Below, one piece after another: positions 1 through 64,000 of a stretch of DNA of 64,000 nt. Source of the DNA: Nocardioides terrae (GTDB lineage Bacteria > Actinomycetota > Actinomycetes > Propionibacteriales > Nocardioidaceae); the NCBI RefSeq assembly GCF_900112345.1, contig NZ_FOLB01000013.1, positions 1 through 64,000 of the forward strand. The letters are read 5' to 3'. The first letter of the stretch is position 1. Each line of letters opens with the position of its first letter. The notes beneath the pieces were generated by a model. It was not told the origin of the DNA. It ran no database searches and saw only the letters and a program-made list of their open reading frames with translations. A program made the translations under genes and the position numbers.

Positions 1-212
1 TTCGGTTGACGGTGCGGACGGGAGGACCGATCCAGCATCCCGGCTGGCCCTTCGGCCTCGTAGCGATCAGCCCACTTCTTCGCGGTCTTCCACGACACGT
101 CGAAGCGCTCGGCGGCGCGCGGGATCTTCCAGCCCCCGTCAACGATGAGTCGGGCCATCTTGAGGCGGGCGCGAGGGGTCAGGGCGGCGTTGGCATGAGT
201 AGCGTGGGACAC
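1..212 (-). CDS. IS481-family transposase, N-terminal part
   Basis: Seventy codons are visible; the rest lies left of the window. The product starts at a GTG preceded by AGGAGG five bases upstream. The visible part is a helix-turn-helix domain of the IS481 type: a basic start (VSHATHANAALTPRARLKM), an HTH around IPRAAERFDVSWKTAKKW, then the family linker ending GMLDRSSRPHRQP. The DDE catalytic core would follow outside the window, so whether the gene is intact is unknown. Confidence 0.85.
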   Translation of the reverse strand, partial: MSHATHANAALTPRARLKMARLIVDGGWKIPRAAERFDVSWKTAKKWADRYEAEGPAGMLDRSSRPHRQP

Positions 213-290
213 GAAGGCCTCCTTTGGTGGCGGAGCGGTTTCTCAACAGCTCCACTCCACACCGGGGAGGCCTTCACCCACCTACACCTC

Positions 291-312
291 AGATCGTGTC
301 GTCACACGATCT
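291..312. other. Hairpin inside the IS terminal region
   Basis: A perfect 9-bp inverted repeat, AGATCGTGT and ACACGATCT, with loop CGTC, lies between the IS tip and the transposase SD. Such stems in IS leaders can block read-in from flanking promoters by hiding the transposase ribosome site or by ending transcription. The function is inferred. Confidence 0.5.
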
Positions 313-336
313 CGACCAACGTGCCTGGGCATCACA

Positions 337-342
337 ACTAGA
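337..342. repeat. Putative IS481 target duplication (ACTAGA)
   Basis: ACTAGA directly abuts the IS tip and fits NCTAGN, the preferred target of IS481, which is duplicated on insertion. The partner copy would be at the far end of the element, outside the window. Confidence 0.55.
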
Positions 343-416
343 TCACCCGCAGACTCTTCTCAGCCACCCAGTTGAGTCTCAGCGTGGTCACAGACTCGGG
401 GGTCACAGTGGTTGAC

Positions 417-1820
417 ATGACCCACGAGCCCGAGCACCCGGCCGGAGAGTCCGAGCCGACCCAGCAGTTCACGCAGCCGATCAACACCGGCGGCTACCCC
501 GGCCCGACGGGTCCCCCGCCGTCCAGCAACCCCTGGCTCTTCGGCGACCAGGGCGCGACCACCCCCCTCGAGCAGCCGGCGCAGCCGGCGCCGGCCGAGC
601 AGCCCGGCCGTCGGAACGAGCGACGCCGTGGCCGCGCGGGTGTCGTCGGTGGCCTCGCCGCCCTCGCCCTCGTGGTCGGCGGCGGTGCCGGGTACGGCGG
701 CGCAGCGCTGTGGAACGACACCCACGACGACTCCACGACCTCGAGCGTGTTCTCCGGCTCCGGCAGCTCGGGAACGACGACCGCCACGAAGGCACCCACG
801 GGCAGCGTCCAGGCGGTCGCCCAGTCGGTGCTGCCGTCGGTCGTCAAGATCGAGGTCGCCGGCCCCCAGGAGTCGGGGTCCGGCTCGGGGATCATCCTCA
901 CCTCGGACGGCACCATCCTCACCAACAACCACGTGGTCGAGGTGGCCGGCGACAGCGGCAAGATCCGCGTCGACTTCAACGACGGCAGCTCGGCGTCCGC
1001 GACGATCGTCGGCACGGACCCGCTCACCGACACCGCCGTGATCAAGGCCGAGGGGGTCTCGAACCTCAAGCCCGCAACCATCGGCGACTCGTCGGCACTC
1101 GCGGTCGGCCAGAGCGTGATCGCGATCGGATCTCCGTTCGGCCTCGACTCCACCGTGACGTCCGGCATCGTCAGCGCCCTCGACCGCCCGGTCAACGTGG
1201 GCGTCGACGCGTCGAACAACGCCACCGTCTATCCCGCCATCCAGACCGACGCGGCGATCAACCCCGGCAACTCCGGCGGTGCGCTGGTCGACATGGACGG
1301 CAAGGTGGTCGGCATCAACGCCTCGATCCGCAGCACCGGCTCGGTCGGCGGCGAGGCCGGCTCCATCGGCCTCGGCTTCGCGATCCCGATCAACGAGGTC
1401 AAGGCGGTCGTCGACCAGATGGCCAAGGGCGAGACGCCCACCCACGCCAAGCTCGGCATCTCCGTGCAGGACGTCGGTGCGTCCCAGCAGAGCCAGCAGC
1501 AGCCGGACCAGGGCGACCCGCTCGACCCCTTCGGGCAGCAGGATCCCCAGCAGCAGCCGGACAACGTCTCGCCGTTCAGCAGCAACGGTGCCGAGGTCCG
1601 TGAGGTCGGCGACGGCTCCGCGGCCGAGCAGGCCGGGATCAAGGCGGGCGACGTGATCACCAAGGTCGGCGACCACCTGATCGTGGGCTCCGACTCGCTC
1701 GTCGCGACCGTCCGTTCCTACCGTCCGGGCGACAAGGTCTCGGTCACCTACACCCGCGACGGCAAGGAGCACTCCGTCGACGTCACCCTCGACTCCGACG
1801 CGGGCTCAGCCAAGTCCTGA
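417..1820 (+). CDS. HtrA/DegP-like membrane-anchored serine protease with PDZ domain
   Basis: A 467-aa surface protease or chaperone that degrades misfolded envelope proteins. Order: Gln/Pro-rich cytoplasmic start (1-60), a basic stretch, one transmembrane helix (about 70-95), a Ser/Thr linker, a trypsin-like domain with His172 in TNNHVV, Asp205 in LTDTAV and Ser286 in GNSGGAL, then a C-terminal PDZ domain. The catalytic triad is complete. The PDZ carries a Gln/Asp/Pro-rich insert (about 360-395). ATG 417 is preceded by CACAGT seven bases upstream, fitting a leaderless start; GTG 408 with GGGGG upstream is an alternative. The IS end is only ~75 bp upstream and may have replaced distal regulatory DNA. 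Confidence 0.9.
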   Translation: MTHEPEHPAGESEPTQQFTQPINTGGYPGPTGPPPSSNPWLFGDQGATTPLEQPAQPAPAEQPGRRNERRRGRAGVVGGLAALALVVGGGAGYGGAALWNDTHDDSTTSSVFSGSGSSGTTTATKAPTGSVQAVAQSVLPSVVKIEVAGPQESGSGSGIILTSDGTILTNNHVVEVAGDSGKIRVDFNDGSSASATIVGTDPLTDTAVIKAEGVSNLKPATIGDSSALAVGQSVIAIGSPFGLDSTVTSGIVSALDRPVNVGVDASNNATVYPAIQTDAAINPGNSGGALVDMDGKVVGINASIRSTGSVGGEAGSIGLGFAIPINEVKAVVDQMAKGETPTHAKLGISVQDVGASQQSQQQPDQGDPLDPFGQQDPQQQPDNVSPFSSNGAEVREVGDGSAAEQAGIKAGDVITKVGDHLIVGSDSLVATVRSYRPGDKVSVTYTRDGKEHSVDVTLDSDAGSAKS

Positions 1821-1833
1821 CCCGCCTGAGAGG

Positions 1834-1873
1834 GCATGACCCCGCGGCTCCGTCTCCGGCCGCGGGGTCATGC
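1834..1873. terminator. Bidirectional hairpin between convergent genes
   Basis: A perfect 14-bp stem (GCATGACCCCGCGG at 1834-1847, its complement at 1860-1873) with a 12-nt loop sits between the protease stop and the convergent acetyltransferase stop. There is no long U-tract, as is common for high-GC actinobacterial terminators. Confidence 0.8.
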
Positions 1874-1895
1874 TCTGTCGTGGCGGACTCGGCAG

Positions 1896-2915
1896 TCAGG
1901 CCAGCTTCTTCTGGAACTCCCCGAGCCGCTCGGTGGGCACGAACCCGAGCTCGTCGTTGACGGCGACCATGTGCGCGTTGGACTCGGCGTTGTAGGTCAG
2001 CAGCCGCCGCGCCTGCGGCCGGGTCGCCTGCAGCTGCTGCAGGTTGGCCACCTTCACCGCCACGCCGAGCCGGTGGCCGCGGTCCTCGCGACGGACGAGC
2101 GTGCCCCACTGGTAGACGATGTCGGGCTGCAGCAGCGGCACCATCAGCAGCGTGTACGCCGCCAGCCGACCGTCCGACCGCAGGGCGACGGTGTGCAGGG
2201 TGGCCCGGCGCTGGCGCTTCGTCAGGCGCTCGTCCTCCCGGACGACCGCGACGTCGGCGACCTGGGGCTCGATGTCCAGGTCGCCCATCGGGGCCTCGGT
2301 GTCGAGGCTCGCGTTGAGCTCCGCCCACTCGCCGACCAGCTCCTCGGGAACCGGACCGACCCAGCTGCGCAGCGTGTAGCCGGCGGAATGCTCGGCGGCA
2401 TCGGCCGCGAGCCGTCGGAGGAGCTCGTCGGCGACCGGCAGCGGGAGCTGCCGCTGCACGTCGCCGAGCGCCAGGCCGAACCCGTGGGCGCGCGCGAACT
2501 CCGGTCCGGGGCCGGACCCGGTCGGCCCGTCGGCGTACGGCCAGGCGACCTCGGCGAGGACCGACGTGCGCCCCTCGGCCCGGATCAGCCCCTCCAGGTG
2601 GGCGAGCATCGCCGAGCCGAACCCGCGCCGGCGCTCCTCGGGGAGGACGTAGATCTCGACGTCGCCACGCCAGCGGTTGTCGAGCAGCGGGAGGGCCAGC
2701 CAGCCCGCAACGACCACCCGGCCGTCGACGAGCCCGGCGTAGGCCTCCTGCCGCCACTCCCGCGACGGCTCGGTGAGGAAGACATCCATGTCGTGGCGCA
2801 AGTAGGTGACGGCGTTGTCGCCGCGGCCGAACCCGTCGGCCGCGGCGTAGGTGGCGTACCACTGGTCGAAGAGGGCATCACCGGGACGGACCTGCACGAT
2901 CTCGGTCAGCGTCAT
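1896..2915 (-). CDS. GNAT-family N-acetyltransferase (two tandem domains)
   Basis: A 339-aa protein with two GNAT folds. The first half carries the acetyl-CoA loop region EERRRGFGSAML (about 95-106) and the second the equivalent VRREDRGHRLGVAVK (about 275-290), the usual tandem layout of actinobacterial double-GNAT enzymes. The substrate cannot be read from sequence. Its ATG overlaps the stop of the upstream ABC-F gene (ATGA), so the two are translationally coupled. Resistance to an inhibitor, protein acetylation or small-amine acetylation are all possible. Confidence 0.85.
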   Translation of the reverse strand: MTLTEIVQVRPGDALFDQWYATYAAADGFGRGDNAVTYLRHDMDVFLTEPSREWRQEAYAGLVDGRVVVAGWLALPLLDNRWRGDVEIYVLPEERRRGFGSAMLAHLEGLIRAEGRTSVLAEVAWPYADGPTGSGPGPEFARAHGFGLALGDVQRQLPLPVADELLRRLAADAAEHSAGYTLRSWVGPVPEELVGEWAELNASLDTEAPMGDLDIEPQVADVAVVREDERLTKRQRRATLHTVALRSDGRLAAYTLLMVPLLQPDIVYQWGTLVRREDRGHRLGVAVKVANLQQLQATRPQARRLLTYNAESNAHMVAVNDELGFVPTERLGEFQKKLA

Positions 2916-4588
2916 CGGACCCGGTCCACCCGTCCCTCGTCCCAGACCGGCTCGGGCGACTCGTAGACGGTGCCGTCGGCGCCGTAGACGAGGAACCGGT
3001 CGAAGTCGCGGGCGAACCAGCGGTCGTGGGTGACCGCCAGGACGGTGCCCTCGAAGGCCCGCAGGCCGTCCTCGAGCGCCTCGGCGGACTGTACGTCGAG
3101 GTTGTCGGTCGGCTCGTCGAGCAGGAGCAGCGTCGCGCCGGAGAGCTCGAGCAGGAGGATCTGGAAGCGGGCCTGCTGACCGCCCGACAGCGATTCGAAG
3201 CGCTGCTCGGCGCTCGCCGACAGCTCGTAGCGGTCGAGCACCCGCGACGCCTGCTCGCGACCCATCCCCTCGCGCCGCTCGTCGCCCCGGTGGAGGACCT
3301 CCAACAGCGTGCGCCCCACCAGCTCGGGGTGCTCGTGGGTCTGCACGAACCAGCCGGGCCGGACCCGGGCGCCGAGCTTGGCGAGGCCGCGGTGCCGGAC
3401 CGGCTCGATCCTGACGTCGCCCACCGGCTCGTGCTCCTTGTCGGGGCGGCTACCTCCGGCCGCGAGCAGCCGCAGGAAGTGCGACTTCCCCGAGCCGTTC
3501 GACCCGAGCACGGCCACCCGCTCGCCGTACCAGACCTCGAGGTCGAAGGGGCGCATCAGGCCGGTCAGCTCCAGCGACTCGCAGACGACGGCGCGCTTGC
3601 CTGTCCGCCCGCCCGTCAGCCGCATCGTCACCTGCTGCTCGCGAGGCTGCTCGGTCGGCGGGCCGGCCTGCTCGAACTTCTCCAGCCGGGTGCGCGCGGC
3701 CTGGTAGCGGGAGGACATGTCGGAGTTGTAGGCCGCCTTCTGCTTGTACATCAGCATCTGCGCGCGCAGCTTGGCGTGCTCCTCGTCCCAGCGCTTGCGC
3801 AGCTCCTCGAAGCGGGCGAACCGGTCGCGGCGCGCCTCGTGATAGCTCGCGAAGCCGCCCGGGTGGGTCCAGACCAGGTTGCCCGCGTGCCCGAGCTCGA
3901 CGGTCACGACCCGCGTCGCGGTGTTGGCCAGCAGCTCGCGGTCGTGGCTGATGAAGAGGATGGTCTTCGCGGACTCGCGGATGCGCTGCTCCAGCCAGAT
4001 CTTGCCGGGCACGTCGAGGTAGTTGTCCGGCTCGTCGAGGAGCAGCACCTCGTCGGGGCCCCGGAGGAGGTACTCGAGGACGAGTCGCTTCTGCTCGCCG
4101 CCCGAGAGCGTCCCGAGGGAGCGGAAGCGGGCGCGGTCGTAGGGCAGCGAGAGCGCCGCCGTCGTGCAGACGTCCCACGTCACCTCGAGGTCGTAGCCGC
4201 CCGCGTCGGCGTACTCGGCCAGCGCCCCGGCGTAGCGGATCTGCGTGCGCTCGTCGTCGACCTCCATCAGCGCGAGCTCGCACGCGTCGACCTCCGTCGC
4301 CGCCTTCCGGATGCGCGCAGGCGCGACGCTGAGCAGCAGCTCGCCGACGGTGGTGGCGCCCTCGCCGACCTTCTGCCTCATCACGCCGAGCCCACCCGTC
4401 CGTACGACGGCGCCGGCGGTCGGCACGAGGTCGCCGGTGACGATCCGCAGCAGCGTCGTCTTGCCGGCCCCGTTGGCGCCCACGAGAGCGACCTTGGCGC
4501 CCTCGCCGACCCGGAAGGAGACGTCGTCGAGGAGCACCCGGCCATCCGGGAGCTCGTAGCGGACGTTGGCGACCTCGACGTGTCCCAC
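2912..4588 (-). CDS. ABC-F family ATPase (duplicated ABC domains, no membrane domain)
   Basis: A 558-aa soluble protein of two ABC cassettes. The first has Walker A GANGAGKTT (37-45), signature LSGGEQKR (161-168) and Walker B LLLDEPDN (182-189). The second has GSNGSGKS, LSGGQQAR and LLLDEPTDN. Between them lies the charged ABC-F linker (about 255-320) that reaches the ribosomal P-site tRNA. Family members are translation factors (EttA type) or ribosome-protection resistance factors. GTG start with GGGAGG about ten bases upstream. It heads a two-gene unit with the GNAT gene. Whether it is housekeeping or resistance cannot be decided here. Confidence 0.9.
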   Translation of the reverse strand: MGHVEVANVRYELPDGRVLLDDVSFRVGEGAKVALVGANGAGKTTLLRIVTGDLVPTAGAVVRTGGLGVMRQKVGEGATTVGELLLSVAPARIRKAATEVDACELALMEVDDERTQIRYAGALAEYADAGGYDLEVTWDVCTTAALSLPYDRARFRSLGTLSGGEQKRLVLEYLLRGPDEVLLLDEPDNYLDVPGKIWLEQRIRESAKTILFISHDRELLANTATRVVTVELGHAGNLVWTHPGGFASYHEARRDRFARFEELRKRWDEEHAKLRAQMLMYKQKAAYNSDMSSRYQAARTRLEKFEQAGPPTEQPREQQVTMRLTGGRTGKRAVVCESLELTGLMRPFDLEVWYGERVAVLGSNGSGKSHFLRLLAAGGSRPDKEHEPVGDVRIEPVRHRGLAKLGARVRPGWFVQTHEHPELVGRTLLEVLHRGDERREGMGREQASRVLDRYELSASAEQRFESLSGGQQARFQILLLELSGATLLLLDEPTDNLDVQSAEALEDGLRAFEGTVLAVTHDRWFARDFDRFLVYGADGTVYESPEPVWDEGRVDRVR

Positions 4589-4679
4589 GAACGGAGATCC
4601 TCCCGTGTCGGCGCGATGCGGGCATCACCTTTTCAGGCGTGCCGCCCTCTGCAGCGAGGACAGATGCTAGACAAGCACC

Positions 4680-5657
4680 GTGACCGACACGAACCACGCG
4701 CCGCGCCCGAGGCTCGACCCGGACCTCGACCCGGAGCTGGCCGCGCTCCTCGGCTTCCTGGCCGATTCCGGGCAGCCGCCGATGTCTGAGCAGACGGCCG
4801 CACAGGCGCGGGCCGGCTTCCGCGCCCTCAGCGTCGACCTGCGGGACGCGTCGCTCCTGCCCGTCCTCGAGTCGGTGCGCGACGTGACCGTCCCGGGCGG
4901 CGCCGGTGACCTGGCGGCCCGGGTCTACCGCCCCCGCGCCGGCGAGCTGCCCACCATCGTCTTCTTCCACGGCGGCGGCTGGGTGATCGGCGACCTCGAC
5001 ACCCACGACCTGACCTGCCGCACCCTCGCCCGTGACGCCGACGCGGTCGTGGTGAGCGTCGACTACCGGCTCGCGCCGGAGCACCCCTTCCCCGCCGCCG
5101 TCGACGACGCCGAGGCCGCGACACGCTGGGTGGCCGAGAACGCCGCCGACCCGTCCGCCGGTCTCGGTGGCAGCGCCGTCGTCGCCGTCGGCGGCGACAG
5201 CGCGGGCGGCAACCTCGCGGCGATCGTCGCGCAGACCTTCCGCGACGAGGGCCGTCCCCTCGGCGCGCAGCTGCTGCTCTACCCGGCCACCGACCTGGTC
5301 ACCGAGCACGCCAGCCTGGTCGAGAACGCCGAGGGCTACTTCCTCGACGCGCCCAGCATCGCCTGGTTCTTCGAGCAGTACGTCGGCTCGGCCGACCCGA
5401 CCGACCCCCGGCTCTCGCCCGCGCTGGGCGACCTGGCCGGCCTCGCGCCCGCCGTGGTCGCGGTGGCGCAGTTCGACCCGCTACGCGATGCCGGGACGGC
5501 GTACGCGCGCGACCTGGAGGCGGCCGGGGTCCCGGTCGAGCTGCACAGCTTCCCCGGCCTCATCCATGGCTTCGCCGACATGGGACGATTCTCCAAGGCC
5601 GCACAGGCGGCCGTCGAGCAGACGTTCGCGGCGATGCGGACCCTCCTGCACCCCTGA
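4680..5657 (+). CDS. Alpha/beta-hydrolase, hormone-sensitive-lipase family esterase
   Basis: A 325-aa carboxylesterase. It has the HSL oxyanion motif HGGGW starting at His97, nucleophile elbow GDSAGGN with Ser174, a FDPLRD segment supplying the acid, and catalytic His296 in LIHGF. Family members hydrolyse short-chain acyl esters; the substrate is unknown. No Shine-Dalgarno precedes GTG 4680, but TAGACA ends six bases before it, suggesting a leaderless mRNA. It is divergent from the ABC-F gene and followed by a P450 on the same strand. Confidence 0.9.
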   Translation: MTDTNHAPRPRLDPDLDPELAALLGFLADSGQPPMSEQTAAQARAGFRALSVDLRDASLLPVLESVRDVTVPGGAGDLAARVYRPRAGELPTIVFFHGGGWVIGDLDTHDLTCRTLARDADAVVVSVDYRLAPEHPFPAAVDDAEAATRWVAENAADPSAGLGGSAVVAVGGDSAGGNLAAIVAQTFRDEGRPLGAQLLLYPATDLVTEHASLVENAEGYFLDAPSIAWFFEQYVGSADPTDPRLSPALGDLAGLAPAVVAVAQFDPLRDAGTAYARDLEAAGVPVELHSFPGLIHGFADMGRFSKAAQAAVEQTFAAMRTLLHP

Positions 5658-5689
5658 GAGGACCTGACTCTCAACCAGGGAGGAACCCG

Positions 5690-5731
5690 ATGGTGGATTC
5701 TCAGATGCGTCGACAAGACTGTTGCCCATGA
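5690..5731 (+). CDS. Possible 13-codon leader ORF upstream of the P450
   Basis: ATG 5690 has a strong SD (GGGAGG at 5678-5683) and opens a 13-residue ORF (MVDSQMRRQDCCP) whose TGA overlaps the P450 ATG as ATGA. The P450 start has no SD of its own, so its translation probably depends on ribosomes finishing this leader. No regulatory function is known. It could also be a remnant of the ancestral P450 start, because GATGCGTCGACA occurs both here (5704) and inside the P450 (5784). Confidence 0.45.
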   Translation: MVDSQMRRQDCCP

Positions 5732-7020
5732 GCTCGATGTCGTGGGTGCCTGCTCCGCTGCGCCGGCGCGTGCTGCGCCTGGCGATGCGTCGACAGGCAT
5801 CACCGCTGCCGGACATCACCACGCTGAAGCGGGTGCCCGAGCACCTGACCTTCCCCCTGCGCCGGCACGCGATCGACCCGGTCCCACAGCTGGCCGAGCA
5901 GCGCGCCGAGGACCCGGTCACGCTGCTCGGCAGCGTGCTGGGGCTCGACATCTGGCTCGTCAGCGGGCACGAGGAGGCGCGCCGGGTGCTGGCCGACTCC
6001 TCGTCGTACTCCAACGACATGCGCCACCTGCTCGGCTCCCGCTCCCGCAGCGACGCCGAGGGCATCGGCGGGCTGGGGATGACCGACCCACCCGACCACA
6101 CCCGGCTGCGCGGCCTGCTGACGCCCGAGTTCACGATGCGCCGGCTGCGCCGGCTCGACGAGCTGATCGACCGCATCGTCGCCGACGCCCTCGACCGCCT
6201 CGAGGAGAAGGGCCCGGTCGTCGACCTGGTCGAGAACTTCGGCTTCGACATCCCGTTCCGCGTGATCTGTGAGCTCCTCGGCATGCCCGAGGAGGTGCGC
6301 GACGAGTTCCACGACCTCGGCGTCGCCCGCTTCGACGTCAGCCAGGGCGGAGGCTCCGCGTTCGGCGCCGCCACCGAGACGCGCTCCTTCCTCATCGACA
6401 TGGTCCGCCGCGAGCGGGCCGACCCCGGCGACGGGCTCATCGGCGAGCTGGTGCGCACCAAGGGCGACGAGTACGACGACGTCGAGCTCGGCGGCCTGGC
6501 CGACGGCGTCTTCCTGGGCGGCTACGAGACGTCGGCCTCGATGCTGTCGATGGGCGCCTACGTGCTCACCCAGCAGCCGGCTGCCTACGCCGCGCTGCGC
6601 TCGGGCGACCGCGGCCAGATCGACGTGGTCGTCGAGGAGCTGCTGCGCTACCTCTGCCCGGTGCAGATCGCCTTCCCACGCTTCGCCCGCGAGGACCACG
6701 ACCTCTTCGGCCACCGGGTCAAGAAGGGTGCCGTCGTGGTCGTCTCCCTGACCGGGGCCAACCGTGATCCGCAGGCGGTGCCGCACCCGGAGCAGTTCGA
6801 CCTGCGCAACGCCGACACCCAGCACTTCGCCTTCGGCCACGGGCTGCACCGCTGCGTCGGCGCGGAGCTGGCCCGGATGGAGCTCCGCGCGGCCCTGACC
6901 GGCCTCGCCACCCGCTTCCCGGGCCTCGCGCTCGCCACCGAGGACGTCGCCGAGCTCGGCTTCCGCGACCTCTCGATCGTCTACAGCCTCGACCGGCTCC
7001 CGGTCCGGCTCCGCCCCTGA
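5728..7020 (+). CDS. Cytochrome P450
   Basis: A 430-aa soluble bacterial class I P450. The I-helix oxygen-binding segment is GGYETSASML, the K-helix ExxR is in EELLRYL, and the heme-ligand loop FAFGHGLHRCVG has the axial Cys at residue 376. It needs external ferredoxin and reductase, not encoded nearby. The substrate is unknown. The start has no SD and overlaps the leader ORF stop by four bases. An upstream esterase on the same strand could act on the same type of compound, but that is only positional. Confidence 0.95.
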   Translation: MSSMSWVPAPLRRRVLRLAMRRQASPLPDITTLKRVPEHLTFPLRRHAIDPVPQLAEQRAEDPVTLLGSVLGLDIWLVSGHEEARRVLADSSSYSNDMRHLLGSRSRSDAEGIGGLGMTDPPDHTRLRGLLTPEFTMRRLRRLDELIDRIVADALDRLEEKGPVVDLVENFGFDIPFRVICELLGMPEEVRDEFHDLGVARFDVSQGGGSAFGAATETRSFLIDMVRRERADPGDGLIGELVRTKGDEYDDVELGGLADGVFLGGYETSASMLSMGAYVLTQQPAAYAALRSGDRGQIDVVVEELLRYLCPVQIAFPRFAREDHDLFGHRVKKGAVVVVSLTGANRDPQAVPHPEQFDLRNADTQHFAFGHGLHRCVGAELARMELRAALTGLATRFPGLALATEDVAELGFRDLSIVYSLDRLPVRLRP

Positions 7021-7024
7021 CGCC

Positions 7025-7627
7025 CTACGGCTCGGCGCGACGGGTCTCCAGGACGCGGAAGCTCTTCGCGCTCGCCAGCCGGGTGGTCGGGTAGCCCTGC
7101 TCGGTCAACCAGCGCTGCAGGCTGTCGGCGCCCAGGTTCTTCCCCACGACCATCACCGCGCGGCCGTCAGGGGCCAGGCGTGGCAGCCAGGTCAGCAGCA
7201 GCTCGTGGAGCGCCTGCTTGCCGATCCGGATCGGCGGGTTGCTCCAGATCTCGTCGTACTCGCCGTCGTCGGGGTCGGTGGTGACCGCGCGGTAGTTGGT
7301 GAGGCCGAGCGAGGCGGCGTTCTCGTTGGCGAGCAGCACCGCGCGCTCGTTGACGTCGACACCTGTGACCCGCGCGCCGGACACCGTCGCGGCGATGGCG
7401 AGCCCGATGACGCCGTAGCCACAGCCCAGGTCGAGGATCCGGCCGGGAGCCGGCGGCTCGGTCTCCCGGAACAGCACCGAGGTGCCGATGTCGACGCGGC
7501 CCTGGGCGAAGACACCGCTGCCGCTGACCAGGTCGAGCTCGCTCCCCCACACCGCGGCGGTCAGCGGGATCCGCTCGAACGCGACCGACGGGTCGGCGGT
7601 GAAGTAGTGCTCGGTCTCGTCACTCAT
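7025..7627 (-). CDS. RsmC-like class I SAM-dependent methyltransferase
   Basis: A 200-aa methyltransferase with SAM motif I ILDLGCGYGVIGLAI and the NPP catalytic motif in WSNPPIRIGK, typical of enzymes that methylate exocyclic amines such as guanine N2 in 16S rRNA (RsmC/RsmD class). Length matches the C-terminal catalytic half of RsmC; the N-terminal half is absent, as usual in actinobacteria. ATG 7627 has GGGAGG upstream inside truA and overlaps the truA stop by 8 bp, so the two RNA-modification genes are coupled. Confidence 0.85.
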   Translation of the reverse strand: MSDETEHYFTADPSVAFERIPLTAAVWGSELDLVSGSGVFAQGRVDIGTSVLFRETEPPAPGRILDLGCGYGVIGLAIAATVSGARVTGVDVNERAVLLANENAASLGLTNYRAVTTDPDDGEYDEIWSNPPIRIGKQALHELLLTWLPRLAPDGRAVMVVGKNLGADSLQRWLTEQGYPTTRLASAKSFRVLETRRAEP

Positions 7628-8459
7628 CGATCGCCTCCCGCTTCGCCCTGGTCTGCTCCGCACGCGCCTCCAGCTCGGCGTCCGCCGGATAGCCGACCTC
7701 CTCGAGGGTCAGCCCCCGCGGCGACGCCGCGTGCACCGCCGAGGTCCGGATCGGGTGCCCCAGCACCTCACGCGCCCAGCCGATCTCCTTGCGCCCCTCA
7801 CCGATCGCGAGCAGGCAGCCGACCAGCGCACGCACCATGCCGTGACAGAACGCATCGGCCACCACGCGGGCGACGGCCACGCCGGTCTCGTCCCGCTCCC
7901 AGACCAGGGTCTGGATCGTCCTGATCGTGGTCGCGCCCTCGCGCGCCTTGCAGAAGCCGGCGAAGTCGTGGAGGCCGATGAGGTCCACGGCCGCCACGTT
8001 CATCAGCGACAGGTCCAGCGGCCGCGGCCAGTGCAGCACGTGGTGGCGCCGCAGCGGGTCGTACGCCGCCGGGGCGTCCGCGATCCGGTAGGCGTAACGC
8101 CGCCACAGGGCGGAGAAGCGCGCGTCGAACCCGGGCGCGGCCTCGCTGGCGCGGTGGACGCGCACGTCGGCCGGGAGCATGCCGTTGAGCCGCCGGACGA
8201 GGGCGTCGAGCGGCGGCTGTGCCGACCGTCCGGTGCCGGTCGCGACGACCGCGTCGTCGACGTCGACGTGGACCACCTGACCCCGAGCGTGGACGCCGGT
8301 GTCGGTGCGGCCGGCGCACGTCACCCGGAGCGGCTCGGAGAGCCGGAACGCCGTCGTCAGCGCGGCCTGGAGCTCGCCCTGGACGGTTCGCAGCCCCGGC
8401 TGGGTCGCCCACCCGTGGAAGTCGGTGCCGTCGTAGGCGAGGTCGATCCGGATCCGCAC
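7620..8459 (-). CDS. truA: tRNA pseudouridine(38-40) synthase TruA
   Basis: Converts U38, U39 and U40 of tRNA anticodon stems to pseudouridine. The catalytic Asp lies in CAGRTDTGVHARGQVVH; the RIDLAYDGTDFHGW start is also family-typical. GTG 8459 is chosen because GGAAGG lies nine bases upstream; the in-frame ATG at 8468 would touch that SD. In many actinobacteria truA follows rplQ directly; here it is ~3 kb from rplQ, with a cystine-type transporter and a DUF72 gene between. Only 37 bp separate it from the divergent DUF72 start. Confidence 0.93.
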   Translation of the reverse strand: MRIRIDLAYDGTDFHGWATQPGLRTVQGELQAALTTAFRLSEPLRVTCAGRTDTGVHARGQVVHVDVDDAVVATGTGRSAQPPLDALVRRLNGMLPADVRVHRASEAAPGFDARFSALWRRYAYRIADAPAAYDPLRRHHVLHWPRPLDLSLMNVAAVDLIGLHDFAGFCKAREGATTIRTIQTLVWERDETGVAVARVVADAFCHGMVRALVGCLLAIGEGRKEIGWAREVLGHPIRTSAVHAASPRGLTLEEVGYPADAELEARAEQTRAKREAIDE

Positions 8460-8496
8460 GGCGGTCATCCTTCCATCCGGTGGATACAGGTGCCGC

Positions 8497-9237
8497 ATGG
8501 ACGGCGTGCGGATCGGGACGTCGGGGTGGACCTACGACCACTGGGCGGGGAGGTTCTACCCCGGGGGGCTGGCCCGCGCCCGCTGGCGCGACTTCTACGC
8601 CTCGCGGTTCGACACCGTCGAGCTCAACGCGTCGTTCTACCGCTGGCCCGGCATCCGGCCGTTCCAGGGCTGGGCACGGTCGCTTCCGGACGGGTTCGCG
8701 CTGTCGGTGAAGGCGTCGCGCTGGCTCAGCCACGGCCGGCGGCTCAACGACCCCGAGGGCGCCTGGGCCGACCGGCTCACCGCCGCCGCGCGGGCGCTGG
8801 GCGACCGGGCCGGCGTGGTGCTGGTCCAGCTGCCCGGCGACCTCGAGCGGGACGGGGACACCACGGCGCGGCTCGACGCGTTCCTGGCCCGGATGCCGGC
8901 CGACGTCAAGGTGGCGATGGAGCTGCGGCACCCGTCGTGGGACGGCGACGAGGTCGCCGCCATGCTGGAGAAGCACGGGTCGGCGTACGTCGTCACGCAC
9001 GGCACCGGGCTGCACACCGTCCTGCGGGCGACCGCGCCGTTCGTCTACTGCCGCTGGCACGGGCCCACCGACCGGCCGCTGTACGCCGGCCGCTACTCGG
9101 CCGAGGCGCTGCAGGAGTGGGCCGACCGGATCAGGGCGTGGCGTGCGGAGGGCCGTGAGGTGTGGGGCTACTTCGACAACGACGGCTCCGGATATGCGCC
9201 GGAGAACGCCCGGGAGCTGCTCGACCTGTTGGGCTGA
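8497..9237 (+). CDS. DUF72 domain protein
   Basis: A 246-aa TIM-barrel-like protein of the DUF72 family. Family landmarks are the start RIGTSGWTYDHWAGRFYP, the ELNASFYRWP strand, MELRHPSW and the C-terminal VWGYFDNDGSGYAPENA. DUF72 proteins are widespread and of unknown biochemical role; a nuclease-like or metal-dependent barrel enzyme has been suggested. No SD is visible before ATG 8497. The stop is two bases from the convergent ABC ATPase stop, both inside the palindrome TGACGTCA. Confidence 0.85.
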   Translation: MDGVRIGTSGWTYDHWAGRFYPGGLARARWRDFYASRFDTVELNASFYRWPGIRPFQGWARSLPDGFALSVKASRWLSHGRRLNDPEGAWADRLTAAARALGDRAGVVLVQLPGDLERDGDTTARLDAFLARMPADVKVAMELRHPSWDGDEVAAMLEKHGSAYVVTHGTGLHTVLRATAPFVYCRWHGPTDRPLYAGRYSAEALQEWADRIRAWRAEGREVWGYFDNDGSGYAPENARELLDLLG

Positions 9238-9239
9238 CG

Positions 9240-10001
9240 TCAGAACGGCCGCAGCAGCCGCTCGACGAACTGCCGGGTCCGCTCCTCGCGCGGCTCGCGG
9301 AGCACCACGCCGGCCGGACCGCGCTCGACGATGCGTCCGCCGTCGAGGAAGACCACGTCGTCGGCGACGTCCCGCGCGAAGGCGAGCTCGTGGGTCACGA
9401 TCAGCATCGTCCACCCCTGCTGGGCGAGCTCCTTGATGACGCCGAGGACCTCGCCGACCAGCTCGGGGTCGAGTGCGGAGGTGGGCTCGTCGAAGAGGAG
9501 CAGCCGGGGGCGGAGCGCGAGCGCGCGCACGATGCCGACGCGCTGCTGCTGACCGCCGGAGAGGCGCAGCGGCGATGCGTCCTCCCGGGCGGCGAGGCCG
9601 ACCCGGTCGAGGAGCGCGCGTGCCTCGGCGACCGCCTCGTCCCGCGGCCGGCCCTGCACCCGGACCGGCCCCTCGATCACGTTCTGCAGGACGGTCAGGT
9701 GCGGGAACAGGTTGTGCTGCTGGAAGACCATCGCGCTCTGCCGACGCAACCGGTCCTCGGCCGCGCGGTCCTGGCGGGCGCCGAAGTCGACGGCGACCTC
9801 GCCGATGCGCACGGTCCCCCCGTCCGGCCGCTCCAGCCCGTTGAGCGAGCGCAGGACCGTCGTCTTGCCCGACCCGGACGGGCCGATGAGCGCGACCACC
9901 TGGCCGGCGTCGACCGAGAGGTCGACGCCGTCGAGCACCACGTGGTCTCCGTACGCCTTGTGCAGGCCCGCGACCTCCAGCAACGGATCCTCAGACGGCA
10001 T
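9240..10001 (-). CDS. tcyC: Polar amino-acid ABC transporter ATPase, probably L-cystine
   Basis: A 253-aa ABC ATPase: Walker A GPSGSGKTT, Q-loop VFQQHNLFPH, signature LSGGQQQR, Walker B LLLFDEPTSALD, H-loop VTHELAF. It matches the GlnQ/TcyC group that powers amino-acid uptake. ATG 10001 lies 11 bp inside the permease gene. Last gene of a three-gene unit. The cystine assignment rests on the binding protein two genes upstream. Confidence 0.88.
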   Translation of the reverse strand: MPSEDPLLEVAGLHKAYGDHVVLDGVDLSVDAGQVVALIGPSGSGKTTVLRSLNGLERPDGGTVRIGEVAVDFGARQDRAAEDRLRRQSAMVFQQHNLFPHLTVLQNVIEGPVRVQGRPRDEAVAEARALLDRVGLAAREDASPLRLSGGQQQRVGIVRALALRPRLLLFDEPTSALDPELVGEVLGVIKELAQQGWTMLIVTHELAFARDVADDVVFLDGGRIVERGPAGVVLREPREERTRQFVERLLRPF

Positions 10002-10653
10002 GACGCTCCAGCCTCTTCTCCAGACGGGACTGCCCGGCCGAGAGCAGCAGGCAGATGGCCCAGTAGATGGCCGCGGCCTCGATGTAGACGACCAGGAACT
10101 GCGAGCTCTGCGAGGCGATCTCCTGCCCGCGGCGGAACATCTCACCCACGAGAACGAGCGAGGCGAGCGAGGTGTCCTTGACCAGGCTGATGAAGGTGTT
10201 CGAGAGCGGGGGGACCGAGACCCGGGCTGCCTGCGGCAGGATGATGCGGCGCAGCGTGGTCGACCTGGTCATCCCGATCATGTGGGCCGCCTCCCACTGG
10301 CCGCGCGGCACGGACAGGATCGCCGCACGCACGATCTCGGCGGCGTACCCGCCCACGTTGAACGAGAACGCCAGGATCGCGGTCGGCCACGGGTCGAGCG
10401 TCACCCCCACCTCGGGCAGGCCGTAGAAGATCACCAGCAGCTGCACCAGCAGCGGGGTGCCGCGCACGATCGACACGTACGCCCGTCCCGGCCCGGACAG
10501 CCACCTGTGCCGGCTGATCCTCATCAGGGCGACGACGATGGCGATGGTCAGGCCGAGCGCGAAGCTGATGAGCGAGAGCGGGATGGTGCCGAGCAGGGCG
10601 CCCTTGACCAGCGGCCAGAACGCCCGGCGCAGCAGCTCGTAGTCGAGGTCCAC
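9991..10653 (-). CDS. tcyB: Polar amino-acid ABC transporter permease, probably L-cystine
   Basis: A 220-aa membrane protein of the HisM/GlnP type with about five transmembrane helices and the amino-acid permease signature around VRGTPLLVQLLVIFYGLP, plus an EAAHMIGM coupling loop that contacts the ATPase. It starts at GTG directly after the TAA of the binding-protein gene and ends inside the ATPase gene, so all three are translationally coupled. A single permease gene implies a homodimer. Confidence 0.9.
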   Translation of the reverse strand: MDLDYELLRRAFWPLVKGALLGTIPLSLISFALGLTIAIVVALMRISRHRWLSGPGRAYVSIVRGTPLLVQLLVIFYGLPEVGVTLDPWPTAILAFSFNVGGYAAEIVRAAILSVPRGQWEAAHMIGMTRSTTLRRIILPQAARVSVPPLSNTFISLVKDTSLASLVLVGEMFRRGQEIASQSSQFLVVYIEAAAIYWAICLLLSAGQSRLEKRLERHAV

Positions 10654-11490
10654 TTACTTGGTCACGTCGGCGCCGAAGTACTTCTGCGAGATCTGCGCCA
10701 ACGTGCCGTCCGCCGCCAGGTCCGCGAGTGCCTTGTCGACGGCGGCGACCAGGTCGTCGCTGCCCTTGCGGAAGGCGAAGGCGTTGTGCGACACGTCGTC
10801 GGTCGTGGCCGCGATCTTGAGGCTGTCGTCCTTCTCGGTCTTCTGCCAGTCGAGGAAGGTGAGGTTGTCGTTGACCGTCGCGTCGACCCGGCCCTGCTTG
10901 AGCAGCGCGACGGCCTGCGCCCACCCCTCGATCGGCTCCACCTTCGCACCGGCGTTCTTGGCCAGCTCGTACCAGTTGCTGGTCAGGCTCTGGGCGGTCG
11001 TCTTGCCCTTGAGGTCGGCGAAGGACGAGATGCTGTCGTCGTCCTTCTTGGTGACCACGACCCCGGGGCTGACCGTGTACGGCGTCGAGAAGGCGTACCG
11101 CGCCTCGCGCTCGGGGTTGATCGACACCTGGTTGCCGATCACGTCGAACCGGGCCGAGTCCAGGCCCGCGAAGATCGCGTCCCACTGGGTCTCGACGAAG
11201 TCCACCTTGACGCCCAGCTTCTCGCCGACGGCTCGGGCGATCTCGACGTCGAACCCGGTGAGCGGGCCGGTGCCGTTCTCGTGGAAGCTGAAGGGCCGGT
11301 AGGTGCCCTCCGTGCCGACGGTCAGCACCCCGGCCTTCCGGACGGCGGCCAGGGTGCCGGCGCCGGCGGAGGCGGCGGGCTTCGAGGCCGCCTTCCCATC
11401 GGTGCCGCGTTCGGCGGGCTCGCCACACGCGGCGAGCACCATGCCGACGGCGAGCAGCAGGGAGAGAGGGACGAATCGACGCAGTCGCAT
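10654..11490 (-). CDS. tcyA: Amino-acid-binding lipoprotein, probably L-cystine
   Basis: A 278-aa lipoprotein: signal peptide with lipobox VLAACG (Cys21), then a bilobed SBP_bac_3 domain. TEGTYRPFSFHENGTG, TGFDVEIARAVGEKLGVKV, NQVSINPE and the end KYFGADVTK closely resemble the FliY/TcyA cystine-binding group. The operon is binding protein, permease, ATPase, the order of cystine transporters. A glutamate-type or general polar amino acid ligand remains possible. A CGATCGA-N9-TCGATCG inverted repeat lies just upstream. Confidence 0.87.
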   Translation of the reverse strand: MRLRRFVPLSLLLAVGMVLAACGEPAERGTDGKAASKPAASAGAGTLAAVRKAGVLTVGTEGTYRPFSFHENGTGPLTGFDVEIARAVGEKLGVKVDFVETQWDAIFAGLDSARFDVIGNQVSINPEREARYAFSTPYTVSPGVVVTKKDDDSISSFADLKGKTTAQSLTSNWYELAKNAGAKVEPIEGWAQAVALLKQGRVDATVNDNLTFLDWQKTEKDDSLKIAATTDDVSHNAFAFRKGSDDLVAAVDKALADLAADGTLAQISQKYFGADVTK

Positions 11491-11520
11491 GGGAAGAGCT
11501 TTCGTTGTATATGACTAGAT

Positions 11521-11543
11521 CGATCGACACACCATATCGATCG
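11521..11543. promoter_or_regulatory. Inverted repeat upstream of the tcy-like operon
   Basis: CGATCGA (11521-11527) and TCGATCG (11537-11543), spaced by nine bases, lie 31 bp before the binding-protein start. A TATACA that could serve as -10 is nearer the gene, so a protein bound here would sit around the -35 region. The regulator is unknown. Confidence 0.4.
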
Positions 11544-11632
11544 GAACGGCACCGGTCCGGATCCATGGACCGGCCACCCGCTCAACACCCCGGTGCCCAC
11601 GCTGCTTCCCGCGAACGCGGGCGGGAACGCAA

Positions 11633-11666
11633 CGAGGGCCCGTCACCTGTCGGTGGCGGGCCCTCG
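11633..11666 (-). terminator. Terminator of the alpha operon after rplQ
   Basis: A 15-bp stem (CGAGGGCCCGTCACC against GGTGGCGGGCCCTCG, one wobble) with a four-base loop lies 18 bp past the rplQ stop. It separates the ribosomal block from the transporter operon on the same strand. Confidence 0.8.
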
Positions 11667-11684
11667 TGAGGTGGTGGGACAGGC

Positions 11685-12290
11685 TCAGGCCTGCTCCTCC
11701 TCCGTGGTCTCCTCGGTCGCCTCAGCGGCCTCGGTCGACTCCGCGGCCGGAGCCTCCTCGGTCGCCTCGACGGCCTCGTCGACAGCGTCCTGCTGCTCGG
11801 CGACGACGCTCTCGGGCACCGTCTCCTCGGTCAGCTCGGTCGGAGCCTCCTCGGCCACCGGAGCGGCCTCGGCAGCCGGAGCGGCCGGAGCAGCCTTGGC
11901 CTGGGACTTCGACGCGGCCGGCTTCGGCTGGTAGGCCTCGGTCACGAGCTCGATGACCGCCATGGGGGCGTTGTCGCCCTTGCGCGGACCGATCTTGGTG
12001 ATCCGGGTGTAGCCACCAGGACGCTCGGTGAACGTCTCAGCGATCTCGGTGAAGAGCTTGTGGACGACGCCCTTGTCGCGGACGGTCTTGAGGACCTCGC
12101 GACGGTTGTGCAGGTCGCCCTTCTTGGCCTTGGTGATCAGCTTCTCCGCGACCGGGCGCAGCACGCGCGCCTTGGCCTCGGTGGTGGTGATCCGGCCGTG
12201 CTCGAACAGCTGGGTGGCCAGGTTCGAGAGGATGAGCTTCTGGTGCGCCGGGCTGCCGCCGAGGCGGGCGCCCTTCTTGGGAGTAGGCAT
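11685..12290 (-). CDS. rplQ: 50S ribosomal protein L17 with acidic C-terminal extension
   Basis: The first ~120 residues are canonical L17 ([20 protein letters not shown], then [19 protein letters not shown]), which sits near the tunnel exit of the 50S subunit. The last ~75 residues are an Ala/Glu-rich, low-complexity acidic tail absent from E. coli L17 but common in high-GC actinobacteria. Last gene of the alpha operon. A long hairpin in the 133-bp gap after rpoA may set its level relative to rpoA. Confidence 0.97.
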
Positions 12291-12369
12291 CTGCCTCTTC
12301 CTTCCTCTCCGGCCGTACTAGGTACCGGGGTAGACGGCCCGCGGGGTGCGGGCCGGTTTTGATGGTTCA

Positions 12370-12415
12370 GACGTCATGCGCCCTGGCGGTCAGAGCGACC
12401 AGGACGCATGACGTC
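12370..12415 (-). other. 17-bp stem-loop between rpoA and rplQ
   Basis: GACGTCATGCGCCCTGG at 12370-12386 pairs with CCAGGACGCATGACGTC at 12399-12415 (one mismatch, 12-nt loop). It begins nine bases after the rpoA stop. There is no U-tract, so it could be an attenuator, an RNA-processing or stabilising stem, or a U-less terminator. Confidence 0.6.
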
Positions 12416-12423
12416 CGAGGGGA

Positions 12424-13440
12424 TCAGTACTGCTCGTCCTCGACGAAGGCGTCGTCGTCATCGTCGCCGTAGGCGGCGAGGGCGGCGGTCGGGTCGAAGC
12501 CCGGAGCGCTGTCCTTGAGGGACAGGCCCATCTCGTGCAGCTTCGCCTTGACCTCGTCGATCGACTTGGCGCCGAAGTTGCGGATGTCGAGCAGGTCCTG
12601 CTCCGAGCGGCTGATGAGCTCACCCACGGTGTGGATGCCCTCGCGCTTGAGGCAGTTGTAGGACCGGACCGTGAGCTGCAGGTCCTCGACCGGAAGGGCG
12701 AGGTCCGCGGCGAGCTGCTCGTCGACGGGCGACGGGCCGATGTCGATGCCCTCGGCCTCGACGTTGAGCTCACGGGCCAGGCCGAAGAGCTCGACCAGCG
12801 TCTTGCCGGCCGACGCGATGGCGTCGCGCGGCTTGATCGACGGCTTGGTCTCGACGTCGATGACCAGCTTGTCGAAGTCGGTGCGCTGCTCGACACGGGT
12901 CGCCTCGACCTTGTAGGACACCTTCAGCACGGGGCTGTAGATCGAGTCGACCGGGATCCGGCCGATCTCGTTGTCGGCGCCCTTGTTCTGCACGGCCGAG
13001 ACATAGCCGCGGCCACGCTCGACGACGAGCTCGAGCTCGATCTTGCCCTTGTCGGACAGGGTCGCGATCTTCAGGTCGGCGTTGTGCACCTCGACGCCGG
13101 CCGGCGGGGCGATGTCCGCAGCGGTGACGTCACCGGCGCCCGACTTGCGCAGGTACATGGTGACGGGCTCGTCGTGCTCGGAGGAGACGACCAGGCCCTT
13201 CAGGTTCAGGATGATCTCGGGCACGTCCTCCTTGACGCCCTCGATGGTCGAGAACTCGTGGAGGACGCCGTCGATCTTGATGCTGGTGACGGCGGCGCCG
13301 GGGATCGAGGACAGGAGCGTACGACGAAGGCTGTTGCCGAGCGTGTAGCCGAAACCCGGCTCCAGGGGCTCGATGACGAACCGCGAGCGGAACTCGTCGA
13401 CGGACTCTTCCGACAGGGTGGGGCGCTGTGCGATGAGCAC
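12424..13440 (-). CDS. rpoA: DNA-directed RNA polymerase subunit alpha
   Basis: A 338-aa subunit that nucleates polymerase assembly. The N-terminal dimerisation domain (about 1-230) includes [20 protein letters not shown]; a linker leads to the C-terminal domain (about 245-315) with [18 protein letters not shown], which contacts UP-element DNA and activators. A strongly acidic tail ([13 protein letters not shown]) ends it. GTG start. Full length, no anomalies. Confidence 0.98.
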
Positions 13441-13513
13441 TGGTTCTTTCCTTTCCGGGCCTACCCGCTATATGACAGGCCCGAACTCCGGGGTGGTGAC
13501 GGAAGTATGTCGA

Positions 13514-13547
13514 CCGGCACCCCCGTCCTTGCGGTCAGGGGTGCCGG
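13514..13547 (-). other. Stem-loop between rpsD and rpoA
   Basis: A perfect 10-bp stem (CCGGCACCCC, GGGGTGCCGG) with a 14-nt loop, seven bases past the rpsD stop. S4 represses the alpha operon in other bacteria through mRNA structure upstream of rpsM; here this stem may instead adjust rpoA expression. Function inferred. Confidence 0.5.
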
Positions 13548-13554
13548 GCGGCGA

Positions 13555-14163
13555 TCACAGCTTCGAGTAGTACTCGACGATGAGCTGCTCCTGGATCGGG
13601 AGGTCGATCTGGGCCCGAGTCGGGAGCTGGTGGACGAAGACGCGCATCCGGCCGGGGACGGCCTCGAGCCACGCGGGGACGACGCGCTCGCCGTGGGTCT
13701 CGCGAGCCACGATGAACGGGGTCATCTCCAGCGACTTCTCACGGACGTCGATGACGTCGTGAGCCGAGACCTGGTAGGACGGGACGTTGACCTTCTTGCC
13801 GTTGACCAGGAAGTGGCCGTGGACCACGAGCTGGCGGGCGTGACGGCGGGTGCGGGCGAAGCCGGCGCGGTAGACGACGTTGTCCAGGCGGCTCTCGAGC
13901 AGCTGGAGGAGGTTGTCACCGGTCTTGCCGGGACGGCGGTGCGCCTCGGCGTAGTAGTTCGCGAACTGCCGCTCGAGGACGCCGTAGGTGAAGCGGGCCT
14001 TCTGCTTCTCCTGCAGCTGCGAGCGGTACTCGCTCTCCTTGATCCGGGCGCGGCCGTGCTGGCCCGGAGGGTAGGGGCGGCGCTCGAAGGACGAGTCACC
14101 ACCGACGAGGTCGACACCGAGACGGCGCGACTTGCGGGTCATGGGGCCGGTGTAACGGGCCAT
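13555..14163 (-). CDS. rpsD: 30S ribosomal protein S4, zinc-free type
   Basis: A 202-aa primary 16S-binding protein of the 30S body. The N-terminal domain (MTRKSRRLGVDLVGGDSSFE) has no cysteines, so it is the zinc-independent form also found in mycobacteria rather than the four-Cys form of some streptomycetes. The S4 RNA-binding domain follows (SRLDNVVYRAGFARTRRHAR). Third gene of the rpsM-rpsK-rpsD-rpoA-rplQ order. Confidence 0.97.
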   Translation of the reverse strand: MARYTGPMTRKSRRLGVDLVGGDSSFERRPYPPGQHGRARIKESEYRSQLQEKQKARFTYGVLERQFANYYAEAHRRPGKTGDNLLQLLESRLDNVVYRAGFARTRRHARQLVVHGHFLVNGKKVNVPSYQVSAHDVIDVREKSLEMTPFIVARETHGERVVPAWLEAVPGRMRVFVHQLPTRAQIDLPIQEQLIVEYYSKL

Positions 14164-14198
14164 GTTCTCTCAGTCTCTCTTTCAGTCTCGGGTCGGGA

Positions 14199-14606
14199 TC
14201 AGACGCGACGGCGCTTGGGCGGGCGGCAGCCGTTGTGCGGGGTCGGCGTGACGTCCTGGATGGTGCCGACCTCGAGGCCGATGGCACCGAGCGAACGGAT
14301 CGCGGTCTCGCGGCCCGAACCCGGGCCCTTGACGAAGACGTCGATCTTCTTCATGCCGTGCTCCATCGCACGCCGACCGGCGGCCTCGGCGGCCATCTGC
14401 GCGGCGAACGGGGTGGACTTGCGCGAGCCCTTGAAGCCGACGGTGCCGGCGCTGGCCCACGAGATCACCGCACCGGTCGGGTCGGTGATCGTGACGATCG
14501 TGTTGTTGAACGTGCTCTTGATGTGAGCCTCGCCCTGGGCGACGTTCTTCTTCTCCTTGCGGCGGACCTTGGTCTTCGCCGCAGCCTGACGGCTCTTGGG
14601 AGGCAT
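14199..14606 (-). CDS. rpsK: 30S ribosomal protein S11
   Basis: A 135-aa protein of the 30S platform. It has a basic N-terminus ([20 protein letters not shown]), the [20 protein letters not shown] core and the conserved end [24 protein letters not shown] precedes the ATG. A 103-bp gap to rpsM holds a palindromic repeat. Confidence 0.98.
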
Positions 14607-14659
14607 TCAGTAACTCCTGTGTTGGCTGGTCTGTGAGATCAGGGAAGGACAGCGATTCG

Positions 14660-14704
14660 CTGGTCGAGTAGCCCGCGAGGAACGAGCGGGCGTATCGAGA
14701 CCAG
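14660..14704. repeat. REP-like palindromic repeat between rpsM and rpsK
   Basis: CTGGTCGAGTAGCCCGC (from 14660) faces GCGGGCGTATCGAGACCAG (ending 14704), an imperfect palindrome around GAGGAACGA. From memory, closely related GGTCTCGATACG...CTACTCGACC sequences are dispersed in Nocardioides genomes. It may fold in the rpsM-rpsK mRNA. A partial copy seems to supply the trmB stop region near 37949-37970. Confidence 0.65.
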
Positions 14705-14709
14705 TCAGA

Positions 14710-15087
14710 TCACTTGGCCTTCTTCTTGCCGGCGACGGTGCGCTTCGGGCCCTTGCGGGTGCGCGCGTTGGTCTTGGTGCGCTGACCGCGGACCGGGAGG
14801 CCCATGCGGTGGCGACGACCCTGGTAGCTGCCGATCTCGATCTTGCGACGGATGTCAGCCTGGACCTCACGACGGAGGTCACCCTCGATCGTCAGGTTGC
14901 GGCCCTCGATCTCCTTCGCCAGGGCGACCAGCTCGTCCTCGGAGAGGGCGTGGACGCGGGTGTTGGGGTCAACACCGGTTGCGGCCAGGAGCTGCTGGGA
15001 GGTGGTACGGCCGATGCCGTAGATGTAGGTGAGTGCGATCTCGACGCGCTTGTCACGCGGGAGGTCGACACCAACGAGGCGTGCCAT
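14710..15087 (-). CDS. rpsM: 30S ribosomal protein S13
   Basis: A 125-aa protein of the 30S head that contacts P-site tRNA and the B1 bridge to the 50S. Landmarks are [34 protein letters not shown] and the basic tail [15 protein letters not shown]. It follows rpmJ after a 158-bp gap with two short stems (15149-15169 and 15177-15195), a position where S4 binds in some bacteria. Confidence 0.98.
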
Positions 15088-15148
15088 GTGGATTCCTTCG
15101 GTTTCAGCTTCAGGTGTCGATCGACGTACGTCTCAGGTGGCGCCCGAG

Positions 15149-15195
15149 CTCTGGCCTGAAGCTCCAGAGGTGGTTTCCCGCGGCGGTCCCGCGGG
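15149..15195 (-). promoter_or_regulatory. Two stems in the rpmJ-rpsM gap
   Basis: CTCTGG/CCAGAG (15149-15154 with 15164-15169) and CCCGCGG/CCGCGGG (15177-15183 with 15189-15195) lie upstream of rpsM. This is where alpha-operon leader structure bound by S4 would be expected. Matching a known S4 pseudoknot could not be done by eye. Confidence 0.35.
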
Positions 15196-15245
15196 TAGTA
15201 CGTCGAGGTTGGTATTCAGTTATGAGCCCCGGAGGGCGGTGCGGA

Positions 15246-15359
15246 TCAACCCTGGCGCTGCTTGTGGCGCGGGTTCTCGCAGATGACCATGACGCGGCCG
15301 TGGCGACGGATCACCTTGCACTTGTCACAGATGGGCTTGACGCTGGGGTTGACCTTCAT
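15246..15359 (-). CDS. rpmJ: 50S ribosomal protein L36, zinc-binding type
   Basis: A 37-aa protein of the 50S subunit. Residues Cys11, Cys14, Cys27 and His32 form the zinc site, so this is the zinc-containing form rather than the zinc-free paralogue made under zinc starvation. It lies between infA and rpsM, the usual position. Confidence 0.97.
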
Positions 15360-15388
15360 GGTCAGCCTCTTTCTTGATCGGCTGTCGG

Positions 15389-15610
15389 TTACTTGTACCG
15401 GTAGACGATCCGACCACGGGTCAGGTCGTAGGGGGACAGCTCCACCACCACGCGGTCCTCGGGGAGGATCCGGATGTAGTGCTGACGCATCTTGCCGCTG
15501 ATGTGGGCGAGAACCTTGTGGCCATTGCTCAGCTCGACGCGGAACATGGCGTTCGGCAGGGCCTCCGTGATGGTGCCCTCTAGCTCGATCACGCCTTCTT
15601 TCTTCGGCAT
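15389..15610 (-). CDS. infA: Translation initiation factor IF-1
   Basis: A 73-aa OB-fold protein that binds the 30S A site during initiation. The sequence is nearly invariant across actinobacteria ([40 protein letters not shown]). First gene of the infA-rpmJ-rpsM-rpsK-rpsD-rpoA-rplQ unit. A candidate promoter lies ~180 bp upstream. Confidence 0.98.
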
Positions 15611-15790
15611 GCCCTCTGCAATCTGTTGGTCGGTGTCTTACGGTGGTCGTGCATCGGACCGGGAACCTCGTCCTCGCTGCCAGCAGCGAGATCGTGGACC
15701 TCGTGAAGCCGCCCGGCGCACCTCAATCCCCAGCAGAGCTCGGGCAGCCGCGAGGCACGGCGGGACAGACCCACGTTGGGCCGACACACC

Positions 15791-15820
15791 AGTCTAGGTC
15801 GGCGCGCAGGTCACACCCAA
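15791..15820 (-). promoter_or_regulatory. Candidate promoter of the infA/alpha operon
   Basis: On the minus strand TTGGGT (15820-15815) and TAGACT (15796-15791) are spaced by 18 bp. TAGACT is a good actinobacterial -10 box. The resulting leader to infA is ~175 nt and contains a CTCGCTG/CAGCGAG stem at 15673-15690. It lies just past the stop of the monooxygenase gene, consistent with a new transcription unit. Confidence 0.5.
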
Positions 15821-15838
15821 ATTGCGGCGTGGACCGGG

Positions 15839-16906
15839 CTACTCGGCCAGCAGCCGCAGGGTCAGCTCGCGGCCGGGCGCACGGCGCGGGTCGGCGCCCG
15901 CGCGGGCACCCGCCACGGGGTGGACCATCACCTCGTCCACGCCGTAGTCGGCGGCGAGCTCGGCGATCCGCCCCCGTGCATACGCCGGGTCGCCGATCAC
16001 CCACCGCTCGCGCATGGTCTGCAGCAACCCCTCGTGGGCCTCGGCGACCTGCACCTTCTCGGCCTCCTCGACCAGCCGCTGGGCGTCGAGCGGCTGGCCC
16101 GTGCGCAGCGCCAGCATGCTCAGCAGCTGGGGCAGCGCGAGCCGCTCGGCCTCCACCGCGGTCTCGGCGGCGACGGCGTTGATCGTGAGGAACGTGCGGG
16201 GCTGGGACAGCTCCGGCGACGGCTGGAACGTGGACCGGTAGAGCTCGAGCGCCTGCAGGGTTTCGGTGCGGGAGCCGGAGAAGTGGTGGGCGAACACGTA
16301 GGGCAGCCCCTTCTCGGCGGCGAGCCGGGCCGAGTAGTCCGACGAGCCGAGCAGCCAGACCGTGGGCACCCCGGCGGCGGCCGGAGTCGCGCGCAGTGGG
16401 TGCCGACGCCCACCGACCGAGACCGAGACGCCACCAGTGTCCATCATGGCGAGCACGTTCTCGACGTACTCAGGGAAGTGGTTGACGGTCTCCTCCGCGT
16501 CCGCCGGTCCCCCGTGACGCAGCGCCCACGCCGTCACCTGGTCGGTGCCGGGGGCGCGGCCGATGCCGAGGTCGATGCGGCCGGGGAAGGCGGCCTCCAG
16601 GAGCGCGAACTGCTCGGCGACGACGAACGGCGCGTGGTTGGGCAGCATGACACCGCCCGACCCGACCCGGATCCGCTCGGTGGCGCCTGCTAGCAGGCTG
16701 ATCAGCACCGGCGGGTTGGTCGCGGCGACGGCCGGCATGTTGTGGTGCTCGGCGACCCAGTAGCGGGTGTAGCCCAGCTCGTCGGCGACCTTCGCGAGCC
16801 CGACCGAGGCGGCGATGGCGTCAGCGGTGCTCTGGTCGCTGCGGACGGGGACGAGGTCGAGGACGGAGAGGGCGGGAGTCACCTCGGAGCAACGACGACG
16901 GGCCAC
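15839..16906 (-). CDS. LLM-class flavin-dependent oxidoreductase (bacterial luciferase-like)
   Basis: A ~355-aa monooxygenase-fold protein of the luciferase-like superfamily (MsnO8-type subgroup by its opening LSVLDLVPVRSDQSTADA). Further landmarks are YTRYWVAEHHNMPAVAATNP, RIRVGSGGVMLPNHAP and PGRIDLGIGRAPGTDQ. It binds FMN or F420; the substrate is unknown. GTG 16906 has TACGGA seven bases upstream; GTG 16882, closer to the family start, is an alternative. Its position between map and infA is unusual and probably lineage-specific. Confidence 0.88.
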   Translation of the reverse strand: MARRRCSEVTPALSVLDLVPVRSDQSTADAIAASVGLAKVADELGYTRYWVAEHHNMPAVAATNPPVLISLLAGATERIRVGSGGVMLPNHAPFVVAEQFALLEAAFPGRIDLGIGRAPGTDQVTAWALRHGGPADAEETVNHFPEYVENVLAMMDTGGVSVSVGGRRHPLRATPAAAGVPTVWLLGSSDYSARLAAEKGLPYVFAHHFSGSRTETLQALELYRSTFQPSPELSQPRTFLTINAVAAETAVEAERLALPQLLSMLALRTGQPLDAQRLVEEAEKVQVAEAHEGLLQTMRERWVIGDPAYARGRIAELAADYGVDEVMVHPVAGARAGADPRRAPGRELTLRLLAE

Positions 16907-16986
16907 GGGATGTTCCGTAGGGTGGGCGCCCGGTCACGCTGCCGCGCTGAGCCACGGACGGCGACGCCGGCGTCGTACGGCCACCG

Positions 16987-17805
16987 CTAGTCGCGGCCGC
17001 CGTAAGGGACGCCGAGCTCGCCGAGCTTGGCCCGACCGCCGTCGAGGGCGGTGAGGACCCACGCGCCCTGAGGGGTCAGCGTGAAGGTGTGCTCGAAGTG
17101 GGCGGCCCATCGGCCGTCGGTCGTCACGACGGTCCAGTCGTCGTCGAGGACGTCGGTCTCCTTGGTGCCGAGCGTGATCATCGGCTCGACCGCCAGGGCC
17201 AGACCCTCGACCAGCTTGGGGCCCTTGCCGCGCCGGCCGTAGTTGGGTACGTCGGGGGCCTGGTGCATCTCCGACCCGATGCCGTGGCCGGTGTAGTCCT
17301 CGACGATCCCGAAGCGACCGGCGCCGCGCACGTGCCGCTCGACGGCGTGGGAGATGTCGCTGACCCGCCCGCCGAGTCCGGCTGCGGCGATCCCGCGCCA
17401 CATCGCCTCCTCGGTGACGGCCATCAGCGCGGTGAGCTCGTCGGTGACGTCCCCGAGCGCGACGGTGATCGCCGCGTCACCGTGCCAGCCGTCGACGATG
17501 GCGCCGCAGTCGATGGACACGATGTCCCCGTCGGCCAGGACCCGGTCACCCGGGATGCCGTGCACGACCTCGTCGTTGACCGACGTGCAGATCGAGGCGG
17601 GGAAGCCCTGGTAGCCGAGGAACGACGGCACGGCTCCGGAGGACCGGATCGAGTCCTCGGCGATGGCGTCCAGCTCGGCGGTGGTCATACCCGCCCGGAC
17701 TGATGTGCGGAGGAGCTCGAGGGTGCGGCCGACCACGAGGCCGGCTCTGCGCATCGCGTCGATCTGCTCGGGCGTCTTGATCTCGACGCGCTCGAACAGC
17801 GCCAT
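16987..17805 (-). CDS. map: Methionine aminopeptidase, type I
   Basis: A 272-aa enzyme that removes the initiator Met from nascent proteins. The dinuclear metal ligands are all present: Asp99, Asp110, His174 (GHGIG), Glu207 (AVEPM) and Glu238 (FEHTF); His82 of VHGIP is the conserved catalytic histidine. No N-terminal zinc-finger extension. It follows adk by 12 bp, the usual secY-adk-map order. Confidence 0.97.
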   Translation of the reverse strand: MALFERVEIKTPEQIDAMRRAGLVVGRTLELLRTSVRAGMTTAELDAIAEDSIRSSGAVPSFLGYQGFPASICTSVNDEVVHGIPGDRVLADGDIVSIDCGAIVDGWHGDAAITVALGDVTDELTALMAVTEEAMWRGIAAAGLGGRVSDISHAVERHVRGAGRFGIVEDYTGHGIGSEMHQAPDVPNYGRRGKGPKLVEGLALAVEPMITLGTKETDVLDDDWTVVTTDGRWAAHFEHTFTLTPQGAWVLTALDGGRAKLGELGVPYGGRD

Positions 17806-17817
17806 GTCAGCTCCGGA

Positions 17818-18389
17818 TCAGCTTTCAGGTACGACGTCGAGGGCGTCGAAGATCCGCTTCGTGACCTCTTCGACCTCGCCGAGCCCGTCCACCTCGACCA
17901 GGAGCGAGCGCTCCTTGTAGACCTGGATGAGCGGCTCGGTCTGGTCGAGGTAGACCTCCTGGCGGCGCCGGATGACGTCCTCGGTGTCGTCGGCACGCCC
18001 CTCGATCTGGGCGCGCTGGAGCAGGCGGGAGACGACCTCGTCCTTGTCGACGACGAGGCTGAGGACGGCATCGAGCTGGTGACCGGTGAACTTGATCATC
18101 CCGTCGAGCTCCTCGACCTGCGCGAGGGTGCGCGGGTAGCCGTCGAGCAGGAAGCCCTCGGCCGCGTCGGGCTCGTCGATCCGGTTGCGGACCATCCGGT
18201 TGGTGACCTCGTCGGGGACGTACTCGCCGGCATCCATGTAGCGCTTGGCCTCGACACCGAGCGGCGTGCCGTCCGAGACGTTGGCCCGGAAGATGTCGCC
18301 GGTCGAGATGGCCGGGATGCCGAAGTGCTCGGCGATGTACTTGGCCTGAGTGCCCTTGCCGGCGCCCGGGGGGCCCATGATGATCAGCC

Positions 18390-18393
<4 letters not shown>
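17818..18393 (-). CDS. adk: Adenylate kinase
   Basis: Interconverts ATP plus AMP and two ADP. The 191-aa product is the short form with a small lid, without the zinc-binding lid of longer enzymes. P-loop GPPGAGKGT is at 7-15; AMP-binding [10 protein letters not shown] and [13 protein letters not shown] are clear. The start is TTG at 18393, overlapping the secY stop as TTGA, with AAGGA upstream. Coupled translation with secY is likely. Confidence 0.96.
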
Positions 18394-19697
<1,304 letters not shown>

Positions 19698-19769
19698 GAG
19701 TGGATCCCTCTTCTCACACAACCATCAGGGGGTGGGTCCGCACGCCTCAGACGGCGGCAGCCCCGGCGA

Positions 19770-19775
19770 AGCCTA
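19770..19775 (-). promoter_or_regulatory. Candidate -10 box of secY-adk-map
   Basis: TAGGCT on the minus strand lies just downstream of the rplO terminator and ~73 bp before the secY start. No convincing -35 was seen. Position and the terminator support an independent secY transcript. Confidence 0.4.
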
Positions 19776-19797
19776 ACAGGGCCGCTGGACGAAGAAA

Positions 19798-19831
19798 GCG
19801 GCCAGGGTCACCATCAGGGGACCCTGGCCGC
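19798..19831 (-). terminator. Intrinsic terminator after rplO
   Basis: A perfect 12-bp GC-rich stem (GCGGCCAGGGTC and complement, 10-nt loop) followed on the minus strand by TTTCTTCG. It ends the spc transcript 29 bp past rplO, before secY. Confidence 0.85.
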
Positions 19832-19859
19832 GTTCATCGTTCAGCCGAGGCGACGAGCC

Positions 19860-20300
19860 TCAGGACTCGGTGACGGTGCCGCCCGCGCCCTCGATGGCCG
19901 CCTTGGCGGACGCAGAGAACTTGTCGGCGGTCACGTCGACCTTGACGGACAGCTCGCCGTTGCCGAGCACCTTGACGGGCTGGCCCTTGCGGACGGCGCC
20001 CTTGGCGACCAGGTCGGCGATGGTGACGGTGCCACCCTCGGGGAACAGCTCGCTGATCTTGTCCAGGTTGACCACCTGGAACTCGACCTTGAACGGGTTC
20101 TTGAAGCCCTTGAGCTTCGGAAGGCGCATGTGGATCGGCATCTGGCCACCCTCGAAGGCGACCGGAACCTGGTAACGGGCCTTCGTGCCCTTGGTACCGC
20201 GGCCCGAGGTCTTACCCTTCGAGCCCTCACCACGACCGACACGGGTCTTGGCCTTCTTGGAGCCCGGGGCGGGCGCCAGGTTGTGCAGCTTGAGCGTCAT
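19860..20300 (-). CDS. rplO: 50S ribosomal protein L15
   Basis: A 146-aa protein with the extended Gly/Lys/Arg-rich N-terminus ([20 protein letters not shown]) that threads into 23S rRNA, then the globular part with [17 protein letters not shown]. Last gene before the terminator that separates it from secY. Spacing to rpmD is one base. Confidence 0.97.
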
Positions 20301-20301
20301 G

Positions 20302-20484
20302 TCAGTCGACCTCCTCGACCGTCACGAGGTGACGGACGGTGTGGACCATGCCGCGGATCTCCGGGCGGTCCTCCTTGACGACCACGTCGCCGATGCGCTT
20401 GAGACCCAGCGAGCGCAGGGTGTCGCGCTGGTTCTGCTTCAGACCGACGAGGCCCTTGTTCTGGCGGACCTTGAGCTGTGCCAT
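20302..20484 (-). CDS. rpmD: 50S ribosomal protein L30
   Basis: A 60-aa protein ([20 protein letters not shown], ending [11 protein letters not shown]). The ATG overlaps the rpsE stop by one base (TGATG), giving re-initiation. The presence of L30 is typical of actinobacteria; some bacteria lack it. Confidence 0.97.
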
Positions 20485-21107
20485 CAGGCCGACACCTCCG
20501 CCGAAGCAGCCGCAGCGGCGGTCGTACCCTCGTCGCGCGACTTCAGCAGGGCGGCCGGCGCGACGTCCTCGACGCGGAGGCCGCGACGGGCGGCCACAGC
20601 CTCGGGCTGCTCGAGCAGACGCAGCGCCTCGACGGTCGCGTGGACGATGTTGATCTGGTTGGACGAACCGAGCGACTTGCTCAGCACGTCGTGGATGCCG
20701 GCGCACTCCAGGACGGCGCGCACCGGACCACCGGCGATGACACCGGTACCGGGAGCAGCCGGACGGAGCAGGACGACGCCAGCCGCCTTCTCACCCTGGA
20801 CCGGGTGCGGGATCGTGCCCTGGATGCGCGGGACGCGGAAGAAGTGCTTCTTCGCCTCCTCGACACCCTTGGCGATCGCCGCCGGAACTTCCTTCGCCTT
20901 GCCGTAGCCGACGCCGACGAGACCATCACCGTCACCCACGATCACGAGGGCGGTGAAGCTGAAGCGACGACCACCCTTCACGACCTTGGCGACACGGTTG
21001 ATCGCGACGACTCGCTCGATGTAGGCGGTCTTCTCAGCAGCCTGGCCGCGACGGTCGTCGCGCCCACGGCGCTCGCCACCACGGTTGCCGCGCTGGGCTC
21101 CGCTCAT
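20484..21107 (-). CDS. rpsE: 30S ribosomal protein S5
   Basis: A 207-aa protein at the mRNA entry side and accuracy centre of the 30S. An Arg/Gly-rich N-terminal extension precedes the double-stranded RNA-binding domain ([20 protein letters not shown]) and the S5 C-terminal domain ([20 protein letters not shown]). An Ala/Glu-rich tail ends it. Confidence 0.98.
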
Positions 21108-21141
21108 GAGACTTTCCTCTTCCTCTAGCTATCGTTCGCGA

Positions 21142-21525
21142 TCAGAACTGCAGGCCGCCCTCGCGGGCGCCGTCAGCCAGGGCCGCGATGCGGCCGGTGT
21201 ACTTGTTGCCGGCACGGTCGAAGACCACGCCCTCGATGCCGGCGGCCTTCGCGCGCTCGGCGACGAGCTGACCGACGACCTTGGCCTTGTCGGTCTTCGC
21301 ACCGTCGTTGGCCCGCAGGTCCGCCTCGAGGGTGGACGCGGAGACCAGCGTCTTGCCGACGGTGTCGTCGACGACCTGGGCGACCAGGTGCCTGGACGAC
21401 TTGGTGACGACCAGGCGCGGACGCTCGGCGGTGCCGTTGACCTTCTTGCGACCGCGGACCTGGCGCTTGAGGCGCGCCTTGACCTTGGCAGCGGTGTGCT
21501 TGTTGTTGGACAGCGAGATGGCCAT
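21142..21525 (-). CDS. rplR: 50S ribosomal protein L18
   Basis: A 127-aa 5S rRNA-binding protein. It begins [20 protein letters not shown] and has the core [20 protein letters not shown]; the [12 protein letters not shown] segment is universal. ATG 21525 lies two bases past the rplF stop; a GTG at 21531 is an alternative. Confidence 0.97.
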
Positions 21526-21527
21526 CG

Positions 21528-22067
21528 TCACTTACCAGCCTTTCCGACCTTGCGGCGGACGTTCTCGCCGGCGTAGCGAACACCCTTGCCCTTGTAGGGC
21601 TCGGGCTTGCGCAGCTTGCGGATGTTGGCCGCGACCTCACCGACCTGCTGCTTGTCGATGCCGACGACACCGAGCTTGGTCGGGCCCTCGACGGTGAAGC
21701 TGATGCCCTCGGGGGCGTCGAACACGATCGAGTGGCTGTAGCCGAGCTGGAACTCCAGCTGGGTCGGGCCCTTCGACAGCACGCGGTAGCCGACGCCGAC
21801 GATCTCGAGCTTCTTCTCGTAGCCCTCGGTCACACCGACGACCATGTTGTTGATGAGCGTCCGGGACAGGCCGTGGAGCGACTTCGAGACCCGCTCGTCG
21901 TCGGGGCGCTGGACGTCGAGGACGCCCTCGCCCTTCGCCACGGTGATCGGCGCTGCGACCACGTGGGACAGGGTGCCCTTGGGGCCCTTGACGGTGACGG
22001 TCTGGCCGTCGATCTGAACGTCCACGTTGCCCGGAACCGGGACGGGGAGCTTGCCAATGCGCGACAT
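21528..22067 (-). CDS. rplF: 50S ribosomal protein L6
   Basis: A 179-aa protein near the GTPase-associated centre, made of two repeated L6 folds. Starts [20 protein letters not shown]; the C-terminal signature is [22 protein letters not shown] and spacing are normal. Confidence 0.98.
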
Positions 22068-22086
22068 GTTCTCTACTCCTTCCCGA

Positions 22087-22506
22087 TCACCAGACGTAGG
22101 CGAGGACTTCTCCGCCCACGCCCTTCTGGTTGGCCTGACGGTCGGTCAGCAGACCCTGGCTCGTCGAGATGATCGCGATGCCGAGGCCACCGAGCACGCG
22201 GGGCAGTCCCGTGTGCTTGGCGTACACCCGGAGGCCGGGCTTGCTGATGCGGCGCACGCCGGCGATCGAACGCTCGCGGGTGCGGCCGTACTTGAGGGTG
22301 ATGGTCAGCGTCTTGCCCACGGCAGGGGTGCCGTCGGCCTCCACGTTGTCCTTCACGTCGAAGGAGGTGATGTAACCCTCCTGCTTGAGGATCTCGGCGA
22401 CGCCCTGCTTGATCTTGCTGTGCGGCATCGAGACCGAGTCGTGGTACGCCTGGTTGGCGTTGCGCAGACGCGTGAGCATGTCTGCGATCGGGTCAGTCAT
22501 CGTCAT
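22087..22506 (-). CDS. rpsH: 30S ribosomal protein S8
   Basis: A 139-aa primary 16S-binding protein, the translational regulator of the spc operon in E. coli. Landmarks are [20 protein letters not shown] and the end [20 protein letters not shown]. The first ATG of the MTMTD start (22506) is taken to match relatives; the SD is weak. Confidence 0.96.
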
Positions 22507-22574
22507 GATGTGTTCTTTCTCGAAGCGGTTTCGCCCCACTCGGAGGTGGCGCGACCTTCAACGGGTCGAGGTGA

Positions 22575-22760
22575 TTACCAGCTGGACTTGGTCACGCCGG
22601 GGAGCTCGCCGCGGTGAGCCATCTCCCGCAGGCAGATCCGGCAGAGGCCGAACTTGCGGAACACGGCCTTCGGCCGGCCGCAGCGCTGGCAACGGGTGTA
22701 GGCGCGGACGGCGTACTTCGGCTTGCGCGCGGCCTTGACCTTGAGAGCGGTCTTCGCCAT
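22575..22760 (-). CDS. rpsZ: 30S ribosomal protein S14, zinc-binding type Z
   Basis: A 61-aa S14 of the short zinc form with Cys24, Cys27, Cys40 and Cys43 (CQRC and CRIC) in the 30S head. The longer zinc-free paralogue, if present, is elsewhere. It directly follows rplE by one base. Confidence 0.97.
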
Positions 22761-22761
22761 G

Positions 22762-23328
22762 TCAGTTCTCCTTGAACGGGAAGCCGAGGGCCTTCAGCAG
22801 CGCCCGACCCTGGTCGTCGTTGGTCGCGGTCGTCACGATGGTGATGTCCATGCCGCGCGACCGGTCGATCCGGTCCTGGTCGATCTCGTGGAACATGACC
22901 TGCTCGGTCAGACCGAACGTGTAGTTGCCACGGCCGTCGAACTGGTTCGGGTTCAGACCGCGGAAGTCCCTGATGCGCGGGAGCGCGAGGGACAGCAGCC
23001 GGTCGAGGAACTCCCACATGCGGTCGCCGCGCAGCGTGGTGTGCGCGCCGATCGGCATGCCCTCGCGCAGCTTGAACTGCGCGATCGACTTGCGAGCCTT
23101 GGTGACGAGCGGCTTCTGGCCGGTGATCGCGGTGAGGTCCTTGACGGCACCCTCGATCAGCTTGGAGTCGCGAGCAGCCTCGCCGACACCCATGTTGACC
23201 ACGATCTTGGTCAGGCCGGGGATCTGCATGACGTTGGCGATCTCGAACTGCTGCTGCAGCGAGGGAGCGATCTCCTCGCGGTAGCGGGCCTTCAGACGCG
23301 GCAGGGTGGAAACCTGGGTCTCAGTCAT
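22762..23328 (-). CDS. rplE: 50S ribosomal protein L5
   Basis: A 188-aa 5S rRNA-binding protein at the central protuberance, contacting P-site tRNA. Landmarks are [40 protein letters not shown] and the end [11 protein letters not shown]. It follows the rplX stop by one base. Confidence 0.98.
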
Positions 23329-23329
23329 C

Positions 23330-23695
23330 TCAGATCTCCTTACCGGTCTTGCGCGAGATGCGCACGCTGCGCTCGGCGCTGTAGGTCGAGCCGTCCGGCC
23401 GACGCTTGGTCACCGTGTCGCGGCGGAAGCCGACGCGGACGGTCTTGCCGTCCTCGAGCAGCATCACGTTGGACACGTGGATGGGGGCCTCGGCGGTGAC
23501 GATGCCACCGGTGGTGCCGGCGCGGCCGCCCTGGTCCTGGACCTTGGTGTGCTTCTTGACGAGGTTCACGCCCTCGACGACGACACGGTCCTCGTCGCGG
23601 ATGACGCGGATGACCTTGCCCTCGGCGCCCTTGTCCTTGCCGGCGATCACCTTGACGGTGTCACCCTTCTTGATGTTGAAGGTCTTCTTAGCCAT
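23330..23695 (-). CDS. rplX: 50S ribosomal protein L24
   Basis: A 121-aa assembly-initiator protein with a KOW motif ([20 protein letters not shown]). The ATG at 23695 overlaps the rplN stop by one base (TGATG). Length is typical of actinobacterial L24. Confidence 0.97.
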
Positions 23696-24063
23696 CACAG
23701 CACCTCCGGAGCCAGCGAGATGATCTTCATGAACTTCTTCTCGCGCAGCTCGCGACCCACGGGGCCGAAGATGCGGGTGCCTCGCGGTTCGCCGTCGTTC
23801 TTGAGGATGACGGCGGCGTTCTCGTCGAAGCGGATGTAGGAGCCGTCAGGACGACGACGCTCCTTCACCGTGCGCACGACGACGGCCTTGACGACGTCAC
23901 CCTTCTTCACGTTGCCACCGGGGATCGCGTCCTTCACGGTGGCGACGATGACGTCACCGATGCCGGCGTAGCGACGCCCAGAGCCACCGAGAACGCGGAT
24001 GCAGAGAATCTCCTTGGCACCCGTGTTGTCGGCGACCTTGAGTCGCGACTCCTGCTGAATCAT
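23695..24063 (-). CDS. rplN: 50S ribosomal protein L14
   Basis: A 122-aa protein at the L14/L19 intersubunit bridge. It starts [20 protein letters not shown] and carries [20 protein letters not shown]. First gene of the spc group; ~200 bp of structured DNA separates it from rpsQ, so a transcription boundary is likely here. Confidence 0.98.
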
Positions 24064-24142
24064 CAAATACTCCTTGTCGCGCTGGTTCTCATCCGCATCG
24101 AGGGCAGATGAGCCTGGCCGAACTTGTGTGGATTGCGGGCGA

Positions 24143-24187
24143 CAGGCCCAGCCACCTATGGTCGCTGGGCCTGGCACCCTTGGTCAA
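24143..24187 (-). promoter_or_regulatory. Stem-loop and possible promoter ahead of rplN
   Basis: CAGGCCCAGC (24143-24152) pairs with GCTGGGCCTG (24164-24173). On the minus strand a TTGACC (24187-24182) lies 18 bases before GACCAT, a possible -35/-10 pair that overlaps this stem. If real, it would start a separate spc transcript. Weak -10, so tentative. Confidence 0.35.
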
Positions 24188-24228
24188 TTTGGCGACGCAC
24201 GCGCCGCCGACAAGGTCGAGCAGTGAGA

Positions 24229-24260
24229 CGCCGTACGTCGGCCGGAGCCGGCGTACGGCG
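24229..24260 (-). terminator. Hairpin at the end of the S10 operon (after rpsQ)
   Basis: A 14-bp stem (CGCCGTACGTCGGC with GCCGGCGTACGGCG, one G-U) closed by the tetraloop CGGA starts four bases past the rpsQ stop. No U-run follows. It probably terminates or attenuates the S10 transcript before rplN. Confidence 0.65.
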
Positions 24261-24264
24261 GATG

Positions 24265-24549
24265 TCACTTGGCCTTCTCGATGACCTCGACGAGACGCCA
24301 CCGCTTCGTGGCGCTCAGCGGCCGGGTCTCCATCAGGAGGACGCGGTCGCCGATGCCGGCGGTGTTCTGCTCGTCGTGGGCCTTGAGCTTGCTCGTCCGG
24401 CGCATGACCTTGCCGTAGAGCGGGTGCTTCACGCGGTCCTCGACCTCGACGACGATGGTCTTGTCCATCTTGTCGCTGACGACGAGGCCCTCGCGGACCT
24501 TGCGCGAGTTGCGCGCGGCGGTGGTCTCCGCCTCAGGCGTACCAGCCAT
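24265..24549 (-). CDS. rpsQ: 30S ribosomal protein S17
   Basis: A 94-aa OB-fold protein of the 30S body. Landmarks are [20 protein letters not shown] and [21 protein letters not shown] short acidic/Thr-rich start is typical of actinobacteria. Two bases separate it from rpmC. Last gene of the S10 group. Confidence 0.98.
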
Positions 24550-24551
24550 GG

Positions 24552-24800
24552 TCAGGCCTCCTCGGCGTTGTTCTTGCTCGTGCCCGGGGCCACGCGGATG
24601 CCGAGCTCGCGCTCACGCACCACGGTGTAGATCCGGGCGATGTCCTTCTTGACCGTGCGCAGCCGGCCGTGGCTCTCCAGCTGGCCGGTGGCCGCCTGGA
24701 AGCGGAGGTTGAACAGCTCCTCCTTGGCCTCGCGCAGCTTCGCCTCGAGGTCGACGTCGTTGAGGTCGTCGAGCTCGTGCGCCTTGGTGGCGTTGCTCAT
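24552..24800 (-). CDS. rpmC: 50S ribosomal protein L29
   Basis: An 82-aa helical hairpin near the tunnel exit ([20 protein letters not shown]). The start overlaps the rplP stop by one base (TGATG). Confidence 0.97.
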
Positions 24801-25219
24801 CAGAACTCACCGGCCTCTCGGGTGATGAAACGGCACTTCATGGGCAGCTTGTGGATCGCACGGCGCATCGCCTCGCGGGCGACGTCCTCGGTGACTCCGG
24901 AGAGCTCGAACATGACGCGGCCGGGCTTGACGTTGGCGATCCACCACTCGGGCGAGCCCTTACCGGAACCCATGCGGGTCTCGGCGGGCTTCTTGGTCAG
25001 CGGGCGGTCGGGGTAGATGTTGATCCACACCTTGCCGCCACGCTTGATGTGACGGGTCATGGCGATACGCGCCGACTCGATCTGTCGGTTGGTCACGTAG
25101 TGACCCTCGATCGCCTGGATGCCGAAGTCGCCGAAGGCGAGCTTCGTCCCGCCCTTGGCCGACCCGGTCCGCTTGGGGTGGTGCTGCTTGCGGTGCTTGA
25201 CGCGACGGGGCATCAGCAT
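24800..25219 (-). CDS. rplP: 50S ribosomal protein L16
   Basis: A 139-aa protein beside the A-site tRNA elbow. Starts [19 protein letters not shown]; the loop EARMGSG-like segment here reads [20 protein letters not shown]. Also a site of evernimicin resistance in other bacteria; allele effects were not assessed. Confidence 0.98.
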
Positions 25220-25222
25220 GGG

Positions 25223-26044
25223 TCAGCCCTCCTGGCTCTCAGCGGGGGTGGTGGCCAGCGCGGTGTCGCCACCGGCCGGAGCCTCGGTCGCCGCGGGAGC
25301 GTCGGCACCACGGCCGGCGCGCGAGCCACGGCTCGGACGCTCGCCACCACGGGTGGGACGACCGCCGCGGCCGGGGACACCGGCGCGGGCGGCGGCCTGG
25401 GCCTGGCGCTCGGCACGCGTGCCGGCGACCTCGCCCTTGTAGATCCAGACCTTCACGCCGATGCGGCCGAAGGTCGTGCGGGCCTCGTAGAAGCCGTAGT
25501 CGATGTCGGCACGCAGCGTGTGCAGCGGAACGCGGCCCTCGCGGTAGAACTCGGTGCGCGACATCTCGGCGCCGTTGAGGCGGCCCGAGCACTGGATCCG
25601 GATGCCCTTGGCACCCGAGCGCATCGTGGTCTGCATGGCCTTGCGCATCGCGCGACGGAACTGCACGCGACCGCTGAGCTGCTCGGCGACACCCTGGGCG
25701 ACGAGCTGAGCGTCGACCTCGGGGTTCTTGACCTCGAGGATGTTCAGCTGGACCTGCTTGCCCGTGAGCTTCTCGAGCTCGCCGCGGATGCGGTCGGCCT
25801 CGGCGCCGCGGCGACCGATGACGATGCCCGGACGCGCGGTGTGGATGTCCACCCGGACGCGGTCACGGGTGCGCTCGATCTCGACCTTGGAGATGCCGGC
25901 CCGCTCCATGCCCTTGCTGAGCAGCTTGCGGATCGCGACGTCCTCGCCGACGTACGACTTGTACAGCTTGTCGGCGTACCAACGCGACTTGTGGTCGGTC
26001 GAGATGCCGAGGCGGAAGCCGTTCGGGTTGATCTTCTGACCCAT
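25223..26044 (-). CDS. rpsC: 30S ribosomal protein S3 with RG/Ala-rich tail
   Basis: A 273-aa mRNA-entry protein. It contains the KH domain with GRRG in [20 protein letters not shown] and the C-terminal S3 domain ([20 protein letters not shown]). The last ~60 residues are a disordered Arg/Gly then Ala/Thr/Glu-rich extension absent from E. coli. Start overlaps the rplV stop by one base (TAATG). Confidence 0.98.
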
Positions 26045-26472
26045 TACTTCTTGCCACCCTTCTTGGCAGCGCCCTTGAGCCCAGCAGGCTGGACGACCAG
26101 CGTGATGTGGCTCGTGCGCTTGTTGATGCGGGTCGCGCGGCCCTGGGCCCGCGGACGCCAGCGCTTCATGGTCGGACCCTCGTCGACCTGGGCGACGGAG
26201 ACGACCAGGTCACCGCGGTCGAGACCCTCGGTGGTCTCCGCGTTGGCGATGGCGCTCTCGAGCACCTTGTAGACGGTCTCGGAGGCCGCCTGCGGCGCGA
26301 AGGCCAGCAGCGAGAGCGCCTCGTCGACGGGAAGGCCGCGGACCAGGTCGACGACCCGGCGAGCCTTCAGCGGCGTGATGCGCTGGTAGCGGGCGCTGGC
26401 GAACGCACCGGGCTGGTCGCCGAGGAGCGACTCGCGGCGCGCGCTGACGCGCTGACGGTCGGTGGTAGTCAT
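26044..26472 (-). CDS. rplV: 50S ribosomal protein L22
   Basis: A 142-aa tunnel-lining protein; the beta-hairpin tip ([20 protein letters not shown]) reaches the macrolide region. An extra ~25 residues precede the usual start [23 protein letters not shown] 26472 overlaps the rpsS stop (ATGA). Confidence 0.97.
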
Positions 26473-26750
26473 CGACGGCGTCCCTTCCGGTCTTCCTTGA
26501 CGTGACCCTTGTAGGTGCGGGTGGGGGCGAACTCGCCCAGCTTGTGACCGACCATCGAGTCGGACACGAAGACCGGGACGTGCTTGCGCCCGTCGTGGAC
26601 GGCGATCGTGTGACCGATCATCGACGGCACGATCATCGAACGGCGCGACCAGGTCTTGATGACGTTGTGCGAGCCCTTCTCGTTCTCGGCGTCCACCTTC
26701 TTCTGCAGGTGGCCGTCGACGAAGGGGCCCTTCTTCAGGCTGCGAGGCAT
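26469..26750 (-). CDS. rpsS: 30S ribosomal protein S19
   Basis: A 93-aa protein of the 30S head contacting the B1a bridge. Landmarks are [20 protein letters not shown] and [20 protein letters not shown]. Normal length and spacing. Confidence 0.98.
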
Positions 26751-26767
26751 CTGTCTCTATCTCCTGG

Positions 26768-27604
26768 TCAGCGCTTGTTCTTGCCGGACTTGCGGCGGCG
26801 GATGATCTGCGAGTCCGAGGCCTTGCGCTTGCGCGTGCGGCCCTCGGGCTTGCCCCACGGCGAGACCGGGTGGCGACCACCGGACGTCTTGCCCTCACCA
26901 CCACCGTGCGGGTGGTCGACCGGGTTCATGACGACACCGCGGACGGTCGGGCGGACGCCCTTCCAGCGCATGCGGCCGGCCTTGCCCCAGTTGATGTTCG
27001 ACTGCTCGGCGTTGCCGACCTCGCCGACGGTGGCGCGGCAGCGCACGTCGACGAAGCGCATCTCGCCGGACGGCATGCGCAGCGTGGCGCGGCTGCCCTC
27101 ACGAGCGACCAGCTGGGCGCTGATGCCGGCCGAGCGGGCGATCTTCGCACCGCCTCCGGGACGCAGCTCCACGTTGTGGATCGTCGTACCGACGGGGATG
27201 TTGCGCAGCGGCAGGTTGTTGCCGGTCTTGATGTCGGCGGTGGGGCCGGACTCGACCATCGTGCCCTGCTCGAGGCCCTTCGGCGCGAGGATGTAGCGCT
27301 TCTCGCCGTCGGCGTAGTGCAGGAGCGCGATGCGGGCGGTGCGGTTGGGGTCGTACTCGATGTGAGCGACCTTGGCCGGCACGCCGTCCTTGTCGTAGCG
27401 CTTGAAGTCGATGATCCGGTAGGCACGCTTGTGACCGCCACCCTTGTGCCGGGTGGTGATCCGGCCCTGGTTGTTGCGGCCGCCCGACTTGGGCAGCGGA
27501 CGCGTCAGCGACTTCTCCGGCGTGGTCCGGGTGATCTCGACGAAGTCGGCCACGGAGGAGCCACGACGGCCCGGGGTGGTCGGCTTGTACTTGCGGATTG
27601 CCAT
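26768..27604 (-). CDS. rplB: 50S ribosomal protein L2
   Basis: A 278-aa protein needed for peptidyl transfer and subunit joining. It has the universal [20 protein letters not shown] segment with the essential His, and the [19 protein letters not shown] start region. Confidence 0.98.
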
Positions 27605-27631
27605 GTCTTCTTCAGTCCTTAATCAGCCCGG

Positions 27632-27937
27632 TCAGGAGACCGGACCTCCGAAGATGTCGATGCGGTGACCGTCGGCCAGGCTGACGATGGCGCGCTTGGT
27701 GTCCTTGCGCTTGCCGAGACCGTTGCGGGTCCGGCGCGTCTTGCCAGGTCGGTTGATCGTGTTGACCGAGGTGACCTTGACGTTGAAGACCTTCTCAACG
27801 GCGATCTTGATCTCGGTCTTGTTGGCGTCCGGGTGGACCAGGAACGTGTACTTGTTCTGGTCGAGGAGCCCGTAGCTCTTCTCGGACACGACGGGCGCGA
27901 GCAGCACGTCGCGGTGGTCCTTGTGCAGGGTGCTCAC
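27632..27937 (-). CDS. rplW: 50S ribosomal protein L23
   Basis: A 101-aa docking site for trigger factor and SRP at the tunnel exit. Landmarks are [20 protein letters not shown] and [20 protein letters not shown] start overlapping the rplD stop (GTGA). Confidence 0.97.
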
Positions 27938-28566
27938 TTGGCAGCCTCCTCGGCGTTCGTCTTGGCGGCCGCGCCCTGACCCACGAACGCGTCGTACGCG
28001 CCCTTGGTGAAGACCACGTCGTCGCTGGCCAGCACGTCGTACGTGTTGAGCTGGTCGACGGCCACGATGTGCACCTCGGGGGCGTTGCGCAGCGAGAGCC
28101 ACGTCACGACGTCGGTGCGCTCGAGGACCACGAGGTACTTGCTGCGGTCGGTCAGCGTGCGCAGACCGGCCAGAGCGACCTTGGTCGACGGCTTGTCGTC
28201 GATGCCGAAGCCCTCGACCACGTGCAGCCGGTCGTTCTGGGCCCGGTCGGAGAGGGCGCCACGGAGAGCGGCGGCCTTCATCTTCTTGGGGGTCCGCTGG
28301 CTGTAGTCACGCGGCTGCGGGCCGTGGACGACGCCACCGCCGGCGAACTGCGGCGCGCGGGTCGAGCCCTGGCGGGCGCGGCCGGTGCCCTTCTGCTTGT
28401 AGGGCTTGCGGCCACCGCCGCGGACCTCGCCGCGGGTCTTGGTGGCGTGCGTGCCCTGACGAGCAGCGGCCTGCTGGGCCACGACGACCTGGTGGATCAG
28501 CGGGACGTTGACGGCAACGTCGAAGATCTCAGCGGGCAGGTCGACCTTGACAGTGTTGAGAGCCAT
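27934..28566 (-). CDS. rplD: 50S ribosomal protein L4
   Basis: A 210-aa tunnel protein and, in E. coli, the autogenous repressor of the S10 operon. The extended loop [19 protein letters not shown] lines the tunnel. Two bases separate it from rplC. A long structured leader upstream of rpsJ leaves room for L4-type control. Confidence 0.98.
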
Positions 28567-28568
28567 GG

Positions 28569-29225
28569 TCACTTCTCCGTCTTCTTCGCGGCGGAGCGGA
28601 GGACGATCAGGCCACCACGGGGGCCGGGAACGGCGCCCTTGAGGAGGATGAGGCCCTTCTCCGCGTCGACGGCGTGCACGGTCAGGTTCTGGGTGGTGAC
28701 GGTGTCGGTACCCATGTGACCGGCCATGCGGACGCCCTTGAACACGCGACCGGGGGTGGCGCACGCGCCGATCGAGCCCGGCTTGCGGTGGTTGCGGTGG
28801 GCACCGTGCGAGGCGGACACGCCGGAGAAGCCGTGACGCTTCATCGTGCCGGCGAAGCCCTTGCCCTTGCTGGTGCCGGTCACGTCGATGACCTCGCCGG
28901 CGGCGAAGGTGTCGACCGCGAGCTCCTGGCCCACGGTGTAGGACGCGGCGTCGGCGGTGCGGATCTCGACCAGGTGCTTGCGCGGCGTGGTGCCGGCCTT
29001 GGCGAACTGGCCGGCGACCGGCTTGGTGACCTTGCGGCCGGCGATCTCGCCGAAGCCGACCTGGATGGCGTTGTAGCCGTCGGTCTCGGGGTGGCGGACC
29101 AGGGTGACCACGTTGGTCGACGCGGCGACGACCGTCACCGGGACCACGCGGTTGTTCTCGTCCCAGACCTGGGTCATGCCGAGCTTGGTGCCCAGCAGGC
29201 CCTTCACGTTGCGTTCGAAAGTCAT
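28569..29225 (-). CDS. rplC: 50S ribosomal protein L3
   Basis: A 218-aa early-assembly protein whose loop reaches the peptidyl-transferase centre ([16 protein letters not shown] and [20 protein letters not shown]). ATG 29225 is chosen over an upstream in-frame start because [19 protein letters not shown] matches the family start. Confidence 0.98.
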
Positions 29226-29235
29226 CTCACAAACC

Positions 29236-29544
29236 TCAGAGCTTGATCTCGATGTCGACACCGGCCGGAAGGTCCAGGCGCATCAGCGAGTCGACGGTCT
29301 TCGGGGTGGGGTCGATGATGTCGATGAGGCGCTTGTGGGTGCGCATCTCGAAGTGCTCGCGGGAGTCCTTGTACTTGTGGGGCGAGCGGATGACGCAGTA
29401 CACGTTCTTCTCGGTCGGCAGCGGCACCGGGCCGGCGACCTTGGCACCCGTGCGGGTGACCGTGTCCACGATCTTGCGCGCCGAGGTGTCGATCACCTCG
29501 TGGTCATAGGCCTTGAGCCTGATGCGGATCTTCTGTCCCGCCAT
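29236..29544 (-). CDS. rpsJ: 30S ribosomal protein S10 (NusE)
   Basis: A 102-aa protein of the 30S head that also acts as NusE in antitermination. Landmarks are [20 protein letters not shown] and [20 protein letters not shown]. First gene of the S10 operon. More than 600 bp separate it from the next gene, which is transcribed divergently. Confidence 0.98.
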
Positions 29545-29818
29545 CTGTCTCTCTCGTCCTTCTGGTCAGCGTTGCCGCGTGCGTTCTGGAACGTCCTCGG
29601 GTTTGAGTCGGTCCCGCCCTGTTACTCACCACCACCGCCCGGCTCCGACCCCCGCGGTCGGGCGTGTCGCAGGTTTCGCTTCGCGACACGGTCCACCATC
29701 GGCGGGGTCCTGCTGGTCGGTTGTTCGGTGGCACCTGCCGGTTCGGCAGGCTGATCGGGTCTCCAGGTTCGGTGCGAACGCACGTCGATCACCGAACACG
29801 ACCGAGTCAGGGACTCGG
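29545..29818 (-). promoter_or_regulatory. Structured leader region upstream of rpsJ
   Basis: The gene-free interval before rpsJ holds a run of perfect short stems: CCGACC/GGTCGG (29645-29661), GTGTCGC/GCGACAC (29664-29689), CCTGCCG/CGGCAGG (29734-29750), GTTCGGTG/CACCGAAC (29767-29797) and CCGAGTC/GACTCGG (29802-29818). Small ORFs across it have no SD or family resemblance. It fits a long 5' leader of the S10 operon. Confidence 0.5.
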
Positions 29819-29879
29819 GAGACGCGATTCAGTAATCAAGATGTGCCGCACCCCGGCGACCCGCCGGAGCAACCAGAGA

Positions 29880-29908
29880 ATCTTGTCAGATCTCTCGGCG
29901 TGGACCAA
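29880..29908 (-). promoter_or_regulatory. Tentative S10-operon promoter
   Basis: Minus-strand TTGGTC (29908-29903) and CAAGAT (29885-29880) with a 17-bp spacer would start transcription near 29873, giving a ~330-nt leader. Both boxes match the consensus at three of six positions only. Confidence 0.3.
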
Positions 29909-30005
29909 ATCGGAACGGACACCGCCCCGGAGCACCGCTCCAGCACGGGCCGCCTCGACCGGTCGACCCCCAAGAAGGGTATGTCGCGGAGCGTCCTCCC
30001 CATTT

Positions 30006-30021
30006 TTGGGAGCGTTCCCAA
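30006..30021. promoter_or_regulatory. LacI-type operator 1 (CebR-box-like palindrome)
   Basis: TTGGGAGCGTTCCCAA is a palindrome with seven of eight base pairs. It differs at one position from TGGGAGCGCTCCCA, the known CebR operator of cellobiose genes in streptomycetes and Thermobifida. It lies ~150 bp before the sugar-binding protein gene. Confidence 0.65.
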
Positions 30022-30061
30022 TACAGTGTGACCTGCGTTACGCAACCGTTATCGCCCATGC

Positions 30062-30090
30062 TTGACGGCAACGGACGAAAGCGTTTGCAT
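30062..30090 (+). promoter_or_regulatory. Candidate promoter of the sugar transporter operon
   Basis: TTGACG (30062-30067) and TTGCAT (30085-30090), spacer 17 bp. The second operator covers the spacer and -10, so repressor binding would block polymerase. The transcript would have a ~60-nt leader ending in a strong SD. Confidence 0.5.
30076..30089. promoter_or_regulatory. LacI-type operator 2
   Basis: CGAAAGCGTTTGCA matches the general LacI/GalR-family consensus TGNAANCGNTTNCA at all but the first position. Its central CG and half-sites differ in type from operator 1, 55 bp further upstream. Confidence 0.65.
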
Positions 30091-30159
30091 CACCCGTGGA
30101 GGAGGACAACGGCGTCGGACCCGACCGTCGTCGTGCTCTCAGAAGGAGAGGAAGACAAC

Positions 30160-31548
30160 GTGATCCGATCTCGCAACGCACGACGGGGCATGGCGTTGAC
30201 CGCCGCGTTCGTGAGCGCCGGCATGGTGTTGGCCGGCTGCGGTGGCAGTGACGACGGCGGCAGCGACAGCAAGAGCGCCGGCGGAACGTCCCCCGGTGAG
30301 GGCAAGGCCGGGTGTGAGCAGCTGACCCAGTTCGGCGACCTCACCGGCAAGAAGGTCCACGTCTACACGACGATCGTGGCCCCCGAGGACCAGTCTCAGA
30401 AGGACAGCTACAAGCTGTTCACGACCTGCACCGGCGCGACCGTCGAGTACGAAGGCTCCAAGGAGATGGAGGCCCAGATCCTGGTCCGGGCCCAGAGCGG
30501 CAACCTGCCCGACATCGCCTACCTGCCGCAGCCCGGACTGCTCAACACGCTGGTGACGCAGACCAGCACGGTCAAGGAGGCGCCCAAGACCGTCTCCGAC
30601 AACGTCGACAAGTGGTGGGGCGAGGACTGGAAGGGCTACGGCTCCGTGGACGGCAAGTTCTACGCCGCCCCGCTCGGCGCCAACGTGAAGTCGTTCGTCT
30701 GGTACTCGCCGAAGATGTTCGCCGACAACGGCTGGAAGGTCCCGCAGACGTGGGACGAGCTGATGGCGCTGAGCGACCAGATCGCCGCCAAGGGGATCAA
30801 GCCCTGGTGCGCCGGGGCCGAGTCCGGTGAGGCGACCGGCTGGCCGCTCACCGACTGGCTGGAGGACGCCCTGCTGCGCACCGCCGGCGCGGACACCTAC
30901 GACCAGTGGATCAAGCACGACATCCCGTTCAACGACCCGAAGATCGCCGAGGCGCTCGACAAGGTCGGCGCGATCCTGAAGAACGACAAGTACGTCAACG
31001 GCGGCATCGGTGACGTCAAGTCGATCGCCACCACGGCGTTCCAGCAGGGCGGCCTGCCGATCCTGGACGGCAAGTGCGCGATGCACCGGCAGGCGTCGTT
31101 CTACGCCGCCAACTGGCCGAAGGGCACCACCGTGGCCGAGGACGGCCAGGTCTTCGCGTTCTACCTGCCGACCGTCGACCCGAGCAAGGGCAAGCCGGTC
31201 GAGGGCGGCGGCGAGTTCGTCGCTGCCTTCAACGACAAGCCGGAGACGGTCGCCTTCCAGACCTACCTCTCCAGCGACGTCTGGGCGAACGAGAAGGCCA
31301 AGGCCACTCCGGGTGGTGGCTGGGTGAGCGCCAACAAGGGCCTCGACCCGAACAACCTCGTCAGCCCGATCGACAAGCTGTCGGCGACGACCCTGGCCGA
31401 CCCCGAGGCGGTCTTCCGCTTCGACGCCTCGGACCTGATGCCTGCTGAGGTCGGCACCAACAGCTTCTGGAAGCAGATGGTCGCCTGGATCACGGGTCAG
31501 GACACCAAGAAGACCCTCGACAACATCGAGAGCTCCTGGCCGAGCTGA
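30160..31548 (+). CDS. Carbohydrate ABC transporter substrate-binding lipoprotein
   Basis: A 462-aa extracellular sugar-binding protein. The signal peptide ends in lipobox VLAGCG, followed by a Gly/Ser linker and an SBP_bac_1 domain. VHVYTTIVAPEDQSQKDSYK, ADNGWKVPQTWDELMALSDQ and GGEFVAAFNDKPETVAFQTY resemble alpha-glucoside binding proteins (AglE type). GTG start with GAAGGAGAGGAAG just upstream. First gene of a binding protein-permease-permease operon. Ligand unproven: the transporter suggests alpha-glucosides, the neighbouring GH1 enzyme beta-glucosides. Confidence 0.88.
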   Translation: MIRSRNARRGMALTAAFVSAGMVLAGCGGSDDGGSDSKSAGGTSPGEGKAGCEQLTQFGDLTGKKVHVYTTIVAPEDQSQKDSYKLFTTCTGATVEYEGSKEMEAQILVRAQSGNLPDIAYLPQPGLLNTLVTQTSTVKEAPKTVSDNVDKWWGEDWKGYGSVDGKFYAAPLGANVKSFVWYSPKMFADNGWKVPQTWDELMALSDQIAAKGIKPWCAGAESGEATGWPLTDWLEDALLRTAGADTYDQWIKHDIPFNDPKIAEALDKVGAILKNDKYVNGGIGDVKSIATTAFQQGGLPILDGKCAMHRQASFYAANWPKGTTVAEDGQVFAFYLPTVDPSKGKPVEGGGEFVAAFNDKPETVAFQTYLSSDVWANEKAKATPGGGWVSANKGLDPNNLVSPIDKLSATTLADPEAVFRFDASDLMPAEVGTNSFWKQMVAWITGQDTKKTLDNIESSWPS

Positions 31549-31559
31549 TCGGCTGCTCG

Positions 31560-31589
31560 CAGTCGGGCCGGCTCCGGCCGGCCCGACTG
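31560..31589 (+). other. Intercistronic stem-loop after the binding-protein gene
   Basis: A perfect 12-bp stem (CAGTCGGGCCGG and complement, loop CTCCGG) starts 12 bases past the stop. Such stems in sugar-transporter operons stabilise the binding-protein mRNA or reduce read-through into the permeases, matching the need for excess binding protein. Confidence 0.6.
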
Positions 31590-31642
31590 CCTTCCCCGGC
31601 TGAGGCCGGGCCGTCCCGTTTCCTCGTGCCTTGGGAGGGCGC

Positions 31643-32584
31643 ATGTCGCTAGGCGAGAAGCTGCTCCAGGCAGTCATCATCATCGCCCTGTTCTTCGCCG
31701 TCGTCGGCGTGATCCTGGTCCTGACCTCGAAGCTGAGGTCCCGCCTGGGCGAGCTCATCCAGTCGGCGGCGTTCCTGCTGCCGACCATCCTGCTGCTCGG
31801 CGTCGGGCTGCTGTACCCCGCGATCTCGACGGTTCGACTGTCGTTCCGCAACAACTTCGACAAGCTCTGGATCGGGTTCGACAACTACAAGACGATCTTC
31901 ACCGACTCCGACCTGGTCCGCGTCCTCATCAACACGGCCCTGTGGGTGATCATCACCCCGATCGTCGCGACCTTCGTCGGCCTGATCTACGCGGTCCTCG
32001 TCGACCGTTCGCGGTTCGAGAAGACCGCCAAGGCGCTCATCTTCCTGCCGATGGCGATCTCGCTGGTCGGCGCGTCGATCATCTGGAAGTTCGTCTACGA
32101 CGACAACACCGGCATCCTCAACGCGATCACCGACACATTCGGGCTCGGACGCCACCACTGGCTCCTCAGCTCCCCGGGCAACACCCTGCTGCTCATCGTG
32201 ATCTTCGTGTGGGTGCAGGCCGGGTTCGCCACCGTCGTCCTGTCCGCCTCGATCAAGGCGATCCCGACCGACATCGTCGAGGCGGCGAAGCTCGACGGCG
32301 TGAGCGGCGTCCGCATGTTCCGCTACATCACCGTCCCGAGCATCCGGCCGACGCTCATCGTGGTGCTCACCGCGATCACCATCACCACGCTGAAGGTCTT
32401 CGACATCGTCCGCACGGTGACCGGCGGCAACTTCAAGACCAGTGTGCTGGCCTACGAGTTCTACGTGCAGAGCTTCCGGTCGGCCAACCGGGGCCTCGGC
32501 GCCGCGCTGGCCGTGCTGATCTTCGTGCTCGTGCTCCCGGTGGTCATCTACAACGTCACCCAGATGAGGAAGGTGGCGCGATGA
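31643..32584 (+). CDS. Carbohydrate ABC transporter permease (MalF/AglF-like)
   Basis: A 313-aa inner-membrane subunit with an extra N-terminal helix (LLQAVIIIALFFAVVGVIL), then the usual six helices and the EAAKLDGVSGVRMFRYITVP coupling motif. ATG 31643 has GGGAGG five bases upstream. The stop overlaps the next permease start (ATGA). Confidence 0.9.
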   Translation: MSLGEKLLQAVIIIALFFAVVGVILVLTSKLRSRLGELIQSAAFLLPTILLLGVGLLYPAISTVRLSFRNNFDKLWIGFDNYKTIFTDSDLVRVLINTALWVIITPIVATFVGLIYAVLVDRSRFEKTAKALIFLPMAISLVGASIIWKFVYDDNTGILNAITDTFGLGRHHWLLSSPGNTLLLIVIFVWVQAGFATVVLSASIKAIPTDIVEAAKLDGVSGVRMFRYITVPSIRPTLIVVLTAITITTLKVFDIVRTVTGGNFKTSVLAYEFYVQSFRSANRGLGAALAVLIFVLVLPVVIYNVTQMRKVAR

Positions 32585-33492
32585 CCGTCATCGACGCACC
32601 GCTCGAGAAGCTCGAGGCGGCATCCGAGACCAGCCGCAACGAGCTCAGCAACCGCTGGGCGTCGATGGGCGCGCTCATCATCGCGGTGCTGTGGACCGTG
32701 CCGACGGCCGGTCTGCTGGTCACCTCGTTCCGCCCGGAGGACGACATCAACTCCAGCGGCTGGTGGAACGTCATCACCCACCCGTCGTTCACGTTCGACA
32801 ACTACAAGGCCGTCCTCGGCGGCTCGCAGTACAGCCTGACAGACTTCTTCGTGAACTCGTTCGTGATCACCATCCCGGCGGTGATCATCCCGATCAGCAT
32901 CGCGACGATGGCGGCCTACGCCTTCGCCTGGATGAGCTTCCCGCTGAAGAACACGCTGTTCATCCTGATCTTCGCGCTGCAGATCGTGCCCATCCAGGTC
33001 ACGATGATCCCGTTGCTCAAGCTGTACGTCGACCTGGGACTGGCCGGCAACGACGCACCCGGTGGTGGCTTCTACACGATCTGGCTCTCCCACTCGGTGT
33101 TCGCGCTGCCGCTGGCGATCTACCTGCTGCACAACTTCATGATGGAGATCCCCGGCGAGCTGGTGGAGTCGGCGCGCGTCGACGGCGCCGGCCACGTGCA
33201 GATCTTCATGCGGCTGATCGTGCCGCTCATGGTGCCGGCCATCGCGGCCTTCGCCATCCTGCAGTTCCTCTGGGTCTGGAACGACCTGCTGGTCGCCCTC
33301 GTCTTCGGTGGCGGCAGCCTGGACATCTCCCCGCTCACCGTGGCGCTGGCGAACCTCTCCGGCACCCGCGGCGCCGACTGGTACCTGCTGTCGGCCGGGG
33401 CGTTCGTCTCGCTGGTCGTTCCGCTCGCGGTCTTCCTGGGCCTGCAGCGGTTCTTCGTCCGCGGGCTCCTGGCTGGCAGCGTCAAGGGCTGA
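32581..33492 (+). CDS. Carbohydrate ABC transporter permease (MalG/AglG-like)
   Basis: A 303-aa partner permease with six helices and the coupling motif ESARVDGAGHVQIFMRLIVP. It ends FFVRGLLAGSVKG, typical of MalG-type proteins. No ATPase gene is in the cluster, so the complex must borrow a shared MsiK/UgpC-type ATPase encoded elsewhere, as is usual for actinobacterial sugar transporters. Confidence 0.92.
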   Translation: MTVIDAPLEKLEAASETSRNELSNRWASMGALIIAVLWTVPTAGLLVTSFRPEDDINSSGWWNVITHPSFTFDNYKAVLGGSQYSLTDFFVNSFVITIPAVIIPISIATMAAYAFAWMSFPLKNTLFILIFALQIVPIQVTMIPLLKLYVDLGLAGNDAPGGGFYTIWLSHSVFALPLAIYLLHNFMMEIPGELVESARVDGAGHVQIFMRLIVPLMVPAIAAFAILQFLWVWNDLLVALVFGGGSLDISPLTVALANLSGTRGADWYLLSAGAFVSLVVPLAVFLGLQRFFVRGLLAGSVKG

Positions 33493-33505
33493 GATGTCGG
33501 AGCCG

Positions 33506-33553
33506 GGACGTCCTGCGGACCGCCTGTCATGGCAGCCGGACCGCAGGACGTCC
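33506..33553. terminator. Hairpin between convergent permease and beta-glucosidase genes
   Basis: A perfect 13-bp stem (GGACGTCCTGCGG at 33506-33518, complement at 33541-33553). It can end transcription from both sides. Confidence 0.75.
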
Positions 33554-33571
33554 GCCCGGGTCACCCCGAGG

Positions 33572-34936
33572 TCAGGCGCCGGCGAGCCGCTGCTGGAGCC
33601 AGCGGTACGACGCCTTGGGGGTGCGGTCCTGGGTCTCGGCGTCGACGTGGACGATGCCGAAGCGCTTCGTGTAGCCCTCGGCCCACTCGAAGTTGTCGAG
33701 CAGCGTCCAGACGAAGTAGCCGCGCACGTCGGCACCGGACGCCCGGGCCCGCTCGGTCGCGGCGATGTGGTGCTCGAGGTAGGACCGACGGTCCTCGTCC
33801 TGGATGACGCCGTCCACGACGGTGTCGTCGGCGTAGGCGGCGCCGTTCTCGGTGACCACGATCGGCAGCCCGGTGCGCGCGTGGGTCTCGACGAGCAGCT
33901 CCTCGAGACCGGCCGGCTCGACCTCCCAGCCGATGTGGGTGCGCGGCTCGCGCACGTGGAAGGTGACCGGGTCGACGCCCGGGTAGGCGTCGGTCTCGGG
34001 GTGCCGCTCGCGCCCGTCGGGCGTCGGCGTCACGGGGCCGGGGCGGACCGGCGTGTAGTAGTTGACGCCGACCCAGTCGGCGCTCCCCCGGATCAGCGCG
34101 AGGTCACCCTCGCGGACCAGCTCGGCGTCGGCGAGCTCCGGCGCCACGCGCAGCAGCCCGCCGTCGTACGCGCCGTCGACCAGGGGGCCGAGCCACACCC
34201 GGTTGCGCACGGCGTCGACGCCGTCGGCCGCCTGCTCGGGGAGGCCGGGCTCGGGCCAGATCGGCGCCAGGTTGAGCACGACGCCGACGTCCTGGCTGCC
34301 GGCCTCGTGCAGCGCCTGAGCGGCCAGGCCGTGACCGAGCATGAGGTGGTGGGCGGCGCGGTGGGCCCGACCGCCCTCGCGACGGCCCGGTGCATGGACC
34401 CCTGCCGCGTAGCCGAGGTAGGCCGCGCACCACGGCTCGTTGAGCGTGGCCCAGACCGTGACCCGGTCACCGAGCCGGTCGTGCACGACCCGGGCGTAGT
34501 CGGCGAAGGCAGCGGCGGTGTCGCGCTCGAGCCAGCCGCCCTTGTCCTCGAGGACCTGGGGCAGGTCCCAGTGGTAGAACGTGCCGGTCGGGGTGACGCC
34601 ACGCTCGAGGCAGGCGTCGACGAGACGGTCGTAGTAGTCGAGCCCACGGGTCTCCACGGCGCCGGTGCCCTCCGGCACGATGCGGGGCCAGGCGACCGAG
34701 AAGCGGTACCAGCCGACCCCGAGGTCTGCGGCGAGCGCGGCGTCCTCGGCGTAGCGGTGGTAGGAGTCGCACGCGATCGTGCCGTCCTTGCCGTCGCGGG
34801 TCGCACCGGGCCGGGCGGCGAAGGTGTCCCAGATGGAGAGGCCGCGCCCGTCCTCGCCGGTGGCGCCCTCGATCTGGTAGGACGCGGAGGCGGCCCCGAA
34901 GGCCAGTGTGGTGCCGTCGGGCAGGTGGGTCGTCAT
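33572..34936 (-). CDS. GH1 family beta-glucosidase
   Basis: A 454-aa cytoplasmic glycoside hydrolase that splits beta-glucosides such as cellobiose. The acid/base is Glu167 in TLNEPWC, the nucleophile Glu363 in VTENGAAY; the substrate-site segments FGAASASYQIEGA and FYHWDLPQ are intact. No signal peptide. ATG 34936 has TAGGCT seven bases upstream, a leaderless pattern. It is divergent from the LacI gene and convergent with the transporter operon, as in cebEFG-bglC-cebR systems. Confidence 0.93.
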   Translation of the reverse strand: MTTHLPDGTTLAFGAASASYQIEGATGEDGRGLSIWDTFAARPGATRDGKDGTIACDSYHRYAEDAALAADLGVGWYRFSVAWPRIVPEGTGAVETRGLDYYDRLVDACLERGVTPTGTFYHWDLPQVLEDKGGWLERDTAAAFADYARVVHDRLGDRVTVWATLNEPWCAAYLGYAAGVHAPGRREGGRAHRAAHHLMLGHGLAAQALHEAGSQDVGVVLNLAPIWPEPGLPEQAADGVDAVRNRVWLGPLVDGAYDGGLLRVAPELADAELVREGDLALIRGSADWVGVNYYTPVRPGPVTPTPDGRERHPETDAYPGVDPVTFHVREPRTHIGWEVEPAGLEELLVETHARTGLPIVVTENGAAYADDTVVDGVIQDEDRRSYLEHHIAATERARASGADVRGYFVWTLLDNFEWAEGYTKRFGIVHVDAETQDRTPKASYRWLQQRLAGA

Positions 34937-34943
34937 GCCCGCC

Positions 34944-34949
34944 AGCCTA
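34944..34949 (-). promoter_or_regulatory. -10 box of the beta-glucosidase gene
   Basis: Minus-strand TAGGCT ends seven bases before ATG 34936, so the mRNA probably starts at the start codon. No LacI palindrome was found in the 80-bp intergenic region. Confidence 0.5.
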
Positions 34950-35016
34950 GTGAGCGCGCCGGTCTTCGCCCCGGACCTCTCCCCGCACTCCACCGCGGAC
35001 GCGAGGCGGTGTGACG

Positions 35017-36042
35017 ATGGCCGGCATCAAGGACGTCGCCCGCGAGGTCTCGCTCTCCACCGCGACGGTGTCCCGCGCCCTGCGCGGGCTGCCGGGCGTC
35101 TCGGACGCCAACCGGCTGAAGGTGACCGACGCCGCCCGGCGGCTGGGCTACGTCCCCTCGCCCAGCGCGGTCGGGCTGGCCAGCGGGCAGACCCGCACGG
35201 TGGCCGTGATCGTCCCCCACGTGACCCGCTGGTTCTTCGGGGAGGTCGTCCAGGGCGCCGAGGAGGTGCTGCGTACGGCGGGCTACGACCTGCTGCTCTA
35301 CAACCTGGCCGGGGAGCCGGCCGCTCGCCACCGCGTGTTCCACACCGACCTGCTGTCCAAGCGGGTGGACGCGGTCCTCGTGCTCGGTCTGCGACCGACC
35401 GAGGAGGAGCGGCGCCGGCTGGCCGGGCTGGGCCGCCCGGTGGCGATCGTCGGCGCTGCCGCTCCCGACCTCTTCAGCGTGAGCATCGACGACGAGCAGG
35501 CCGCCCGGATCGCGACCGGGCATCTGCTGGATCTCGGCCACACCCGCGTCGGCTACCTCGGCGGCTCACTCGACAGCCTCGACTTCGTCGCCCCGTCGGC
35601 CCGGCTCGCGGGCTACCGCGCCGCTTTGCGCGAGCGCGGGATCGAGCACCACCCGGAGCTCGAGGACGTCGGCGAGTTCACCGTCGCCGGCGGCCGCGCC
35701 GCCGCCGCCCGGCTGCTCGCCGGGCCGGATCGTCCGACCGCGATCTTCGCGGCGTCGGACGAGATGGCGATCGGGGTGCTCCGCGCCGCCCGCGAGCTGG
35801 GTCTCTCCGTCCCCTCCGACCTGTCGGTGGTCGGCATCGACGACCACGAGCTGGCCGGCTTCTTCGACCTCACGACGGTCGCCCAGCCCGTCCGCGAGCA
35901 GGGGCGGCGCGGTGCCGAGCGCGTGCTCGCCGAGCTGACCGGCGTACGGCCGCCCGAGTCGGAGGTGCTGCCGGTCGAGCTGGTCGTCCGAACCTCCACG
36001 GCCGCCCCCGCCTGCCCTTCGGCGGCCGGCCCCAGCGCGTAG
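35017..36042 (+). CDS. LacI-family transcriptional regulator
   Basis: A 341-aa repressor. The HTH (IKDVAREVSLSTATVSRALR) and hinge helix (SPSAVGLASGQ) are followed by a periplasmic-binding-like effector domain (VAVIVPHVTRWFFGEVVQGA, GVGIDDHE-type segment SVVGIDDHELAGFFDLTTVA). Probable regulator of the adjacent sugar transporter and beta-glucosidase, with a sugar as inducer. ATG 35017 is chosen; GTG 35011 is possible. Whether it reads operator 1, operator 2 or both is open. Confidence 0.92.
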   Translation: MAGIKDVAREVSLSTATVSRALRGLPGVSDANRLKVTDAARRLGYVPSPSAVGLASGQTRTVAVIVPHVTRWFFGEVVQGAEEVLRTAGYDLLLYNLAGEPAARHRVFHTDLLSKRVDAVLVLGLRPTEEERRRLAGLGRPVAIVGAAAPDLFSVSIDDEQAARIATGHLLDLGHTRVGYLGGSLDSLDFVAPSARLAGYRAALRERGIEHHPELEDVGEFTVAGGRAAAARLLAGPDRPTAIFAASDEMAIGVLRAARELGLSVPSDLSVVGIDDHELAGFFDLTTVAQPVREQGRRGAERVLAELTGVRPPESEVLPVELVVRTSTAAPACPSAAGPSA

Positions 36043-36081
36043 CCGACGGCCGCGGACTCGATCCGACCGGGGCGCTCGGGC

Positions 36082-36087
36082 TAGGGT
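36082..36087 (+). promoter_or_regulatory. -10 box, first GH16-like gene
   Basis: TAGGGT ends six bases before ATG 36094; a leaderless start is likely. Confidence 0.5.
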
Positions 36088-36093
36088 GCCGGG

Positions 36094-36918
36094 ATGTTCA
36101 AGAAGCACCTGGTCGCCGCGGTGGCCGCTCTCGGGGTCGTTCTCGGCCTGTTCACGTCCGCCCAGCCCAGCGCGCAGGCCTCCTGTGGGCGCCCCAGCGG
36201 GTGCACGGCCTTCGAGCTGGTGCACGCCGGGGCGAGCTACGGCTGGTATCCCGCCCTGCACCGCTACGAGTTCATCGGCGGCCGCAAGGAGCCGCACGAG
36301 TGGCACCGGTCCGGCCCCGGCAAGCTCTACCAGCAGAACGGCATGCTGACGCTGGTCTCGCAGCAGGGCGTCACCCGCGACGTCCGGACGATCTGGACGG
36401 GCGTCGGCTACAGCGAGGGTCGCTGGGAGGTCCGGATGCGGACCGCCCGCGAGTCGAGCGGCAAGGCCGACCCCCGCGTCGTCCTCTCCCTCACCCCGAC
36501 GAGGAAGAGCCAGCGGCACTGCCGCGGTCAGGACATCGACTTCCTCGACTACACGCCCAAGCGCGCCCACACGGCGAACCTCAACATCCACACCCTGCCC
36601 AACAACCGGTTCCACGCCGCCAAGACGCTCTCTCGCAAGGTGGGCGGCGACGAGTGGCACGAGTTCGCGGTCGAGGTCACCAAGACCCACGTCTCGTGGT
36701 TCATCGACGCCAAGGTCGTCCGCACCGAGCGTCGCCCGGCGGCGCTCTCCGGCGCCAAGCTGACCATGCAGGCCGCGCTGGTCACCGACCCGGGCAAGGC
36801 GATGAACAAGACGCGTCTGCAGCTCGACTGGGCGCGCTACTGGAACATGAAGAAGAAGTCCAAGAAGTCGATCGACGCACCGTCGACGACGGCCAAGCGG
36901 TTCGCTGCCGCCTGCTGA
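36094..36918 (+). CDS. Secreted GH16-like beta-jelly-roll protein, degenerate active site
   Basis: A 274-aa exported protein with a signal peptide (1-29, cleavage near AQA-SC). The mature part has GH16/laminarinase-type strands: SEGRWEVRMRT, then the active-site strand GQDIDFLDY (Asp147, Asp149, Asp152), then WHEFAVEVTKTHVSWFIDAK. GH16 enzymes use ExDxxE; here both catalytic Glu positions are Asp, so activity is doubtful. It opens with CGRPSGC and ends in a Cys (AAC). A paralogue follows 70 bp downstream. It may bind rather than cut a polysaccharide. Confidence 0.7.
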   Translation: MFKKHLVAAVAALGVVLGLFTSAQPSAQASCGRPSGCTAFELVHAGASYGWYPALHRYEFIGGRKEPHEWHRSGPGKLYQQNGMLTLVSQQGVTRDVRTIWTGVGYSEGRWEVRMRTARESSGKADPRVVLSLTPTRKSQRHCRGQDIDFLDYTPKRAHTANLNIHTLPNNRFHAAKTLSRKVGGDEWHEFAVEVTKTHVSWFIDAKVVRTERRPAALSGAKLTMQAALVTDPGKAMNKTRLQLDWARYWNMKKKSKKSIDAPSTTAKRFAAAC

Positions 36919-36976
36919 GCATCATCCGATCGGTCACTTTGCGGCCGTTCGCCGGACGGGCGAGGAGTCCCGTGCC

Positions 36977-36982
36977 TACCGT
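36977..36982 (+). promoter_or_regulatory. -10 box, second GH16-like gene
   Basis: TACCGT ends six bases before GTG 36989, so the second paralogue probably has its own leaderless transcript. Confidence 0.5.
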
Positions 36983-36988
36983 GGCGCG

Positions 36989-37936
36989 GTGATTCCTCGC
37001 CCGTTCCGCCTTCTCGGCCAGCTCCTCGCCTCGCTCACCCTGCTCGCGCTCGTCAGCACCCTCCTCCCCCAGTCGGCCAGCGCCCTCGGCGCCCCCGGCT
37101 CCTGCGGACGGCCGACGGGATGCAACCGCTACGAGCTGATCCACGCGGGGTCGACGTACGCCTGGTGGACGGGCCGCGTCATCCGGCACGAGTTCGAGAC
37201 GACGGGCGAGCAGCTCTCCGACGCCGCCAACCCGGTCCCCGGCCCGTTCAGCCGTACCGGGACGCCGACCATGTGGGCGAAGCGGTACGGCACCCTCGAG
37301 ACCCACATCGAGGAGCCGGCCGGCGACGTCGCCACGGACTGGAACCAGTCGCGCCGCTACGGCCGCTGGGAGGTCCGCTTCCGCAGCAGGACCGGTGACA
37401 ACAGGCCGAAGACGCCGGCCGGGCTGCCGCCGTACGCCGTCAAGATCGAGCTGGTGCCGGGCGGCGCGCCCACGCGCTGCGCCCCGGAGTCGGTGGCGCT
37501 GGCGAGCTACACGCAGACGCCGGGCTCGCGGGCGACCGTCGGCCTGGACCGGCCGGGTCTGCACCGCAGCGCGGTCGCGGCCCCGTCCGGGCCGCTCTTC
37601 GACGTGAACGACTGGAACCCCACCCAGGACAGCCGCTACGGCGCCTGGCGCGTGTGGGCGGTCGAGGTCACCAAGAAGTCGGTCTCGTGGTTCCTCGACG
37701 GCCGCATCATCCGCCGGCTGCCCATCAAGAACGCCATGCGCGGACAGCGGCTGCACCTGCGGATCTCCTACCTGGGCACGCCCGGGTTCGTCCAGATGGA
37801 CCCGCTCGTCACGCAGGTCGACTGGTTCCGCTACTACCCGCTGGGCCGCACGACCACCAAGAGGCGTCTCGTGCGCCAGCTGCGCCGCGCACCGCGGCCC
37901 GCCGCGACGGCCGGCTACGGCACCGTCGGTTGCTGA
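36989..37936 (+). CDS. Secreted GH16-like protein, paralogue without catalytic residues
   Basis: A 315-aa exported protein (signal peptide about 1-32) clearly related to the preceding one: CGRPTGCNRYELIHAGSTYA, YGRWEVRFRS and WAVEVTKKSVSWFLDGRII align. The strand that should carry the catalytic acids reads APESVALASY (165-174), so all three acidic positions are lost. It again ends in Cys (VGC). Likely a binding or structural wall protein derived by tandem duplication. The role is unknown. Confidence 0.65.
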   Translation: MIPRPFRLLGQLLASLTLLALVSTLLPQSASALGAPGSCGRPTGCNRYELIHAGSTYAWWTGRVIRHEFETTGEQLSDAANPVPGPFSRTGTPTMWAKRYGTLETHIEEPAGDVATDWNQSRRYGRWEVRFRSRTGDNRPKTPAGLPPYAVKIELVPGGAPTRCAPESVALASYTQTPGSRATVGLDRPGLHRSAVAAPSGPLFDVNDWNPTQDSRYGAWRVWAVEVTKKSVSWFLDGRIIRRLPIKNAMRGQRLHLRISYLGTPGFVQMDPLVTQVDWFRYYPLGRTTTKRRLVRQLRRAPRPAATAGYGTVGC

Positions 37937-37955
37937 TCACCGCCCCGCTCGAGAC

Positions 37956-38744
37956 CTACTCGACCAGCGACCGGCGGTAGGCGAAGTCCGCGATCGCACG
38001 GCCTTCGGCGATGCCGCGGCGCTCGAACTTGGTGAGCGGCCGCTCCGTCCACCGGTCGACGGGGCCACCGGTGAGTGTCGGCTCCGTGGCCATCGCCTCG
38101 GCGATGTGCGCGGCGTAGTCGGCCCAGTCGGTCGCCAGCCGCCAGGTCCCGCCCTGGACGAGCCGTGAAGCGGCGGTGCCGACGAAGGGCTGGTTGACCA
38201 GACGCCGCTTGTGGTGGCGCTTCTTGTGCCACGGATCGGGGAAGAGCGTCCACAGCTCCGTGATCGAGCCGGGCGCGAAGAGCTCGGTGAGCGACCAGGC
38301 GGCGTCGACGGTGCAGAGACGCGCGTTCGACGCGCCGGCCGCCTCCAGTCGCGCGAGGGTGTCGGCCACCCCGGGAAGCCACACCTCGAAGGCCAGCACG
38401 TTGACGTCGGGGTGCGCTGCGGCGTACGACGCCGTGGTCTCACCGACGCCCGAGCCGATCTCGACGTAGAGCGGCGCCTGGCGTCCGAACCACGCGTCGT
38501 TGACGTCGAGCGGCGCCGAGATGCCGGCGACGGCGTCGGCGCCGAAGACCCAGGCGTCGGCGTGGCGCTCCCAGGCGCCGGCCTGCCGGGCGGTGAAGCG
38601 GCTGCCGCGGCGCGAGTAGGACAGCACCTCGCGCAGCGGGCGGCCGTCCTCCGTCAACCGGACGCCGGGCCGGCCCTCCGGGGAGCCGCCGGCGTTCTGC
38701 GCTCCCCGGCTGCGCGCCAGCTTGCCGTGCTTGTCGTCGGACAT
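37956..38744 (-). CDS. trmB: tRNA (guanine-N7-)-methyltransferase
   Basis: A 262-aa enzyme forming m7G46 in tRNA. Landmarks are YVEIGSGVGETTASYA (SAM motif I), LWTLFPDPWHKKRHHKRRLV (catalytic segment) and TKFERRGIAEGRAIADFAYR. A ~60-residue basic N-terminal extension is seen. ATG 38744 has CAGAAT seven bases upstream; ATG 38753 overlaps that box. The stop lies in GGTCGAGTAGGTCTCGAG, part of the REP-like repeat. Confidence 0.95.
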   Translation of the reverse strand: MSDDKHGKLARSRGAQNAGGSPEGRPGVRLTEDGRPLREVLSYSRRGSRFTARQAGAWERHADAWVFGADAVAGISAPLDVNDAWFGRQAPLYVEIGSGVGETTASYAAAHPDVNVLAFEVWLPGVADTLARLEAAGASNARLCTVDAAWSLTELFAPGSITELWTLFPDPWHKKRHHKRRLVNQPFVGTAASRLVQGGTWRLATDWADYAAHIAEAMATEPTLTGGPVDRWTERPLTKFERRGIAEGRAIADFAYRRSLVE

Positions 38745-38751
38745 GGGTTCC

Positions 38752-38757
38752 ATTCTG
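38752..38757 (-). promoter_or_regulatory. -10 box of trmB
   Basis: Minus-strand CAGAAT, seven bases before ATG 38744, lies just downstream of the tuf terminator. Confidence 0.4.
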
Positions 38758-38768
38758 TCGTGACACGC

Positions 38769-38800
38769 AGAACGCCCCGGGCCGAGGCCCGGGGCGTTCT
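38769..38800 (-). terminator. Terminator of the str operon after tuf
   Basis: A perfect 14-bp stem (AGAACGCCCCGGGC with its complement) and loop CGAG. A second 14-bp palindrome, GCGGGCTAGCCCGC at 38814-38827, lies between it and the tuf stop. Confidence 0.85.
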
Positions 38801-38832
38801 GGTGGTGCTGGGTGCGGGCTAGCCCGCGTGGA

Positions 38833-40026
<1,194 letters not shown>

Positions 40027-40098
40027 TGGGGGCTCCTCCTGGTGTGTTTTGTTACGTGACTCGTACTGAGCTGAATGGTGCCGAGGGCCGTACGGCGA

Positions 40099-42213
<2,115 letters not shown>

Positions 42214-42252
42214 TGTCTGCGATTTCCTTAGGAAGTAGGAGTAGGTGTGCGG

Positions 42253-42280
42253 AGGCGGTACGCCGCTCGGCGTACCGCCT
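42253..42280 (-). other. Stem-loop between rpsG and fusA
   Basis: AGGCGGTACGCCG (42253-42265) and CGGCGTACCGCCT (42268-42280) are perfect complements two bases apart, eight bases past the rpsG stop. No U-run. It may be an attenuator, processing site or mRNA-stabilising stem. Confidence 0.6.
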
Positions 42281-42287
42281 CACGCGG

Positions 42288-42758
42288 TCACCAGCGGTAG
42301 TGCGCGAAGGCCTTGTTGGACTCGGCCATCTTGTGGGTGTCCTCGCGCTTCTTCACAGCGGCGCCGAGGCCGTTGCTCGCGTCGAGGATCTCGTTCTGCA
42401 GACGCTCGGCCATCGTCTTCTCGCGACGGTCCTGGGCGTAGCCGACCAGCCAGCGCAGCGCGAGCGTGGTGCCGCGCGTGCCCTTGACCTCGATCGGGAC
42501 CTGGTAGGTCGCGCCACCGACACGGCGGGACTTGACCTCGATGGCCGGCTTGACGTTGTCCATGGCGCGCTTGAGCGTCAGGACCGGGTCGGTGCCGGTC
42601 TTCTCGCGGCAGCCCTCGAGCGCGGTGTAGACGATGCGCTGGGCGACCTGCTTCTTGCCGTCCTGGAGGACCTTCGACACCAGCTGGGTCACCAGCTGCG
42701 AGCCGTAGACCGGGTCGACGTCGATCGGGCGCTTGGGAGCGGGACCCTTACGAGGCAT
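42288..42758 (-). CDS. rpsG: 30S ribosomal protein S7
   Basis: A 156-aa head-assembly protein ([20 protein letters not shown], ending NKAFAHYRW). In E. coli S7 represses the str operon. One base separates it from rpsL. Confidence 0.98.
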
Positions 42759-42759
42759 C

Positions 42760-43131
42760 TCACTTCTCCTTCTTGGCGCCGTAACGGCTCCGGGCTTGCT
42801 TGCGGTTCTTGACGCCCTGGGTGTCGAGGGTGCCGCGGATGATCTTGTAGCGGACGCCGGGCAGGTCCTTCACACGACCGCCGCGGACGAGCACGATGGA
42901 GTGCTCCTGAAGGTTGTGGCCAACACCGGGGATGTAAGCGGTGACCTCGACGCCGGAGCTCAGACGCACGCGGGCGACCTTGCGGAGGGCGGAGTTCGGC
43001 TTCTTCGGCGTGGTGGTGTAGACGCGGGTGCAGACGCCGCGGCGCTGCGGAGATCCCTTGAGGGCAGGCGTCTTGTTCTTCGACACCTTGTCCTCGCGGC
43101 CCTTGCGGACCAGCTGGTTAATGGTGGGCAC
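42760..43131 (-). CDS. rpsL: 30S ribosomal protein S12
   Basis: A 123-aa decoding-centre protein. Lys43 ([12 protein letters not shown]) and Lys88 ([13 protein letters not shown]) are the streptomycin-sensitive residues, so there is no classical resistance allele. GTG start with AAGGGGAA upstream. First gene of the str operon. Confidence 0.98.
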
Positions 43132-43292
43132 CGGGTGGTTCCCCTTCTGTTCGACTCTCTCTCCGCAGCGCTCTGCCGTGGAGGGGTGGTGATGCTGTGC
43201 TCGGGTGGTGCTACCGTCCAGCCGTCGCCCCCGAGGTCGGGCGTGTCGCCCTGCTCCTGGGCGTGCCGCCTCCTCGAACCTGTCTTCGAGAT

Positions 43293-44594
43293 CTAGCTGC
43301 GGGCACGCACGACGGTCTGGTCGTCCCAGACACGAGGACCAAGGTTACCGGTGGCCCCAGAGGGGGTCAAAACGCCGCCCGCACGGGTCAACCGGGCGTA
43401 GACCGCGATGGCCAGCACGGCGCCCAGGATCGTGAACCCGCCGCCCAGCCAGAGCGTCCACCGGGCGCCGAAGGTCTCGCCGACCCAGCCGACGACCGGG
43501 GCGCCGAGCGGGGTGCCGCCCTGGACCACCGTCATGTAGAGCGCCATCACCCGGCCGCGCATCAGCGGGTCGGACTCGAGCTGCATCGTCGCGTTGGCGG
43601 AGTTGAGCAGCGTCAGCGTGCAGAACCCGATGACCGGCGTGAAGATCGCGAAGAGCGCGTACGTCGGCAGGGAGCCCGCGACGACCTCGGCGACGCCGAA
43701 CGCCAGCGACGCGATGACGAGCAGTCGCATCCGGATCCGGCCGCGCCGGGCCGCGAGCAGCGCCGCCGTGAGCGAGCCGATCGCGAGGGTCGAGCCGAGG
43801 ATGCCGAACTCTCCGGCCCCCTTGCCGAAGACGTCGGTGGCCATCAGCGCGCTGGTGATCTGGAAGTTCATGCCGAAGGTGCCGGCGAAGAAGACGAGCA
43901 CCAGCACGAAGAGCATCTTGGGCTGGCTGCGGACGTAGGCGACGCCCTCGCGCAGCGCGCCGGGGCCGCGGCCCCGCAGCTTCGGGGTGTTCAGCAGGGC
44001 GGGGTTCATCCGATGCAGCTGGCCGATCACGGCCAGATAGGAGAGCGCGTTGACGAGGAAGACAGCGCCGGTCGCCTCCTGCCCCGAGCCGAGGGCGCCG
44101 ATCATCAGGCCGGCCAGCGCGGGCCCGACGAGGCGCGCGGCGTTGAAGCTGGCCGAGTTGAGGCCGACGGCGTTCTGCAGGTGGTCAGGCCCGACCATCT
44201 CGCTGACGAAGGACTGGCGGGCCGGCGAGTCGAAGGCCGCGCCGATGCCGAGGCCGACCGCACAGAGGTAGATCACCCAGAGCTGGCTGTGGCCGGTCAG
44301 CGCGACCACGGCCCCGAGGAGGGAGAAGAACCCCATCGTCGCCTGCGTGAGCTGGAGGAGGCGGCGCTTGGGCATCCGGTCGGCCACCACGCCGGCGTAC
44401 GGCGTGAGGAGAAGGACCGGGAGGAACTGGAGCCCGGTCGTGATGCCCACCGCGGAGCCGCCACCGTCGAGAGGCCGGAGGACCAGCCAGTCCTGCGCGA
44501 CGCGCATCATCCACGTGCCCGTGTTCGAGACGACGCTGCCGGCGAGGTAGAGCCGGTAGTTCGGGTTGCTCAGGGCACGGAAGGTGGGACTCAA
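43293..44594 (-). CDS. MFS efflux transporter
   Basis: A 433-aa transporter with about 12 helices of the drug/enterobactin-exporter-like type (MFS_3): [20 protein letters not shown] start, [12 protein letters not shown] loop motif A. Its ATG overlaps the MarR stop (ATGA), so it is co-translated with the repressor and is probably induced by the compound it exports. Substrate unknown. Confidence 0.9.
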
Positions 44595-45031
44595 GAGTTG
44601 CTGATCTTCTCCAGGATCGGGGCTGCGTCGCGGAGGACGGCACGTTCGGCTGCGGTGAGGGCGGCGAGCTGCTGGGCGAGCCAGGCGTCGCGGCGGGCGC
44701 GGTCGGCCTTGACGGTCACGCGGCCCTTGTCGGTGATGGCGACGATCACCTGGCGGCGGTCGGTCTCGCTCGGGCGGCGCTCGACGTAGCCGCCGTCGGC
44801 CAGGCAGTTCACGGTGCGCGTCATGCTCGGCGGCTGGACACGCTCGCGGGCGGCGAGCGCCCCCAGCGTCGCCTCGTCCGCGATGGACAGGGCGCCGAGG
44901 ACGCCCATCTGCCCGATGCTCAGCTCGTTGCGCGGGTCGCGCTCGGCCACCAGACGGCGGTGCAGCCGCATCACCGATACCCGCAGCTGCGACGCCATGC
45001 CTGCGGCGGTGCTGCTCACGGTCGTCCTCAT
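44591..45031 (-). CDS. MarR-family transcriptional regulator
   Basis: A 146-aa winged-helix repressor. The recognition segment is ALAARERVQPPSMTRTVNCL and the wing DRRQVIVAITDKG. ATG 45031 has TATGCT six bases upstream, inside an inverted repeat that likely serves as its own operator. It heads the MarR-MFS operon. Confidence 0.92.
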   Translation of the reverse strand: MRTTVSSTAAGMASQLRVSVMRLHRRLVAERDPRNELSIGQMGVLGALSIADEATLGALAARERVQPPSMTRTVNCLADGGYVERRPSETDRRQVIVAITDKGRVTVKADRARRDAWLAQQLAALTAAERAVLRDAAPILEKISNS

Positions 45032-45034
45032 GTC

Positions 45035-45062
45035 GTTAGCATAACTCATTACCGGTGCTAAC
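45035..45062. promoter_or_regulatory. MarR operator overlapping a leaderless -10 box
   Basis: GTTAGCA (45035-45041) and TGCTAAC (45056-45062) are perfect inverted arms 14 bp apart. The minus-strand -10 TATGCT (45043-45038) lies on the proximal arm, six bases before the MarR ATG. Binding would shut off the whole operon. Confidence 0.7.
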
Positions 45063-45126
45063 TATTCCTCGAGGCCGACCCCCTCTCCGAGCCTCGCCCG
45101 GCCCGATCGACCGCGCGCCGGGCGGG

Positions 45127-45132
45127 TACGTT
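45127..45132 (+). promoter_or_regulatory. -10 box of the DUF2530 gene
   Basis: TACGTT ends six bases before GTG 45139; a leaderless start is likely. Confidence 0.45.
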
Positions 45133-45138
45133 GGGAGC

Positions 45139-45423
45139 GTGGAGGAGTACGACGAGCCCGCCGCCCACCGCATCGGCCGGAGGACCTACCTGATCGCCGA
45201 CGTCGCCCCGCTCGACGTGGACGGCGTCCGGACGATCGCCGCCGGGACGGCGCTGTGGGCCCTGGCCTTCGTCGGTCTGCTGCCCTTCTACGGCCGGCTC
45301 GACGACTCCGGCCGGGTGTGGTGGCTGTGGACCTGCCTGGCCGGCTTCGGCCTCGGCCTCCTCGGGCTGGAGGTCTGCCGACGCCGCGCCCAGCGTGCCC
45401 ACGAGGTGCGGGGGATCCGCTGA
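45139..45423 (+). CDS. DUF2530 domain membrane protein
   Basis: A 94-aa protein with two transmembrane helices (TALWALAFVGLLPFYGRL and WWLWTCLAGFGLGLLGLE) after the family motif VAPLDVDGVRTIAAG. DUF2530 is confined to actinobacteria; function unknown. The stop overlaps the next ATG by one base (TGATG), so it is coupled to the methyltransferase. Confidence 0.85.
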   Translation: MEEYDEPAAHRIGRRTYLIADVAPLDVDGVRTIAAGTALWALAFVGLLPFYGRLDDSGRVWWLWTCLAGFGLGLLGLEVCRRRAQRAHEVRGIR

Positions 45424-46043
45424 TGGGCCGACCGACCCGCTGGGCGCTGGCCGCCACGGGCGTCACGCGCTACTCGACCACGTTCACCGACCTCGTCGCT
45501 CGCGGCGCCGACGTCGACGGCGAGGCGCGGCTGGCGGACGCCGTCGCACCTCGCGGAGCACGCATCCTCGACGCCGGCTCGGGGATGGGACGGGTGGCCG
45601 CCGCGCTCGCCGCCCGTGGTCATCAGGTGGTCGCCGCCGAGCCCGACCCGACGCTCGTGGAGCAGTCGCTCCGCACCTACCCCCACCTCCCGGTGGTCCC
45701 GCTCGACATCCTCTCGTTGACCCCGGAGGCACTGGCCTCCCGCGGCGGGCCCGCGGAGTTCGACGTGATCGTCTGCGTCGGCAACGTGATGATCTACCTC
45801 GCGGAGGACAGCGAGGTGGCGGTGCTGACCCGGCTGCGTGAGCTGCTCGCGCCGGGCGGGCGGATCCTCGTCGGTTTCCACCTCACCGACGGGCCGAGCA
45901 CCGCGCGGGTCTACCCGCCCGACGAGTTCGTCGCCGACGCCACCGCCGCGGGGCTACGGGTCGACCTGCGGGCCGGGAGCTATGAGCTGCACCCCGCCAA
46001 CGACGAGTACGCCGTCTGGCTGCTGTCGAGCACCGGCGACTGA
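45423..46043 (+). CDS. Class I SAM-dependent methyltransferase
   Basis: A 206-aa enzyme with motif I ARILDAGSGMGRVAAALA and motif II VVAAEPDPTLVEQS; GGRILVGFHLTDGPST is motif post-III. The substrate is not evident. It follows the DUF2530 gene with one-base overlap and converges on a DUF3027 gene. Confidence 0.87.
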   Translation: MGRPTRWALAATGVTRYSTTFTDLVARGADVDGEARLADAVAPRGARILDAGSGMGRVAAALAARGHQVVAAEPDPTLVEQSLRTYPHLPVVPLDILSLTPEALASRGGPAEFDVIVCVGNVMIYLAEDSEVAVLTRLRELLAPGGRILVGFHLTDGPSTARVYPPDEFVADATAAGLRVDLRAGSYELHPANDEYAVWLLSSTGD

Positions 46044-46051
46044 CGGCCGGG

Positions 46052-46840
46052 TCAGAAGGCTTCGAGCAGGTCGGTCGTCAGGTCGTCGACGACCGGCTCG
46101 GGGAGGGGCAGGGGCTCGTGCTTCTTGGCCAGCCGCACCTCGGAGTGGGCGCCACAACCGTGGTCCATGCTGACCACGCGGCCGTCGTCGTTCGCGTCAC
46201 CGTTCGCGCAGACGCCGAAGCCGGCGCTCAGCGAGCCGCTGATGCGGAGCAGGAACCCGCAGGAGTAGCAGTGGTGCGGCGCCGCCTGGGCGATGGGCGC
46301 GGCCGGGCCGGCGAGGCCGGCGTACCAGCGCTGCGCAGCGAGGTCCAGGCCCTCGACGGAGAGGGTGCGCACGCGGCCGAGGCCGAGGTCCTCGGCGACC
46401 TGGCGGACCTGGGCCTTCGCGTCGGCGTCGAGCGGGTCGTCGCCGAAGGAGTACGTCGGCACGAGGCGCGGGTCCTCGTCGGAGACGGGCAGCAGGTCGC
46501 CGGGCGAGAGGTCGCCCGGCTCGATGCGGTCGCGGTAGGGCACCCAGGCCGGGGCGACGATCGCCTCGTCGCCCGGGATCAGCACGACCTCGTCGACCGT
46601 CGGCGCCTCGCCGGGGATCTGGGCGAGGGTGACCGACCAGTGCCAGCCGACGTACCCCGCCCGCTGGCAGGCGAACAGGTGCGTCACGACGGTGCCGCCG
46701 GGCTCGCCCTCGACGAGGTGGCCGAGGTGGGCGCCGACGTCGGCGCGACCGACCTCCTCGACCAGTGCCTTCCGCGCGGCGTCGATCGCACCGACGGCGG
46801 TCGGCTCGGTCCGGCTCGGCTGAGTGCTCACGGTCGCCAT
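46052..46840 (-). CDS. DUF3027 domain protein
   Basis: A ~262-aa protein of an actinobacterial family of unknown function. It has a Cys cluster HHCYSCGFLLR followed by GFGVCANGDAND and DHGCGAHSEV, which could bind a metal. ATG 46840 is used; GTG 46831, seven bases after GAAGAT, is a plausible leaderless start. It is transcribed divergently from an MFS gene. Confidence 0.8.
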   Translation of the reverse strand: MATVSTQPSRTEPTAVGAIDAARKALVEEVGRADVGAHLGHLVEGEPGGTVVTHLFACQRAGYVGWHWSVTLAQIPGEAPTVDEVVLIPGDEAIVAPAWVPYRDRIEPGDLSPGDLLPVSDEDPRLVPTYSFGDDPLDADAKAQVRQVAEDLGLGRVRTLSVEGLDLAAQRWYAGLAGPAAPIAQAAPHHCYSCGFLLRISGSLSAGFGVCANGDANDDGRVVSMDHGCGAHSEVRLAKKHEPLPLPEPVVDDLTTDLLEAF

Positions 46841-46920
46841 CTTCACGCATCGACCGCCGTCGTGTCAGTTCGGGGGTCGACACGTGCCCACCGGCTCGAC
46901 CACCGCCCAGGCGGAACGGG

Positions 46921-46926
46921 CAGGAT
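46921..46926 (+). promoter_or_regulatory. -10-like box of the MFS gene
   Basis: CAGGAT ends six bases before GTG 46933; G-rich bases between could also act as an SD but are too close. Confidence 0.35.
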
Positions 46927-46932
46927 GGAGGG

Positions 46933-48381
46933 GTGACGGCTCAGCACGACGAGGACGAGCGCGGGCGCGGCCCGGACGAGGGCGCGCAGGCGGGGTCGGG
47001 CCGCTCCGCGGGCAGGACGTTCGCACGGGGGGCCGGCCGGACGGCGCGGGGCACGGCGCGGGGCATGGGCGCGACCGCGCGCGGCGTCGGGCGGTTCGGT
47101 CGGTTCGCCGTCGGCCAGGCCCGGCGGGCCGCCGACGCGCAGGGGGCCGGCGAGTCAGGGCTCAACCGACTCATCGAGATGCACGCCTTCAACACCGCCG
47201 GCGACGCCGCGGTGGCGATCTCGCTGGCCGGGTCGCTCTTCTTCCAGGTGCCCTCCGGTGACGGTTCGTCCTCGCGCGAGTCCGTCGCCTTGTTCCTCGG
47301 CCTGACGATGCTCCCCTTCGCGATCGTCGCACCGCTCATCGGACCCTTCCTCGACCGCTTCTCCCACGGCCGCCGCTGGGCGATCGGGGCGACGATGGCG
47401 GTCCGCGCGTTCCTCTGCTGGGTGCTGGCCGGCGCCCTGCCCGACCAGTCGCCGCTGATGTTCCCCGCGGCGCTGGGCGTGCTGGTCGCGTCGAAGGCGT
47501 ACGGCGTCACGCGCGCCGCCGCGGTCCCGCGCCTGCTCCCCCGCGACTTCACCCTGGTCAAGGCCAACGGACGCGTCTCGATGGCCGGCATCGTCGGCGT
47601 CACGGTCGCAGCGCCGATCGCCGGGCTCGCCTCGCTCGCAGGTCCCGAGTGGGTCCTGCGCTGGGCCTTCGTGCTCTTCGTCATCGCGACGATCGCCGCG
47701 ATCCGCCTGCCGGCCAAGGTCGACTCCAGCGCCGGCGAGGGCACGATGGGCTTCCGCGACGGCGAGACGAGCGGCGGCGGTATGCGGATGCGGATGCCGG
47801 CCGGGGTGTCCTACGCGCTGCGCGCGAACTGCGCGCCGAAGTGGCTCTACGGCTTCCTGCTGATGTTCATGGCGTTCCTGCTGCAGGAGCACCCGCTGCA
47901 CGGCTGGTCGTCCACGGTGCTGCTCGCGATCGTCGCGGGTGGCGCAGGGCTCGGCAACTTCCTCGGGGTCGTCGCCGCGTCCCTGGTCCGCCGGATCCGG
48001 CCGGCCATCGCGGTGTCGGCGGTGATGGTGGCCGATGCGGTGGTCGCGCTCCTGGCGGCGCTCTTCTACTCGGTCCCGCTGCTGGCGATCCTCGGACTGG
48101 TCGCCGGCCTGGGTCAGGCGCTGGCGAAGTTCTCCCTCGACTCCTCGATCCAGGAGCACGTCCCCGGGTCAGTGCAGGCCTCGGCGTTCGCCCGGTCCGA
48201 CACGACCCTCCAGCTCGCCTGGGTGATGGGCGGGTTCGTCGGCATCGCCCTGCCGCTGCACGCGCGGCTGGGGCTCGGCGTCGCGTGTGCGGTGCTGACC
48301 GCCTGGACGGCGTACGTGCTGGTGACGCGGCCGCGTCGCAGCGGCGGCATGGCTCCCGCCGCCGCGCAGGGGTCACCGTGA
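46933..48381 (+). CDS. MFS transporter with long Arg/Gly-rich N-terminus
   Basis: A 482-aa protein. The first ~75 residues are low-complexity Asp/Gly then Arg/Gly-rich, probably cytosolic. The membrane part starts near GLNRLIEMHAFNTAGDAAVA and has about 12 helices; the loop PFLDRFSHGRRWAIG matches MFS motif A. Substrate unknown; related proteins are common in Nocardioidaceae. Confidence 0.85.
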   Translation: MTAQHDEDERGRGPDEGAQAGSGRSAGRTFARGAGRTARGTARGMGATARGVGRFGRFAVGQARRAADAQGAGESGLNRLIEMHAFNTAGDAAVAISLAGSLFFQVPSGDGSSSRESVALFLGLTMLPFAIVAPLIGPFLDRFSHGRRWAIGATMAVRAFLCWVLAGALPDQSPLMFPAALGVLVASKAYGVTRAAAVPRLLPRDFTLVKANGRVSMAGIVGVTVAAPIAGLASLAGPEWVLRWAFVLFVIATIAAIRLPAKVDSSAGEGTMGFRDGETSGGGMRMRMPAGVSYALRANCAPKWLYGFLLMFMAFLLQEHPLHGWSSTVLLAIVAGGAGLGNFLGVVAASLVRRIRPAIAVSAVMVADAVVALLAALFYSVPLLAILGLVAGLGQALAKFSLDSSIQEHVPGSVQASAFARSDTTLQLAWVMGGFVGIALPLHARLGLGVACAVLTAWTAYVLVTRPRRSGGMAPAAAQGSP

Positions 48382-48400
48382 CCTTTGGCGAAGGGGCGGG

Positions 48401-48799
48401 TCAGAGCTCGAACTCGTCGGCCAGCGCGCGCAGGGCGGGGCTGACCTTCTTCGCCAGCTCACGGGTCGGCGGGCGACCATGCTCGTAGCCCTCGCGGATG
48501 TCCTCGAGGAGCTTGATGACGTTCTCGACGATGAGGGTCATCTCCTCGGGGTTGCGCCGCTTGGCAACCGCCCGGTTCTTCGCGACCGACGGCGGGGCGT
48601 CGAGGATGCGGAGCTGCAGCGCCTGGTCGCCTCGGCGGCCCTGGGCGATGCCGAACTCCACCCGGGTCCCGGCCTTGAGCGTCTTCGCCGCACCCTCGGG
48701 GAGTGCGTCGGCGTGGACGTAGACATCGGGGCCGTCCTCCTGGGACAGGAAGCCGAAGCCCTTCTCCGCGTCGAACCACTTCACCTTGCCAGTGGGCAC
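48401..48799 (-). CDS. Cold-shock-domain protein with C-terminal helical extension
   Basis: A 132-aa protein. Residues 1-65 are a CspA fold (PTGKVKWFDAEKGFGFLSQE, RNP1 KGFGFL). The C-terminal half is helical, with NPEEMTLIVENVIKLLEDIR, an extension typical of one actinobacterial cold-shock subfamily. GTG 48799 is chosen because GAGG is eight bases upstream; an earlier ATG at 48829 lacks support. Single-stranded RNA or DNA binding is expected. Confidence 0.88.
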   Translation of the reverse strand: MPTGKVKWFDAEKGFGFLSQEDGPDVYVHADALPEGAAKTLKAGTRVEFGIAQGRRGDQALQLRILDAPPSVAKNRAVAKRRNPEEMTLIVENVIKLLEDIREGYEHGRPPTRELAKKVSPALRALADEFEL

Positions 48800-48864
48800 C
48801 GGACTGACCTCTTCTTGCTCGCGAGACATGGATCCCCGGCGAGTCGTCGCCGGGCCGAGGAAGC

Positions 48865-49512
48865 CTAGCCGAGGGATGTCGGCCGGCGCTCGGCCGTTCC
48901 GGCCAGGTGGTCCTCGAGCCAGGCGGGGAAGTCGCGGAGGTCGTCGAGGACGACGTGCGTCCCGGCCGCCTCCAGGTCGGCGCGCGTGGACCCGCCGGTC
49001 AGGACCGACACGCTGAGCGCGCCGGCGGCGAGGGCGCCCTCCACGTCGTGGACGTGGTCGCCGACGTAGATGCTGGCGCCCTCACGGCGCAGGACGTCGG
49101 CCTTGCCGACGCCCCACACCCACCCCTCGAGGTGGTCGATGTCGAAGCCGATGTGGTCGACGTGGAGCTGGGCGTTGGCCGGGAACTTGCCGGTGACCAC
49201 GATGACGCGGCCGCCGTGGCGGCGTACGGCTGCGATCGCGTCGTGCGCCCCGGCGAGCGCGGGCACGTTGGCGATGGCGTGGTCGGGGTAGAGCGCGCGG
49301 AAGCGGTCGCCGGCGGCGATCACCCGGTCAGCGGGCAGGTAGGGCTCCAGCATCACCTCCAGCGGCGGCCCGAGGCGTGACGTCAGCTGCTCGACGGGCA
49401 GCTCCACGCCGAACTCGACGGCGACGGCGGTCAGCACGTCGCGGAAGCCCGGCACGGTGTCGATGAGGGTCATGTCGAGGTCGAACCCCACCGCCAGCTG
49501 TCCCTCGCTCAC
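48865..49512 (-). CDS. HAD-superfamily hydrolase (phosphoglycolate phosphatase-like)
   Basis: A 215-aa phosphatase. Motif I is VGFDLDMTLID with nucleophile Asp, motif II VIVVTGK, and motif IV YVGDHVHDVEGA. Substrate unknown. GTG 49512 has TACGAT seven bases upstream. Divergent from lepB. Confidence 0.87.
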   Translation of the reverse strand: MSEGQLAVGFDLDMTLIDTVPGFRDVLTAVAVEFGVELPVEQLTSRLGPPLEVMLEPYLPADRVIAAGDRFRALYPDHAIANVPALAGAHDAIAAVRRHGGRVIVVTGKFPANAQLHVDHIGFDIDHLEGWVWGVGKADVLRREGASIYVGDHVHDVEGALAAGALSVSVLTGGSTRADLEAAGTHVVLDDLRDFPAWLEDHLAGTAERRPTSLG

Positions 49513-49519
49513 GGGGTCG

Positions 49520-49525
49520 ATCGTA
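49520..49525 (-). promoter_or_regulatory. -10 box of the HAD gene
   Basis: Minus-strand TACGAT, seven bases before GTG 49512; leaderless pattern. Confidence 0.5.
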
Positions 49526-49652
49526 GACGGCGGCGCCGACGGCTCCAGGTCGGGAGTACGCCGGCTCCTGCCACCAGCAGCAGCGCGGCCGTGACCTCGC
49601 GCCACCGGTCCTGGCTCGTGCCGTCCGGTCAACGGCATCACCAGTCCACGGA

Positions 49653-49658
49653 TAAGGT
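49653..49658 (+). promoter_or_regulatory. -10 box of lepB
   Basis: TAAGGT ends six bases before GTG 49665, with no SD; leaderless pattern. Confidence 0.55.
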
Positions 49659-49664
49659 CCGGTC

Positions 49665-50408
49665 GTGACCACTGACGAGCGGACGGACCGCACCGCGACG
49701 ACCAACGGCTCGTGGAAGGTCATCCGCGAGACGGTCATCCTCCTCGTCGTCGCCATCGGGCTGGCCGTGGTCGTCAAGACCTTCTTCGTGCAGGCGTTCT
49801 ACATCCCCTCCGGCTCGATGGAGCCGGGGCTCGTGGTCAACGACCGGATCATGGTCGAGAAGCCGTCGTACTGGAACGGCGGTCCGCAGCGCGGCGACGT
49901 GGTCGTCTTCGCCGACCCCGGCGACTGGCTCGACGACGACGAGGATGCCGGTCCGACGGGCCTCGTCGGCCGTGGGCTCGCCAAGATCGGTCTCTACCCC
50001 TCGGGCGGCCACCTGGTGAAGCGCGTCATCGGCGTCGCGGGCGACAAGATCGTGTGCTGCGACAAGGACGGGCGCATCACCGTCAACGGCACGCCGCTGG
50101 CCGAGGACTCCTTCATCGACCCGCAGGACGACTGCGACGGGCCGATGGCCGGTTGCGCGGGCTGGTCGGCGACGGTGCCGGCCGGCAGGCTCTTCGTGAT
50201 GGGCGACAACCGGGACCAGTCGGCCGACAGCTCCTTCCACCTCTGCACCGACGACGACGGGCCGAGCTGCGACAAGGACGACGCCTTCGTGTCGACCGAC
50301 CTCGTCGTCGGCAAGGTCGTGGCGCTGGTCTGGCCGCTCGGTCGCGCCCACGTCCTGCACCGGCCGGACGGGTTCGACGACGTCGCCGACCCGGCGAAGA
50401 AGGACTGA
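49665..50408 (+). CDS. lepB: Signal peptidase I
   Basis: A 247-aa membrane protease that removes Sec and Tat signal peptides. One N-terminal helix (about 22-42) precedes the catalytic Ser51 in IPSGSMEPGL and Lys119 in HLVKRVIGVAGDK; GDNRDQSADS is box E. A Cys-containing insert (KIVCCDKDGR, DDCDGPMAGC) is typical of actinobacterial LepB. It stands alone here, not beside rplS. Confidence 0.93.
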   Translation: MTTDERTDRTATTNGSWKVIRETVILLVVAIGLAVVVKTFFVQAFYIPSGSMEPGLVVNDRIMVEKPSYWNGGPQRGDVVVFADPGDWLDDDEDAGPTGLVGRGLAKIGLYPSGGHLVKRVIGVAGDKIVCCDKDGRITVNGTPLAEDSFIDPQDDCDGPMAGCAGWSATVPAGRLFVMGDNRDQSADSSFHLCTDDDGPSCDKDDAFVSTDLVVGKVVALVWPLGRAHVLHRPDGFDDVADPAKKD

Positions 50409-50410
50409 TC

Positions 50411-51619
50411 TCAGATCTTGGCGACCCTGATGGTGAGGCCGTCGCCGAGGTCGATGAGGGCACCTGACTCGAGCACGACGGGTACGCCGGGCCGCAGCTC
50501 CTCGGGGCGCTGACCGGGCTGGATGAGCAGCGTGCCGTTGGTCGAGCCGAGGTCGGTGACCACGGCGCTGCCGTGGTCGGCACCCGTCCCGGGGCGGACC
50601 TCGACGTGGGTGGAGGAGATCTCCGAGTGGGGGCTGGGCACCGCGACCAGGGTCGGCTCCTCGTCGGCCGGGAACCGTCCGGCGTCAGGGGCCCGGCCGA
50701 TCACGACGAGCCCGTCGACGTCGACCTCGGCGCCGCTGGAGAACGACAGGTGCGCGACGGGGGCGGGGTGGTCCCACGACTCCTCCGGCTCAGGGGCGGC
50801 CTCGGGCTCGGGCTCGTGGAGCGGGAGCAGGTCCTCAGGCACCACGCTGATCTGCTCGGTCACCTCGTCGTCCCAGCCGGCGGGAGCCGGCGCAGCAGGG
50901 GGAGCCGGCGGCGGTGGCGGGAACGAGGGAGCCGGCGGGATCGACGGCGGCGGCAGCGTCGGTACCGGCGGGAGCGGCGGGACCGGGGCGGGCGGCGTCG
51001 GCGGGGTCCAGGTCGGCGGACCGCCCAGCACGTCGTGGTCGGCGGAAGCGTCGTCCTCGACCGGTGAGACGTCGTCGTCGAGGTGGATCTCGTCGGTGAG
51101 CGGGTCGGGCACGAGCTCGAGCCGCGGGGCCGGCGGCGGGGTGAGGGGCGGCGGCGGAGGCGTGGTCGGTCCGGCGGGAGCGGCGGCGACCGGGGTCTCC
51201 ATGCCGGCCACCCGAACCAGACCGGCGGCGACGGTCAGGCGCGGACCGGACCCGGCCTCGCCCGGCAGCGCCACCGAGAGGTGGCTGACCTCGTGCAGCA
51301 CGCGCTCGACCCACATCGAGCCGCCGGACCCCTCGACGTGGACGGTGCCCTCGGCCGCCTCGAAGGTGGCGGTCGCGTCGCCGCGGATCACCACCCGGGT
51401 GTTGTCGTCGTCGCTGGCCAGCAGCACGAAGCCGGGCAGCGTGGACAGCCCACCGGCGACCAGGGCGTCGAGCACGACGTCGAAGCCGGCGCCGTCATCG
51501 ACGAGCACCCACAGCGCGCCGGCCCGGTCCTTCTCGGTTCCCGGCAGCAGAACGGTGGCGTGCTCGCCCACGATGCCGAACCAGCCCCCCGGCTGGTAGG
51601 CGAAGGTCCGATCAGTCAC
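50411..51619 (-). CDS. FHA-domain protein with proline-rich linker
   Basis: A 402-aa protein. Residues 1-150 are an unassigned domain, 150-290 a disordered Pro/Asp/Glu-rich linker, and about 305-402 an FHA domain ([33 protein letters not shown]) that binds phosphothreonine. A link to Ser/Thr kinase signalling is likely; partners are not encoded nearby. GTG 51619 is chosen because the protein then opens [18 protein letters not shown]. Confidence 0.85.
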
Positions 51620-51736
51620 GGGGCCATCCCACCACACTTCACCCGGCGCGGTCCCGCGGTGGAACGAGTGTCGGCGGCGCGGGCGCGCCCGGGCGTGCGC
51701 TCGGGCGGCCCGGGGACCGCGCCACTGGGTCGCCAC

Positions 51737-51742
51737 TAATCT
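51737..51742 (+). promoter_or_regulatory. -10 box of the helicase-associated gene
   Basis: TAATCT ends seven bases before ATG 51750; leaderless pattern. Confidence 0.55.
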
Positions 51743-51749
51743 GGGCGGG

Positions 51750-53990
51750 ATGAGCACAGGCAGCGGGTACCGATCGCTCGCCGACCAGCTGCGCGCCTGG
51801 CCGGACGAGCGGCTGTCCGGCCTCCTCCGCGCCCGGCCGGACCTCGCCTCACCGGCTCCGCAGGACTCCGGTCAGCTCGCGTCGCGGGCGGCCACCCGCG
51901 CCTCGCTGCTGCGCGCCCTGGACCAGCTCAGCCGACCCGAGCTGGCCGTCCTCGACGCCGCGGTGGTGCTGCAGAACGCCACGCCCGCGCAGATCGAGGC
52001 GGCCGTCCACGCCGGGACCGCGACGGTCGAGGCCGCGCTCGAGCGGCTGCTCGGCCTCGCCCTCGTCTGGGAGTCGCACGCCGGGCTGCGGGCGCTGACC
52101 GGTGTCGCCGAGGCGCTCGGACCGGTCAGCGGGCTGCGTCCGTCGACGGGGCGTGCGCCAGCCGACGCACGCACGTCGGTGGCGGAGCTCTCCGACGCCG
52201 CGCGGGCCATGCTCGAGCACGTCGTGGACGCGGGCGGCGAGGCGGTCAGCAGCGCGCGGACGACGGTCTCGGTCTCCGAGGCGGCCACCCCCGCGGAGGA
52301 GCTGATCGCCCGCGGGCTCCTCCTCCCCCGCGCCGGCGGACCGATGATCGTGCCGGGCGAGGCCGGCATCGCCGTGCGCGGACACACGACGAAGGAGCCG
52401 GTGGACGTCGCTCCGGAGGTGCCTACCTCGCCGCGCTCCCAGGCGCTGGTGGACAAGGTGGCGGCGGGTGCCGCCTTCGAGGCCGTACGCCGCACCGAGC
52501 TGCTCGTCGACGGCTGGGGCGCCGAGCCGCCGGCCGCGCTGAGGTCCGGCGGGCTGGGCGTCCGGGACCTGCGCTCGACCGCGGCGCGGCTCCACGTGGA
52601 CGAGCCGACCGCCGCCCTGCTGGTCGAGGTCGCCCACGAGGCCGGCCTGATCACCACCGCTGCCGATCTCGACGGCAACCCCGCCTGGCTGCCGAGCGAC
52701 CTCATCGACTTCTGGTCGACCCAGCCCGTCGCCGAGCGCTGGCTGGTGCTCGCCCGCGCCTGGCTCGACAGCGAGCGCACCCCCACCCTGGTCGGCCAGC
52801 GTGACCCGGCGGGCAAGGCCTTCAACGCACTCGTGCCGGAGCTCGTGAGCCCGATGATCCGGGAGACGCGGCGGATGACGCTGGCCGAGCTGGCCCTCCT
52901 GCCGGACGGCGAGGTGCTCGCCTCGGGCACGGGGGTGCCCGGTCTGGTCGCCCGCCTGGCCTGGGTGCGGCCGCGCCGGCCGCGGCAGCGCACCGACCAG
53001 GTCGTGCACGTCCTGACCGAGGCGGCGGCGCTCGGCGTGACGGGGCTCGAGGGGCTGGCGTCGTACGCACGGGTCCTGCTGGACCGCGGTGACGCCGAGC
53101 CGGTGCTCGCGGCGCTCCTGCCCGACCCGGTCGACCACGTGTTGCTCCAAGCCGACCTCACCGCCGTCGCGCCGGGCCCGCTGGAGCCGACCCTCGGCCG
53201 CAACCTGCAGCTGATCGCCGACGTCGAGTCACGAGGAGGCGCGACCGTCTACCGCTTCACGCCGGCGTCGGTGCGGCGGGCCCTCGACGCCGGCTGGAGC
53301 GCCGCCGAGGTGCACGCGTTCCTCGCATCGGTCTCGCGGACCCCGGTCCCGCAGCCGCTCTCCTACCTCGTCGACGACGCGGCCCGGACCTTCGGCTCGA
53401 TCCGGGTCGGGCACGCCGAGGCGTTCCTGCGCGCGGACGACGAGACGGCGCTGACCGAGCTGCTCCACCATCCCCGCGCGACGACCCTCGGGCTGCGGCG
53501 GATCGCGCCGACGGTGCTGATCTCGACCACCCCGCTCGACGTCCTGCTCCCCCGGCTGCGCGAGCTCGGTGTCGCCCCGGTCGTCGAAGCCGCCGACGGC
53601 ACCATCCACGTCGCGCGGCCGGACCAGCTCCGCGCACGGACGCCCGCAGCACGACGTACGGCGGCCGCCGGTGCGCGCGACTCGGCCCGGGTGGCCGCGG
53701 TGGTCCGCGCGATCCGGGCCGGCGACGAGGTCAGCGCGACCCGGCCCACCAGCGGCGTCCTGCAGCTCACCCCTGCCGATGCCCTCGCGGCGCTGCGCGA
53801 GGCGGTCGAGACGGCGACGCCGGTCGCGATCACGTACGTCGACAACCACGGCACCCTCGCCGACCGGATCGTCTCTCCGCTGCGCGTGGAGGGCGGCCAG
53901 CTGGTCGCCGTGGACCGGCGCTCGGAGGACACCCGCTCCTTCGCCGTGCACCGGATCCGCGACGTGCGGCCGGTTCCGACCCAGCGGTGA
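51750..53990 (+). CDS. Helicase-associated domain protein (XPB-linked, Helicase_C_3 type)
   Basis: A 746-aa protein with no Walker motifs. The C-terminal third ([20 protein letters not shown], then [17 protein letters not shown]) matches the domain found in the mycobacterial protein encoded next to XPB/Ssl2-type helicases (Rv0862c/Rv0861c arrangement). The N-terminal half is repeated winged-helix-like. It ends with a WYL-like strand set ([20 protein letters not shown]). Probably a helicase partner in DNA repair; here an enoyl-CoA hydratase and an acyl-CoA dehydrogenase gene lie between the two. Confidence 0.8.
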
Positions 53991-53999
53991 CCCAGCAAC

Positions 54000-54005
54000 T
54001 AGGGT
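54000..54005 (+). promoter_or_regulatory. -10 box of the enoyl-CoA hydratase gene
   Basis: TAGGGT ends seven bases before ATG 54013; leaderless pattern. Confidence 0.55.
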
Positions 54006-54012
54006 CGCCGCC

Positions 54013-54813
54013 ATGGCCGAACCGCTGCTGATCGCCCGCGACGGGCACGTCGAGACCTGGACCCTCAACCTCCCCGAGCGACGCAACCCGATCTCCGACC
54101 TCCCGATGGTGGAGGCGCTCGAGGACGCGGCGACCCGGGTGGCGTCCGACGTGTCGGTGCGGGCGGTGATCCTCACCGGAGCGGGCCCGGCGTTCTCCTC
54201 CGGCGGCGACGTGAAGGCGATGGCGCAGCGGTCGGGGATGTTCGGCGGCAGCGGTGCGGAGATCGCCGACGGCTACCGCCGCGGCATCCAGCGCATCCCG
54301 CGCGCGCTCTTCCACTGCCCCGTCCCGCTGATCGCGGCCGTCAACGGGCCGGCGGTCGGGGCCGGCTGCGACCTCACCCTGATGTGCGACCTGCGGATCG
54401 CCTCGACCACCGCGTTCTTCGCCGAGTCGTTCGTCAAGGTCGGCCTCATCCCCGGTGACGGCGGCGCCTTCCTGCTGCCGCGCGTCGTCGGGGCGGCGCG
54501 TGCCGCCGAGATGGCGCTGACCGGCGACCGGATCGGCGCCGAGCAGGCACTGGAGTGGGGGTTGGTCTCCCGGATCGTCGAGCCCGAGGACCTCCTCCCG
54601 ACCGCCCGCGAGCTCGCCGACCGGATCGCGGCCAACCCGCCGGTCGCCGTGCGAGCCGGGAAGCAGCTGATCCGCGAAGCCGCCGGGCTCTCGCTCGACG
54701 AGGTGCTCGACAAGTCCGCCGACGTGCAGTCGATGATGCACCAGACGCTCGACCACGCCGAGGCGGTCGCGGCGTTCGTGGAGAAGCGCGAGCCGCGGTT
54801 CACCGGGGAGTAG
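54013..54813 (+). CDS. Enoyl-CoA hydratase/isomerase family protein
   Basis: A 266-aa crotonase-fold enzyme. Oxyanion-hole segments are FSSGGDVKAM and NGPAVGAGCDLTLMCDLR. The segment that carries one catalytic Glu in classical hydratases (QPE before IPGAGG) reads FAESFVKVGLIPGDGG, so the first catalytic Glu is absent and activity may differ (isomerase or other CoA chemistry). The 3' end overlaps the convergent acyl-CoA dehydrogenase by 14 bp. Confidence 0.87.
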   Translation: MAEPLLIARDGHVETWTLNLPERRNPISDLPMVEALEDAATRVASDVSVRAVILTGAGPAFSSGGDVKAMAQRSGMFGGSGAEIADGYRRGIQRIPRALFHCPVPLIAAVNGPAVGAGCDLTLMCDLRIASTTAFFAESFVKVGLIPGDGGAFLLPRVVGAARAAEMALTGDRIGAEQALEWGLVSRIVEPEDLLPTARELADRIAANPPVAVRAGKQLIREAAGLSLDEVLDKSADVQSMMHQTLDHAEAVAAFVEKREPRFTGE

Positions 54814-55987
54814 CGGACCTCACCAGTGCGCCGCCGATGATGAGCCGCTGGATCTCGCTGGTGCCCTCGTAGAGCCGCAGCAGCCGGACGTCGCGGTAGA
54901 TCCGCTCGACGGGCACCTCGCGGATGTAGCCGGTGCCGCCGTGCACCTGGACGCCGAGGTCGGCGACGCGGCCCGCCATCTCGCTGCAGAACAGCTTGGC
55001 CACCGACGGGGCGGTGCGGTCGCCGTCGAGCCAGTAGCGGCGGGCGCAGTCCCGCACCAGCGCCTGGCCGGCCAGGACCCCCGTCTGCATGTCGGCGAGG
55101 TGCGCCTGGACGAGCTGGAAGGAGCCGATCGGGTTCCCGCCCTGGGTGGCGCCGGCGGCGTACGCCACCGACTCGTCGAGCGCGCGGCGTGCCAGGCCCA
55201 CGCCGAGCGCCGCGATGTGCAGCCGTCCACGCGACAGGGACGCCATGGCGGCGCGGTAGCCGTCGGCCTCCGAGCCGCCGACGAGCGCCGCGGCGGGCAG
55301 GCGTACGTCGGTGAAGGTCACGTCCGCGGTCCAGGCGCCCTCCTGGCCCATCTTCTTGTCCTTCGGGCCGACCTCGACGCCGGGTGTCGACGCCGGCACG
55401 AGGAAGACGGCGATCCCCGGGTCGTCGGGCGTCGCCTCGCGGGTGCGGGCGAAGGTGACGAAGAGGTCGGCGATCGGGGCGTTGGTGATGAACCGCTTGC
55501 CGCCGTCGATCATCCAGTCGGCGTCCTCACCGGCGCCGTCCCGACGGGCCCGCGTGCGCAGCCCGGCGGGGTTGGACCCGGCCCCCTCCTCGGTGAGCGC
55601 GAAGGAGGCGACCACCTCACCGGAGGCGATCCGGGGCAGCCACTCCTCGCGCTGCTCGTCGGTCCCGTAGCCGACCAGCACCTGGCCCGCGATGCCGTTG
55701 TTGGTCCCGATCATCGACCGGACCGCGACCGAGGTGTAGCCGAGCTCCATCGCGATCTCGACCTCCTGCAGCCCATCCAGGCCCAGCCCACCCCAGCGCT
55801 GGGGCAGGGCGAAACCGAAGAGGCCGAGGTCGGCCACCGCGGCGCGCAGGTCGTCGGGGATCCGGTCGCCCGTCATGATCTCGTTCTCCCGCGGCAGCAC
55901 CTTGGTGCGCAGGAACTCGCGGGTCGTGGCCAGGATCTCGGCGAAGTCCTCGCCGTCCACCTCGGGCTGGTGCGTGGGGGTGCTCAT
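54800..55987 (-). CDS. Acyl-CoA dehydrogenase
   Basis: A 395-aa FAD enzyme that makes the alpha-beta double bond of acyl-CoA. Landmarks are VVASFALTEEGAGSNPAGLR, VQVHGGTGYIREVPVERIYR and the catalytic-Glu loop LYEGTSEIQRLIIG. ATG 55987 has TACGGT seven bases upstream. Together with the convergent crotonase gene it could form part of a fatty-acid or branched-acid breakdown path. Confidence 0.93.
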   Translation of the reverse strand: MSTPTHQPEVDGEDFAEILATTREFLRTKVLPRENEIMTGDRIPDDLRAAVADLGLFGFALPQRWGGLGLDGLQEVEIAMELGYTSVAVRSMIGTNNGIAGQVLVGYGTDEQREEWLPRIASGEVVASFALTEEGAGSNPAGLRTRARRDGAGEDADWMIDGGKRFITNAPIADLFVTFARTREATPDDPGIAVFLVPASTPGVEVGPKDKKMGQEGAWTADVTFTDVRLPAAALVGGSEADGYRAAMASLSRGRLHIAALGVGLARRALDESVAYAAGATQGGNPIGSFQLVQAHLADMQTGVLAGQALVRDCARRYWLDGDRTAPSVAKLFCSEMAGRVADLGVQVHGGTGYIREVPVERIYRDVRLLRLYEGTSEIQRLIIGGALVRSATPR

Positions 55988-55994
55988 GGGCGCG

Positions 55995-56004
55995 ACCGTA
56001 CCCT
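55995..56004. promoter_or_regulatory. Overlapping divergent -10 boxes (acyl-CoA dehydrogenase and XPB)
   Basis: Minus-strand TACGGT (56000-55995) and plus-strand TACCCT (55999-56004) share the two bases at 55999-56000. They lie seven bases from ATG 55987 and eight from GTG 56013. With only 25 bp between the two start codons there is no room for two conventional 5' leaders. Confidence 0.6.
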
Positions 56005-56012
56005 TGTCTGCC

Positions 56013-57671
56013 GTGACCGATGGCCCCCTCATCGTCCAGTCGGACAAGACGCTCCTCCTCGAGGTCGACCACCCTCGCGCCAGCGATGCGCGCAAGGCGA
56101 TCGCGCCCTTCGCGGAGCTCGAGCGGTCCCCCGAGCACATCCACACCTACCGGCTCACGCCGCTCGGTCTCTGGAACGCGCGGGCCGCCGGCCACGACGC
56201 CGAGCAGGTGGTCGACGCGCTGCTGGAGTTCTCCCGCTACGCGGTTCCGCACGCGCTGCTCGTCGACATCGCCGAGACGATGGCGCGCTACGGCCGGCTG
56301 CGGCTCGAGAAGCACCCCACCCACGGCCTGGTGCTGGTCTCCAACGACCGGCCGGTGCTCGAGGAGGTGCTCCGCGCCAAGAAGATCGCCGGGATGCTCG
56401 GCACCCGGCTCGACGACGACACCGTCGCGGTCCACCCCAGCGAGCGCGGCAACCTCAAGCAGGCGCTGCTCAAGCTGGGCTGGCCGGCCGAGGACTACGC
56501 GGGGTACGTCGATGGCGAGGCCCACCCGATCGAGCTCGACGAGTCCGAGTGGCAGCTGCGCGCCTACCAGCGGGAGGCGGCCGAGTCCTTCTGGCACGGC
56601 GGGTCCGGGGTCGTCGTACTCCCGTGTGGCGCCGGCAAGACGCTGGTCGGCGCCGCTGCGATGGCGCACGCCGGGGCGACCACCCTCATCCTGGTCACCA
56701 ACACCGTCAGCGCCCGGCAGTGGAAGGACGAGCTGGTCAAGCGCACGTCGCTGACCGAGGACGAGATCGGCGAGTACTCCGGCACCGTCAAGGAGGTCCG
56801 TCCGGTCACGATCGCGACCTACCAGGTCCTGACGACCAAGCGGAAGGGCGTCTACCCGCACCTCGAGCTGCTCGACGCCCGCGACTGGGGCCTCATCGTC
56901 TACGACGAGGTCCACCTGCTGCCCGCGCCGATCTTCCGGATGACCGCCGACCTGCAGGCCCGACGCCGGATCGGCCTGACCGCGACGCTGGTCCGCGAGG
57001 ACGGCCGCGAGGGCGACGTCTTCTCGTTGATCGGCCCCAAGCGGTACGACGCCCCGTGGAAGGACATCGAGTCGCAGGGCTGGATCGCGCCGGCCGACTG
57101 CGTGGAGGTCCGGGTGACGCTGCCGTCCGCGGAGCGGCTGGTCTACGCGACCACCGAGCCGGACGAGCGCTACCGGCTGGCCGCCTGCACCCACCACAAG
57201 ATCGACGTCGTCCGGTCCCTGATCGCGCGGCACAAGGGCGCGCCGACGCTGGTGATCGGGCAGTACCTCGAGCAGCTCCACGAGATCGCCGACGCGCTGG
57301 ACGCCCCGGTGATCTCCGGGGAGACGCCGGTCAAGGAGCGGCAGCGGCTCTACGACGCCTTCCGGTCCGGCGAGCTGTCGCTGCTCGTCGTCAGCAAGGT
57401 CGCGAACTTCTCCATCGACCTGCCGTCGGCGGAGGTCGCCATCCAGATCTCCGGGTCCTTCGGCTCGCGCCAGGAGGAGGCCCAGCGGCTGGGCCGCCTG
57501 CTGCGCCCCGGCGACCCGCTGCCCGACGGCACCCGCAAGACCGCGCACTTCTACACGGTCGTGTCCCGCGACACCGTCGACGCCGACTTCGCGGCCAACC
57601 GGCAGCGGTTCCTGGCCGAGCAGGGGTACGCCTACCGGATCGTCGACGCCGACGACGTCACGGGCGAGTGA
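56013..57671 (+). CDS. DNA repair helicase XPB
   Basis: A 552-aa superfamily 2 helicase of the bacterial XPB group. An N-terminal damage-recognition-like region precedes Walker A VVVLPCGAGKTL (near 200), DEVH in YDEVHLL (near 296), the RED-like segment LVREDGREGD and motif VI EAQRLGRLLRPG. GTG start, eight bases after a TACCCT box. Probably acts in transcription-linked repair with the helicase-associated protein. A short UvrA paralogue lies convergent downstream. Confidence 0.93.
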   Translation: MTDGPLIVQSDKTLLLEVDHPRASDARKAIAPFAELERSPEHIHTYRLTPLGLWNARAAGHDAEQVVDALLEFSRYAVPHALLVDIAETMARYGRLRLEKHPTHGLVLVSNDRPVLEEVLRAKKIAGMLGTRLDDDTVAVHPSERGNLKQALLKLGWPAEDYAGYVDGEAHPIELDESEWQLRAYQREAAESFWHGGSGVVVLPCGAGKTLVGAAAMAHAGATTLILVTNTVSARQWKDELVKRTSLTEDEIGEYSGTVKEVRPVTIATYQVLTTKRKGVYPHLELLDARDWGLIVYDEVHLLPAPIFRMTADLQARRRIGLTATLVREDGREGDVFSLIGPKRYDAPWKDIESQGWIAPADCVEVRVTLPSAERLVYATTEPDERYRLAACTHHKIDVVRSLIARHKGAPTLVIGQYLEQLHEIADALDAPVISGETPVKERQRLYDAFRSGELSLLVVSKVANFSIDLPSAEVAIQISGSFGSRQEEAQRLGRLLRPGDPLPDGTRKTAHFYTVVSRDTVDADFAANRQRFLAEQGYAYRIVDADDVTGE

Positions 57672-57676
57672 GCCTG

Positions 57677-57712
57677 GTGAGTGTCAGAGTGACCGATGGG
57701 TCACTCTGACAC

Positions 57713-57716
<4 letters not shown>
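57677..57716. terminator. Bidirectional terminator between XPB and the UvrA-like gene
   Basis: A perfect 18-bp stem (GTGAGTGTCAGAGTGACC, loop GATG). The UvrA-like stop codon (57715-57713) lies inside the right arm. The strongest hairpin in the window. Confidence 0.85.
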
Positions 57717-60064
<2,348 letters not shown>

Positions 60065-60214
60065 CTTGGCTCCTCTCGTCCGCAGGGACGATCCAACCAG
60101 CCCCTCACCGAACTGACGAACGCCTTCGGCCGGGCGTAACACCGGTCGTGCCGTGATGGGCCGGCGTGTCGTCCCAGATGGCGGCGGAATTCCGGCGCGG
60201 AACCCCCGCGGACC

Positions 60215-60220
60215 TACCCT
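60215..60220 (+). promoter_or_regulatory. -10 box of serA
   Basis: TACCCT ends six bases before GTG 60227; leaderless pattern. Confidence 0.5.
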
Positions 60221-60226
60221 GAAGGG

Positions 60227-61426
60227 GTGAAGGTGCTGCTTCTGGAGAACATCCACCCCGTCGCCGTCCAGACCCTGGAGGCGGCCGGTTTCGACGTGGA
60301 GCTGCGCAGCTCGAGCATGTCCGAGGACGAGCTCGTCGCCGCACTCCCGGGCGTCACGATGCTCGGCATCAGGTCCAACACGCACATCACCGCGCGCGTC
60401 CTCGACCATGCGCCCGACCTGACCGCGATCGGCTGCTTCTGCATCGGCACCAACCAGGTCGACCTGGCGGCCGCCGCCCAGCGTGGGATCGCCGTCTTCA
60501 ACGCCCCCTACTCCAACACCCGCAGCGTTGTGGAGCTGGTCATCGCCGAGATCATCAGCCTCGCCCGGCGGCTGCCGGAGAAGACCCAGAAGATGCACGC
60601 CGGCATCTGGGACAAGAGCGCCAAGGGCTCCCACGAGGTCCGCGGCCGCACGCTCGGCATCGTCGGCTACGGCAACATCGGCACCCAGCTGTCCAACCTC
60701 GCCGAGGCGATGGGCCTCAACGTCATCTTCTACGACGTCGCCGACCGGCTCCGGCACGGCAACGCCCGCCGCATGCACACCCTCGACGCACTGCTCGCCG
60801 AGGCCGACGTGGTCTCGCTGCACGTCGACGGCCGTCCGGGCAACGCGGGGATCTTCGGCGACGAGCAGTTCAAGAAGATGAAGCCGCGCTCGATCTTCAT
60901 CAACGCGGCACGTGGCATGGTCGTCGACACCGAGGCGCTGCGCGAGCACATCCTGTCCGGCCACATCGCCGGGGCCGCGCTCGACGTCTTCCCGATCGAG
61001 CCGAAGGTCCAGGGCGACGAGTTCGAGTCGCCGCTGCGCGGCCTCGACAACGTCATCTTGACCCCGCACGTCGGCGGCTCGACGCAGGAGGCCCAGGAGG
61101 AGATCGGCTACTTCGTCTCCGGGAAGCTCAAGAACTTCCAGCTCGAGGGCTCCACCGCGCTGTCGGTCAACCTCCCCGACGTGCAACCGCCGGCTCTCGT
61201 CGAGGAGGCCCGCATCGGCTTCCTGCACATCAACGTCCCGGGCGTCCTGGCGGAGGTCAACAACATCCTCGCCAGCGAGGGCGTCAACGTCACCGGGCAG
61301 TACCTCGCCACCCGCGGCGAGCAGGGGTACGTCGTCACGGACGTCTCCGGGCATGTCTCGGAGGCGGCGATCTCCAAGCTGCAGGCCTCGCCGCACACCC
61401 AGTGGCTGCGGAGCTGGGACGCCTGA
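60227..61426 (+). CDS. serA: D-3-phosphoglycerate dehydrogenase
   Basis: A 399-aa enzyme, first step of serine synthesis. The NAD fold has GIVGYGNIGTQ; catalytic Arg, Glu and His are in INAARGMVVDTEAL, DVFPIEPKVQ and LTPHVGGSTQEAQ. A C-terminal ACT domain (LHINVPGVLAEVNNILASEG) allows serine feedback. This is the short E. coli type without the extra ASB domain of many actinobacterial SerA proteins, so another paralogue may exist. Confidence 0.93.
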   Translation: MKVLLLENIHPVAVQTLEAAGFDVELRSSSMSEDELVAALPGVTMLGIRSNTHITARVLDHAPDLTAIGCFCIGTNQVDLAAAAQRGIAVFNAPYSNTRSVVELVIAEIISLARRLPEKTQKMHAGIWDKSAKGSHEVRGRTLGIVGYGNIGTQLSNLAEAMGLNVIFYDVADRLRHGNARRMHTLDALLAEADVVSLHVDGRPGNAGIFGDEQFKKMKPRSIFINAARGMVVDTEALREHILSGHIAGAALDVFPIEPKVQGDEFESPLRGLDNVILTPHVGGSTQEAQEEIGYFVSGKLKNFQLEGSTALSVNLPDVQPPALVEEARIGFLHINVPGVLAEVNNILASEGVNVTGQYLATRGEQGYVVTDVSGHVSEAAISKLQASPHTQWLRSWDA

Positions 61427-61452
61427 GGCCGGCTCGTGTTGGAATAGGCGGC

Positions 61453-62061
61453 GTGGAGCTGCCTCAACATTGGCCCCTGGCCGACGCGACCGACCTGCGC
61501 GACGAGCTGCAGGCGGCGTACGCCGACCCCGATCGGCGCTATCACGACACGCGCCACCTCGCCGAGGTGCTCGAGCGCCTCGACGAGCTGCGCGGCTCCG
61601 GTGTGCGCTTCGACGAGCGCCCGGTGGTGCTGGCCGCGTGGTTCCACGACAGCGTGTATGACGGGGAGCGCGACGCCGAGGAGCGGTCGGCGGTCCGTGC
61701 CGAGCACGCTCTCGTCGGGCTGGTCGACGACGCGACCCTCGCCGAGGTCGCCCGGCTGGTGCGGCTGACCGAGACGCACCGGCCCGACGACGCCGACCGC
61801 AACGGCTGTGCCCTCTCGGACGCCGACCTGGCGATCCTCGCCGCCGGTCCGGAGCGCTACGCCGACTACCGCTCGGCGATCCGCGAGGAGTACGCCCACC
61901 TGGGCGAGGAGGACTTCCGTCGGGGCCGCTCCCAGGTGCTGCGACACCTGCTCGACAAGGAGACGATCTTCCACACGGCGTACGCGCGCGAGCGGTGGGA
62001 GGCGATCGCCCGGGCCAACCTCGAGGCGGAGCTGCTGGAGCTCGCCGAGGGCCTGCAGTAG
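61453..62061 (+). CDS. HD-domain metal-dependent phosphohydrolase-like protein
   Basis: A 202-aa protein of the COG4339 type. The metal site is formed by the histidines in YHDTRHLAEV and the HD pair in AAWFHDSVYDGERDAEERSA. Substrate unknown. GTG 61453 is chosen as the protein then starts MELPQHWPLADATDLRDEL; TGGAAT lies seven bases upstream. It follows serA by 26 bp. Confidence 0.8.
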   Translation: MELPQHWPLADATDLRDELQAAYADPDRRYHDTRHLAEVLERLDELRGSGVRFDERPVVLAAWFHDSVYDGERDAEERSAVRAEHALVGLVDDATLAEVARLVRLTETHRPDDADRNGCALSDADLAILAAGPERYADYRSAIREEYAHLGEEDFRRGRSQVLRHLLDKETIFHTAYARERWEAIARANLEAELLELAEGLQ

Positions 62062-62124
62062 GCCTGTCGTAGGGCCTGCCGCAGATCACTGCATAACGAT
62101 TGGCCCACCCGGCTCCCGGCCAGC

Positions 62125-62130
62125 GACAAT
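62125..62130 (+). promoter_or_regulatory. -10 box of the MFS gene at 62137
   Basis: GACAAT ends six bases before GTG 62137; leaderless pattern. Confidence 0.45.
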
Positions 62131-62136
62131 CCGGAC

Positions 62137-63375
62137 GTGGGATTCGCGACGTACGCCGAGGTGTTGAGGAATCCGGTCGTCCGCCGGATCCTGCTGCTGG
62201 GCATGCTGATCCGGATCCCGCTCTGGGCCGCCAACGTGGTCATCACGCTGCACGTCGTCGGCCACCTCGACCGGTCCTACGCCGCCGCTGGTCTCGTCTC
62301 CACCGTGGTCGCGATCGCCCTGTCGGTGAGCAGCCCGTGGCGCGGCCGACGGCTGGACCGCGCCGGCCTGCGGGCCACCGTGCTGCCGTCGATCGTGATC
62401 GGCGCAGTGGTCTGGAGCATCGCACCATGGGTCGGCTACTGGCCGCTGATCCTCCTCGCCGGCGTCGGCAGCCTCTTCGCCGTGCCGAGCTTCTCGATCA
62501 TCCGGCAGGTGCTCATCGGGCACGTGCCGGACCACCACCGCACGACGGTGCTGTCGGTCGACTCGGTCGCCACCGAGCTCACCTTCCTCGTCGGGCCGGT
62601 GCTCGGCGTCCTGGCCGCCACCTACCTCCCGACCCAGGTCGCGCTCCTCATCTGCCAGCTCGCGGTCGTGCTCGGCGCCGTCGCCCTGTGGATCGCCGAC
62701 CCGCCGCTGCACAGCGAGCACTCCGACCTCTCCGCCGGCAAGGTGTCGCGCCGGTCGTGGCTCACGCCGTCGGTCCTCATGATCCTGCTCATCGCGACCA
62801 CCAGCACGCTGATCCTGACCGGTGAGGACCTCTCCACCGTGGCCGCGCTGCGGTCCTGGGACGCGCCCACCTCGATCGGCTGGATGCTCGCCCTGTGGGG
62901 CGCCGGCTCCGCGATCGGCGGCATCGTCTACGGCGCCCTGCAGCGTCACCCCTCGGCGGCGCTGCTGCTCGTCGGGCTCGCCGGCACGACCGCCCTGGTC
63001 GCTCTCGCGCCGGACGGCAGCCGGCTGTGGTTCGCTGTGCTGCTGACGATCTCCGGGCTCTTCTGCGCGCCGACGATCACGGCGACCGTCGACGACCTCT
63101 CCCGGGTCGTCCCGGCCAGCGTGCGTGGCGAGGCGATGGGGTGGCACGGCTCGGCGCTGACCCTCGGCAGCGCCGTCGGCGCGCCGATCATCGGCCTCGG
63201 CCTGGACCGCGGTGGCTGGGCCTGGGGGTTCGCCCTGGCCGGCATCGCCGGGCTGATCATCGCCCTGCCCGGCGTGGCGCTGACCCGCCGGGGCCGGGCG
63301 GTCGCCGAGGCCGCCCCCGACGCCTCGACCCAGGGCGACGCGCAGCAGGCCGCCGACGCGCCGCTCGGGATCTGA
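62137..63375 (+). CDS. MFS transporter (sugar-efflux-like)
   Basis: A 412-aa protein with about 12 helices. The start ATYAEVLRNPVVRRILLLGM and SFSIIRQVLIGHVPDHHRTT are typical of small MFS efflux proteins. Short cytosolic tail rich in Ala, Asp and Gln. Substrate unknown; stands alone. Confidence 0.88.
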   Translation: MGFATYAEVLRNPVVRRILLLGMLIRIPLWAANVVITLHVVGHLDRSYAAAGLVSTVVAIALSVSSPWRGRRLDRAGLRATVLPSIVIGAVVWSIAPWVGYWPLILLAGVGSLFAVPSFSIIRQVLIGHVPDHHRTTVLSVDSVATELTFLVGPVLGVLAATYLPTQVALLICQLAVVLGAVALWIADPPLHSEHSDLSAGKVSRRSWLTPSVLMILLIATTSTLILTGEDLSTVAALRSWDAPTSIGWMLALWGAGSAIGGIVYGALQRHPSAALLLVGLAGTTALVALAPDGSRLWFAVLLTISGLFCAPTITATVDDLSRVVPASVRGEAMGWHGSALTLGSAVGAPIIGLGLDRGGWAWGFALAGIAGLIIALPGVALTRRGRAVAEAAPDASTQGDAQQAADAPLGI

Positions 63376-63401
63376 CCGCGCTCGCCGCCGGTCCTCGCCC
63401 G

Positions 63402-63665
63402 TCAGGGCCGCTGCGGCTTGCGCCGGCGCAGGCCGGCCGCCCGCAGCCGGGCGACCAGCTCGCGGCTGCTGACCGCCGTGGCGCCGGCCACGACCACGTC
63501 GTCGTACCTCTCGGCGGGCACGTCGTAGTGGTCGCGGTCGAAGCCACGCGCCGGGATGCCGACGGCCGTCGCGAAGGCGTGCAGCTCCTCGTAGGACACG
63601 TCGCTCGCCAGGTGCGACCAGAGCCGGCCGCGGGCCGGGACGAGCGGCGGGTCGATGAGGATCAC
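63402..63665 (-). CDS. DUF4031 domain protein
   Basis: An 87-aa protein: VILIDPPLVPARGRLWSHLA, SDVSYEELHAFATAVGIPAR and FDRDHYDVPAERYD are family signatures. Function unknown; common next to small metabolic genes in actinobacteria. GTG 63665 has GATACT seven bases upstream, a leaderless pattern. Confidence 0.85.
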   Translation of the reverse strand: MILIDPPLVPARGRLWSHLASDVSYEELHAFATAVGIPARGFDRDHYDVPAERYDDVVVAGATAVSSRELVARLRAAGLRRRKPQRP

Positions 63666-63672
63666 GAGCCCC

Positions 63673-63678
63673 AGTATC
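63673..63678 (-). promoter_or_regulatory. -10 box of the DUF4031 gene
   Basis: Minus-strand GATACT, seven bases before GTG 63665. Confidence 0.45.
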
Positions 63679-63714
63679 CCGGCCGTGTTTGACTCCTGGG
63701 GCACCATGGTCGGG

Positions 63715-64000
63715 ATGGATGCCACACTCCTGCTCGAGGCCCGCGCCCTCGTCCTCGCCGACCTGCAGGCGCGTGGACAAGCGTCCCCCGAGGCCGTGAG
63801 CGCGCTCGAGGACGCCGTGTCCGAGCGTGGCTGGTGGGCCGACCAGTGGCCCGAGGGGAGCAGGTACGTCGCCGGGCTGGTCGCCCAGGACGTGCAGGAT
63901 GCGCTGTTCGAGGCCGGGAGTCGCTGGCCGCTGTGCCGCGACTGCGGCCCCGAGGCGCCGGAGCACCCGCTCTACATCTCCCCCGACCTCGGTGGCCCGG
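63715..64000 (+). CDS. Conserved hypothetical protein, truncated by window end
   Basis: Ninety-five codons are visible (MDATLLLEARALVLADLQAR, then SERGWWADQWPEGSRYVAGL). A Cys pair (WPLCRDC) precedes HPLYISPDLGGP, suggesting a small metal site at the C-terminus. I do not recognise a named family. ATG 63715 is preceded by CACCAT seven bases upstream; ATG 63706 is in frame. The rest lies beyond 64000. Confidence 0.7.
   Translation, partial: MDATLLLEARALVLADLQARGQASPEAVSALEDAVSERGWWADQWPEGSRYVAGLVAQDVQDALFEAGSRWPLCRDCGPEAPEHPLYISPDLGGP

Follow-up and report, generated by a model that had tools for sequence, protein, structure and literature searches.

A 25-bp gap between divergent XPB helicase and acyl-CoA dehydrogenase genes of Nocardioides terrae is probably a bidirectional promoter for two leaderless mRNAs

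We analysed a stretch of 64,000 nucleotides of Nocardioides terrae (contig NZ_FOLB01000013.1, positions 1 to 64,000; hereafter the window), in which the genes of the DNA repair helicase XPB and of an acyl-CoA dehydrogenase (ACAD) are divergent, with 25 bp between their start codons (Table 1). The initial annotation had described two -10 boxes in this gap, on opposite strands and with a TA in common, and its coordinates, gap length, boxes and shared TA all agree with ours. TACCCT is the sole TANNNT on the plus strand between 55788 and 56030, as is TACGGT on the minus strand between 56212 and 55970, and a sigma-70 consensus scan of 54000-58000 did not find any sigma-70-type -35/-10 pair. The opposed -10 elements overlap reciprocally at the TA, the criterion used for bidirectional promoters. 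The predicted distance between the two transcription start sites is 23 bp from the box geometry, or 26 bp if both mRNAs initiate at the start codons, the latter being just beyond the 7-25 bp between divergent start sites by which a bidirectional promoter is defined (PMC12825309, PMC10268837). No leaders are predicted for either mRNA, and hence the promoter would occupy the entire gap between the start codons.

Table 1. Features of the XPB/ACAD region in the window, and further divergent gene pairs of the genome with the shared-TA layout
Feature	Position	Strand or orientation	Evidence
Proposed bidirectional core promoter, between the start codons	55988..56012		24/25 bases same in sister genome G105
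XPB -10 box TACCCT, GTG 8 nt downstream	55999..56004	+	TANNNT 5-9 nt before start in 69/86 genus loci
ACAD -10 box TACGGT, ATG 7 nt downstream	55995..56000	-	Identical in sister G105
TA common to both boxes (palindromic)	55999..56000		Sequence
DNA repair helicase XPB, GTG start 56013	56013..57671	+	NF045503, 857.2 bits vs cut-off 610 (NCBIfam equivalog); PF16203
Acyl-CoA dehydrogenase (ACAD), ATG start 55987	54800..55987	-	PF02771, PF02770, PF00441 (N-terminal, middle and C-terminal Pfam domains)
Enoyl-CoA hydratase/isomerase-family gene, with ACAD between the Helicase_C_3 gene and XPB	54013..54813	+	PF00378
Helicase_C_3-domain protein, usual co-directional upstream neighbour of XPB in the genus	51750..53990	+	PF13625
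Iron-dependent-repressor family / alpha-glucosidase-like (latter by eye)	G000:C9:222102 (L239)	Divergent	Pfam
5-formyltetrahydrofolate cyclo-ligase / UDPGP-family galU	G000:C12:171246-171274 (L240)	Divergent	Pfam
S9-peptidase-like (by eye) / LamB-YcsF	G000:C15:104864-104892 (L241)	Divergent	Pfam
Prephenate dehydratase / unnamed	G000:C19:407896 (L242)	Divergent	Pfam
2'-5' RNA ligase-like / methyltransferase	G000:C15:5197/5223	Divergent	Spacing 7/8, gap 25

Leaderless starts look common in this genome, judging from the placement of TANNNT motifs. Our sample of 727 kb consists of the window and further stretches and holds 631 genes found by a home-made gene caller, the starts of which are candidates and not annotations. 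Before the 1489 candidate starts, TANNNT stands at 6 nt in 68 cases, at 7 nt in 51 and at 8 nt in 12, and at each of the other offsets, from 9 to 40 nt, in 0 to 8 cases (mean about 3). We take P. acnes to belong to the same order as the source organism. TAnnnT promoters and leaderless mRNAs with AUG or GUG are reported for P. acnes, and its translation-gene promoters have a GnTTnG -35 alongside TAnnnT (PMC3848588). In M. tuberculosis, TANNNT lies before 73% of the primary start sites and 26% of the genes having a primary start site are leaderless; no conserved -35 was found there (PMC3898074).

The XPB side of the gap carries the more widespread of the two boxes. We read 86 XPB loci of the genus, namely those of the window and of the sister genome G105 and 84 more from a search over 147 genus genomes. 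The 69 loci with the box include the window and the sister, and the box lies at exactly 6 nt from the start in 59 of these (8 nt in the window), while the background 20-150 nt upstream of the genus XPB genes is 8 TANNNT in 11180 positions. The bases preceding TA are mostly CCG (50, 64 and 60 of the 69 by position), and the promoter consensus is about TCCGTAGRCT, followed by 6 nt and GTG. A named set of Nocardioides/Marmoricola-type loci (L003-L028, some of whose genomes overlap the genus set) has the box in 18 of 26. None of 49 more distant actinobacterial loci has it; these were counted out of 54 (L029-L082), five without a start-motif match being left out. By this distribution the XPB box is old in the genus.

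A TANNNT 6-8 nt before the start that is kept in relatives is the criterion for a leaderless gene, and XPB has such a box. Of the two leaderless mRNAs proposed by the initial annotation, that of XPB is thus well supported by the sequence comparison, and that of ACAD moderately, as discussed below. The XPB mRNA may bear a leader of 1-3 nt, since the 8-nt spacing is rarer in the genome than 6 or 7 nt. The median Shine-Dalgarno pairing is -5.7 kcal/mol in the 17 genus XPB loci without the box versus -2.4 kcal/mol in 67 with it. This stronger predicted pairing suggests that some members of the genus have probably changed their mode of starting. Outside the genus, Streptomyces-type XPB genes (many of L030-L081, from Streptomyces and relatives) have by eye no TANNNT box, and upstream of many of them a motif resembling ACACTGGA is seen together with Shine-Dalgarno-like leaders rich in purines.

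The ACAD side has a much narrower distribution. The flanks examined at the genus XPB loci were 1.15 to 3 kb long (median 1.2). The Helicase_C_3 gene is found co-directionally upstream of XPB at 77 of the 86 loci, the window and G105 included. A divergent ACAD beside XPB, with the enoyl-CoA hydratase-family gene beyond it, occurs at two loci, those of the window and G105, and the other 29 ACAD orthologs listed (54-79% identity) have coordinates that place every one of them away from XPB. On this evidence the pairing of ACAD with XPB is recent. Conservation of the spacing, one of the checks proposed by the initial annotation, holds in the sister, where the gap is also 25 bp, and fails at the other 84 loci because the ACAD neighbour is absent there. 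At six others of the 86 XPB loci, ORFs point to candidate divergent neighbours other than ACAD, 27-95 bp away; a candidate neighbour at L186 (G067), 44 bp off, has a separate TAGGGT box 7 nt before its ATG.

Between the window and G105 the fourfold-degenerate sites diverge by 30% in XPB (92/310) and 42% in ACAD (96/231). The probability of at most one change in the 25-bp gap is no more than 0.002 against the fourfold sites, and 0.23 and 0.11 against whole-gene divergence, so that constraint on the gap is suggested and not proven. The ACAD box on the minus strand consists of the conserved CCGTA of the XPB promoter plus one A. In both of these related genomes it precedes the ATG by 7 nt, and 6 and 7 nt are the two spacings at which TANNNT peaks. 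No TANNNT was found 3-12 nt before any candidate start in the 15 ACAD orthologs that we read at other loci, where the upstream DNA is different, and we therefore do not favour the idea that ACAD brought along a leaderless promoter of its own. The simplest history, we infer, is that ACAD brought no leader of its own and is transcribed from the back of the XPB promoter. A repeated motif, GGTATTGGAC or a sequence close to it, stands upstream of the ACAD orthologs L103, L105-L107 and L110 and could be a regulator site.

The gap could instead drive XPB only, with TACGGT a by-product of CCGTA and ACAD expressed as a leadered mRNA from inside XPB. A weak Shine-Dalgarno-like AAGGG 13 nt upstream of the ACAD ATG (-6.2 kcal/mol) would fit such an mRNA, as would the 15 orthologs without TANNNT. 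Among seven of these, selected by eye, the predicted pairing with the anti-Shine-Dalgarno is -7.5 kcal/mol or stronger in six and -4.3 in one. An equivalent opposite-strand box is also present at three XPB loci that have no ACAD, so a chance origin is possible. However, the spacing of the AAGGG is poor, the minus strand has no further TANNNT for about 200 bp, and TACGGT is placed exactly 7 nt from the ATG and retained in the sister. We consider this one-way reading unlikely. A leaderless ACAD mRNA is moderately supported, by the well-spaced box in two related genomes but with the weak AAGGG beside it.

How much of the overlap of the boxes could be due to chance? Part of the sharing comes for free, since TA reads the same on both strands: once one TANNNT exists, a single extra base, an A four positions before TA, creates a box on the opposite strand. 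Of the 67 genus XPB loci that carry the box but have no ACAD neighbour, 3 have this A, and so do 7 of 132 box-bearing starts in our sample of the genome; a second box taken by itself is thus expected about once in 20 cases. Five of the seven are among the 71 starts whose upstream gene is divergent, and two among the 61 whose upstream gene is co-directional. The XPB site was filed with the latter two, since ACAD was missing from the gene set used, and the 2'-5' RNA ligase-like/methyltransferase pair counts twice, once from each side. In this sample divergent pairs are not clearly enriched in the shared box, and the sample counts alone are still compatible with chance. Three things set the XPB/ACAD case apart from chance: the ACAD start is well spaced, the sister has kept it, and another pair has preserved this layout over a long time. 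We rejected chance as the full account since the galU pair keeps the layout at 29 of 31 loci and the spacing-6/7 pattern described below has five sites versus one in its control.

The shared-TA layout recurs in the genome. The 727-kb sample has 104 divergent pairs, 17 of which have TANNNT at 6-8 nt on both sides, and two of these share the TA: XPB/ACAD and the ligase-like/methyltransferase pair, both with a gap of 25 bp and spacings of 7 and 8 nt. When the whole genome was searched for the layout with spacings of 6 and 7 nt, five sites were found versus one for a control read backward. At four of the five, long ORFs with coding-like G+C run from both codons; the fifth (G000:C30) was discarded, its minus-strand ORF having only 12 codons. 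Besides XPB/ACAD, five divergent pairs thus carry the layout.

The galU/cyclo-ligase pair is the most persistent of those that we followed through the genus. We read 31 loci (L274-L303 and L334) of 59 genus genomes, and 29 of them have the shared TA and both starts in frame, with gaps of 22-23 bp. The promoter sequence is mostly AGCCTACGAT and in some loci AGCCTAGGCT; L292 and L299 keep the box with a minus-strand start that is out of frame with the partner. Outside the genus the layout was found at none of the four loci read, three further weak matches (L339-L341) being left out. The YcsF/S9 pair keeps the layout at 11 of 30 genus loci (L304-L333), and at the remaining loci the shared box or the partner is missing, or the start is not in the right place. 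For the ligase-like/methyltransferase pair, matches were found in 38 other genomes, and none of the 29 genus loci that we read from these has the layout together with the divergent partner; L264 has the box and start codon with no partner detected, and L265 and L266 have the box alone. In L245, L255, L259-L262, L264-L267 and L271 the leaderless-type start of the methyltransferase gene is preceded, at about 15-25 nt, by a palindrome like TAGAACNNGTTCTA, imperfect in some cases. It looks like an operator, possibly of the KstR type.

We think it fairly likely that a module of 22-26 bp, arranged as start codon - 6 to 8 nt - ANNNTANNNT - 6 to 8 nt - start codon, recurs in Nocardioides-type actinobacteria and contains everything required to start both transcription and translation of a divergent gene pair. 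It would be genus-wide at galU/cyclo-ligase, and would arise easily when a start codon lands behind a leaderless promoter, as at XPB/ACAD.

Our analysis suggests that the 25-bp gap probably serves two leaderless mRNAs as a bidirectional promoter belonging to the known 23-bp class, and that an old XPB promoter has turned two-way, ACAD being expressed leaderless from its back (probability about 0.8). The old promoter would yield XPB mRNA that is leaderless. In the lineage that includes the window and G105, the enoyl-CoA hydratase-family gene and ACAD would have ended up between XPB and its usual upstream gene, and the ACAD start codon would now sit at the back of the XPB promoter. There the CCGTA core, read on the opposite strand, together with one well-placed A would make the second TANNNT box, and the orientation of the polymerase would decide the product, a leaderless XPB mRNA one way and a leaderless ACAD mRNA the other. 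The divergent promoter with overlapping -10 boxes that the initial annotation had proposed is backed by the sequence, by the conservation of the XPB box and by the recurrence of the layout. Its statement that the polymerase can face only one direction at a time agrees with the published steric constraints (PMC12825309). Among E. coli bidirectional promoters 23 bp is a common start-site distance, after 18 bp, and opposed polymerases cannot bind together at such promoters (PMC12825309), hence exclusive binding is a fair inference here.

The initial annotation went further, setting the repair helicase against the dehydrogenase in a switch by which the shared promoter would make expression of XPB and ACAD mutually exclusive. 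This would refine the two-way promoter and is compatible with it, and the two-way promoter would not need regulation by competition. The overlapping boxes would block simultaneous binding, and in E. coli strong activation in one direction can repress the other. However, at five of five E. coli bidirectional promoters, weakening one direction barely altered the other at basal activity, competition appearing only once activity was raised (PMC12825309, PMC10268837). The divergent leaderless pair prpD/Rv1129c of M. tuberculosis is reported to be induced together on starvation (PMC3898074). The XPB/ACAD pairing is recent and confined to 2 of the 86 loci, with other neighbours elsewhere, and the same layout joins unrelated gene pairs with no apparent reason for antagonism. 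We therefore regard the switch between repair and metabolism as a weak reading and quite improbable. It is still less credible that XPB starts at an upstream in-frame codon (ATG 55986 or TTG 56004, both open) with the boxes being coding DNA, since the homology starts at GTG 56013 and the start spacing across the genus clusters at 6 nt from the box.

If the two-way promoter is true, the locus would be a clean case of the birth of a bidirectional promoter, in which one base and a relocated start codon make a conserved one-way leaderless promoter two-way. The promoter would be near-minimal, as it has no leaders and no recognisable -35. The other pairs in the genome, one of them genus-wide, make selection for co-expression, economy or competition testable. 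More interesting than XPB/ACAD itself is that the genome uses this minimal layout repeatedly and that the layout has persisted at galU across the genus.

Among the matches listed in the open-access literature, judged by titles and abstract openings, none concerned leaderless bidirectional promoters in actinobacteria, the galU pair or start-site maps of Nocardioides, and PMC3898074 came near. In its text closely juxtaposed divergent promoters are called a common feature of M. tuberculosis. The gap resembles the prokaryotic bidirectional promoters described by Warman, Grainger and co-workers (PMC12825309, PMC10268837) in that the opposed -10 elements overlap by their own symmetry and that the start sites predicted from the box geometry are 23 bp apart. 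It differs from them in that both mRNAs are predicted to be leaderless, that the boxes are TANNNT with no recognisable -35, and that the start sites here are predicted from sequence. With TANNNT just ahead of a start codon at which transcription, too, is predicted to begin, it is like the actinobacterial leaderless promoters reported in M. tuberculosis (PMC3898074) and P. acnes (PMC3848588), except that here two of them are superimposed in opposite directions. The pair prpD/Rv1129c (PMC3898074) is likewise divergent with both mRNAs leaderless; it differs in consisting of a regulator and its neighbour that are induced together.
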